A stretch of 39,621 nucleotides of DNA from Planctomycetia bacterium (GCA_005772855.1 SXIK01000233.1:1-39621); one strand, 5' to 3'. Counted from the stretch's first letter, positions 1-39,621 are shown. The notes: generated from the letters alone by a model not told the origin. A program made the numbers and translations.

Positions 1-791
1 CCGGAGGTTTCCCAGAGCGACTTGTGGAAGAGAAGAGGAGTACGCACTTCGACATAGCCGTTCCCGAGAAGGAGATCGCGCATTTTTTGGGACAGGATGT
101 TGTAGACCAGAGTGCCCCTGGGCAACCAGAAGATGCAGCCTGGAGCCTCCGGGTGGTGCTGAAAGAGCTTGAGCTCCTTGCCGATTTTGCGGTGGTCTCG
201 CTCCTGCGCGCTGTCGTGGCGGGCGATGTCGCGTTTCAGCTCATCCTTGGTGGGCCATGCGGTGCCGTAAATCCGTTGGATCTGCTTCTGGTCCGAATCG
301 CCCCACAAATAGGCTCCAGAAACGTTGAAGAGCTTGAAGTGGCGGCACCTGCCGGTCGACTCGACATGCGGTCCCTTGCAGAGGTCAGTGAAGTCACCAT
401 TTCGGAAAACGCTGACAACCTCGCCTTCAACCCCCTCGTCGGACCCGCCTGTGGCTTTCGCCTCGATGAGCGTGAGCTTGTAGTCCTGATTCAGACCCCT
501 GAAGACATCCAGCGCCTTCGCCTTGGCAAGAACTTCGTGTTCGAACTTTGCATTCTCCTGGACCACCCTTTCCATCTCCTTGGAGATCCTGGGCAGGTCG
601 TCGACCGTGACGCGGTGCTCCATGTCGAAGTCGTAGTAAAAGCCCAGGAAGGGCTTTGAGATGGGGGGGCCGACGGTGAACTTGACCTCTGGCCAGAGGC
701 GTCGAATCGCTGTTGCCATCACGTGCGCGGTCGAGTGGAGGATGGCGTAATGGTGGCCAGTTATCCCCTTGATTTCAGCGGATTCGGTCAT
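1..791 (-). CDS. thrS: Threonyl-tRNA synthetase, N-terminal part (cut by window edge)
   Basis: The enzyme charges tRNA-Thr with threonine in the cytoplasm. About 263 residues are present before the window ends. Seen: an HSTAH editing-site motif (H19, H23), the DLCKGPHV stretch, and WGDSDQKQIQRIYGTAW, which matches the family's conserved end of the editing domain. The catalytic core then begins (KLFQHHPEAPGCIFWLPRG). The ATG at 789-791 puts the HxxxH motif at residue 19; in typical ThrRS it lies near residue 73, after a 60-residue TGS domain. Upstream the frame is open for only about 31 codons to a TGA at 885-887, without an ATG, so a TGS domain cannot be present. No clear Shine-Dalgarno sequence is visible. 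It lies 93 bp downstream of the thrombospondin-repeat gene. The identity is secure; the missing TGS domain is the oddity. Confidence 0.95.
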   Translation of the reverse strand, partial: MTESAEIKGITGHHYAILHSTAHVMATAIRRLWPEVKFTVGPPISKPFLGFYYDFDMEHRVTVDDLPRISKEMERVVQENAKFEHEVLAKAKALDVFRGLNQDYKLTLIEAKATGGSDEGVEGEVVSVFRNGDFTDLCKGPHVESTGRCRHFKLFNVSGAYLWGDSDQKQIQRIYGTAWPTKDELKRDIARHDSAQERDHRKIGKELKLFQHHPEAPGCIFWLPRGTLVYNILSQKMRDLLLGNGYVEVRTPLLFHKSLWETS

Positions 792-884
792 GGAGCGGTT
801 CAACTCTGCAGGGTAAAGCAGGCCATGATAAGCCCGGCCAATGAAAATGCAATGCGGGGCATTACCACTTGCAGGTGATCCGGG

Positions 885-2222
885 TCATTGATCGCAAGTC
901 AGCGGACCTGGGGTCGCATGGTCGTAGCCAGAATTGGGGTAGGGGGCTCGCGGAGCGGAGCTTCCGCGGAAAAGAAAGTTGAGGAGTGAAATCGGGTCGG
1001 CAATATTCACCCTCTCATCGTCATTGGCGTCTGCAGCCAGCATGCAGGTGATCACTGCGCCCCGGAACAGGTAGTCGACGAGACGGATCGGGTCAGCGAT
1101 GTTCACGGTGCCATCCCGGTTGGAATCTCCACGCACGAAAGCCTGGAGGTTGTTGCAGGCATCGCCAAGCCCATTGCCGTCCGAATCGACTTGGTCCGGG
1201 TTGGGGGTGAGGAGGCAGTTGTCGCAGGCATCGCCGATCGAGTCCAGGTCAGTGTCAGCCTGATCTGAATTTACGATCAGAGCGCAGTTGTCGACCGAGT
1301 CGGGCACGCCGTCGGAGTCCGTGTCGGGCTCGAGGATGTCGCAGAGATCCCCTATGTTGTCATTGTCGGAGTCGAGCTGATCTGGGTTTTCGGCGAGGGG
1401 GCAGTTGTCGCAAGCGTCGCCGACAAGGTCTGCGTCGGAGTCAACCTGATTGGAGTTCGCCACACGCCGGCAGTTATCTTCGCTGTCAAGGATGCCGTCA
1501 CCGTCGTCATCGCCGTCGCACACGTCCCCGAGTTGGTCCTGATCGAGGTCGGCCTGGTCCGAGTTGGATACAAGCCTGCAGTTGTCCGACGTATCAGCGA
1601 TCGTGTCGTTGTCGTCGTCGTCATCGCAGACGTCGCCGAAACCGTCTCCGTCGCTGTCGGCCTGATCAGGGTCGGAAGCATCTCTGCAACGGTCACAGGC
1701 ATCGCCCACTCCGTCCCCGTCGGCGTCATTCTGCGAGGCGTTCGAGACAAGGACGCAATTATCCGAAGGATCAGGGACGCCGTCGTTGTCGTCGTCAGGA
1801 TCACACACGTCGCCCATCCCATCAGCGTCGTGATCCTCCTGGCCGGGGTTGGCGACCAGGGTGCAATTGTCCGAAACGTCCTCGACTCCGTCGTTGTCGT
1901 TGTCCTCGTCGCAAGGGTCACCGAGGCCGTCGAGGTCCACGTCCTCCTGATCCTGGTTAGTAAGGTAGGGGCAGTTGTCTCCCAGGTCCGGAACACCGTC
2001 CATGTCGTCGTCGTCGTCGTCGCAGAGGTCGCCGAGGCCATCACCATCGTTGTCGTCCTGCGACGGATTGGGAGTGGTCGGGCAGTTGTCAAGAGTATCG
2101 TCGATTCCGTCCTCGTCGGAATCGGCAGCCCACAGTCATGACGAAGCCAAGGAAAGCAAGACGACTGCCGCGATCGACGTGCGCAGGAAGCCCAAAGAGG
2201 ACCTCATTTCCGACTTGGACAT
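885..2222 (-). CDS. Secreted thrombospondin type-3 repeat protein with dockerin-like tail, interrupted by in-frame TGA
   Basis: A calcium-binding, exported protein of unknown role. From the ATG at 2220-2222 the frame reads MSKSEMRSSLGFLRTSIAAV..., a good signal peptide, then meets TGA at 2136-2138, then continues in the same frame as LWAADSDEDGIDDTLDNCP. About ten Asp-rich thrombospondin type-3 repeats follow (DSDGDGFGDVCD, DNC pattern). The C-terminus is a pair of dockerin-like EF-hands (VRGDSNRDGTVNIADPI, LAADANDDERVNIADPI) with a Pro/Gly tail. The start at 2222 is supported by an excellent ribosome site. The first internal ATG after the stop (2003) has no signal peptide, so a product from there would not be exported. 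The gene is therefore either a young nonsense pseudogene or carries a sequencing error. Long antisense frames here are artefacts of the repeats. Confidence 0.85.
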
Positions 2223-2226
2223 GATT

Positions 2227-2235
2227 CTTCTCCTC
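2227..2235 (-). promoter_or_regulatory. Ribosome binding site that decides the thrombospondin-repeat gene start
   Basis: The minus strand reads GAGGAGAAGAATC and then ATG. This is a strong Shine-Dalgarno sequence at good spacing before the ATG at 2220-2222. It shows that translation was designed to start at the signal peptide, upstream of the in-frame TGA, and not at the internal ATG at 2003. Confidence 0.8.
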
Positions 2236-2399
2236 GATCCAGTAGCCGCCCAAACAGGCTGCTAATCAGTTGCCATGAAAGGTATCTACTCTCTTCCACG
2301 CCAAAAAACCCAATGCTTGAAGTTTACACCGCGTCTTGTGGTCAGCGCAAGGCTGCACTGGCTACGGTGTGCAGATGGGTGTGCCTGGGGTGGTTGTGT

Positions 2400-2694
2400 T
2401 CAGGCCACAGCCAGGCGGAGGGGTGCTGGCGGTGCTTTGCCCGGACGGAAGAGGTAGCTAACCCTGCGAATCGAGTCCGCGACATCGACGCGATCGTCGT
2501 CGTTGGCGTCGGCGGCAAGCAGGGCAGCCGAGTGCGCCGGCCCTGAACAGGCAGGAAATGATCTGGACGCTGTCGCCAACATCGAGGCGGCCATCGCGAT
2601 TTGCATCACCCTGGATGAACGTGATCCCGGTCTTTGCGCGAACGTCGCCGGCTGCTTCCACGGGCCGCCAAGCTCCGTCGCAAACTCTCCGGTC
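2400..2694 (-). pseudogene. Frameshifted dockerin-like EF-hand pair downstream of the CotH gene
   Basis: Just after the CotH stop (TGA 2695-2697) the same frame continues without another stop into FIQGDANRDGRLDVGDSV and SCLFRAGALGC, the first half of a dockerin-like pair. The second half (LLAADANDDDRVDVADSI, SYLFRPGKAPPAP) lies in another frame. Removing one C from the CCC run near 2530-2535 would join the halves as GALGCLLAADANDDD. This matches VITCMLAADANDDE in the neighbouring thrombospondin-repeat protein. The simplest reading is that the segment was once the C-terminal sorting or anchoring tail of the CotH protein, or of a small gene now lost. It is interrupted by one stop and one single-base insertion. 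Either could be an assembly error. Confidence 0.7.
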
Positions 2695-5600
2695 TCATCT
2701 CAACCCCTTGCCTGTCCCCTTGAACGAGTACGTGCCCTTCACCGGACCGGGCCTGCCGTTCACCCTGCCGGAGAGGACGAGGCTTGCCTTCAGCTTCAGG
2801 TTGAATGTGTCGGCTGTGCGGCCCGCCCTGGCCTTGGCGGAAACTGCGAGCTTGGAGACCTCGAGCCGCTCGAGCTCAAACGGCACCGTCGGCGGATGAT
2901 CGGCGACGAAGTCGCCCAGATAGCTGTGCACGCTGTTCGAGTTCGGCCCCATGCCAGCCTTTCCCCTTCCGACATCGGTGTACGTGCCCAGGAACCGTCG
3001 GTTTTCCGCATCGATCAGAAGAAACCAGCCCCCAGGCAAACTCACAAGCGGCTCCCCATCATCGCCCTTGAGTTGAATCGGTCCGAAGGCCAGCACAAAC
3101 TGCCCCTCCGTCGCAGTGGTGCGGGCTCCCCTGAACTTGTGTTTTGCGGTGCCGCTCAGGATCCAGGCGCCGCCCGCAAACTGAATCGACCGATTTTTCC
3201 GGTGCGGATCGGGGGGCAGCACTGCTCGCGGGAAGCGGGACAGAAGGTCCCGAAGAGCAGTGAATGATGTGGTCGACGATCCCAACGATTCATCAGCCGG
3301 AGGCTTGTCGCCGCCTGGATCGTCTGAAGGTGACGGGGCGACCCTCACCTCGCCGGTCTCGACCGCCGTGTTCCCCTGGTTATCCGTGACCCTCAGCTTG
3401 ACCTGGAAATCTCCGCTCGACGCGTAAAGATGAGTTGCCACGGCACCCTCTCCTGGCATTCCATCGCCGAAGTCCCACGCGTATTCCAAGACCTTGCCGT
3501 CGGAGTCACTCGATTCAGAGGCATCGAAGGTGACGAGGAGCGGCGCCTGGCCCGAGGCGGGCTCGATCGTGAACGAGGCCACGGGCGGAGAGTTCACCGT
3601 GGGCGCACTGGTTGAGTTGGTCGCACCCGGAGTGCCGCCCCTCGCCGCCGAGGCCTTCCAGTTTGCGGCGTCGTTGCCGAACTTGTGGGCCGAGGTGCGT
3701 TCGAGTGAGGGGCCCGAGCCGTCCGGATCGAGAGCCCACGGCGCCTTGTCGTCATGGCGCAGGTGGTCGATCTCGATGAACTGCGCCTTCGGGTTCGGTG
3801 CGGGGGCCGGGCGCAGCAGCTCGAGTCGCTCGCCCGAGTCGTCGAGTCCGCCCGCGAAAGGCCCGGCGATGGGCGCGTCGGCGGGCACCTTGTGGCGACG
3901 GCGGAACTCCGCAGGGTCGATCCCGCAGAGCACCAGAAAGCCGTGAGAGGGAATGACGGTTCCGGCTGGAAATTCGAAGTCACCGCTCCCTTCCACATTC
4001 TTGACGCCGTGAAGGCGCCAGCCGAGCTGCGAGGTGCCGTCATGAAGCTCGATATCGAGTGACGTGAGGTTCAAGAGCTCAACAAACTGGTCGTCGCCCT
4101 CGAGAGGGTGGTAGTGGATCTCATTGATGACAACGGAGCCGACCCTTGGCTGCGCATTCGCGCCGCCCTTTCCGAGGCGAAATTCAGCCTTCGTCTTCGC
4201 GGAGTCGGCGCCGAACGTCGGGGCCGAGAGAGCCGTGAAGTCGAGCCCCCTGGTCGTCGTCACCAGCCCGAAGGGTATCCCATTTTCCGCGGCCTGGAAC
4301 TTGTAGCCGGTGACGTGGCCTGTAAGTCTTCCCCGCGAGTCGGTGGCGGCCAGGTAAACAGCTCCGCCGCCGCCATCGAGCTTGAAGCTCGAGGGAGAGC
4401 CCGGGTTACTGTTGAACTGGTTCTCGTAAAAGACTGCGTACCCGCTGGAGGGGAGCACGATGCCAACGGGGATCTTGAACTTCTTGAGAGCCGACTCACT
4501 GTCGCGGTCGTCGCTCAGGAACCAGCCTCCGATGGGAATCGCCTCGCTCGTGGGGTTCAAGAGCTCGATGGCGTCCTCGAGAGGCTCGCCAGACTTGGTG
4601 AGCACTTCGTTGATGACAACGCCGCCGGAGTGTTGCGGTGGATCCACCGCGCCTGGTGAACCGTGGACGTTGGCGCTCGCACCCCAGCTCTGCGGCTTGT
4701 CGGGATCGCCGGCAGGGTCGGCGAGGACGAGCGAAAACCCATGGCCGTCCGGTCCAAGCGGCCAAAAGGCGCCATTGTCGTAGGAGACGGAGAAGAGCTC
4801 CCGGTTCGTCCCATCCACGAGTGAAATCTTCTCGCCGGCATTGTCCAGGTTCCCCTGGAAGACGCCGCCCAGGCGTACTTCGGGGTAACTTTGTTTGAAA
4901 TCATCGGCATTGGAGGCGAGGACGAGGAAGCCTCCAGCTCGGAGCAGGGTTCCTGCAGCGAAGGTGAATTCGACCCCGTCCTTGAACTTCAAGCCGCCCA
5001 GGTCGGCTGCGGTACGGCCCGGGTTCCACAGTTCGATAAACTCATTTCCCTTCTCGCCCGGAGGGTTGTACATGATTTCGCTCACGAGGATCGCGGGCGC
5101 AGCGTTTGAGGCGAGGAATGTTCCCTCGGACAGCGCGCTCCAGGAACCGCCGGTGAGCGTGCGCGCTTTGATCACCGTGGGGCCCTCGAGAGTGACCGGG
5201 CCCAGGTAGACTCTCGCGCTGTCCCCGATGGCACCCGAGCCGTAGGCACGAGGATCCGAGCCGTTGGTGGTGAAGTAAATCGTGGCTTTCGAGCTGGTCG
5301 TGACTTCGAAGCGGATGGATCGAAGCGTACGGTCGTCTCCTTCCGGTCGCAGGCTTGGTGCGTTGACAGGAGGGTACAGGCCCTGCTTGCGGAGCTGTTC
5401 CAGGAGGAGCGAAGTGCGTGGCGGGAAGAACTGCTTGAGTAGACGCTTGCTCTCCGCGAGCCAGTGAGTCTTCCGGGTGTAGAGATAGTAAGGCCCGACC
5501 TGAAACGGGTGCACGTCGCGGCGGTAATCGCCCCACCGAGCCGACTCGGCGACCACGGCCCGCGCGACCTGATCGGAGAGCCTGATCCATCGCGATTCGG

Positions 5601-7083
5601 CGGCCTCACGCGTCAGGGCTCCGTCGCCGAACAGGTGCTTTTGAACACGGTCGGCGAAGAGGAGCCGAAACTCCTCGTTCTCGCGAAGCCTGGCGTAGAG
5701 AAGGGCAGGAGTATCTGGATCGTCGACGCCGGTCCGGTCGACTTTGGGGTCTTCTATGCCTCGCTCGGCGTCCCAGACGATGAACTTGAACTGCGCGCCC
5801 TTCTTGCGCTCTCGGCCCACGTACCAGTTGTGAAAGGGCCAGTCCCGTGTGCCGGCGTAGAAATTGAGGAGCATGTAGTCCGCCAGGTTGGTCAAATCGA
5901 CGTACGCCTGGATTGCCTCGTACTGTTTCAGCGTTTTCAGGCCGGCATTTGCGATCGCCATCGCCTTTTCCCAGGCCGTTCTGTCGCCGTCGATCGCCTC
6001 GCCGGAGTTCAGAGCGTCGTAGTCTTCCTTGTCTCCGCCCAGGTGTTCGGCAAGGAACGAAGCGTCGGGCCGCTCGGTCAAGTTATAGAGGCCCCAGTAA
6101 AGCCCGTTCAAGTAACAATGGACCAGGATCCCCCGGCCCGACAGGTGACCCATCGCGGCCTGTGATTCGCGCACCCACTGGTCGCGAATGTACTGCGCGG
6201 AGATTCGTTGAGCCTCGTGTTGGTGAAGCCAGGAATTGTTGGTCTCGGCGCGGAGGACAAGGTTGTCGAAGCTGATCACGCTTGAGCCCGGGAAGACTGA
6301 GAACTTGAGCTTCCTTGGGCCGTATTGGTCCCTGAAAATCAGGCGGAAGGAGTGCTTGGGCGACTTCTCAGGCTGGCGGCTAGCTCCGCCGATGATTCGA
6401 ACGCCGCAGTTGACCTGAAAGCCCTGGCGTGCGTCGGGATAGATGAGCTCGGCCGAAGCGGCCCGCTCCCAGGCAGCCCCATGCGAAAGAGAGTTTGAGT
6501 AGATCCCCTGCGGCCCGAAGAGGTCGTCCACGTCGAGGACGACGGAGACCGAGGGCAAGCCAAGAAGGCCTTGCTTCAGTTTGCCCTTGTCGTCGCTGCT
6601 CGACGCGATCGCCGGATCCATGGCATAGTCGGCCGCGGGATGGTTTGGCCACTTTTTTGGGAATCCGTCAGGGTCTGGAGGCTGGAGCGGGACCTGATCA
6701 GCAAACACGTAAGTCCATGTGACAGACTTCGAGGCCTTGAAGCCGTCCCTGAACGCGGCTGCTCGAAGCGTCGTGACGGCCTTGTCAGGGCTTCCCGAGA
6801 TCAAAATCTCCCTGGTGTAACGCGTGCCGTTCCTCTTCGAGGGCTCGCTGCCATCCATGGTGTAGAAGATCGCCGTACCGGAGGTGCTCGAGCTCAGCGC
6901 GACCGTGAGAGGCCTGTCGTAAAAGCCTCTCGACGGAATCGCCCGGGGCGCGCTTACCTCCGGGAGGTGCTGCGCCTCCAACTTTCCCGTCCAGCTGCTG
7001 GTGGCGGACAGGGCGAACAAAGCAACAAACCAACAACTCTCCTGCGCCAGTTTCCCGGCGGCTGCACACGTTGACAAAGGCAT
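2695..7083 (-). CDS. Secreted CotH-kinase / lamin-tail / PKD multidomain protein
   Basis: A 1462-residue exported protein. Domains in order: a signal peptide (residues 1 to about 37); a chitobiase C-terminal-like domain (GFYDRPLTVALSSS, YTMDGSEPS, about 50-130); a CotH kinase-like domain (about 175-475, with VVLDVDDLFGPQGIYSN, YLNGLYWGLYNLTERPD and FKFIVWDAERGIED, whose WDAE holds the expected metal-binding acid); a second chitobiase-like domain (ATIYFTTNGSDPR); three lamin-tail domains (starting VSEIMYNPPGE, VINEVLTKSGE, VINEIHYHPLE); and a PKD domain (PPVASFTIEPASGQAPL, WDFGDG). A C-terminal domain of unknown type follows. CotH proteins phosphorylate coat proteins in Bacillus spores; in PVC bacteria such giants are common but uncharacterised. 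The ATG at 7081-7083 follows AGAAGGATCC at suitable spacing. A dockerin remnant follows the stop. Confidence 0.9.
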   Translation of the reverse strand: MPLSTCAAAGKLAQESCWFVALFALSATSSWTGKLEAQHLPEVSAPRAIPSRGFYDRPLTVALSSSTSGTAIFYTMDGSEPSKRNGTRYTREILISGSPDKAVTTLRAAAFRDGFKASKSVTWTYVFADQVPLQPPDPDGFPKKWPNHPAADYAMDPAIASSSDDKGKLKQGLLGLPSVSVVLDVDDLFGPQGIYSNSLSHGAAWERAASAELIYPDARQGFQVNCGVRIIGGASRQPEKSPKHSFRLIFRDQYGPRKLKFSVFPGSSVISFDNLVLRAETNNSWLHQHEAQRISAQYIRDQWVRESQAAMGHLSGRGILVHCYLNGLYWGLYNLTERPDASFLAEHLGGDKEDYDALNSGEAIDGDRTAWEKAMAIANAGLKTLKQYEAIQAYVDLTNLADYMLLNFYAGTRDWPFHNWYVGRERKKGAQFKFIVWDAERGIEDPKVDRTGVDDPDTPALLYARLRENEEFRLLFADRVQKHLFGDGALTREAAESRWIRLSDQVARAVVAESARWGDYRRDVHPFQVGPYYLYTRKTHWLAESKRLLKQFFPPRTSLLLEQLRKQGLYPPVNAPSLRPEGDDRTLRSIRFEVTTSSKATIYFTTNGSDPRAYGSGAIGDSARVYLGPVTLEGPTVIKARTLTGGSWSALSEGTFLASNAAPAILVSEIMYNPPGEKGNEFIELWNPGRTAADLGGLKFKDGVEFTFAAGTLLRAGGFLVLASNADDFKQSYPEVRLGGVFQGNLDNAGEKISLVDGTNRELFSVSYDNGAFWPLGPDGHGFSLVLADPAGDPDKPQSWGASANVHGSPGAVDPPQHSGGVVINEVLTKSGEPLEDAIELLNPTSEAIPIGGWFLSDDRDSESALKKFKIPVGIVLPSSGYAVFYENQFNSNPGSPSSFKLDGGGGAVYLAATDSRGRLTGHVTGYKFQAAENGIPFGLVTTTRGLDFTALSAPTFGADSAKTKAEFRLGKGGANAQPRVGSVVINEIHYHPLEGDDQFVELLNLTSLDIELHDGTSQLGWRLHGVKNVEGSGDFEFPAGTVIPSHGFLVLCGIDPAEFRRRHKVPADAPIAGPFAGGLDDSGERLELLRPAPAPNPKAQFIEIDHLRHDDKAPWALDPDGSGPSLERTSAHKFGNDAANWKASAARGGTPGATNSTSAPTVNSPPVASFTIEPASGQAPLLVTFDASESSDSDGKVLEYAWDFGDGMPGEGAVATHLYASSGDFQVKLRVTDNQGNTAVETGEVRVAPSPSDDPGGDKPPADESLGSSTTSFTALRDLLSRFPRAVLPPDPHRKNRSIQFAGGAWILSGTAKHKFRGARTTATEGQFVLAFGPIQLKGDDGEPLVSLPGGWFLLIDAENRRFLGTYTDVGRGKAGMGPNSNSVHSYLGDFVADHPPTVPFELERLEVSKLAVSAKARAGRTADTFNLKLKASLVLSGRVNGRPGPVKGTYSFKGTGKGLR

Positions 7084-7280
7084 TCACTGGATCCTTCTCT
7101 CGCAGGCTAACTTGCGAGGGACGATGTTTGCTGTCTACACATCGCCCGTTTCACTTCCTTATCCTCTAAATCATTCATGAACCCATCGAATCCTTATCAA
7201 ACTGTTTTCGGGCACAATGTCAACGAGCATCCGCAAGGAGGGCCTGGTTCGCTGTATACCTGTGCAGGCCGCCCCAGGGT

Positions 7281-7445
7281 GAGTTCCTCCGCGGCGACTC
7301 GATCGACGACGGCTATGTCGATATCTCCAGTGCGGTCTTTACGCTCCACTTCCTCTTTCAAGGGGCGACTGAGCCGCCGGATCACGGCCAGTTCCTGCGA
7401 GGGTCGGATCCAACGGCGGACGGGCTTCTGTGTACGCGGCTTTGA
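7281..7445 (+). pseudogene. Orphan C-terminal tail of a dockerin-like secreted protein
   Basis: The plus strand encodes EFLRGDSIDDGYVDISSAVF and then TLHFLFQGATEPPD, followed by RGSDPTADGLLCTRL and a stop at 7443-7445. This resembles the second EF-hand plus tail that ends many planctomycete secreted proteins (SDPTADGL.C). Upstream the frame stays open for a stretch, but no start codon with a ribosome site and no recognisable domain precede it. It is on the opposite strand to the CotH gene, so it is not that gene's lost tail. It is probably a relic of a larger gene lost from this spot. Confidence 0.5.
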
Positions 7446-7945
7446 AATCCATGCAAGTCCGGGCAAGATCGATGAGGTATTCACCGATCTCGGTGCGACA
7501 GCCTCCGTGCTCCCGGGCCCTGTGGCTGGGCTGGAAGTCGCCCGCATTCAGTCTCGGATTGTCAGTCCGTGTTCCGACAGCACTGCGGTGGGGTTCAGCA
7601 CGGAAGATCCGAAGACACCTGGGGGGATCGCCACATTTCCAGCCACGCAATACCTTGTCCCGTGCCACGGTCCCTGACCCCCTGGTAAATGCGGACCTCG
7701 TTCGTGTTCGCTTTCGAGTGCGGGCCCCTTCTGCGGGGCCTGCCGATGTTTCCTTCAGCACCCAGTGCCAACGCCAGGTTCGCGCTGTCGCTGTCTTTCA
7801 GTTTCTTGCAGTGCCATCCCATCGAGGTGTAGGTCGAGCTGCCGGTGGATGCGGGATCTCCCTTGGCTCCTGGGCTTTGGCTCACGTGCGAGTTCGCAAA
7901 GGTCTCGATCCAGGAGGATTCCGGGTCGAGACGTTGTGCTGGTAG
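7446..7945. other. About 500 bp without a recognisable gene
   Basis: Overlapping frames are open on both strands because of the high GC content. None gives a protein family, a signal peptide or a convincing start with a ribosome site. I see no repeat, tRNA or clear promoter here. It is probably decayed sequence linked to the orphan dockerin tail just upstream. Confidence 0.4.
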
Positions 7946-7983
7946 AAAAAAACTCCCCGGACTCGCAGAGGAGCCCGGGGAGT
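7946..7983 (-). terminator. Intrinsic terminator, minus strand, not next to any gene end
   Basis: On the minus strand ACTCCCCGG (7975-7983) pairs perfectly with CCGGGGAGT (7952-7960) around a 14-nt loop. Seven T (7946-7952) follow at once. This is a textbook Rho-independent terminator for minus-strand transcription. The nearest minus-strand gene end is the nitrilase-superfamily gene at 9031, about 1 kb upstream, with an inserted element and a foldable block between. Confidence 0.8.
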
Positions 7984-8149
7984 CCTGAACAAGGGACCCG
8001 CACAGGGGAGGCAAGGGACGCCAGTGGAGACCTTGAGTGTCACGGCCGGGAGGCGCGAGATGTTTCCCCGCATCAACCCGACATGGTGGACGCCTACGGC
8101 TCAGAGACGTTTGCGTGCGGACCGCTGACCTGGACGCGACGCTGCGGAG

Positions 8150-8490
8150 CGCCAGCCCACACCGGGCAAGGCACCGGGCGGCGCGTGGGAGAGCGGCCCG
8201 CTGCCGGAGTACCGGGCCGGCGGCAAAGCCGGGAACCGATCCTTCCATGGTGGTGGACGCGGCCGCTGGACTACGGACCCGGAAGCCGGAGCGCACAGGT
8301 GGGAATGGCGCACCCGGCCGGGCAGCCGGCCGAAGCCGGCACGAGGAGCATCAAGATGAATCGGCTCAGCACCCGTGCCGCCACCCCGTGGTAACCCGAG
8401 GGCAGGCCCGGCCGAACGCCGCGAAGCGGTGTAGCACCGTGCGGCAAGCGCAGGCCCACGCGGGGAACCGAAGGGGCTGTGGGAAAAGGA
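8150..8490 (+). ncRNA. Candidate structured RNA, possibly HEARO / omega-RNA-like
   Basis: This GC-rich block has no credible gene but holds a chain of compact helices. CCCAC (8156-8160) pairs with GTGGG (8185-8189). CGGCCGG (8315-8321) pairs with CCGGCCG (8326-8332) over a 4-nt loop. CGGCACG (8337-8343) pairs with CGTGCCG (8374-8380), with GAGC (8346-8349)/GCTC (8364-8367) inside. ACGCCGC (8416-8422) pairs with GCGGTGT (8426-8432) over GAA and includes a G-U pair. CCCAC plus GC (8455-8461) pairs with GC plus GTGGG (8476-8483). The plus orientation is a guess. The general layout recalls HEARO RNAs, the guide RNAs of IscB elements, but no IscB gene is nearby, and the family assignment is impression, not proof. 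RNase P, tmRNA and SRP signatures were looked for and not found. Confidence 0.4.
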
Positions 8491-8718
8491 AAAGGGCAGC
8501 AAGAATCCTCCCTGAACGCCGATTTTTTCTCCTCGCCAGTCGTCGCAGTCACCCGAGCGAGGCAGCCAAGAGTACGATGCGGCTCTTTCGATAACAAATC
8601 GGCGCAAGGGGGCGGCATAACCATGGAACTCTCCGTGTTTTCGGCCTGGAGGCCTGAAAGTTGCCATGAGTGCACGTTCCAGCGCCGGGAGCCCTACGAG
8701 ACCTGTCGAGCTGCCTTA

Positions 8719-9006
8719 CAGCCTGTTGAAGAAGTCCGCGCGGCCGCGCCAGGCCCAAGTGCAAGCGCCAGAAGGAAGGAGAACGGAGGCATCCTTGGGC
8801 AAGCATTCGCGGAGGCCACGCCGAGGTCTGGCGACGCGGCGCCGCCAGCATTTCGGCCTGGCGCTTCGGGTTCGGGCGGCGGTGAGCCGTCTCTGGCGTT
8901 GCCTGGACTCGGGGGGGCGCTCCGCGAGGCCGCTGTGGTCCTTCGCGCCTTGCATCCGACCCGCTGGCCTTGTAACGCTGCCCGCGGGGACTTGTTCAAC
9001 AGGCTG
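8719..9006. mobile_element. MITE-like element with terminal inverted repeats
   Basis: The left end CAGCCTGTTGAAGAAGTCC (from 8719) and the reverse complement of the right end, CAGCCTGTTGAACAAGTCC (ending 9006), match over roughly 25 bp with about three mismatches. The flanks are TTA on the left and CTA on the right, compatible with a 3-bp YTA target duplication. The 288-bp interior has no transposase. It is best read as a non-autonomous derivative of an insertion sequence; the ends resemble those of IS5- or IS1182-type elements, but the family is not certain. It ends 24 bp beyond the stop codon of the nitrilase-superfamily gene. Confidence 0.65.
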
Positions 9007-9030
9007 CTATGTGTCGACCCCGCGGATGGA

Positions 9031-9894
9031 TCACTCTGCGGCCCTTGAGCTTCTTTCCTGGCGATCGACAATCCGCCCGTACATTTCGGGCCGACGGTCC
9101 TTGAAGCGGTCGATGATGTGTTTGTCTGGCACACGTACGAGGCGCTTGGAGCGTGCCAGCGCAACGTCGATCTCCGCGTAGAGCACCTCTTCACGTTCGT
9201 GGAGCGCCTCGCAGATCGGGGAACCATCAGGTTTGCAAGCCTTGGAGTGGCCGATGAAGCGAAAGCCTCGCTCCGTGCCGACGCGGTTCACGGCAAGAAA
9301 GTAGACGTTGTTCTCGAGCGCACGCGCGTTGATCACGTAGGTGGCCGTGCACTCGCTGCCGGGAGGCCAGTTGGTCGGAAGCGCGATCATGTCGGCGCCG
9401 TCGAGTGCCATGACACGCGCCGCTTCGGGGAATGCACCGTCATAGCAGATGTGCATGCCAACCCTGGCAATCCCGATATCGTAGACCCTGAAGGGACGGT
9501 CTCCGGGCGTTGTGAAGCGGTCGACGCCGAGGTGGGGGAGGTGGATCTTGCGGTAGGAGCCGACGAGGCCGTTCGGGCCCACGAGAGCGCATGCGTTGAA
9601 GACGCGCGAGCCATCGGCCTCGAGGAGTCCATACATGACGTGGATTCCGAGCTTCTGGCAAGTTTCGGCGAATTGTGCTGTGCTTGGGCCGGGGATCGGC
9701 TCGGCAAACTTGCGGGCCTCTTCCAGGCTCTCGAAGCAGTAGCCAGCAAGCGCGCATTCGGGAAAGATGACGAGCCGTGCGTCATTGACTGCAGCTACCT
9801 GGAGGACGGATAGCATCCGTTCGAGGTTGCGTCCGGGGCACCCGATGTGAATGTCCATCTGCGCCAAGGCGGCGGTGAAAATTGGGTTGCTCAT
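9031..9894 (-). CDS. Carbon-nitrogen hydrolase (nitrilase superfamily)
   Basis: A 287-residue cytoplasmic amidase-type enzyme that splits a C-N bond of an unknown amide, nitrile or carbamoyl compound. The Glu-Lys-Cys catalytic triad is visible: E46 in IFPECALAGY, K116 in YRKIHLP and C150 in HICYDGAFPE. Length and motif spacing are normal for the family. The ATG at 9892-9894 follows CAGGATCC, a short-spaced ribosome site. The gene lies 120 bp downstream of the Gfo/Idh/MocA operon on the same strand, so it may be cotranscribed. The substrate cannot be told from sequence. A MITE-like element abuts its 3' end without damaging the frame. Confidence 0.9.
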   Translation of the reverse strand: MSNPIFTAALAQMDIHIGCPGRNLERMLSVLQVAAVNDARLVIFPECALAGYCFESLEEARKFAEPIPGPSTAQFAETCQKLGIHVMYGLLEADGSRVFNACALVGPNGLVGSYRKIHLPHLGVDRFTTPGDRPFRVYDIGIARVGMHICYDGAFPEAARVMALDGADMIALPTNWPPGSECTATYVINARALENNVYFLAVNRVGTERGFRFIGHSKACKPDGSPICEALHEREEVLYAEIDVALARSKRLVRVPDKHIIDRFKDRRPEMYGRIVDRQERSSRAAE

Positions 9895-10014
9895 GGATCC
9901 TGAGCGTAACCGATGGCCGGGGGGAAATGGAGGGGCCAGGCGCGTACGATCGAACCTTCACAATAGCGCGTTGCTGGAGTTTGCTGGACGAGTCTGCGCC
10001 TTGAAGGCGGAATT

Positions 10015-11091
10015 CTAACCGCAGGGCATGACCTTTTCCCACTGACCCGAGTTCGCTGAACGTTCGCAGGCGTCGAGGTAGGATTGCACCTCGGCGCCGC
10101 GGATCAGGTCGGGCTGCTCCGGTTTGCCGGTCCGGACAGCGCGGATGAAACGCTGGTAGATTGTTCGAGCAGGCTTCAGTTTGCGGGTCTTCCATGTCAC
10201 CGCGTCCCTGTCCTTGCCCAGGCACACTTTGAGGAGGTGTTCGCCAACGTCGAGGTCAAAGCTCACAGCGCCGAGTGTGCCATGAGCCTCGAGCCGGAGG
10301 TGGTTCTTGTGCCCGGTGGCCCAGCGGGTGGCCTGGAGGAGGCAAAGAGCGCCGCTCTTGAGCTCGAGCTCGATCACGGCCGTGTCGTTGGCATCGAGCG
10401 CCCCACCCTTCCACTCGGTTACCAGCTTTCGGTCCCGGGTTATCTTGGGAAACGTTCGCAAGTCGCAGCGCACCCGCGCTATTGATCCCGTGACGGCTGT
10501 GGCGAGGTCGAGGATATGGCAACCGACATCACCCAATACGCCGAGTGAGCCCATGGACGTCTGGAGGCGCCAGAGCCAAAGATCTTGCGTCCAGTGGCCC
10601 CAGACGGGAGCGCTGAGCCACGTCTGCAGGTAGAAGCCATGCACGTGTCGCAGGTCGCCGATCTTGCCCGCAGCGACAATTTTCGCCGCTTCCTCGAGCG
10701 CGGCGGAGCGCCGATAGCTGAAATTCACAAGGTGGATAATGCCCCGGCTCGACGCCCGCTTCGCCTCCCTGGCGACGGCTTGTGCCTCCATCAGCGTGAC
10801 GGCCAGCGGCTTCTCGCACAGTAGATGGCGGCCGGCGCGCAGCACTCGTATCGAATGGTCTGCGTGGAAGCGATCCGGAGTCACCACGCTGACGGCGTCT
10901 GAACGCTCGATGACCTCGTCAAGGCTCTGCGCCGCGCAGGGGATCCCGTACTCCTTCGCGAAGGCCTCGGCTCTTCTCCCATCGACGTCGTGGCAAGCAA
11001 CCAGCTCCACGCCGCTAATTGCCTTGAATGCGTTCGCATGGCTCTCCCCCATCCTGCCTGTGCCGATGAATCCGATCCGGACGTGCTTCAA
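10015..11091 (-). CDS. Gfo/Idh/MocA family NAD(P)-dependent oxidoreductase
   Basis: A 358-residue cytoplasmic dehydrogenase, probably of a sugar or inositol derivative. The N-terminal Rossmann motif is [18 protein letters not shown], the family signature CEKPLA follows, and [11 protein letters not shown] supplies the Asp/His of the catalytic region. I place the start at TTG 11089-11091, giving [10 protein letters not shown]. It overlaps the ThuA-like stop (TGA 11088-11090) as TTGA, a sign of translational coupling. A longer frame running back to 11322 only adds non-homologous residues. Third gene of an operon with the saccharopine-dehydrogenase-like and ThuA-like genes. In planctomycetes ThuA and Gfo/Idh/MocA proteins often pair in sugar breakdown. 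Confidence 0.9.
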
Positions 11092-11828
11092 GTGAAGATC
11101 TTCTCTGGCGCCTTGTCGGCGGTCACGTTGCGACTGTCGCCGACGCTCTTCCAGAGCGACCCCTCGGGTCTTGCCCAGTGGACGGCGTTTTGAAGCACCA
11201 GCTGCACCTGCGGAAGGTGATAGGTTGGATACAACTCGTGGCCGGGCCGGAAGTAGAAAATCTTTCCGTTTCCGCGCCGGAAGCAGCAACCCGACCGGAA
11301 CACCTCGCCTCCCTGGAACCAACTCAAGAAGACGACCTCGTCCGGGTTTGGAATCGAGAAGGGCTCGCCGTACATCTCCTCGTGCTCGATCTCGAGGTAA
11401 CGTCCGAGCCCCTGAGCGATCCGGTGGCCGGGGTTCAGAACCCAGAGGCGCTCCTTCTCGGCAGCCTCACGCCACGAAAGCGAGCACGGTGTTCCCATGA
11501 GCCGCCTGAAGATCTTCGAGTAGTGGCCGCTGTGCAGAACAATGAGCCCCATGCCTTCGAGCACGCGCCTCTGCACGCGGTCCACGATGGTATCCGCAAC
11601 GTTCTTGTGGGCCTTGTGGCCCCACCAGGTGAGGACATCGGTTTCTTCGAGCACTGCCTCCGTGAGCCCGTGCTCGGGCTGCTCGAGCGTGGCCGTCTTG
11701 ACGGCAAGTGCGGGGTCTTGCCGCAGCGACGACGCAATGGTGGAGTGCATGCCCTCTGGATAATTGGCTCGTACAGCGGGGTTCAACTGTTCGTGGACGT
11801 TTTCGCCCCAAACGGTGACTTGGATCAC
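11088..11828 (-). CDS. ThuA-like domain protein (trehalose utilisation family)
   Basis: A 246-residue cytoplasmic protein of the ThuA family, which has a class I glutamine-amidotransferase-like fold. Seen: [13 protein letters not shown] at the start, [31 protein letters not shown] and the C-terminal [19 protein letters not shown], all family-typical. It begins with GTG (11826-11828), which overlaps the TGA of the upstream gene as GTGA, and its own stop overlaps the start of the oxidoreductase. Such coupled genes are normally made in fixed ratio. The rhizobial ThuA acts in oxidising trehalose and related disaccharides; the exact reaction here is not known. Confidence 0.9.
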
Positions 11829-12919
11829 TGCATAGTTCCTTTCTCAAATCGCAGATCGGTCCCGGGGATCATCAGGGCGAAGTCTTTCCCAAAAGCTCGG
11901 CTGGGGGTTGCGAAACCACGGGGAGCCTCATTGCGCAAGAGCCGCTCCACGACTGCCAGAGCCGACAGGACCGTGAACGTGTAGCCGCCGGCTGTCTCCA
12001 TCGTCGCCTCGAGGCTCTGGCCGTGGTCGTCGGAGGCTCGGCCCCAGATGGACATGCGGCTCCTTGCAAGCTCCTCGGGTGTTGGTCCGTGGACGCGTTT
12101 TTCAACCCGCCGTTTGAGCCACTCCCGCACGAATCCCAGTTTCAAGACGGGCTGGAGCCACCTCGACCGTCTCAGATTCGCGATCGAGCGAGGCGAGGCG
12201 GCCGCGTAGACCTCAATGTTGGGCACCCCGGTCGAGTGGTAGGCGCTGGAGATGTCACCCCAGGGAATCGTCACTGCGAGGTGCTTTCCCGCTCTGAAGG
12301 GAACTTCCATCGACTTCCATCCTGGCGGCACGGCGGTGATCCTGCCGTTCAGTCGCACGCGTCCGCCGTTTGGGGCTCTGTCAATCATGGTCTTCATTGT
12401 TCCAGGGCTGAGGCCGCCACGTGACCGGAACGCAAGCTCCAGATGCGTGGCGCTGGGGAGCCTTGAAACCAGGGATGCCGCAAGGCAGTCGGTGGGTACC
12501 ACGTCGAAGCCAACCGCTGGAAGAAGCGTGATTCCGGACTGAGCGGCCGCATTGCTCCGCTCGGCTGCGGCTTCGATCACGTCGATTTCGCCGGTGATGT
12601 CGATGTAGTGCACACGGGCTCGAATGCAGGCGTCCATCGTCTGCCGCGCCGTTGCGGAGAAGGGGCCTGCGCAGAGCACGACCGCTGCGAGGCCCGAGAT
12701 CGACCTTGCGATCGATTCTGGGTCGTCGAGCCTGAAGACACGGCCTTCGAGGCCCAAGCGGGCCACAAGGGGCTCGATGCGATCGCGGGTTCGGCCTGCA
12801 AGCACCGGACGCTGGCCGCGCCGGGCTGCTTCCTCGGCGAGGAGTTGGCCAGTGTAGCCATTGGCTCCGTAAAGCATCCACGGGTCGGACGTGCTGGACA
12901 TGACGAAGGGAGACTGCAT
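11825..12919 (-). CDS. Saccharopine-dehydrogenase-like / trans-acting enoyl-reductase family protein
   Basis: A 364-residue NAD(P)-binding protein. The Rossmann motif lies near the N-terminus ([20 protein letters not shown]), followed by [21 protein letters not shown] and [16 protein letters not shown], which are typical of the saccharopine-dehydrogenase-like family that includes mycobacterial trans-acting enoyl reductases. The C-terminal half contains [17 protein letters not shown], also family-typical. I choose ATG 12917-12919 because GGGAG stands a few bases before it; a GTG at 12943 is the alternative. It is the first gene of the three-gene overlapping operon and diverges from the FG-GAP lipoprotein gene. 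The substrate is unknown. Confidence 0.85.
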
Positions 12920-13145
12920 AGCACTCCCTGGCCCGCTGTGCAAGGCTGAGGATTTGGTGGCAAATGTTTTGAATTCAACACGTTCTCACCCTTATCGTGG
13001 TCTGCATGCGGGTTTCTTTTCTTGTTGCCTCTGTTGCCGCCACCATGGAAAGTCTCGTCGTCAGGTCGCCTGGGCGCACTTTCCACTGCGAGCCTCGAAA
13101 CGTTGGGCCCTGCCAGTCAACTGACAGAAGAAGGAGCGCGAGTTC

Positions 13146-14495
13146 TTGTTGAGATCTACCCTGGCTCTGACGCGTCGGGCTTTGCTTCTGCTGGGCTGGT
13201 CTTGCCTCTGTGGCTGCGGCGGCGGCAGCGGGAGCTCGGGGTTTGGATCCGCCAAAGATAGCAGCGACAGGCCGAGCGGCGGATTTGGCTCGGCCCTGGC
13301 ATCGCCGGGCGATCTCAATGGTGACGGGCGGACCGAGCTGGCCGTCGGTATCCCCGGTTTTGACGGAAAATCGGAGGATCAAGGCGCTGTTGACATCTTG
13401 TTTCTCCAGGGGGATGGCAGCTCCGAGTCGCGTTTCCGCATAGCTTCCAGGGAGAACGGCTTCAGCGGCGACCTCGATCGGTTCGACTCCTTCGGTAAGG
13501 GGTTGGCCTTCCTGGGCGATCTTGACGGCGACTCTGTCAATGACCTGGCGGTTGGCGCGCCAGGCGATGATGACGGCAAACTGAGGGCGGGCGCTCTCTG
13601 GATCCTTCTCTTGAGCGCCGAAGGTAGCGTCAAGGCTCATCAGAAAATTAGCGCAATTAATGGTGGATTCTCTGGTGAACTGGATTCGAAGGACGAGTTT
13701 GGATCCTCGGTGGCTGTGGTGGGAGACCTGGACGGCGATGGCTTCTCGGAGGTTGCCGTGGGCGCTCCCGGGGACGACGACGGCGGTGACGGTCGCGGGG
13801 TTGTTTGGCTCCTGAGTCTCAACCCCAACGGAAGTGTACGGCAGACACGCAAGATCAGTTCGCTCGAGGGCGGATTTATCGGGCCGATCGAAAACAAGGA
13901 CCACTTCGGGGGCAGTTTGGCGGCCCTTGGGGACCTGGACCAGGACGGCGTGCCCGACCTCGCGGTCGGCGCTCCACTTGACGGGGAGGGCGGTTATGCC
14001 AGTGGCGCTGTGTGGATCCTGTTTCTGAAGGCCGACGGCACGGTCAAGGCACAGCAGAAAATCAACTCGGCACAGGGCGGCCTTTCCACTGACATTCACG
14101 GACGTGACCAGTTCGGCGCTGCACTGAAGGCGATCGGCGATTTGAATGGTGACGGAGTTCCAGAGCTTGCGGTGGGGGCGCCGGGTACCGATGGCAAGCT
14201 CGAGCGTGGCGCCCTCTGGGTCGTTTTCCTCGAGCGAGACGGCGCGGCATCCTCGAGTGTCAAGGTTCAGAATGGAGATCCGGGCCTCGTCGATGAGCTC
14301 GGACCCCTGGACCGGTTCGGCTCGGCGGTCTCGGACCTGGGTGATCTCGACCTTGACGGGCTGAGCGATGTCGCTGTGGGAACTGACCAGGTGCGATCTC
14401 GGGGGCGAAATTCGGGCGACGTGTGGTTCCTTTTCCTGCGCGAGGACGGCACGCTTCGCTCCTCACGCCTCATGCACTCAGCGTCACGGCGTTGA
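13146..14495 (+). CDS. FG-GAP repeat lipoprotein
   Basis: A 449-residue exported protein with six FG-GAP repeats, which fold as an integrin-alpha-type beta-propeller and bind calcium through DxDGDG loops. Repeats show as FGSALASPGDLNGDGRTELAVG, FGKGLAFLGDLDGDSVNDLAVGAPGDDD, FGSSVAVVGDLDGDG and so on. The N-terminus has a hydrophobic stretch ending in SCLCGCGGGSG, which looks like a lipobox with Cys as lipid acceptor, so it is probably membrane-anchored. The start is TTG 13146-13148, preceded by GAAGGAGCGCG at suitable spacing. It diverges from the operon at 12919; the 226-bp gap between them probably holds both promoters. The role is unknown; surface binding is likely from the fold. Confidence 0.85.
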   Translation: MLRSTLALTRRALLLLGWSCLCGCGGGSGSSGFGSAKDSSDRPSGGFGSALASPGDLNGDGRTELAVGIPGFDGKSEDQGAVDILFLQGDGSSESRFRIASRENGFSGDLDRFDSFGKGLAFLGDLDGDSVNDLAVGAPGDDDGKLRAGALWILLLSAEGSVKAHQKISAINGGFSGELDSKDEFGSSVAVVGDLDGDGFSEVAVGAPGDDDGGDGRGVVWLLSLNPNGSVRQTRKISSLEGGFIGPIENKDHFGGSLAALGDLDQDGVPDLAVGAPLDGEGGYASGAVWILFLKADGTVKAQQKINSAQGGLSTDIHGRDQFGAALKAIGDLNGDGVPELAVGAPGTDGKLERGALWVVFLERDGAASSSVKVQNGDPGLVDELGPLDRFGSAVSDLGDLDLDGLSDVAVGTDQVRSRGRNSGDVWFLFLREDGTLRSSRLMHSASRR

Positions 14496-14585
14496 AGAGC
14501 TCCGCCAGTTCTTGTCAAGTTTCCGGACGGCAAGGACGAGGCCAGAGTGTTGGGGCGCACCCGTAGCCTCACTCCACGGCACATT

Positions 14586-14610
14586 ACAGGAACGGTTTGA
14601 CCATTCCTGT
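14586..14610 (+). terminator. Hairpin after the FG-GAP gene (weak terminator candidate)
   Basis: ACAGGAA, then GGT, pairs with ACC, then TTCCTGT across one mismatch and a 3-nt loop. No T-run follows, so it may block RNA decay rather than terminate transcription. It lies between the FG-GAP gene and the coiled-coil gene. Confidence 0.35.
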
Positions 14611-14669
14611 ATTCCGAGGCATTCTCCAGAGGAACTTTGGATGTAATTGGGCATCTCTCAAGGTAGATA

Positions 14670-16223
14670 GTGACTCAAAAGGTCTACAAGTTTGAGCCCG
14701 GGCAGTGCGTTTGCCTGCTGGGCGATCTGGGCGCCGGATCCCAGAAGGCCAACGTCCTGAAGCTGAGCGGGACGGAGATGGTCCTCGAGGCGACTGTGCC
14801 CCTGAGGGCAGAGCAGTTCGTCTACACGACGATCAAGCTCGCCGATGGGCCATCGCTTGCCCTCAGTGGACTTGTCGTCACTGCCGTTTCCGGCGGGATC
14901 CTTGTCCAGTGGACGCACTCAAACCCGCTAGAAACAGATCGCATTGATGCGTTGCTGAACGAGTACATGAAGGCTCGTCCGGAGACAGCCGTTGCGCAGC
15001 CTGCATCCTCGCCAGTGCCACCTCTGCCCGCCGCCGCCGAGCTTGCCTTCGTGGGCACGGTGAACAGGACGAAGCCACACATCACAAGGGCTCCGACCCC
15101 TCCGGCTGTGGAGTTGGCCGCGCGGGAAGCCGAGTCTTCCCCGGGGGGTGCCACGGATCTGGACGCCAAGCTCCGCAAGAAGTCCAAGACGGTTCGCTCC
15201 GCCGACCTTGCCTCGCGGGTGAACACCGTTCAGGTCGTCAATATGAGCACGATCCGCGACCTCGTAAAGGAGGCCGTGGATGAATCAATCGCACTGCACG
15301 CGTCCAGCATGTCCGAGTCGGACAAGAAGCGCCTTCTCGAGGAGGCCGAAGCCTCCTTCGCTGAGCGACTCTCGCTTTTCAAGGCGGAGAAGTCAGGCCT
15401 CGAGGTGCAAATCAATACGCTTGAGGAGAGCCTCCAGAAAGCCCAGGCCCTGCTCAACGAGGAGCGGGGCAAGGTCCTGCTTGCCAGCCAGTTCACGGTC
15501 TCCGATGCCGGAATGATGGAGCTCGAGCAGCGCTTGGGCCGGCTCCTCGAGCATGCGCTGCATACGGGCAAGGTCGGCAAGGAGCTTGAGGACCAATTGC
15601 GGGCTGTTGTCTCAAGGCTCCTCGATGACGAGCGGGACAAGATTCGAGACCAGGCACAGCAGGCACAGAATGACAGAATCAATCTCCTGGAGCGCAAGGT
15701 GCAGCGCCTTGCTTCGTCGCTCGAATGTGCCGAGTCGGAGCGTGATCGGGCCAGGGAACGAGCCGTCGCGCTCGAAGCCTCAGGCGGCATGTCTCTTCAC
15801 AATGTGATGAAGGCAGGTCTCGATGCGACTGATCCACAACGCAACCGGAAGTTGGGCCTCCTGAAGGAGATCTTCAGGCTCAATCAGGAGATTCGCCAGA
15901 AGCTGATTGAGGAAGGCCGCCTGCCGCGGCGTGCGGCCGTTTCTGACGACGGGGAGCCCGTGAGGCAACCCGCCTTGTCGCCCGAGCAGGTTCGGGTGGA
16001 GGAGGCTCGCATTGCGGAGGACCTTGGCATCATCAGAACTTTGCCGGTGGGCTCGCGGTCGGAGGATTCCTCGGCTCCGGAAAACGAGGAGTCGCCAGCG
16101 GCAGCCTGCGTGCTCGTGTCGGGCACCGACACAGACCCGGACGACACGCTCTGGGAGCCTTCCGGGAAGTTGACACTGGATTCGCAGCCACCAAAATTTA
16201 AACGACTGGGAAGCGGGCAATAG
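14670..16223 (+). CDS. Coiled-coil protein with PilZ-like N-terminal domain, partner of the MamK-like actin
   Basis: A 517-residue cytoplasmic protein with no signal peptide or membrane segment. Residues 1 to about 105 form a beta-rich domain (KFEPGQCVCLLGDLG, VLEATVPLRAEQFVYTTIKL, SGLVVTAVSGGILVQW) that resembles a PilZ barrel but lacks the RxxxR and (D/N)xSxxG cyclic-di-GMP motifs. A Pro/Ala linker follows. Residues about 195-390 are a long heptad-rich coiled coil (KKRLLEEAEASFAERLSLF, LERKVQRLASSLECAESERD). The C-terminus is acidic and flexible. The GTG start at 14670-14672 follows AAGGTAG. The stop is 45 bp before the MamK-like gene, on the same strand, with one terminator after the pair. 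I infer a filament adaptor or regulator, by context only. Confidence 0.75.
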   Translation: MTQKVYKFEPGQCVCLLGDLGAGSQKANVLKLSGTEMVLEATVPLRAEQFVYTTIKLADGPSLALSGLVVTAVSGGILVQWTHSNPLETDRIDALLNEYMKARPETAVAQPASSPVPPLPAAAELAFVGTVNRTKPHITRAPTPPAVELAAREAESSPGGATDLDAKLRKKSKTVRSADLASRVNTVQVVNMSTIRDLVKEAVDESIALHASSMSESDKKRLLEEAEASFAERLSLFKAEKSGLEVQINTLEESLQKAQALLNEERGKVLLASQFTVSDAGMMELEQRLGRLLEHALHTGKVGKELEDQLRAVVSRLLDDERDKIRDQAQQAQNDRINLLERKVQRLASSLECAESERDRARERAVALEASGGMSLHNVMKAGLDATDPQRNRKLGLLKEIFRLNQEIRQKLIEEGRLPRRAAVSDDGEPVRQPALSPEQVRVEEARIAEDLGIIRTLPVGSRSEDSSAPENEESPAAACVLVSGTDTDPDDTLWEPSGKLTLDSQPPKFKRLGSGQ

Positions 16224-16268
16224 CTCCCGCGCAAAGGGTTATGAGTCTCTTGAAAGAGGAGTTCGAGA

Positions 16269-17330
16269 ATGTCCGAAACAATTTTCTTGGGTGTTGACCT
16301 CGGAACGAGCCGAACGTCGATCACAACGTCGACGGGCGTTCGCGAGACCGTCTGGTCCTATGTGGGTTACCCGAAGGACCACGTAGCCAGAAAGAAGTTT
16401 GGCGGCCGTGACATCATTTACGGCAGGGAGGCGGTCGAGAACCGCATGGCCCTCGACCTGGTCCGTCCGCTTGCCGGCGGCTCGATCAAGGCGCGTGATG
16501 GCCGGGACACGGCCGAGATGAAGCGAGCGTTGAAGGACCTGGTGCAGTATACGGTGAGCCTCGCCAAGGCTCCTGCCGGTAGCACCATCTTTGCCGTGAT
16601 CGGCGCGCCCGCCGAGGCGAGCGTCGAGGGCCGGGCGACGTTGCTCGAGGCCGCCGCAAGCTGCATCGACAGTGTCATTATCTGCTCGGAGCCATTCTCG
16701 GTGGCCTACGGCCTCGACTTCCTGGACGATACGCTCGTGATTGATGTTGGCGCCGGTACCACCGACCTGTGTCGCGTCCACGGCACCATGCCCGGACCGG
16801 ACGACCAGCGCACGCATGAGGTGGCGGGCGACACTATTGACCAGACGCTTGCGCACCTGATCAAGCGAAAGTTCCCCGAGGCCCAGTTTTCGATCCATAT
16901 GGTGACGAGCTTCAAGGAGAAGTTCTCGAGCGTCTCGAAGAACTTGGACCGTGCTGTCGTGACGATGCCGGTGGCCGGCAAGCCGCAGCCGTTTGATATC
17001 ACAGACTGTGTCTTCGAGGCCTGCTACTCGATTGTGCCTCCGACTGTGAAGGCCCTACAGGACTTGATCGCTACTTATGACCCCGAGTTCCAGTCCAAGA
17101 TGAGAAATAATGTTCTCCTGGGCGGTGGGGGTAGCCAGATCTCCGGGCTGGGCCGTGCGATCGAGGAGGCCCTTGGCGAATATGGGGGTGGCAAGGTGAT
17201 GACGGTGGAGGAACCACAGTACGCCGGCTCCAATGGCGCATTGAAGATCGCGCTCGACATGCCCGGGGAGTATTGGAAGGAGTTTGCGAACAGGGCCGAG
17301 GTCGTTGCTGCCGTGCCTTCGAAGGCTTGA
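16269..17330 (+). CDS. MamK-like actin-family filament protein
   Basis: A 353-residue actin/MreB/FtsA-superfamily ATPase. It is closer to magnetosome MamK than to MreB: the phrases VGYPKDHVARKKFGGRDIIYG, AVIGAPAEAS, ICSEPFSVAYGLD, VIDVGAGTTDLCRVHGTMPGPDDQ and a C-terminal MPGEYWKEF all have direct MamK counterparts. Phosphate 1 loop GVDLGTSRT (8-16), phosphate 2 loop IDVGAGTTDL (158-167) and adenosine loop GGGGSQI (285-291) are intact. E141 and D159 correspond to the MamK hydrolysis residues E143 and D161. The ATG at 16269 follows GAGGAG at good spacing. It forms an operon with the coiled-coil gene upstream and is followed by a strong terminator. No other magnetosome gene is in the window, so its cargo is unknown. 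Confidence 0.9.
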   Translation: MSETIFLGVDLGTSRTSITTSTGVRETVWSYVGYPKDHVARKKFGGRDIIYGREAVENRMALDLVRPLAGGSIKARDGRDTAEMKRALKDLVQYTVSLAKAPAGSTIFAVIGAPAEASVEGRATLLEAAASCIDSVIICSEPFSVAYGLDFLDDTLVIDVGAGTTDLCRVHGTMPGPDDQRTHEVAGDTIDQTLAHLIKRKFPEAQFSIHMVTSFKEKFSSVSKNLDRAVVTMPVAGKPQPFDITDCVFEACYSIVPPTVKALQDLIATYDPEFQSKMRNNVLLGGGGSQISGLGRAIEEALGEYGGGKVMTVEEPQYAGSNGALKIALDMPGEYWKEFANRAEVVAAVPSKA

Positions 17331-17371
17331 CAGCCTGCAGGCAGAATTGGTCTTGACGGAACTGGGATTAA

Positions 17372-17410
17372 CGCAGGCCGCAGCGTAAGTTGCGGCCCGC
17401 GGTTTTTTTT
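17372..17410 (+). terminator. Strong intrinsic terminator of the coiled-coil/MamK-like operon
   Basis: CGC-A-GGCCGCA pairs with TGCGGCC-C-GCG around an 8-nt loop with one mismatch. The stem is followed by G and eight T (17403-17410). It stands 42 bp after the stop of the MamK-like gene and separates that operon from the heme protein gene. Confidence 0.85.
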
Positions 17411-17476
17411 GGCGGGCGTTGTTCCGGTGCCTTGGCCTTTTTCATCCAATACACTGAGAAGCACAATCATTCAGAC

Positions 17477-20400
17477 ATGAGAACATGTACTCTCTGGCTC
17501 GTTGGCCTCTGTATGTCGCCGTCCGCCCTCTTGGGGACGGGCACGGACCAGAGGGCCGTGATACAGGGCGCGGCAAGGAAACTTCTGGCAGAAGGCCATG
17601 CCTGGGAAACCCAGGCGGAGACGCGGGGTCCGATCGAGGCCGGCGAGAGCAGCCGAGGCGCCATCGCCAGGGACGGTTGTCTGTACGCCTCCTTGAGCCC
17701 CGGAGCGGGGATCGAGATTGGGAGGCAGGGAACAGCCACCGCCGTGCTTCTCGAGGGCAACTGGATGACTCTGGCACAGGCCGCAGCCCGTTCCGGAGGG
17801 GAGTTGGCGCAGCGCCTGTCTGCACTCGCACCCTTGAAACTCCCGGCCGCCGAGGCGGAAGAGCTGGCTGCCAGGGTCTCCAACCTCCAGCAGGATGGGG
17901 AGCTCTTCACGGGAAGGCTGAACCCCGAGGCTGCTGGAGAGCTACTTTCAGGACGCGGAGGTGGGCGGCGCGATGACCCCGTCAAGAGTTTAGGCGGAAC
18001 CGCGGAATTCCTGGTGAAGGAAGGTACGCTCCGGCAACTCACCCTGACGTTGAAGGGGACGCGCTGGTCCGGGGGCAAGGAAGCTCCCCTGGAACTCAAG
18101 GTAGTCACTCGGTTCAGCCAGATCGGTTCGGCCGTGGTCAACCTCCCGGCCGATGCTCGAGACATCGTGGAATCAATCGCCAGGGGGAGTCCTTCGCCGG
18201 TTTTCGTTCCCGAACCTGGATTCAGGAAGCTTTTCAACGGCCGCGACCTTGCCGGTTGGGCCGGCCGGTCGGAGCACTGGTCGGTGGAGGACGGCGCCAT
18301 TACCGGCAGGACCACGAGGGAGAATCCCGCCAGGGGGAACAACTTCCTCGTGGCCAGAAATGGAGACAAGAGCCTGATCGTCGCTGACTTCGAGCTTCGA
18401 TTCTCCTACAGGATTGTCGCGAACAACGCCGCGGGATTCGCCAATTCAGGTGTTCAGTACCGGAGCAAGGAGCTCCCGAACTTTGTCGTTGCCGGCTACC
18501 AGGCCGACTTCGAGGCGGGAAGCCAGTTCTCGGGCATTCTCTACGATGAGGCGGGCGGTGCGGGCGGGAGGGGAATCATGGCCAACCGGGGAGAGTCGGT
18601 GATCTGGGGCGCCGACGGCCACAAGAGGGTTGAGGGGCAACTTGCCGACTCCGCGGAGATCCAGAAATCCATCAAGCTCAATGACTGGAACGACTACGTC
18701 ATCATTGCCGAGGGAACCCGCCTGGAGCACTTTATCAATGGAGTCCAGGCCATGGACGCCACCGACGAGCACGAGGCGAAGCGGCTCAAGTCGGGAGTGC
18801 TCGCGATTCAGATTCACGCGGGCGAGCCGATGACCGTACAGGTGAAAAATGTGCGGATCAGGACTCTCGGCAGCCCCGATCGAACCGGAGGGAGCAACCT
18901 CAAGGCAGCGAATGGCTTCAAGGTCGAAGTGCTCTACACAGTGCCGAAGGAAACGGAAGGTTCCTGGGTGGCTCTCTGCACGGATCCGAAGGGACGCCTC
19001 ATTGTCTCGGACCAGAATGGGCCCCTTTACCGGCTGACCGTGCCCCGCTCCGGTGCCCGAGTGGTTCGCCCTGAACGGATCAACCTCGAGATCGGCGGTG
19101 CCCACGGACTTCTCTGGGCCTTCGATAGCCTCTACGTCATGGTGAACGAGAAGGATCCTCGCGGACTCTATCGGGTCCGCGACACCGACGGCGACGACCG
19201 CTTCGACAAGGTCGAGTTGCTGCGCGAGATTCAGGGTCGAGGGGAGCACGGGTTGCACTCCATGGTGCTTTCCCCCGACGGGAAGTCCCTGTACGTGGTT
19301 TGCGGGAATTCCACGACCTTGACCAGACTCGATGCTTCCCTCGTCCCTCAAAACTGGAGCGAGGACGACCTTCTCCCCCGCCTGCCCACAGGCTTCATGG
19401 ACGACTCTCTCGCGCCGCAGGGCTGGATTGCCAGGACCGATCCGGAGGGCAAGAGCTGGGAGCTCGTGGCGATGGGATTCCGCAATCCATTTGACATGGC
19501 ACTCAACAGGGTCGGGGAGCTCTTCACCTACGATGCCGACATGGAGTGGGACATCGGAGATCCATGGTATCGCCCTACTCGCGTGAATCACGTCACAAGC
19601 GGCGCTGAGTTCGGCTTCCGCAATGGCAACGGAAAGTGGCCCGAATACTACCTCGACAGCTGCGGCAAGGTGGCCAATCTCGGCCCCGGCTCGCCCACCG
19701 GGATCACTTTCGGCTACGGTGCCCGGTTTCCGGCAAAGTACCAGGAGGCTCTGTATCTTTGCGATTGGAGTTTTGGCAAGCTCCGGGCCTTTCATCTGAA
19801 CCCCGACGGTGCAAGCTACACTGGCGAGGCGGAGGACTTCGTCAGCGGCCAGCCCTTGCCCCTGACCGATGTCGTGATCAACCCCCTCGATGGGGCCATG
19901 TACTTCACGGTGGGAGGGCGTGGCGTCCAGTCCGCGCTCTACCGAGTGTCGTACATCGGAGATGAGGCCACAAAGGCAAGCCCGCCCGACACGCGCCTCC
20001 AGGAGCAGCGCGACCTCCGCCGCAGGCTCGAGGCCTTTCACGGGCATGCCGATCCGGCCGCAGTGGAGGCTGCCTGGCCCCACCTGGCCGACAGGGACCG
20101 GGTCCTGCGCTATGCCGCTCGAATTGCGCTTGAGTGGCAGGATCCCTCTCTGTGGCGCGAGAAGGCTCTCGCCGAGAAGGATCCCCGAAGGGCCATCGCG
20201 GCTCTCCTGTCGCTAGCTCGCGTCAGCTCACGCGACAAGGTACATCGAAAGGAGACCGATCCACCCGCTGACCCGATGCTGCGAGGACGCGCCCTCGCAG
20301 CGCTCGAGACGATCGACTGGAGCACTCTCGGACACGACGACGCGGTGGACTTGCTGCGCGCCTACTCCGTCGTCATGATCCGCCTCGGAAGCCCGGACGA

Positions 20401-21319
20401 ATCCAGTCGGTTCAAGCTCATCGCGAAGTTCGATCCCCTCTTCCCGGCAAGGAACCGGCAAGTGAACGCTCTCCTGGCCCCGCTCTTGGTGTACCTGGAG
20501 GCACCCAGCGCCGCGGGCAAGATCCTGGCCGCGATGCGCGGAGCGCTCACACAGGAGGAGGATGTGGACTACGCTCTCGCCTTGCGCACTCTGAAGACAG
20601 GCTGGACGATGCCGTTGCGCGAGGAGTATTTCCGGTGGTTCACCACCCGAGCTGCAACTTACCGCGGAGGCAACACCTTCGAGAGTTCGCTGCGGACTCT
20701 GAAGGCCCAGGCCGTTGAGCTGCTGAGTCCGGAGGAGAAGACCGCGCTGAAGCCCATCCTCGAGGCGGCTCCGGAGCACCGATCGCTGGCAGAAATCCTT
20801 GCTGCTCGCAAGTTTGTCAAGGAATGGAAGCTCGACGAGCTCCTCCCCATCGTGGACAAGGGGCTCCAGGGGGGTCGAGATCCTGAGCGCGGTCGTCGCC
20901 TCTTCGGCCTCGCGGGGTGCGCAGCCTGCCACAGGTTCGAACAGGACGGTGGAGCCGTTGGCCCGGACCTTACCGGGGTCGCAGGAAGATTCAGTGTGCA
21001 CGACCTCCTGGAGTCCATGGTGGAGCCCAACAAGGTGATCAGCGACCAGTATGCCGCGATCACTATCCAGAAGAAGAACGGAGAGCTCATTTCAGGGAGA
21101 GTCGGCAATCTTTTTGGTACGACGCTCAACATTGTCGAGAACATGTTTGAACCGGGACGTATGGCGAACGTGAACCGCGCCGACATAGAGTCCATGGAGA
21201 TCTCCAGGGTTTCCATGATGCCCGAGGGTCTCCTCAACAGTCTGGAGCAGGACGAGATCCTGGATCTCGTCGCGTACCTCCTCGCGCGGGGCAACTCGAA
21301 GGGGCCAGCCTCTCGGTGA
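17477..21319 (+). CDS. PVC-type secreted DUF1080 / beta-propeller / cytochrome c protein
   Basis: A 1280-residue exported multidomain protein. A signal peptide starts at the ATG 17477-17479 (MRTCTLWLVGLCMSPSALLG). After about 230 unassigned residues comes a DUF1080 / 3-keto-disaccharide hydrolase-like domain (FRKLFNGRDLAGWAG, WSVEDGAITGRT, GVLAIQIHAGEP; about 248-465). A beta-propeller dehydrogenase-like domain follows (GFKVEVLYTVPKE, GPLYRLTV, MGFRNPFDMALNRVGELFTYDADMEWD; about 475-830), then an alpha-helical HEAT-like stretch. The C-terminal cytochrome c-type domain has heme motif CAACH at about 1148-1152, then VGPDLTGVAGRF. Such proteins are characteristic of planctomycetes and verrucomicrobia and are thought to oxidise or split sugars in the periplasm. 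The N-terminal extension to 17390 is not needed. Confidence 0.9.
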   Translation: MRTCTLWLVGLCMSPSALLGTGTDQRAVIQGAARKLLAEGHAWETQAETRGPIEAGESSRGAIARDGCLYASLSPGAGIEIGRQGTATAVLLEGNWMTLAQAAARSGGELAQRLSALAPLKLPAAEAEELAARVSNLQQDGELFTGRLNPEAAGELLSGRGGGRRDDPVKSLGGTAEFLVKEGTLRQLTLTLKGTRWSGGKEAPLELKVVTRFSQIGSAVVNLPADARDIVESIARGSPSPVFVPEPGFRKLFNGRDLAGWAGRSEHWSVEDGAITGRTTRENPARGNNFLVARNGDKSLIVADFELRFSYRIVANNAAGFANSGVQYRSKELPNFVVAGYQADFEAGSQFSGILYDEAGGAGGRGIMANRGESVIWGADGHKRVEGQLADSAEIQKSIKLNDWNDYVIIAEGTRLEHFINGVQAMDATDEHEAKRLKSGVLAIQIHAGEPMTVQVKNVRIRTLGSPDRTGGSNLKAANGFKVEVLYTVPKETEGSWVALCTDPKGRLIVSDQNGPLYRLTVPRSGARVVRPERINLEIGGAHGLLWAFDSLYVMVNEKDPRGLYRVRDTDGDDRFDKVELLREIQGRGEHGLHSMVLSPDGKSLYVVCGNSTTLTRLDASLVPQNWSEDDLLPRLPTGFMDDSLAPQGWIARTDPEGKSWELVAMGFRNPFDMALNRVGELFTYDADMEWDIGDPWYRPTRVNHVTSGAEFGFRNGNGKWPEYYLDSCGKVANLGPGSPTGITFGYGARFPAKYQEALYLCDWSFGKLRAFHLNPDGASYTGEAEDFVSGQPLPLTDVVINPLDGAMYFTVGGRGVQSALYRVSYIGDEATKASPPDTRLQEQRDLRRRLEAFHGHADPAAVEAAWPHLADRDRVLRYAARIALEWQDPSLWREKALAEKDPRRAIAALLSLARVSSRDKVHRKETDPPADPMLRGRALAALETIDWSTLGHDDAVDLLRAYSVVMIRLGSPDESSRFKLIAKFDPLFPARNRQVNALLAPLLVYLEAPSAAGKILAAMRGALTQEEDVDYALALRTLKTGWTMPLREEYFRWFTTRAATYRGGNTFESSLRTLKAQAVELLSPEEKTALKPILEAAPEHRSLAEILAARKFVKEWKLDELLPIVDKGLQGGRDPERGRRLFGLAGCAACHRFEQDGGAVGPDLTGVAGRFSVHDLLESMVEPNKVISDQYAAITIQKKNGELISGRVGNLFGTTLNIVENMFEPGRMANVNRADIESMEISRVSMMPEGLLNSLEQDEILDLVAYLLARGNSKGPASR

Positions 21320-21461
21320 TTTCCCCCTGAGGGCAGATTCAGCACCCGCGGGGCGCCGCCTGGATCTGCGTGGGATCCGAGAAAAGTTCATGGTAAGTTG
21401 TGGTGAAGCGGAGCCTGAAATTCTTGTCCTCACGGCCCGAGTCAAATGGAGGGAGAGCGCC

Positions 21462-22355
21462 ATGATCGTTGACGTCCATACCCACGTTCCGGAGTTTCGT
21501 GAGGCCCCGTTGCATGTCCCCGCGCCGCGTGCCGACATGGCGCCGATGCGACCCGATCAGCCCAACCCAGTCGTGTACACGTGGGTAGATTACTTGCGCG
21601 CCATGGGACCTGCCGAGGTTTCGATCTGCTTCAATATCGCCGCACCGCCCCCCGGGGATCCCTCCCCGGAGACGGGATTTCGTACCAGCGCGGCTGTGAT
21701 CAACGATCAAACCGCCGAATTTGTCCGCGCCCATCGCGATCGACTGATCGGCTTCCTCTCCGTCCATCCGCGCCAGCCGGACGTTCTGGAGGAGATCGAA
21801 CGGGCGAGGAGCGATCTCGCGCTTCGCGGCATCAAGCTAGGACCCAACTACCAGAACTTCGACCCTCTCTCGGAAGAGGCCTTTCGGGTTTACCGGCGCG
21901 CCCAGGAGTTACGATTGCCGATCCTCTTCCACCAGGGCACGAGCCCGGTGCGCCATGCCGACCTCGACTTTGCGCATCCGCGCCACATGGACCGGATTGC
22001 CACGGCGTTCCCCGACCTGAAAGTGATCCTCGCGCACATGGGCCATCCGTGGTGGATCGACACCATCGCGGTGATTCGCAAGCACCCCAATGTTTACGCC
22101 GATATTTCGGCTCTCTTCTATCGGCCGTGGTCGCAGTGGGAGTGCTTTCGGTATGCCACTGAGTGGAGCGTGCTGCACAAGATGCTCTTCGGCACGGATT
22201 TTCCAGTCGCGACAGTCGAGGAGACGATCGCCGGGCTCCGTCGGGTCAACGATCCGATCGCGAAAACCGGCATGCCGCGAGTCCCGGAGAACGAGTTGGA
22301 AGCGATCGTTCAGCGCGATAGCCTGAGCCTGTTGGGTCTGGAGCGCCCCGCCTGA
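21462..22355 (+). CDS. Amidohydrolase family protein (amidohydrolase 2 type)
   Basis: A 297-residue cytoplasmic TIM-barrel metal hydrolase or decarboxylase. Metal-site motifs: VDVHTH at the N-terminus, PILFHQGTSPV, VILAHMGHPWW and FGTDFP with the conserved Asp. The arrangement fits the PF04909 group, which includes amino-carboxymuconate-semialdehyde decarboxylase-like enzymes and lactone hydrolases. The ATG at 21462-21464 follows GGAGGGAGAG, a good ribosome site, whereas the longer frame from 21390 has none. It stands alone after the heme protein and is convergent with the DHDPS-like gene. The substrate cannot be named. Confidence 0.88.
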   Translation: MIVDVHTHVPEFREAPLHVPAPRADMAPMRPDQPNPVVYTWVDYLRAMGPAEVSICFNIAAPPPGDPSPETGFRTSAAVINDQTAEFVRAHRDRLIGFLSVHPRQPDVLEEIERARSDLALRGIKLGPNYQNFDPLSEEAFRVYRRAQELRLPILFHQGTSPVRHADLDFAHPRHMDRIATAFPDLKVILAHMGHPWWIDTIAVIRKHPNVYADISALFYRPWSQWECFRYATEWSVLHKMLFGTDFPVATVEETIAGLRRVNDPIAKTGMPRVPENELEAIVQRDSLSLLGLERPA

Positions 22356-22447
22356 ATCGCAAGGAAGCGCTAAATAGTCCGGAGCGATTTCGAGTGTTCA
22401 GCATTCGCCGGGGAGTTTTCCGCGATGGCGCGAAGCGAAGGCCGACC

Positions 22448-22466
22448 GCGATCCTGGAAGGATCGC
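22448..22466. terminator. Perfect 8-bp hairpin between convergent genes
   Basis: GCGATCCT pairs with AGGATCGC around a GGA loop. It lies in the 221-bp gap between the amidohydrolase (plus) and the DHDPS-like gene (minus), so it could act as a two-way barrier. There is no T-run on either side, hence low confidence. I see nothing else in this gap. Confidence 0.35.
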
Positions 22467-22576
22467 AGAGTCCAAGCGACAAAGCCAGCGCGGAGGAGAA
22501 CCGGCGAGGCGCCACCCCGAATTGTGCCTGGCCATGTAGCTTGAGGTCACGCGTCCTGACCCGTCTGTCCCACCCG

Positions 22577-23605
22577 TCATTGCTCTTCCGAGTACTTGCG
22601 GGCCATCCGGACGATGTCCCGCTGCTCCTCGGGCGAGACTTGAAGGTTCGGAGGACGCACTGGCCCTCCAGCTCTACCCAGAGCCTCCAGCGCCACCTTG
22701 ATCGCACTCACGCTGTATTCCGGCTTGAGGTCGCGCATCTTGACTGCTGGTTCGATGCGGCTTTTCAAGACCTCGTTCATGCCAGATAGATTCCCGGCCA
22801 GCCCATGTTTGCAGAATTCCGCGCAGGCACGAGGCACAAGGGAGGCAACTGTTGTTGCACAAGCCCGCGCTCCTTCAGGCCAGGCCTGGACGGCGTGGTT
22901 CTCGCCTTCCGCAATCCAGAGGAAGCGGTCTGAAATCAGAGAACCGAGAGCCTTGCCCATGGCGAGCTCACCACTGGAGTCCATGAACCCGACAACATTG
23001 GGCAACTCAGCCACACGGCGAATCACGTCGGGCCAGTAACTGTTCTTGCCCCGAGGATAAAGTATCACGCCAATATCAACGGAGCGTGCCACATTCAAGA
23101 AGTACTCGTAGGTTCCTTCGAAAGTCTCGCCAGCGTGCGAAAACAAAAGGATCCCGTCTGCGCCCGCCATTTGCGCATTGCGGGCATGGCGCAATGCCAA
23201 TCCGTAACCGCCTCCAACTCCAACGACCACAGGCATTTTCCCCCTGGCGCCGGCCACTGCGGCAAGTGCCAGCGCGTTCTGCTCATCGGGGTCCAGGGAG
23301 AAGAACTCGCCCAGTCCTGCACCGACCACGATGGTCATGTTTTCGGCGACGTTCAAGTCCGCATGAAAAGCGATATTCTTGCGAAGCCCCTCGGCGTCGA
23401 AGTCCCGGTTGGGGAGGAAGGGAGTAATCTGGAGGTTGTGCACTCCACGCAAGGCAGGGATGAGGTCCTTCACGGACCGAGGAGCGAGTCTCTTCGGCTT
23501 GCTTGCCGGCAAGTCTTTGGCCAGAACGCCGCGCGTCGCGACCCAGGAACTGGTCGCCAACATGGTTGCTTCCTTGAGGAAAATACGTCTGGAGCTTTGC
23601 TTCAC
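22577..23605 (-). CDS. Tat-exported dihydrodipicolinate synthase-family protein lacking the Schiff-base lysine
   Basis: A 342-residue protein of the DHDPS / N-acetylneuraminate lyase TIM-barrel family. The N-terminus KQSSRRIFLKEATMLATSS is a twin-arginine signal (SRRIFLK), so it is exported folded. The core resembles 5-dehydro-4-deoxyglucarate dehydratase: GAGLGEFFSLDPDEQ and PVVVGVGGGYG. The conserved tyrosine is present (Y183 in VILYPRGKN). The catalytic lysine, expected in VVG(I/F)KD, is methionine (M208 in NVVGFMDSSGEL), so the usual Schiff-base chemistry is not possible. It may be a sugar-acid binding protein or use other chemistry. The start is GTG 23603-23605 with GAGGTG nearby. Confidence 0.85.
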   Translation of the reverse strand: MKQSSRRIFLKEATMLATSSWVATRGVLAKDLPASKPKRLAPRSVKDLIPALRGVHNLQITPFLPNRDFDAEGLRKNIAFHADLNVAENMTIVVGAGLGEFFSLDPDEQNALALAAVAGARGKMPVVVGVGGGYGLALRHARNAQMAGADGILLFSHAGETFEGTYEYFLNVARSVDIGVILYPRGKNSYWPDVIRRVAELPNVVGFMDSSGELAMGKALGSLISDRFLWIAEGENHAVQAWPEGARACATTVASLVPRACAEFCKHGLAGNLSGMNEVLKSRIEPAVKMRDLKPEYSVSAIKVALEALGRAGGPVRPPNLQVSPEEQRDIVRMARKYSEEQ

Positions 23606-23756
23606 CTTGCACCTCGCTTCCTGTCAAAATGGCCTGGTAGGTACCCTACTCTGACCGAGGGCCTCCTACAATGCCAGAGTGTGGGTTTGGCCTCAGGACG
23701 TGCTTCTGCGAGCGGACGGGAGCTGGCGCCGCCTTTCGTGGTCGCCGAGCCAGCGC

Positions 23757-24443
23757 TCAAATCAACTCGTCGGTCTGCGATGAGACGACCAGCAGGAGGC
23801 AGCCCTTCTCCGTCGACTGAACGCCGTGGTCTGAGTTTGCTGCGGCACACTGGTAGTCGCCAGCCCGAAGAACTTCTCCGGCGACGTGGAGGTCGCCCTC
23901 GAGGACGAAGCACTCCTCACGGCCCGCGTGGCGATGTGGGGGGTAGGCAGAGCCCGGGTCCATGCGCACGAGCATGGTGACATAGCGGCGCTCTTCATCG
24001 ACGGCGAGCTGCCTGAATCGGACGCCAGGGCAGTCGGTCTCTTCCCATACGCCATCTGTGGAGCGCAGAACGTGAAGCCCTGCCGTGGCGTGTCTGTTCG
24101 GTCGCCAGCCCTTCCATACTTGAATTGAAGGATTCTGGTGGTTTCCCGTGGTGGCGGCATTCGCGTTGCTCGAGACCTCGCGCAGGAGACGCTGCTTGAG
24201 CTGAGGCGGAGGTGTCGCGGCCGCGGTGATCCCGGCCAGGTCTACTGTCAGCTCGCGATTGCACGCGACTTCTGCATCGCAGAACGCACAGCCTTCCGCG
24301 AGGTGCCGCGCAAAAGCCGCAGCCTCTTCAACGGGCAAGGCCCCGAGGGTGAAAAGCGCCGCGTTTTCTTGCGCCACATCGCCAGGATAGGCCGAGCATG
24401 GCGGGCGGACTCTGCCGCCATGAGAGTTCGTGGTGTCGCTCAT
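23757..24443 (-). CDS. ChrR-like anti-sigma factor with zinc-binding N-terminus and cupin domain
   Basis: A 228-residue cytoplasmic anti-sigma factor. Residues about 20-90 form the zinc anti-sigma domain, with H47, C52 and C55 (RHLAEGCAFC); the spacing is H-x4-C-x2-C rather than the usual H-x3-C-x2-C. Residues about 108-222 form a ChrR-type cupin. H170, H172, E176 and H206 (PPHRHAGREECF, SDHGV) keep the same spacing as the zinc ligands of Rhodobacter ChrR (H141, H143, E147, H177). Its ATG (24441-24443) overlaps the sigma-factor stop as ATGA, so it is translationally coupled to its target. In Rhodobacter, ChrR releases RpoE when singlet oxygen is present; the signal here is not known. Confidence 0.92.
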   Translation of the reverse strand: MSDTTNSHGGRVRPPCSAYPGDVAQENAALFTLGALPVEEAAAFARHLAEGCAFCDAEVACNRELTVDLAGITAAATPPPQLKQRLLREVSSNANAATTGNHQNPSIQVWKGWRPNRHATAGLHVLRSTDGVWEETDCPGVRFRQLAVDEERRYVTMLVRMDPGSAYPPHRHAGREECFVLEGDLHVAGEVLRAGDYQCAAANSDHGVQSTEKGCLLLVVSSQTDELI

Positions 24444-25066
24444 GAGTTCACTCCCCTTTCGACGGTCGATGGGTGGCCGAGGATATTCCTGAGCTTGAGG
24501 ATTCCGAGCCGGATCTGGGTCTTCACGGTGCCGAGTGCGAGGTTGAGGCGTTCGGCGATGTCGCGGTGGGTCAGGCCTTCGAAGAAGGCGAGCTCGATCG
24601 CCCGCCTTTGGCTCTGCGGCAACGACGAAAGCGCATTGCGCACCGTGGCGCCGCGCTCCGAGGCCAAGCAAAGTTCCTCGGGCGGCGCGGAGCGATCAGG
24701 GCGCTCGTGGCCGAGATTGTCCATCGCGACCTCACGTCGGCGGCGCGTCGAGCGTAACCGATCGATGGCGCGCGAGCGTGCCATGGTGAAGAGCCAGGCG
24801 CAAACGGTGCCGCGCCCCTGCGAATACTCTGCGGCATTTTCCCAGACCTGTGTGTAGACATCCAGGGTAACTTCTTCCGCTGATTCGTGCTTGCCAAGGA
24901 TTCGAAGCGCGAGCCCGTAGACGACGGCACTGGTGACATCGTAGAGAGCTTCGAGAGCCGCCGGATCGCGCTTCGCGATTCGAGCGACCAGGGTCAGCAA
25001 CTCTATATTTGCGGCACCGGGTGGCACCACCGGCACGTCGATCGGTCCCTGCGAAGCTGAGTGCAT
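24440..25066 (-). CDS. ECF-type RNA polymerase sigma factor
   Basis: A 208-residue group IV sigma factor. Region 2 spans about residues 37-110 (ALEALYDVTSAVVYGLALRI, AEEVTLDVYTQVWENA, WLFTMARSRAIDRLRS). Region 4 spans about 145-197 (LSSLPQSQRRAIELAFFEGL, HRDIAERLNLALGTVKTQI). The ATG at 25064-25066 follows GGAG at good spacing; the much longer upstream frame is a GC artefact. It is the partner of the ChrR-like protein that starts at its stop codon. Upstream on the same strand are the HupE-like, DUF4331 and TPR genes, which are its likely regulon. Confidence 0.93.
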   Translation of the reverse strand: MHSASQGPIDVPVVPPGAANIELLTLVARIAKRDPAALEALYDVTSAVVYGLALRILGKHESAEEVTLDVYTQVWENAAEYSQGRGTVCAWLFTMARSRAIDRLRSTRRRREVAMDNLGHERPDRSAPPEELCLASERGATVRNALSSLPQSQRRAIELAFFEGLTHRDIAERLNLALGTVKTQIRLGILKLRNILGHPSTVERGVNS

Positions 25067-25176
25067 TGCGAGTCTCCAGCTGCTGCCGGAAACCCGCGAC
25101 GTGCGGACCTCCGCGCTCCTTTCCCTGTTACAGAAAATGGTACTGGATCGGTGCCTGAGAAACCAGGCTCCGAAGC

Positions 25177-26277
25177 TCACAAGCCTACCGTGCGCTGGAT
25201 GAGCCAGGAGACTCCGAGTGCGACCGTTGCAAGCGACGCCACGGTAGTACAGAGCGCAAATGCGACAGTGGATCTTTTGAGCGCCCACACAAGAGGCAAG
25301 ACGAGGCTCGCCACCGCGAGCTGTCCGGACTCGACCCCGAGATTGAAGAGCGCCAGCGGGAAAAGCGGCGTGGAATTGCCCGGGGTGGCCAGATTTCCCA
25401 GCGCAGCGGCGAAGCCAAGCCCATGCGCCAGCCCGAAGAGGAAGGTCAGCGCCCACCGGTGTCGCGAGTCACGGTGCAAAAGGTTCTCCACCGCGACCCA
25501 GGCGACGGAGAAGGCGATGATCGGCTCGACCACGGACGAGGGAATCCGGAGCACGCCCAGAACCGACAGCGCCAAGGTCATCGAGTGCGCCACAGTGAAC
25601 GAGGTGATGATGCCAACGGCCCGGCGCAGCCCGACTCCGGTGACAATGAGGGCGAAGAGGAAGAGAAGATGGTCGAAGCCGGTGAGGATGTGTTCTACCC
25701 CAAGAAAATAGTAGCCAAGAACGCTCTGCGAGGCCGTCGTCTCACTTGGAAGGGCGGCTGTGCCCGCCGGACTTTCCGGGGCGGGGATCGACGCCGCGAA
25801 CTCGTTTGCTGCGGCGGAGAGGAGCTTCTCGCCGAGAAGTCGTTCGTCGGCCGCCTCGACCGTCAGGTGCTGCCGATGTCCTCGAGGCATTGTGGCGACC
25901 AGCATGGAGCGAAGTGTCAAGGCCGAGCGCGGAGCGGGGAGCGAGAACTCGAGCTCAACGTTGTTATTTTGATCCCGGCGTGGGTGCAGCTCAGGCAGAA
26001 GAACGGGAGCGCCGTCCGTTCGGATTTCAAGGAGACCAGGGATCTGGGATGCGAGGAAGTGGTCGATCGTGGCTGTCGTCCGCTCGGCTGATTCGGGCCG
26101 CTCATTCGTCATGTCCACCAGGGTCGCGGCGTCGGAGCTCGAGAGCGTCAACCGCCCTGTGAGAAAGACAGGGTCAAGGCGCAGAGCCAGGCTGCTGAGG
26201 CCTGGGTCATGGCCGTGGAGAGGAGAGAGAGGGAGGAGGACCGCGACGAGAAGTGCGAGAAGCGTTGTTCGCAGCAT
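25177..26277 (-). CDS. HupE/UreJ-family membrane protein
   Basis: A 366-residue membrane protein with a cleavable signal peptide (MLRTTLLALLVAVLLPLSPL, then HGHDPG), a periplasmic domain of about 190 residues and a C-terminal bundle of about six membrane helices. The helices hold the HupE/UreJ motifs: GVEHILTGFDHLLFLFALIV, FTVAHSMTLALSVLGV and FLFGLAHGLGFAAAL. True HupE and UreJ proteins carry nickel; this longer type, with a periplasmic domain, is of unknown cargo. The start at 26275-26277 gives the signal peptide, although its ribosome site is weak. It lies between the DUF4331 gene and the ECF sigma gene (110 bp to the latter), so it is probably part of one regulon. Confidence 0.85.
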   Translation of the reverse strand: MLRTTLLALLVAVLLPLSPLHGHDPGLSSLALRLDPVFLTGRLTLSSSDAATLVDMTNERPESAERTTATIDHFLASQIPGLLEIRTDGAPVLLPELHPRRDQNNNVELEFSLPAPRSALTLRSMLVATMPRGHRQHLTVEAADERLLGEKLLSAAANEFAASIPAPESPAGTAALPSETTASQSVLGYYFLGVEHILTGFDHLLFLFALIVTGVGLRRAVGIITSFTVAHSMTLALSVLGVLRIPSSVVEPIIAFSVAWVAVENLLHRDSRHRWALTFLFGLAHGLGFAAALGNLATPGNSTPLFPLALFNLGVESGQLAVASLVLPLVWALKRSTVAFALCTTVASLATVALGVSWLIQRTVGL

Positions 26278-26510
26278 GGGATACTGTCCGAAGATCTGAA
26301 ATTGCCGCAGAGAACACCGAATTGACCGAGGAGCAGGATGGGACTCCGCAGGTGAGCTCGGTGCCCTCCGGGACAAGACTCCGAAATCGAGGAAGGAAGG
26401 CCGGAGGCCCCGAGACATACTCCTCCCGGCCGTGATGGGGACATCCTGCCGAAGGCTCACCCACCATCGGCACCGCAGGCGCCTGATGCTGGGGGGGGCT
26501 CCCTCCCCCG

Positions 26511-26545
26511 AGAAGAATATAGCGGAGCGCATTCGGCCCGCTCCG
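26511..26545 (-). terminator. Probable weak terminator after the DUF4331 gene
   Basis: On the minus strand CGGAGCG and CGCTCCG form a 7-bp stem with a 9-nt loop, followed by the T-rich CTATATTCTTCT. It stands 31 bp after the DUF4331 stop. The rest of the 298-bp gap up to the HupE-like gene contains a run of eight G at about 26491-26498 and no recognised riboswitch. Confidence 0.45.
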
Positions 26546-26575
26546 AAACCGTTGAATGGGTGTTACTCCACAACT

Positions 26576-28093
26576 TTACGGGTGCTGGTGGTTGCGCCCA
26601 TTTTGCGGCGTCGCCTCGTACGGGAAGACCTTGTTAAAGGGCAGGTCGTTTGCGTCGACACCGTCGCCCGGCGGGAAAGTGTTCACCACCGGAGGCACAA
26701 CGCGTAGATCGCTCAAGATTGCGTTGATCGCAATGTCGACGACGTCGTCGCCAAAACGACGGCCGTTGGGCCAGCCGCCGGGTACGGCACCGCCCAGACC
26801 GAAGGGGTCCTGGATGGAGCTCTGGAGAACATCGCCGCCGAAGATGGACAGACGCGAGAAGCCCGCGTCGTCGGGGTTGGTCGGGTGGCCTGGGCCTCCA
26901 CCGGCCAGACGTGCGCCCGGGGTCGATAGGTCCACCTTGATCAAGTCCGGGATAAAGATGCCTGCAAGGTCCGTACGACCGGTGGTGATCTCTGGACGCG
27001 TGCCGCCCAGGAGGAGCGCGTTGATGAGCGCGGCAAGCTCCGGGGTTTCGGCATACTTGCGGAAGAGTTCGTTGTCACGCTCGGGGCTTGAGCGGCTGTA
27101 AAGGTCCTTGTCCGCGATTGCCACGAGGCCTTCGTTGAAGAGCGGGTTGCCCTGCCGCGCGACCTGCACCCAGTTTTCTTCTGTGCACGGGGCTGGCGCA
27201 GGACCAATGCCGACCAGCCAGCGCAACAGCGCGACGGCATCGGTGAGGTTGCGTTTGCTGTCCCCGTTGATGTCGCCATTCTTGCGCAGGACTTCCACTC
27301 GCTTGCGGCTGGTGGTGGCATACACGCCCACGACATGCCGGTCACCGCCGAGTTTGCTCAGCGGGATCTCTAGCGCCATCAGATGGAGGTTGTAGCCGCC
27401 CTGCGAATCCTTGCCCGGCTGACGAAGGCTCAGGAGGTCAAAGATCGACTGGATGTCGGCATAGAATCCGTCGTCACGCTGACCCGCGAACGCAACGTAG
27501 CCATTGTTCCAGTGCGCGATTGCCTCGGTGGGCACGCCGCCACGGGCCGGCATCTCGCCGTTGTCGCCCTGATTGTAGAAAGGCGTGGCGATGCCCTGGT
27601 TATTCGGTGGGACCATGCCTGTGCCCAGGACAACTTTCTTGCCATGTCTGCGGTGGTCGACCTTGGTGACAGTATAGCGTTGGAGAAGATTCTGGGACTC
27701 GTCGCCCACATGCTGAACCACGCCCAGGTAGGACTGGAGGATTGTATTGGCGTTGCGGAACGAGGTCTCGAAGACGAACTGGTAGCTCAGGGTCACCCGC
27801 CCCCTGGCCAGGTCGTCGCCGAGTGAGAGGTGGATCTGGTACAGGACGTCGTCGTCGAAGTTGTACTTGTTGGGGCCGATCCCGGGCTCCTGGTGCGGGT
27901 AGACTCCCAGGGCCACCACCAGGTTCTTTGCGCTGCCATCCTGATCAACGAAGGCGTAGACGTCGGTGGTGTTGGCAGAGGGGTCCCGAGTGATGAGCGG
28001 CGCGTCCATGTGGCTGGAGGCGAGGACAGGGCCAGCCCCCAGGAAGACACCCGCAATCCAGAGACTCGAGAGACGAAACACTGAAGTGGACAT
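26576..28093 (-). CDS. DUF4331 domain secreted protein with inserted dockerin-like EF-hand
   Basis: A 505-residue exported protein of the DUF4331 family, whose function is unknown. A signal peptide (MSTSVFRLSSLWIAGVFLGA, then GPVLAS) is followed at once by SHMDAPLITRDPSANTTDVY, the family hallmark. Later blocks include VALGVYPHQEPGIGPNKYNF, FETSFRNANTI and the end GRRFGDDVVDIAINAILSDL. In the middle (about residue 295) a GDINGDSKRNLTDAVALLRW segment looks like an inserted dockerin-type EF-hand. The ATG at 28091-28093 follows AAAGGAT. The gene sits 97 bp after the TPR gene and before the HupE-like, sigma and anti-sigma genes. Confidence 0.9.
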   Translation of the reverse strand: MSTSVFRLSSLWIAGVFLGAGPVLASSHMDAPLITRDPSANTTDVYAFVDQDGSAKNLVVALGVYPHQEPGIGPNKYNFDDDVLYQIHLSLGDDLARGRVTLSYQFVFETSFRNANTILQSYLGVVQHVGDESQNLLQRYTVTKVDHRRHGKKVVLGTGMVPPNNQGIATPFYNQGDNGEMPARGGVPTEAIAHWNNGYVAFAGQRDDGFYADIQSIFDLLSLRQPGKDSQGGYNLHLMALEIPLSKLGGDRHVVGVYATTSRKRVEVLRKNGDINGDSKRNLTDAVALLRWLVGIGPAPAPCTEENWVQVARQGNPLFNEGLVAIADKDLYSRSSPERDNELFRKYAETPELAALINALLLGGTRPEITTGRTDLAGIFIPDLIKVDLSTPGARLAGGGPGHPTNPDDAGFSRLSIFGGDVLQSSIQDPFGLGGAVPGGWPNGRRFGDDVVDIAINAILSDLRVVPPVVNTFPPGDGVDANDLPFNKVFPYEATPQNGRNHQHP

Positions 28094-28190
28094 GGGAATT
28101 ATCCTTTCGAACAAACCAACACGATACAGAACAGCCGGACCCGTGCCAGCAGCAGAAGGGGCACTGGCGACCCAAACGTGGTGAACAGAT

Positions 28191-29540
28191 TCAGGATTTC
28201 CGCGCCAACTGTTCCAGCCCGCGCTCGAGCGCGAGACGCTCGGAGGGGAGGAGGGTGTGGAGCAGTCCATGGGCGAGGTCGAGAAGTCGGTGGGCCTCGT
28301 CTCGGTTTCCCGATTCGGAGGCGATTACGCCGGCATGGAGGAAAATTCGCGCATCGATCGTACCTTCGGCCAGGGCGCCCTGCGCGTGCTCGCGTGCTTC
28401 GTTGAGGCGTCCAGCGGCGCGGCATGCCCAGGCCACTGCGTCGAGTGTGAAGACATCGCCGCGGGCCTTGAGCTCGGATTTTGCTAGCCGGACTGCGAGA
28501 GCCGCGTCTTGAGCACAGGTTGCGAGGTAGAGGGAGAATGTGCGAGGGTCATCGCTCTGGCCCGAGCGCGACAAGCGCGCCTCCACGGCCGCTGCCTCGG
28601 GGGCTTGACCCGCTGCGTGCAGGCCCTCGATGAGTGCCCAACGGTACTCGGGCAGTGGGTTGGCTGCTTCGGCAGACCGCAAGTAAGGCAACGCGGCCTC
28701 GGCGTTGCCCCGGGCGAGGCGCCAGCGCCCACGCGCCAGCAAGGCCGGTGCGTAGTTCGGGACAAGCTCGAGAGCTGCACCGAGCGAGCGCTCCGACGCC
28801 TCACTCGTTCCCGTCTGGTGCTCGAGTTGCGCCAGTCGCACCAGCGTCCATGCCGAGGCCTCGGCCTCACGCGAGTCCGTCGCCCGCACCGCGCGGCGCA
28901 GGAGATCAATCGCGCCCGGCAGATCCCCCTTGAGCCAACGCAGGTGCGAGATGCGGGTGTAGGCCTGCGGGCCTGGTCTTTGATCGACCATGGCCTGGTA
29001 GTGCTTGACTGCGGCCTCGAGCTTACCCTGCTCCATGAGTGCATCGCCCAGGAGAGCCTCATCGAACCAAGCGCCGCGGCGTTCGACTAGCTTGCGAGCC
29101 ATGGACTCCGCCTCGGCGAAGCGATGGAGGCTTACCAGTACGTGCGAACGCAGAAGAAGCGCTTCCGCCGTGCCCGGACGTGTTTGCTCCAGGCAGTCGG
29201 CGCAGCTCGATGCGAGCGTGTAGAATCCTGAATCAAAGCTCTCCCGTGCCTTCGCCACCAGCGCCCAGCCCAGCCGCTCGAGCCATGGCACTGGGTCTCC
29301 GGCGCCATTCAGTGCCGATCGAGCCCGGGCCTGGTAGTGCACGATGTCTCGATCGACTCGCGCGTCGCCCGAGTGCGGCAGAAGCGGCAAGGCGCAAACG
29401 CCACGTCCCTCCTGCACGACCTCGGCGAGGGAGAAACCTGGCGACAGACCGATCAGAGCTAGCCCCAGGAGTAAATAAACCACCTTGAGCTGGCAGCCAG
29501 GGAACCGGACAGTGGCGGAGAGAGTTGAGGGTTGCCGCAC
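28191..29540 (-). CDS. Exported tetratricopeptide-repeat protein
   Basis: A 449-residue protein with an N-terminal signal segment (LKVVYLLLGLALIGLSPGF) and many TPR-like helix pairs: LLRSHVLVSLHRFAEAESMA, LLGDALMEQGKLEAAVKHY, ALLARGRWRLARGNAEAAL, HAGVIASESGNRDEAHRLL. TPRs bind other proteins, so a scaffold role is likely. An SCADC pair lies near residue 112. The GTG start at 29538-29540 follows AAAAAGGATC. It leads the TPR, DUF4331, HupE-like, sigma, anti-sigma series, all on one strand. The 228 bp upstream hold no recognised gene. Confidence 0.85.
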   Translation of the reverse strand: MRQPSTLSATVRFPGCQLKVVYLLLGLALIGLSPGFSLAEVVQEGRGVCALPLLPHSGDARVDRDIVHYQARARSALNGAGDPVPWLERLGWALVAKARESFDSGFYTLASSCADCLEQTRPGTAEALLLRSHVLVSLHRFAEAESMARKLVERRGAWFDEALLGDALMEQGKLEAAVKHYQAMVDQRPGPQAYTRISHLRWLKGDLPGAIDLLRRAVRATDSREAEASAWTLVRLAQLEHQTGTSEASERSLGAALELVPNYAPALLARGRWRLARGNAEAALPYLRSAEAANPLPEYRWALIEGLHAAGQAPEAAAVEARLSRSGQSDDPRTFSLYLATCAQDAALAVRLAKSELKARGDVFTLDAVAWACRAAGRLNEAREHAQGALAEGTIDARIFLHAGVIASESGNRDEAHRLLDLAHGLLHTLLPSERLALERGLEQLARKS

Positions 29541-29768
29541 GGGCGAAGATCCTTTTTCGGAAACTTTGAGAGTTACGGCTTGAGCCCGAGCAAGGACATG
29601 CCTCGGTTACTGGTTCGCTTTCCCATATCTACGGAGGTCGAGCACCAGCGGATTCAGCGCGGTGAAAAGTTTTCCAACACACCCTCAGGATTGGACCACC
29701 GCGTGGGCAAGCTTGTACCCCCTGGCGCAAGAGCGGGCGTCAAGCCTACCCAGGAGCGTGAACGATGT

Positions 29769-30578
29769 TCACGTTTCAGGGTTGAGGACCGTCCAGAAGG
29801 TGATGGAAAGCTGGAAGAAGGGGCCATGGACGGTCAAGTCGCCGTCGTTGGTCGTCTCGGTCATGTCGAAGTGCATCGCACGGTAGCCGAGGTCGAGGTC
29901 CAGGTGATTCCACAGACGCACGCCCGCGGAGCCCGCGGTGTCAATGATGGATCGCTCGAGAGACAGCCCTCCCAGGACGAAGGAGTCGTTCAGGTGGAGG
30001 ATCCCAAAGCGAAGCTGCCCCGAGAGGATTCCCGCGGGATAGAAGGAGGAGAACCCGCGGTGCTCATCGAAGGTGGCACCGGGCGCGGAGCCCTTGATAC
30101 GAGAATCGAAGACCCAGTAATAGCCCTGAAAACCGACACGGAGATCGCCCAGATCAGCCCGCAGCACTCTGTAGTCGTACCGAAAGGAATAGAAGTTGTA
30201 GTCGAGGTCGCTGTTCACTCTCGTGCCGGTGGGATAGTTCGCGCCGTGAAAGACGAGTGGCTCGGAAAGAGTGTCTTTCCCCTTGAAGCGCAGAGGCAGG
30301 TATTCGAAGCCAAGCCGATGGTCCCGCGGCGAGAAACCGAAGCCGGCCTCGGGAACCTGATCGGCCTCGAGGTTCAAGTCCTCGCGGACGTTGATTCTCT
30401 CGCCGCTTCCGGGCTTTCCTCCCTTGATGATGAGCAGGCTCCCGTAGACGTTCGAAAAAAAATAGCATCCGAACGGAGTCGACTCGACGTCCTTGGTACA
30501 GGAAGCCCCCCTGGGCGCGTCCGTCTCGGGCGGAGGGGCCTGGCCCAAGCTGATCGGCACTGCAACGTGGCTCCACAC
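29769..30578 (-). CDS. Probable outer-membrane beta-barrel protein
   Basis: At least 269 residues with alternating hydrophobic strands and aromatic girdles: YNFYSFRYDYRVLRADLGDL, VGFQGYYWVFDSRIKG, LDLDLGYRAMHFDMTE and a C-terminal FFQLSITFWTVL. I infer a membrane barrel; no family was recognised. The start is doubtful. The GTG at 30576-30578 cuts into a hydrophobic signal-like stretch (PLVILVWSHVAVPISLGQA) that extends upstream in frame without any usable start codon. An ATG just after the upstream gene's stop is out of frame by one base, and loss of one T from the TTTTTT run near 30645 would join it. The gene directly follows the dimethylformamidase-like gene and is probably cotranscribed. 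Confidence 0.65.
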   Translation of the reverse strand: MWSHVAVPISLGQAPPPETDAPRGASCTKDVESTPFGCYFFSNVYGSLLIIKGGKPGSGERINVREDLNLEADQVPEAGFGFSPRDHRLGFEYLPLRFKGKDTLSEPLVFHGANYPTGTRVNSDLDYNFYSFRYDYRVLRADLGDLRVGFQGYYWVFDSRIKGSAPGATFDEHRGFSSFYPAGILSGQLRFGILHLNDSFVLGGLSLERSIIDTAGSAGVRLWNHLDLDLGYRAMHFDMTETTNDGDLTVHGPFFQLSITFWTVLNPET

Positions 30579-30672
30579 AAGAATTACCAGCGGGCCGACC
30601 GTCCGTGAACTGGACCATGGGCGAAACGGTCGATCTCGTGTAGCAAAAAATTTTACACGGCATCAATACATT

Positions 30673-32904
30673 TCACTTCAGGAACCTTCGCAGCACGTTC
30701 CCGGTCAATCGCGACACGTTATTGTCGCCGTCCCTCGTTAGCAGGCTACCCATCCAGTTGATCGAGCCCACGGAAAAAACGGCGCCACCGTTTGGCGCTT
30801 CGAGCAGCGTTATATCGGAGCGCACTCGCGAATCCTCCTGACCGCCGTGACCCGGGAGGATCATCGTGAGGTCCTCGATGACGATTTGGTAATAGTTGGA
30901 ATGTCGTCCTTCCGAGGTTGCCAGCCGCAACGTCTCCGGCGGCGTCCCATTTGCCAGGTCGAAGCGATCGATCTCGTCCCCGGACGCCCCGTTCATGATA
31001 AATCCGAAACCGCCGATGACTTCATCGGCACCGATTCCCTCAAACGCCCACGAGGCGCGGGGATCTCGACTGCCCGGGAGTTGGTCGTACCCCTCGGCGC
31101 CTCCCCAACCCTCGGACGCGAATCCAACTCCAACCAGTTTGTTGGGGGGCAGCCCCCGATAGCGCCAGAGCCCACCCTGCTCGCCAGTGAAACTTAGACA
31201 GATCTCAGCCGGATCCGATGACCAGGAGCGGGTTCCGTTGATCCCGCGCCGAACCTCGAGGAGGTGCGGGCGGCCCTCGGCGATCGCCGTTACCCAGTAG
31301 AACCCATTGCCGCCCAGGTACATGAGGTGCCCGCCACTTGCCAGGTACTCCGAAAGCGCCTTGAGCATGGGTGCCGTCCAGTATTCCGGGTGACTCCCCG
31401 TGATCACGACCCTGTACGGCTTGAAGGCGTCGATTCCCTCACGGTGAACGTCCTCGTCCACGGCGACATCATACGGGAACTCGTTCCGTTCGAGCCATTC
31501 GATCAGGAAAAGATCTGCCGCAAAGTGGCGAGAGCAGCCGTTGATGAAAAGCTTGAACTGGGGGCGCATCGTCACCAACGGCCGCAGTCGCGAGGAATAG
31601 CAGATGCCGGTCCCGTCCGGGTGTGTGTCATAAACGGACGCACCCAACTCCGGGTGGGCTTCCAACCACTTTTCGCGTTCTGTGCGCTCGACCCTCATGG
31701 GGGTCGTCTTCGTCAAGAAGTCGGGGTCGAGGGCCGCGCCCTTGAAGATCCGATCATTCGCGTAGGCGAGGTAGGTGTTGGTCGGCGCCAGATAGAGCAC
31801 GGGCGCGGCGCTCGTGGCCGAAGCGGCACGGACATAGAACGGGACGTACTCGATGCTCTCCCCGGCCGTCATTCGTGCCGCATACAGCCCGGCTGGTAAA
31901 TCGCGGGGGATCTCGTAAACGAAGTCCACGGACCATCCGGCATCCTCGAGATCGTCCTCGTGGTACGCGATTGCGCCGTACTGTTCAGGTTTCAGCCGAA
32001 ACGTTACCTCGCTCCCGTCGAAGTTGGCGCCGGTAACGGCGCGGGTCGGCTGCTGAACGATGGTGCCGTGAAAGCCGTGCGGCCCGGTGTCATTCACGGT
32101 TGTGCCGGTGATGTCGATCGATGGATCCCAGGCAGCCACCAGGCCCTTGACCTCGGCGGGGTTGCCCCAGTTCCGAATCCGTCCGAGCTCCGTGTCCGAG
32201 AGCGCTCGATCCCAAATCCTTGCGCGGTCAATCTTGCCGTTGAAGACACTGGCGGGGGAAGGCCTCCCATCCGACATTGGGGCAAGGTGCTCCGCTCCGA
32301 TCAAGAATGGAGCGTTGGAAGCAGACAGTCGTTCGGTCTGGAAAGCGACCTGCGCTGAACCGCTTTCCTCGGGCAACCAGAGCCGTTTCAACATTGTCCA
32401 GTCCAGCCGGAGTACCTGTGTTGTCGAGTCGTACCGTGCGGCGATGGAATACCAACGGTTTGCCAGTAGCGGTGTGCCGCTGGCAACGTGTCGACCTTTC
32501 GCGCCATCGCCGAATCGGAACACCACCTTGCCCCCTTCGTCGAGATGCAGCGAATACCCGCTGCCGACACGGGCACTGGATTTTGCGAGGATTCCTTGCT
32601 CCCTGCCGCGTGCCGGCAACGATGGGCAGATCCAAGTCTGAATCGTGAAGCTACCTTCAAGACGAAGTGCCGGAGCGTCCTTGACCCGAGTGTAGGACCC
32701 GATCGCAATGGGCTGATATCGGCCCGGGTGATTTCCGTTCACGGCGCTGGGGATGACGGTGTCCTTCGCGGGATCGGGTGTGTCAAAAAAGCGATCTAGT
32801 CTGACAACGGCCACGTCATAGCTCGGCTGGGTCGTGCTGACGAGAAACGCGATCTGTTCACCCGGGCGCGCGCTCAGACGATCGGTGTATGCGATAACTT
32901 CCAC
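30673..32904 (-). CDS. N,N-dimethylformamidase-like large subunit with LamG domain
   Basis: A 743-residue protein resembling the large subunit of dimethylformamidase, an iron enzyme that splits formamides and other amides. An N-terminal beta domain (VIAYTDRLSARPGEQIAFLV) is followed by a LamG/concanavalin-like domain (LRLEGSFTIQTWICPSLPA to FNGKIDRARIWDRALSDTEL). The catalytic domain has LYLAPTNTYLAYAND (Y378, Y381), YDTHPDGTGICYSSR (Y425, Y436) and VVITGSHPEYW (H505, E507). The Paracoccus enzyme uses two Tyr and one Glu for iron, with a nearby His two residues before that Glu, so these residues fit. No separate small subunit is seen. The GTG at 32902-32904 follows AAGGAGCG. No signal peptide is visible. 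Confidence 0.85.
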   Translation of the reverse strand: MEVIAYTDRLSARPGEQIAFLVSTTQPSYDVAVVRLDRFFDTPDPAKDTVIPSAVNGNHPGRYQPIAIGSYTRVKDAPALRLEGSFTIQTWICPSLPARGREQGILAKSSARVGSGYSLHLDEGGKVVFRFGDGAKGRHVASGTPLLANRWYSIAARYDSTTQVLRLDWTMLKRLWLPEESGSAQVAFQTERLSASNAPFLIGAEHLAPMSDGRPSPASVFNGKIDRARIWDRALSDTELGRIRNWGNPAEVKGLVAAWDPSIDITGTTVNDTGPHGFHGTIVQQPTRAVTGANFDGSEVTFRLKPEQYGAIAYHEDDLEDAGWSVDFVYEIPRDLPAGLYAARMTAGESIEYVPFYVRAASATSAAPVLYLAPTNTYLAYANDRIFKGAALDPDFLTKTTPMRVERTEREKWLEAHPELGASVYDTHPDGTGICYSSRLRPLVTMRPQFKLFINGCSRHFAADLFLIEWLERNEFPYDVAVDEDVHREGIDAFKPYRVVITGSHPEYWTAPMLKALSEYLASGGHLMYLGGNGFYWVTAIAEGRPHLLEVRRGINGTRSWSSDPAEICLSFTGEQGGLWRYRGLPPNKLVGVGFASEGWGGAEGYDQLPGSRDPRASWAFEGIGADEVIGGFGFIMNGASGDEIDRFDLANGTPPETLRLATSEGRHSNYYQIVIEDLTMILPGHGGQEDSRVRSDITLLEAPNGGAVFSVGSINWMGSLLTRDGDNNVSRLTGNVLRRFLK

Positions 32905-33018
32905 CTTCGCTCCTTTTTCTTGCCGCCAGCGCGGTTGGCTCACACTGGCGCGCCAGATGATTCCATGTGTTTGCGCCGACGCCTGCGCACGTCGGTTGGA
33001 CAAACGCGCAAGGCGCTC

Positions 33019-34014
33019 TTACTCGGCCGCCCGGGCGGGCCCCAGGCCGTGTTCTCCACTCAGTCGGATCTGGTTTTTCCCCTGACGCTTGGCCTCAAGG
33101 CACATCTGATCCGCAAAAGCGATCAGTTCCTCGGCCTCCTCGCAATCGCCAGGGTAAGTGGCGACGCCGATCGACACCGTCAGAACGTCCCTGGCCTCCC
33201 CGGCTCGCCCGACATCCTTGGGAGAATCGGAGTCGGTATCCCGGACGCCCTCGGGCGTCCCCGAGCGCACGGAGAAGGTTCGAGGGATTGAGAACACAGA
33301 GTCCGGCGAGCCAGCTTTCACGGACATCGGCTGGGCTTTTCGGATGCGCTCTGCCAGAGTGCCCGCCTCCGCGTTGCTGGTCTGCGGCAGGACGATCGCA
33401 AATTCGTCTCCTCCAAACCGACACACGGAGTCTGTCTGGCGAGTGTTATCGCGGAGGAGCCGCCCCAGCCGGCGCAGGACCGCGTCTCCCTCGACATGGC
33501 CAAAGGCATCGTTCACTCGCTTGAAATCATCAACGTCGAGCAACAGTAGTGAGAGCTCGTTCGAGTAGCGACGCGCCCTGCGGACTTCCTGAGAGAGGAT
33601 CTCGTTGAAGTAACGCCGGTTGTAGATGCCAGTTACCTCATCGGTGTTGACATGGCTGAGAATGCTCTCAAACTCCGGCCTGGCGATGAGACGGACTTGT
33701 CGCAGGATTCCGCTACGGTTCGAGAGGTAGTCGAGAGCCGCCACGCGAAACGCCACCTTGCGGCCCAAAAGCTCGGTCATGCGAGCCTTGTTCTTCATGA
33801 TGGCCGCCCAGAGCCTCTTGGCCTGTTCGGGGTTGAAATGTCGACGCGTCAGGTAGTGAAGGAGCTCACTGTAGATACTGTCCCCATTGCGGCCAAGCTG
33901 CGAGATGATCTTCTCGAGGGCCTCTGGCGAGTCGATGTGGCGGTCCTGCCCCAACACCTCGATCAAGTCAATCCCCTGGTCTTCTAACTCCTGGAGCTGC
34001 CTGGAATAGCTCAT
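33019..34014 (-). CDS. GGDEF-domain diguanylate cyclase
   Basis: A 331-residue cytoplasmic enzyme that should make cyclic di-GMP. Residues 1 to about 118 are a helical domain of unknown type. The GGDEF domain starts at NTDEVTGIYNRRYFNEIL. The active motif GGDEF (201-205) and the inhibitory-site RQTD (192-195) are both intact, so product feedback is likely. A stretch of about 45 residues (232-276, Ser/Asp/Arg-rich) is inserted before the last core strand (VLTVSIGVATYPGD). The ATG at 34012-34014 has AGCTCCTC just upstream. It lies 64 bp after the degenerate receiver gene on the same strand, suggesting a shared signalling circuit. Confidence 0.92.
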   Translation of the reverse strand: MSYSRQLQELEDQGIDLIEVLGQDRHIDSPEALEKIISQLGRNGDSIYSELLHYLTRRHFNPEQAKRLWAAIMKNKARMTELLGRKVAFRVAALDYLSNRSGILRQVRLIARPEFESILSHVNTDEVTGIYNRRYFNEILSQEVRRARRYSNELSLLLLDVDDFKRVNDAFGHVEGDAVLRRLGRLLRDNTRQTDSVCRFGGDEFAIVLPQTSNAEAGTLAERIRKAQPMSVKAGSPDSVFSIPRTFSVRSGTPEGVRDTDSDSPKDVGRAGEARDVLTVSIGVATYPGDCEEAEELIAFADQMCLEAKRQGKNQIRLSGEHGLGPARAAE

Positions 34015-34078
34015 GAGGAGCTATCTTATCGACCAACGCACGGCAAGACCAGCCGCAGGATTTTCCCAAACGGGGGGC

Positions 34079-34432
34079 CTACAAGGCCTCGATGGAGCTC
34101 AGCATGTGCTGGACCGGGTACGGCTTCGCGAAGCATGAGACCTCCGCGCGCCTGGGCAACTGCTCGCGGAATCGTTGAGCTTCTTCGCCAAGGACGAATA
34201 CCGGAATCTCGATGCCCTTCTCCTCGAGGAACTCGAAGAACTCCTCCATCTCGGCGTTGATCATTTCCGTGTGGAGAATCAGCAAGTCCATGCGCCTCTG
34301 CGCCAGGATCATTTTGCCCACGTCCCTGGAGAGGGCGATCTCGAGCTCGAACCGCCTGGTGTCGAGCAGGTTTCGGATCTCGTACGTGCTCTCCTTGCTT
34401 TGCCCCAGGATCAGAATTCTTCCGCGATCCAT
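34079..34432 (-). CDS. Degenerate response-regulator receiver domain protein
   Basis: A 117-residue single-domain protein with the outline of a CheY-type receiver: GRILILGQSKESTYEIRNLL for strand 1 and helix 1, MDLLILHTEM for strand 3, and SCFAKPYPVQHML with the conserved Lys. The phospho-acceptor Asp at the end of strand 3 appears to be His (LLILHTEM), and the acidic pair after strand 1 is missing. It therefore probably does not take phosphate in the normal way. I choose ATG 34430-34432 (MDRGRILILG), preceded by GAGGTG; a start at 34462 would add ten residues. It is next to the diguanylate cyclase gene. Confidence 0.7.
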   Translation of the reverse strand: MDRGRILILGQSKESTYEIRNLLDTRRFELEIALSRDVGKMILAQRRMDLLILHTEMINAEMEEFFEFLEEKGIEIPVFVLGEEAQRFREQLPRRAEVSCFAKPYPVQHMLSSIEAL

Positions 34433-34620
34433 CGTCACCTCATTCAAGAAACGTTCGGGCAAAGCAATAGTGGAAGACCGTGGCGTCTCTGTTGCCGTTG
34501 ACGGGTCCGTACTGCCTTGCTATTGGCGAGAATGCAGATGTATCGACCAATGCCCGGCAATTCTTCAACTGCGTGCCGGGCTTTGACCGGGAATGTTGGA
34601 GCGCACTTCTTTTGGTCGAG

Positions 34621-35541
34621 CTATGCGGGGCGGAAGACGAACATGCGGAGGAAGGAGGCGATGGTTGACCGCAAGTCCTCACGGTTCACGATTCGATCGA
34701 GGAATCCGTGCTCGAGGAGAAACTCGGACGTCTGAAATCCCGCGGGGATATCGGCCTTGATCGTCTCTCGGATTACGTTGGGTCCCGCGAAGCCGATCAG
34801 GGCCTTCGGCTCTGCAATGACCACGTCGCCCAGGGCGGCAAAGCTCGCCAGTGCTCCGCCCATTGTTGGGTTGGTGAGGACCGAGATGAACAGTCCACCG
34901 TGCCGGTCGAGGTCGGCAAGCGCGGCGCTCGTCTTTGCCATCTGCATGAGGGAGAGAATGCCCTCGTCCATTCGCGCCCCACCGCCGGACCCGCTCACGA
35001 AGATGAAGGGGTATTTCAGGTCACGCGCCAGCTCGACGCCTCGGAAGATTTTTTCGCCCACGACCGAGCCCATGCTTCCACGCAAGAAACGAGAATCGCT
35101 CACGCCGAAGACGACAGGTATTCGCTCGATCTTGCCGGTGCCGACCACACAGGCGTCCTTGAGTCCTGTACGATGCTGGGTCTCGACGAGCCGATCCTTG
35201 TACGCCTTCAAGGCCCGGAAACCCAGAGGGTCCAGGGGCGAGAGGTTCGTGAACCGTTCCTCGAAACTGGCAGGATCCAGGATCATCTGGATCCGCTTTG
35301 CGCTCGAGATCTCAAAGTGATAGTTGCACTCTGGGCAGACATTCAGCTTCTCCTCGACTCGAGGTTTGTAGAGGAGCTTCGAGCAGCCGTCGCACTGCAT
35401 CCAGAGGTTCGCTGGCATGTCTCGCCGCTTCTTGACGGCGTCCGTCCTGGCCTCGAGCGGCTCGAGTCCTGAATCCAGGGCGGGGTCGAGCTGCCGTTTG
35501 GCGGTGGGGGAGGGTAAAGAGTCCTGGGGTGTATCGTTCAT
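34621..35541 (-). CDS. accD: Acetyl-CoA carboxylase carboxyltransferase subunit beta
   Basis: A 306-residue subunit of acetyl-CoA carboxylase, which makes malonyl-CoA for fatty-acid synthesis. After a 40-residue polar leader comes the four-cysteine zinc ribbon: C50, C53 (QCDGC) and C69, C72 (CPECNYHFEI). The carboxyltransferase fold follows, with RGSMGSVVGEK, SGGGARMDEG, SVLTNPTMGGALASFA and FAGPNVIRETI. Length is normal. The ATG at 35539-35541 follows TAAGGCACC. The alpha subunit is not in the window. rpe lies 24 bp upstream on the same strand, so the two may be cotranscribed. Confidence 0.96.
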   Translation of the reverse strand: MNDTPQDSLPSPTAKRQLDPALDSGLEPLEARTDAVKKRRDMPANLWMQCDGCSKLLYKPRVEEKLNVCPECNYHFEISSAKRIQMILDPASFEERFTNLSPLDPLGFRALKAYKDRLVETQHRTGLKDACVVGTGKIERIPVVFGVSDSRFLRGSMGSVVGEKIFRGVELARDLKYPFIFVSGSGGGARMDEGILSLMQMAKTSAALADLDRHGGLFISVLTNPTMGGALASFAALGDVVIAEPKALIGFAGPNVIRETIKADIPAGFQTSEFLLEHGFLDRIVNREDLRSTIASFLRMFVFRPA

Positions 35542-35565
35542 GAGGTGCCTTACAATCCCTACACT

Positions 35566-36231
35566 CTATTGTTCCTTGAGGGAATTCCTCAACTCCCGTA
35601 CGGCCTTTGCCGCGTCTCCCGAGGCAAAGACTGAGTTTCCAGCAACAAAGACGTTGGCGCCTGCCCGCTTCGAGAGGAGGGCCGTACGAGGGTCCACTCC
35701 CCCATCGACCATGATGTCAATCGAGGCTCTTCCGAGGGCAACTGCGGTCTCTCGCACGCTGCGAACCTTGTCCAGACACTCCGCCATGAAGGCCTGCCCG
35801 CCGAAGCCAGGGCGTACAGTCATGACAAGAATTGTGTCGAAATGCGGCAGGTAGTCCAGCACTCGCTCGACGGGTGTGTCGGGGTTCAACGCGAGACCAG
35901 CGCCAACGCGTCGCTCCCGGAGCCAGCTTGCCAGCGCAACTGGGTCCTGGGTGACCTCCGTGTGGAAGGTCACGTGGTGCGCTCCAGCCTTGACAAAGGC
36001 CTCGAGGTAGCGCCCGGGGTCCGTGATCATGAGATGCACGTCGAGAGGAAGTCGCGTGGTTCTACGCAGGGCCTCGACCACCACCGGACCCATGGAAATA
36101 TTGGGGACGAAGTGGCCATCCATGACGTCGATGTGGACCTGATCGGCGCCGGCCGCTTCCACGGTCCGCACCTCATCCCCGAGCATCTCAAAGCGCGCGG
36201 AGAGGATCGAGGGGGCGATCTTTATCAGCAT
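35566..36231 (-). CDS. rpe: Ribulose-phosphate 3-epimerase
   Basis: A 221-residue TIM-barrel enzyme that interconverts ribulose 5-phosphate and xylulose 5-phosphate in the pentose phosphate pathway. Motifs: IKIAPSILSARF at the N-terminus, QVHIDVMDGHFVPNISMGP with the catalytic Asp, LDVHLMI with the metal-binding His, MTVRPGFGGQAF, and DIMVDGGV with the second catalytic Asp. The start at ATG 36229-36231 begins the conserved sequence exactly; the 46 extra residues of the longer frame have no homology and run into the pilin terminator. It is followed by accD. Confidence 0.96.
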   Translation of the reverse strand: MLIKIAPSILSARFEMLGDEVRTVEAAGADQVHIDVMDGHFVPNISMGPVVVEALRRTTRLPLDVHLMITDPGRYLEAFVKAGAHHVTFHTEVTQDPVALASWLRERRVGAGLALNPDTPVERVLDYLPHFDTILVMTVRPGFGGQAFMAECLDKVRSVRETAVALGRASIDIMVDGGVDPRTALLSKRAGANVFVAGNSVFASGDAAKAVRELRNSLKEQ

Positions 36232-36275
36232 ACGGCGCCGAGTGTAGGTCCGGCCAGGGCTCGGCGCAAGGAGCA

Positions 36276-36313
36276 AGAAAAAACGGAAGGCAGGCGCGTG
36301 GCCTGCCTTCCGT
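36276..36313 (-). terminator. Strong intrinsic terminator after the first pilin gene
   Basis: On the minus strand ACGGAAGGCAGG pairs perfectly with CCTGCCTTCCGT (12 bp) around a 7-nt loop, and a T-run follows immediately. It ends transcription of the pilin pair 62 bp after the pilin stop and shields rpe. Confidence 0.92.
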
Positions 36314-36375
36314 GAAGCCTCCTCAGCCAAGCCGAGGCGGCGCAGCCTCCTCGTGGGAGGATGTGTCAAGAGATC

Positions 36376-36798
36376 TCAGTCGAGCGGAGCGCTCGCCGAG
36401 GTGGCGGCGCCAGTCGCCGCAAAGCGAATGACTCCGGACTGATCGGCGAAAAATCCACGGTCGCCCGTGGTGCCCGCCGTGCCTGGCGTGGAGCTGATCG
36501 TCCACGTGTTCGTGCTTCCGGTGTAGGCGAACGTGTAGCCCGACTTCGTGCCCGAGGCGAGCACGCTGTCGATGTATCCAGCCGCGCTCAGGTTCGCGAG
36601 CGAGCCCGCGTAAGTCTGAAAGCGTGTGCGGTATTGCTCGTTCACCGTGCCGCAGGTACGGAGCGAGCTGATCGCTGACGTCTCGTTACCCGCCTTGCGA
36701 GCGTTGAGCAAGCTGGGAATCGCGATCGCCGCGATGATGGCTATGATCGCAACAACGATCATGAGCTCAATGAGCGTGAAACCCTGTTCTTTCTTCAT
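36376..36798 (-). CDS. Type IV pilin-like protein (first copy)
   Basis: A 140-residue prepilin with the class III leader MKKEQG, cleaved before Phe (G|FTLIELMIVVAIIAIIAAIA, with the conserved Glu5). The rest is a small pseudopilin-like head (YRTRFQTYAGSLANLSAAGY, GDRGFFADQSGVIRFAAT). It would be an inner-membrane precursor built into a pilus or type II secretion pseudopilus. It is nearly identical to the second copy upstream. The ATG 36796-36798 follows AAAAGGTG; a GTG at 36810 would add four residues but spoil the leader. No pilus machinery is in the window. Confidence 0.93.
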   Translation of the reverse strand: MKKEQGFTLIELMIVVAIIAIIAAIAIPSLLNARKAGNETSAISSLRTCGTVNEQYRTRFQTYAGSLANLSAAGYIDSVLASGTKSGYTFAYTGSTNTWTISSTPGTAGTTGDRGFFADQSGVIRFAATGAATSASAPLD

Positions 36799-36945
36799 GG
36801 AAAGAATCACCTTTTCCTTTGTCTGTCTCCAACAGCCAGCTCGTCTGGGTCTGGGAGCCCGTCACAGGAGCTGACGATACATGACATGGTAGCGAACTTC
36901 GCCCTTGCAGCTTCTCCAAGAGGTTGCTGGGGCATCCGTCGGATA

Positions 36946-37368
36946 TCAGTCAAGAGGAGCGCTAGCCGAGGTGGCGGCGCCAGTCGCCGCGAATCGCACC
37001 ACGCCGCTCTCGTCGATGAAGAACCCGCGATCGCCCGTGGTACCGGACGTGCTCGGCGTCGAGCTGACCGTCCAGGTGTTCGTGCTTCCCGTATAAGCGA
37101 AGGCGTAGCCCGATTTCGTGCCCGAGGCGAGCACGCTGTCGATGTATCCAGCCGCGCTCAGGTTCGCGAGCGAGCCCGCGTATGTCTGGAAGCGCGTACG
37201 GTACATGCTGTTGACCGTCGACATCGTGCGCAGCGAGCTGATCGCCGACGCCTCGTTACCCGCCTTGCGAGCATTCAAGAGGCTCGGAATGGCGATGGCT
37301 GCGATGATCGCGATGATGGCCACCACGATCATGAGCTCAATCAACGTAAAACCTTGTTCCTTCTTCAT
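36946..37368 (-). CDS. Type IV pilin-like protein (second copy)
   Basis: A 140-residue prepilin with the same leader and hydrophobic helix as its neighbour (MKKEQG|FTLIELMIVVAII) and a head that differs at few positions, for example CGTVNEQ against MSTVNSM and ADQSGV against DESGV. The copies are clearly a tandem duplication. The ATG 37366-37368 follows GAAGGGAGAG. A perfect sigma-54 promoter lies about 100 bp upstream, and the terminator is after the other copy, so this is the promoter-proximal gene of a two-gene unit. Confidence 0.93.
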   Translation of the reverse strand: MKKEQGFTLIELMIVVAIIAIIAAIAIPSLLNARKAGNEASAISSLRTMSTVNSMYRTRFQTYAGSLANLSAAGYIDSVLASGTKSGYAFAYTGSTNTWTVSSTPSTSGTTGDRGFFIDESGVVRFAATGAATSASAPLD

Positions 37369-37467
37369 GAGAATCTCTCCCTTCTGTAAACCCTGGTTCG
37401 AACACAAAGACAACATGACTTGTTTCGGCCTTGAAGGCTCCAACCCTCAAGGGCACTTTCCAACAAG

Positions 37468-37482
37468 GCAAGTAAGGTGCCA
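37468..37482 (-). promoter_or_regulatory. Sigma-54 (RpoN) promoter of the pilin genes
   Basis: The minus strand reads TGGCAC-CTTAC-TTGC. This is the full -24/-12 consensus with exact 5-nt spacing, directed at the pilins about 100 bp downstream. Pilin genes in many bacteria are under sigma-54, so the context agrees. Transcription would begin near 37456. Confidence 0.85.
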
Positions 37483-37620
37483 CCGGCACAGAAACGAGTC
37501 GTGTTCCAGGCAGACCGTGCGCGCGCAAGGACTTGGAGCAAGGAGAAGAGGGGCTCACCCGTTCTCGGACCTTTCCGTTCTCAGCCCTTCGCGGAATACC
37601 GTCGCACCAGGAGTGTCAAT

Positions 37621-37637
37621 CCGACAATTAATGTCGG
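37621..37637. other. Palindrome over the recJ stop codon
   Basis: CCGACA-ATTAA-TGTCGG is a perfect 6-bp inverted repeat that includes the recJ TAA (37628-37630). No T-run follows. It may be a simple mRNA end hairpin or a binding site for a regulator of the pilin region. Confidence 0.35.
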
Positions 37638-39394
37638 TTACAATGAGGGGAGGGGCCGGGTAGCAACTCTCCAAGCCCGATCTCGCGCACGTGGAGCTCT
37701 ATCTCTGCGCGCCCCTGCCATCGTGAAAGGCGTGGGTGAAAGAGGAGATCGATCCTGCGACCGGGCCGTTCAATCTCGCCAAGGAGCTCCCCGCGATGAA
37801 AGGCAACTGCGCGATGGGCTGTGCCACCCTGGCGTGCGTGGAAGCAAAGGTGCTTGCCCGCCTCCCCCATCAGTCGTGGCTGCCCGGCAATCGTCACGCC
37901 CTTGGCCACAAGGAGCGGCTCGGGGTTCGAGCGGCCAAAGGGCTCAAAGAGGGAGAGCTCCTCGAGGAAGTCGTGCGTGATGTCGCCGAGGCTTACCTCG
38001 GCATCGATCTCGATCTCGGGCAGCATCTCAGCCGGCGCCAGGGGAATCGCCTCGTTGAGCGCACACCGGAAGGAGTCCAGCAACGACGAATCCATTTCCA
38101 CTCCGGCGGCCATCTCGTGACCTCCGAATCCTTTCAGCCAGCGGCTACAGCTCGAAAGCGCATCGCAGATGTGAACCCCCGGAACTGAGCGTGCGGAGCC
38201 CCGGGCCCTTCCATCCTTCATCGACAAGAGCAGCGTGGGGCGTGAGAACTCCTCGGCGATCCTTGCTGCGACGATCCCGATGACGCCGGCGTGCCAGTCT
38301 TCCCGCCCGAGCACGATGGCCCGGTCGCGGCTCAGATCAACACCTTCGCGGACGAGCTCGCGGGCCGTCTCCAACATCTCGCGCTCAAGGGTCTGTCGCT
38401 TGCGATTCTCGCCCTCGAGCACCTGCGCAAGCTCCGAGGCGACGCCATCATCGATCGCCAGGAGGAGGTCGATCGAGGTCTCTGCCCGCCCAAGCCTCCC
38501 GGCGGCGTTGATTCTGGGCCCCAGGCGAAACCCAACATGGCTTGCATCTAGTCTTGTATTGGTCGCGCGATCCAGAACCGAGTCGACGAGCGTGCGCAAT
38601 CCGGGTCTACGGGTGCGCTCGAGCGCCAGGAGACCGTACTTCGCCAGCACTCGGTTCTCGCCGAGGAGCGGCACCACGTCGGAAATCGTGCCGAGGGCCA
38701 CGAGGCTCAGCGACTCCAGCAGGAAGTTGCGAAACTCTTCGGAGAGTTTCTGCTTTCGCGAGAGCCGCTGCAATAGGGCCCAGACAAGCTTGAAAGTCAC
38801 ACCGACGCCCGCGAGGTCCTTGAAGGGATACTCGCTCCCGGGAAGCCACGGGTTGACAAGCGCCACGGCCCTGGGAAGTCTGGCCGGCGGCTGGTGATGG
38901 TCCGTGACGACGACATCGACGCCGAGCGTTCTTGCGATCTCCACCTCCTCGAAGGCCGAAGAGCCGTTGTCGACCGTGATGATCAGCTGGACTCCGCAGG
39001 CGGCGAGCTCACGAACTGCGCTTTCACGGAGTCCATAGCCCTCAATGAGGCGATTGGGCAGCCGATAGCGAACGGGTCGGCCAATAAAACGGAAGAAATC
39101 GCAAAGGAGGCACGTCGAGGAGATACCGTCGACGTCGTAATCGCCAAAGACAGCGATGGACTCCTGACGCTCGAGCGCCCTCTCAATGCGGTCGACCGCC
39201 GCGGCCATGCCCGGCATCTCCAGGGGCTCGTACAAGTGCACAAGCTTGGGATTGAAGAATCGATCGGCCGCGAGCGTGTCAGCGATGTTGCGCCGCCAAA
39301 GGAGCCGGGCGATCAGGGGCGAACGGGAGATCGAGCGCGCAAACGCCCCATCGCCAACTCCGTCCGCAGACATTCTCCACCGTTTTGTCACCAC
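37628..39394 (-). CDS. recJ: Single-stranded-DNA-specific exonuclease RecJ
   Basis: A 588-residue 5'-3' exonuclease of the DHH family, used in recombination and repair. Motifs: FGDYDVDGISST (from about residue 83), TVDNGSS, VVTDHHQPP (DHH at about 165-167), GPRINAAGR, and the DHHA1 motif GFGGHEMAAG. An OB-type C-terminal domain follows (FGRSNPEPLLVAKG). The start is uncertain. I take GTG 39392-39394 so that the family-typical KRWRM lies at the N-terminus, but GTG 39391 or ATG 39373 are possible, and no good ribosome site is seen. The longer frame to 39586 has no homology. Confidence 0.95.
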   Translation of the reverse strand: MVTKRWRMSADGVGDGAFARSISRSPLIARLLWRRNIADTLAADRFFNPKLVHLYEPLEMPGMAAAVDRIERALERQESIAVFGDYDVDGISSTCLLCDFFRFIGRPVRYRLPNRLIEGYGLRESAVRELAACGVQLIITVDNGSSAFEEVEIARTLGVDVVVTDHHQPPARLPRAVALVNPWLPGSEYPFKDLAGVGVTFKLVWALLQRLSRKQKLSEEFRNFLLESLSLVALGTISDVVPLLGENRVLAKYGLLALERTRRPGLRTLVDSVLDRATNTRLDASHVGFRLGPRINAAGRLGRAETSIDLLLAIDDGVASELAQVLEGENRKRQTLEREMLETARELVREGVDLSRDRAIVLGREDWHAGVIGIVAARIAEEFSRPTLLLSMKDGRARGSARSVPGVHICDALSSCSRWLKGFGGHEMAAGVEMDSSLLDSFRCALNEAIPLAPAEMLPEIEIDAEVSLGDITHDFLEELSLFEPFGRSNPEPLLVAKGVTIAGQPRLMGEAGKHLCFHARQGGTAHRAVAFHRGELLGEIERPGRRIDLLFHPRLSRWQGRAEIELHVREIGLGELLPGPSPHCNRH

Positions 39395-39621
39395 GCCAGG
39401 CAGTGTACCAGGAGAGCATCCCAGGATTCCATCCTGAGTACCGCGCGCCAGGAGAATGCGTGCCTGAAATCTCCTGGAGGCGCGAGGTACTCTTGAGGGG
39501 GTATATACCACACGCGGGCAGTGATGAGACCTTTTGCAGCCTGCGAAAGGTTGCGGCTGCTCGCGCCAGAGGCGCCCGGCGCCCATCAGGCGCCGAGGAG
39601 GGGGTTTGCGGCGAGCTGACG
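39395..39621. other. Non-coding end of window
   Basis: About 227 bp upstream of recJ. It has a TATATA-containing stretch at about 39500-39507, which could belong to the recJ promoter, and two GC-rich inverted repeats (near 39537-39561 and 39566-39595). No gene or RNA is recognised before the window ends. Confidence 0.3.

Follow-up and report, generated by a model that had tools for sequence, protein, structure and literature searches.

A MamK-like actin gene and the gene directly upstream of it form a conserved pair in a 39,621-nt stretch of DNA (the window) from a Planctomycetia bacterium (GCA_005772855.1, SXIK01000233.1). Judged by sequence, such pairs occur across Planctomycetota as well as in some Verrucomicrobiota and one bacterial virus; the bacteria are not known for magnetic organelles. 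We consider it probable that the pair is a MamK-type actin filament together with a dedicated adaptor protein. More tentatively, the data suggest that actins of the MamK branch form a widespread system outside magnetosomes, in which one short filament-binding helix would be carried on exchangeable heads (PilZ, receiver, FimV/HubP, or none) and of which phages would hold a minimal form.

The coordinates of the pair and its features are given in Table 1. Both open reading frames (ORFs) and the short gap between them, as placed by the initial annotation, were recovered by ORF calls on the sequence. A ribosome-binding site, GAAAGAGGAG, precedes the actin ATG. Same-strand gaps between partner and actin in other loci range from -54 to 198 bp. 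The annotation also described a single strong terminator behind the actin gene; a hairpin and T run are indeed present, but singleness and strength hang on the 9-bp stem. Three terminator-like sites were observed against 2.8 in shuffled sequence, so the count is unremarkable, and this hairpin is the best of the three. The sole promoter-like match (16170-16197) lies inside the partner gene and may be a separate promoter for the actin alone. The upstream neighbour is a same-strand gene with FG-GAP repeats that ends at 14495, and a cytochrome-c/3-keto-disaccharide hydrolase gene follows beyond the hairpin. A 27-bp near-perfect palindrome is located at 14585-14611, 58 bp upstream of the partner start. 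It has no second copy in the genome, and a role as a regulon site was rejected because of this single occurrence. The flank upstream of the pair contains no direct repeats or iteron array.

Table 1. Features of the actin-partner locus, in window coordinates.
Feature	Position	Strand	Remarks
Partner gene	14670-16223	+	GTG start, 517 aa; homologues adjoin MamK-like actins
Predicted PilZ-fold domain, aa 1-102	14670-14975	+	AlphaFold and Foldseek; no RxxxR, degenerate [DN]xSxxG
Disordered linker, aa 106-164	14985-15161	+	pLDDT below 50
N-terminal conserved motif, aa 164-211 (with SADLASRVNTVQVVNMSTIRDLVKEAVDESI)	15159-15302	+	Alignment A2
Predicted coiled-coil helices, aa 216-267 and 304-370	15315-15779	+	AlphaFold model
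C-terminal helix NRKLGLLKEIFRLNQEIRQKLIEE, about aa 391-415	15840-15914	+	Candidate filament-binding element, N405 invariant
Acidic tail motif DPDDTLWEP, aa 489-497	16134-16160	+	Homologues
Intergenic gap, 45 bp	16224-16268	+	Holds actin ribosome-binding site
MamK-like actin gene	16269-17330	+	ATG start, 353 aa; catalytic E141, D159
Probable intrinsic terminator	17376-17405	+	9-bp stem, then T run

The second ORF of the pair is, on several lines of sequence comparison, a MamK-like actin. It is 38% identical to AMB-1 MamK over the fold, and its closest solved structures are MamK of AMB-1 (E 2e-74) and, next, BeeR (1e-38). Against the NCBIfam MamK model (NF040964) it scores 377.8 bits, slightly below the cut-off of 400, and some relatives of the same clade reach 400-403 bits. 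The BeeR model (NF053558; 195.8 bits, cut-off 530) and the MreB model (52.4 bits, cut-off 293) both score it below their thresholds, the FtsA and ParM models give weak scores, and Pfam returns MreB_Mbl and other actins with modest scores. All four phrases that had been picked out as MamK-specific (VGYPKD, SEPFSVAYGLD, GTMPGPDDQ and EYW) are found in the protein, and the two MamK hydrolysis residues are kept in the alignment as had been claimed, with E143 corresponding to E141 and D161 to D159. MamK A278 aligns with S276. The N-terminus begins a few residues ahead of the fold and is without the 30-50 aa extension of BeeR.

Phylogenetic trees were built with FastTree (94 sequences) and IQ-TREE (a reduced set), rooted on the host MreB and with FtsA and ParM left out. 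All MamK-like proteins grouped with AMB-1 MamK, the one genuine MamK serving as reference, apart from BeeR and MreB (SH-aLRT 93.9, UFBoot 100), and the window actin fell into a separate group of MamK-like proteins (100/100). Since the tree holds one genuine MamK, it does not settle the branching order of magnetosome MamK and the window's group; a plasmid search for further genuine MamK sequences came back empty. The protein lies outside MreB and far from the MreB clade, in keeping with the MamK affiliation first proposed. The host encodes three other actins, namely a BeeR-like protein (L002), a distant third actin (L003) and MreB (L004, 425.6 bits).

The partner protein as a whole has no match in family profile searches. 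Its predicted layout is a PilZ-fold head, a disordered linker, a coiled coil, a conserved C-terminal helix and an acidic tail. AlphaFold models the N-terminal beta domain with its C-terminal helix (aa 1-105) at a pLDDT of 89.9, and Foldseek matched the head to the PilZ domain of Alg44 among solved structures (E 3e-5, probability 1.00, TM 0.75), further to MrkH and YcgR, and weakly to PDB 4fou. Pfam PilZ (PF07238) was matched by 14 of 31 homologous domains (best 4.4e-7), the window's own domain not being one of these. The modelling thus assigns a PilZ fold to the N-terminal domain, and it agrees with the earlier description of a beta domain of PilZ outline without ligand motifs: RxxxR and a canonical [DN]xSxxG are both missing, the second site reading LSGTEM. 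With RxxxR missing and the second motif degenerate, the window partner is unlikely to bind c-di-GMP. Some homologues keep ExSxxG at this site.

Linker motifs of the form TRR[VI]x[KR]P occur in many homologues, up to three in long ones, and are missing from the window partner. In the N-terminal conserved motif, residues V187, V189, L190, L198 and V203 are near-invariant (alignment A2). The coiled coil announced in the initial annotation corresponds to the long AlphaFold helices listed in Table 1. The tail is disordered, and its motif is present in one or two copies (DPDDxPWEP form) in long-tailed homologues. The family varies at both ends, and some homologues are headless. In one partner (L067:2496-5945) the coiled coil is preceded by two receiver domains.

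Conservation of the gene pair was assessed in 90 distinct loci, collected at >300 bits with the window actin and with duplicate sequences removed; partners were recognised with an iterated profile within 200 bp of the actin. A recognisable partner adjoins the actin in 75 of these loci, so that the side-by-side arrangement, on which the idea of a functional unit had been staked, is strongly conserved in related genomes. The partner is upstream in 67 loci, downstream in 7 and divergent in 1 (L023). The upstream figure comprises 65 loci scored as such, plus L018 and L070, which were first scored as downstream because their actin ORF starts had been called too early. All seven downstream partners are found in Verrucomicrobiota-type loci (L083-L093), and these count as about one event since they are near-identical relatives. 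No accepted partner or helix motif was found near the actins of L028, L031, L098 and L099; L112 and L026 are cut loci.

The association also holds when searched from the partner side. Run against 59 genomes, a profile of the partner C-terminus (its last 80 conserved residues) gave 29 strong matches (E<1e-13), of which 28 adjoin a MamK-like actin. Weak matches (E 0.001-0.01) in three genomes (G011, G026, G027) are partners of second MamK-like actins. The actin search was positive in 43 of the same 59 genomes, distant MreB-type matches included, and the partner search in 25. One strong partner-family match (L170:4581-5279, on G003:C30) lies away from any actin found there. Across 246 Planctomycetota genomes, most MamK scores either exceed ~300 bits or lie near 90 bits, the latter being MreB; roughly a third of the genomes have a MamK-like actin above 300 bits, and 65 exceed the curated MamK cut-off. 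Clustering of neighbouring ORFs in Planctomycetota loci returned only the actin and the partner as recurrent genes. A larger conserved operon was rejected, the other big neighbour clusters being antisense or shadow frames of the actin and the partner.

Nearly all partners have in common a helix motif, phi-phi-x2-phi-x3-N-x2-phi-[R/K], with an asparagine (N405 in the window) that is invariant in the partner C-terminal alignments A2 and A5. Occurrences were counted with the regular expression phi-phi-x2-phi-x3-N-x2-phi-[RKQHS]; a stricter first form failed to detect many true partners and was relaxed before the count. The expression is present in 77 of 84 partners; truncated ORFs and close variants are among the other seven. 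The remaining ORFs of these loci provide the background, with 36 occurrences in 568,711 residues, or 6.3 per 100,000 aa. Because the expression was shaped on partners, the partner count is partly built in, and the independent evidence comes from non-homologous neighbours and viral proteins. Same-strand neighbours without other detectable homology contain the motif in L102, L103 (twice), L105 (twice), L107 (twice), L122 and L127. It occurs twice in an ORF of L120 that overlaps an over-extended actin frame, and a near match, LADLLTANLELK, was seen by eye in L121. We propose that the C-terminal helix is the filament-binding element. In another subgroup, several MamK-like actins (L103, L105, L120 and L131) are followed by a small recombinase-like gene, recognised from its translation only.

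In the Verrucomicrobiota loci (L083-L093) a first FimV-type gene precedes the actin, the partner follows the actin immediately, and a second FimV-type gene comes after the partner, as in L084:4155-10707 and L093:4114-10721, where FimV/HubP-type genes flank the pair. FimV-type genes were scored in L083, L084 and L093, the second one in L084 and L093 only. The encoded proteins score 57-70 bits against FimV_core (TIGR03505, cut-off 43.45), have hydrophobic segments, and contain the helix motif in their predicted cytoplasmic part (LKLRLLIEIRDFNRVVQ; TVLEIMVGIRDFNRRMR). These flanking proteins thus share a C-terminal helix motif with the window partner, but the latter is without a FimV core: TIGR03505 is not among its NCBIfam matches. 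No FimV_core match above the cut-off was found in the Planctomycetota genomes searched, which makes the link to a polar landmark a feature of Verrucomicrobiota.

Copies of the actin are also found on viral contigs. A phage contig in IMG/VR (L132:3113-5044) encodes a MamK-like actin that is 67% identical to the window actin and falls within its tree group; it adjoins a terminase large subunit gene, with a major head protein gene nearby. The similarity of the 161-aa ORF upstream of it to the partner profile is confined to the C-terminal part (E 6e-13). On a 273-kb contig (L135:7694-9008), a 101-aa ORF ends one base before the actin start and contains the helix element (E 1e-4). Both mini-partners retain just the coil and the helix motif. 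On a 114-kb contig (L136:5920-8993), a 130-aa ORF located 1.7 kb upstream of the actin has a visual likeness to these that is not significant. The actins of L135 and L136 are MamK-like and deeper-branching. The viral status of these two contigs is the classification of the database, and a terminase of the one family tried was absent from both. A search of an annotated phage collection found no relative.

Taken together, the data are consistent with the following model. The actin would polymerise with ATP into a MamK-like filament, as its homology and its retained catalytic residues suggest. The conserved linkage and the motif point to a partner that would bind this filament through its C-terminal helix (KLGLLKEIFRLNQEIR), and whose coil would make it a dimer. 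The PilZ-fold head, which has no c-di-GMP motifs here, would make contact with another protein and so connect the filament with a cargo or a signal. This head appears to be exchangeable: the window's group has a PilZ domain, L067 has two receiver domains, and other lineages and the viral mini-partners have none; the motif-bearing FimV/HubP membrane proteins next to the pair may be the Verrucomicrobiota variant of it. By analogy, the pair would act as MamK and MamJ do, keeping a protein complex in place or spreading it along the cell. That it positions an organelle or complex, as the initial annotation suggested, is an inference; no cargo gene recurs beside the pair. Flagella are an unlikely cargo, the host genome having no match to FliF, and the same applies to bacterial microcompartments, with no shell protein found in the host genome. 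Magnetosomes are doubtful as cargo.

Our favoured guess for the cargo, held with low confidence, is type IV pili or some other machinery of the envelope, with the PilZ domain as the link. Pilus biogenesis involves some PilZ proteins (PDB 4fou, the weak fold match), motif-bearing FimV/HubP-type proteins flank the Verrucomicrobiota pair, and PilT-family ATPases are present in 59 of 59 genomes, FliF being missing from the host. However, PilT is found whether or not a genome has the pair, so it is uninformative here and the distribution does not favour pili. Pilus genes also do not recur beside the pair, and the Planctomycetota searched gave no FimV_core. The membrane-anchored appearance of the same FimV/HubP-type proteins would suit a cell-shape or envelope cytoskeleton, in which the actin has an MreB-like role and the partner is a curvature or membrane adaptor. 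We regard this as unlikely, since the genome already has an MreB, the actin is far from MreB in the tree, and cell-wall genes do not recur beside the pair.

A further alternative is plasmid-like DNA segregation of the ParM/ParR or AlpC/AlpA type, where the partner would be a DNA-binding adaptor and the filament would move DNA. An actin with a small adjacent adaptor is the usual layout of such systems, some of the pairs described here are on viral contigs, and a prophage AlpC/AlpA moves phage DNA (PMC4446434, PMC5539076); the palindrome upstream of the partner could also be read in this way, although it is single in the genome. This explanation is nevertheless improbable: the partner is without a recognised DNA-binding domain, no iteron array surrounds the operon, the actin is on a different branch and groups with MamK (in a tree without ParM), and PilZ, receiver and FimV heads better fit signalling or envelope targets. 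Least probable, and in our view very unlikely, is that the actin is a true magnetosome MamK of an unrecognised magnetotactic planctomycete. Its affiliation in the tree and the magnetosome gene clusters reported in Planctomycetota (PMC7602337) would agree with this, but actins above 300 bits in about one third of the 246 genomes extend far beyond the known magnetotactic lineages, and the NCBIfam MamK cut-off is not reached. The initial annotation's remark that no magnetosome gene is nearby was checked with one magnetosome family, magnetochrome, whose search across the genome gave no match; it was a weak search, in which the controls likewise went without a match.

The reading as a MamK-type filament with its own adaptor invites comparison with known systems. 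The 38% identity, the retained catalytic E143 and D161 and the sister position in the tree are shared with MamK (NF040964), whereas the score of 377.8 bits, below 400, and the possession of its own conserved adaptor gene set the window actin apart. The partner may be likened to MamJ by role, as an adaptor encoded beside the filament gene. The mamJ gene adjoins the filament gene mamK, and we know of no PilZ head in MamJ. PMC10653835 describes MamJ as the adaptor between MamK and magnetosomes and suggests that MamK adaptors (MamJ-like interactors) have been overlooked outside magnetospirilla. Relatives of MamK in non-magnetotactic bacteria are known (PMC11929497; for planctobacteria, PMC7203096), with no function given. 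No description of the partner family or of the helix motif was found in the literature searched, most subscription journals being outside it. The partner gene and the shared helix offer a handle on these MamK relatives without a function and on the overlooked adaptors. The motif predicts which 20-odd residues bind the filament and could be sought in magnetosome clusters, and the head domain could be used to fish for cargo. If the model is true, positioning of magnetosomes would be a special case of what a more general module of actin plus adaptor does.

BeeR (PDB 8r2n) is likewise a MamK-related actin and comes from bacteria without magnetosomes (PMC11929497). It is 32% identical to the window actin, which is without the N-terminal extension, and the tree separates the two. 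The host's own BeeR-like actin is L002 and not the window actin; this second actin (L002:1489-3068, on contig C49 of the same genome) has a receiver-domain gene directly upstream.
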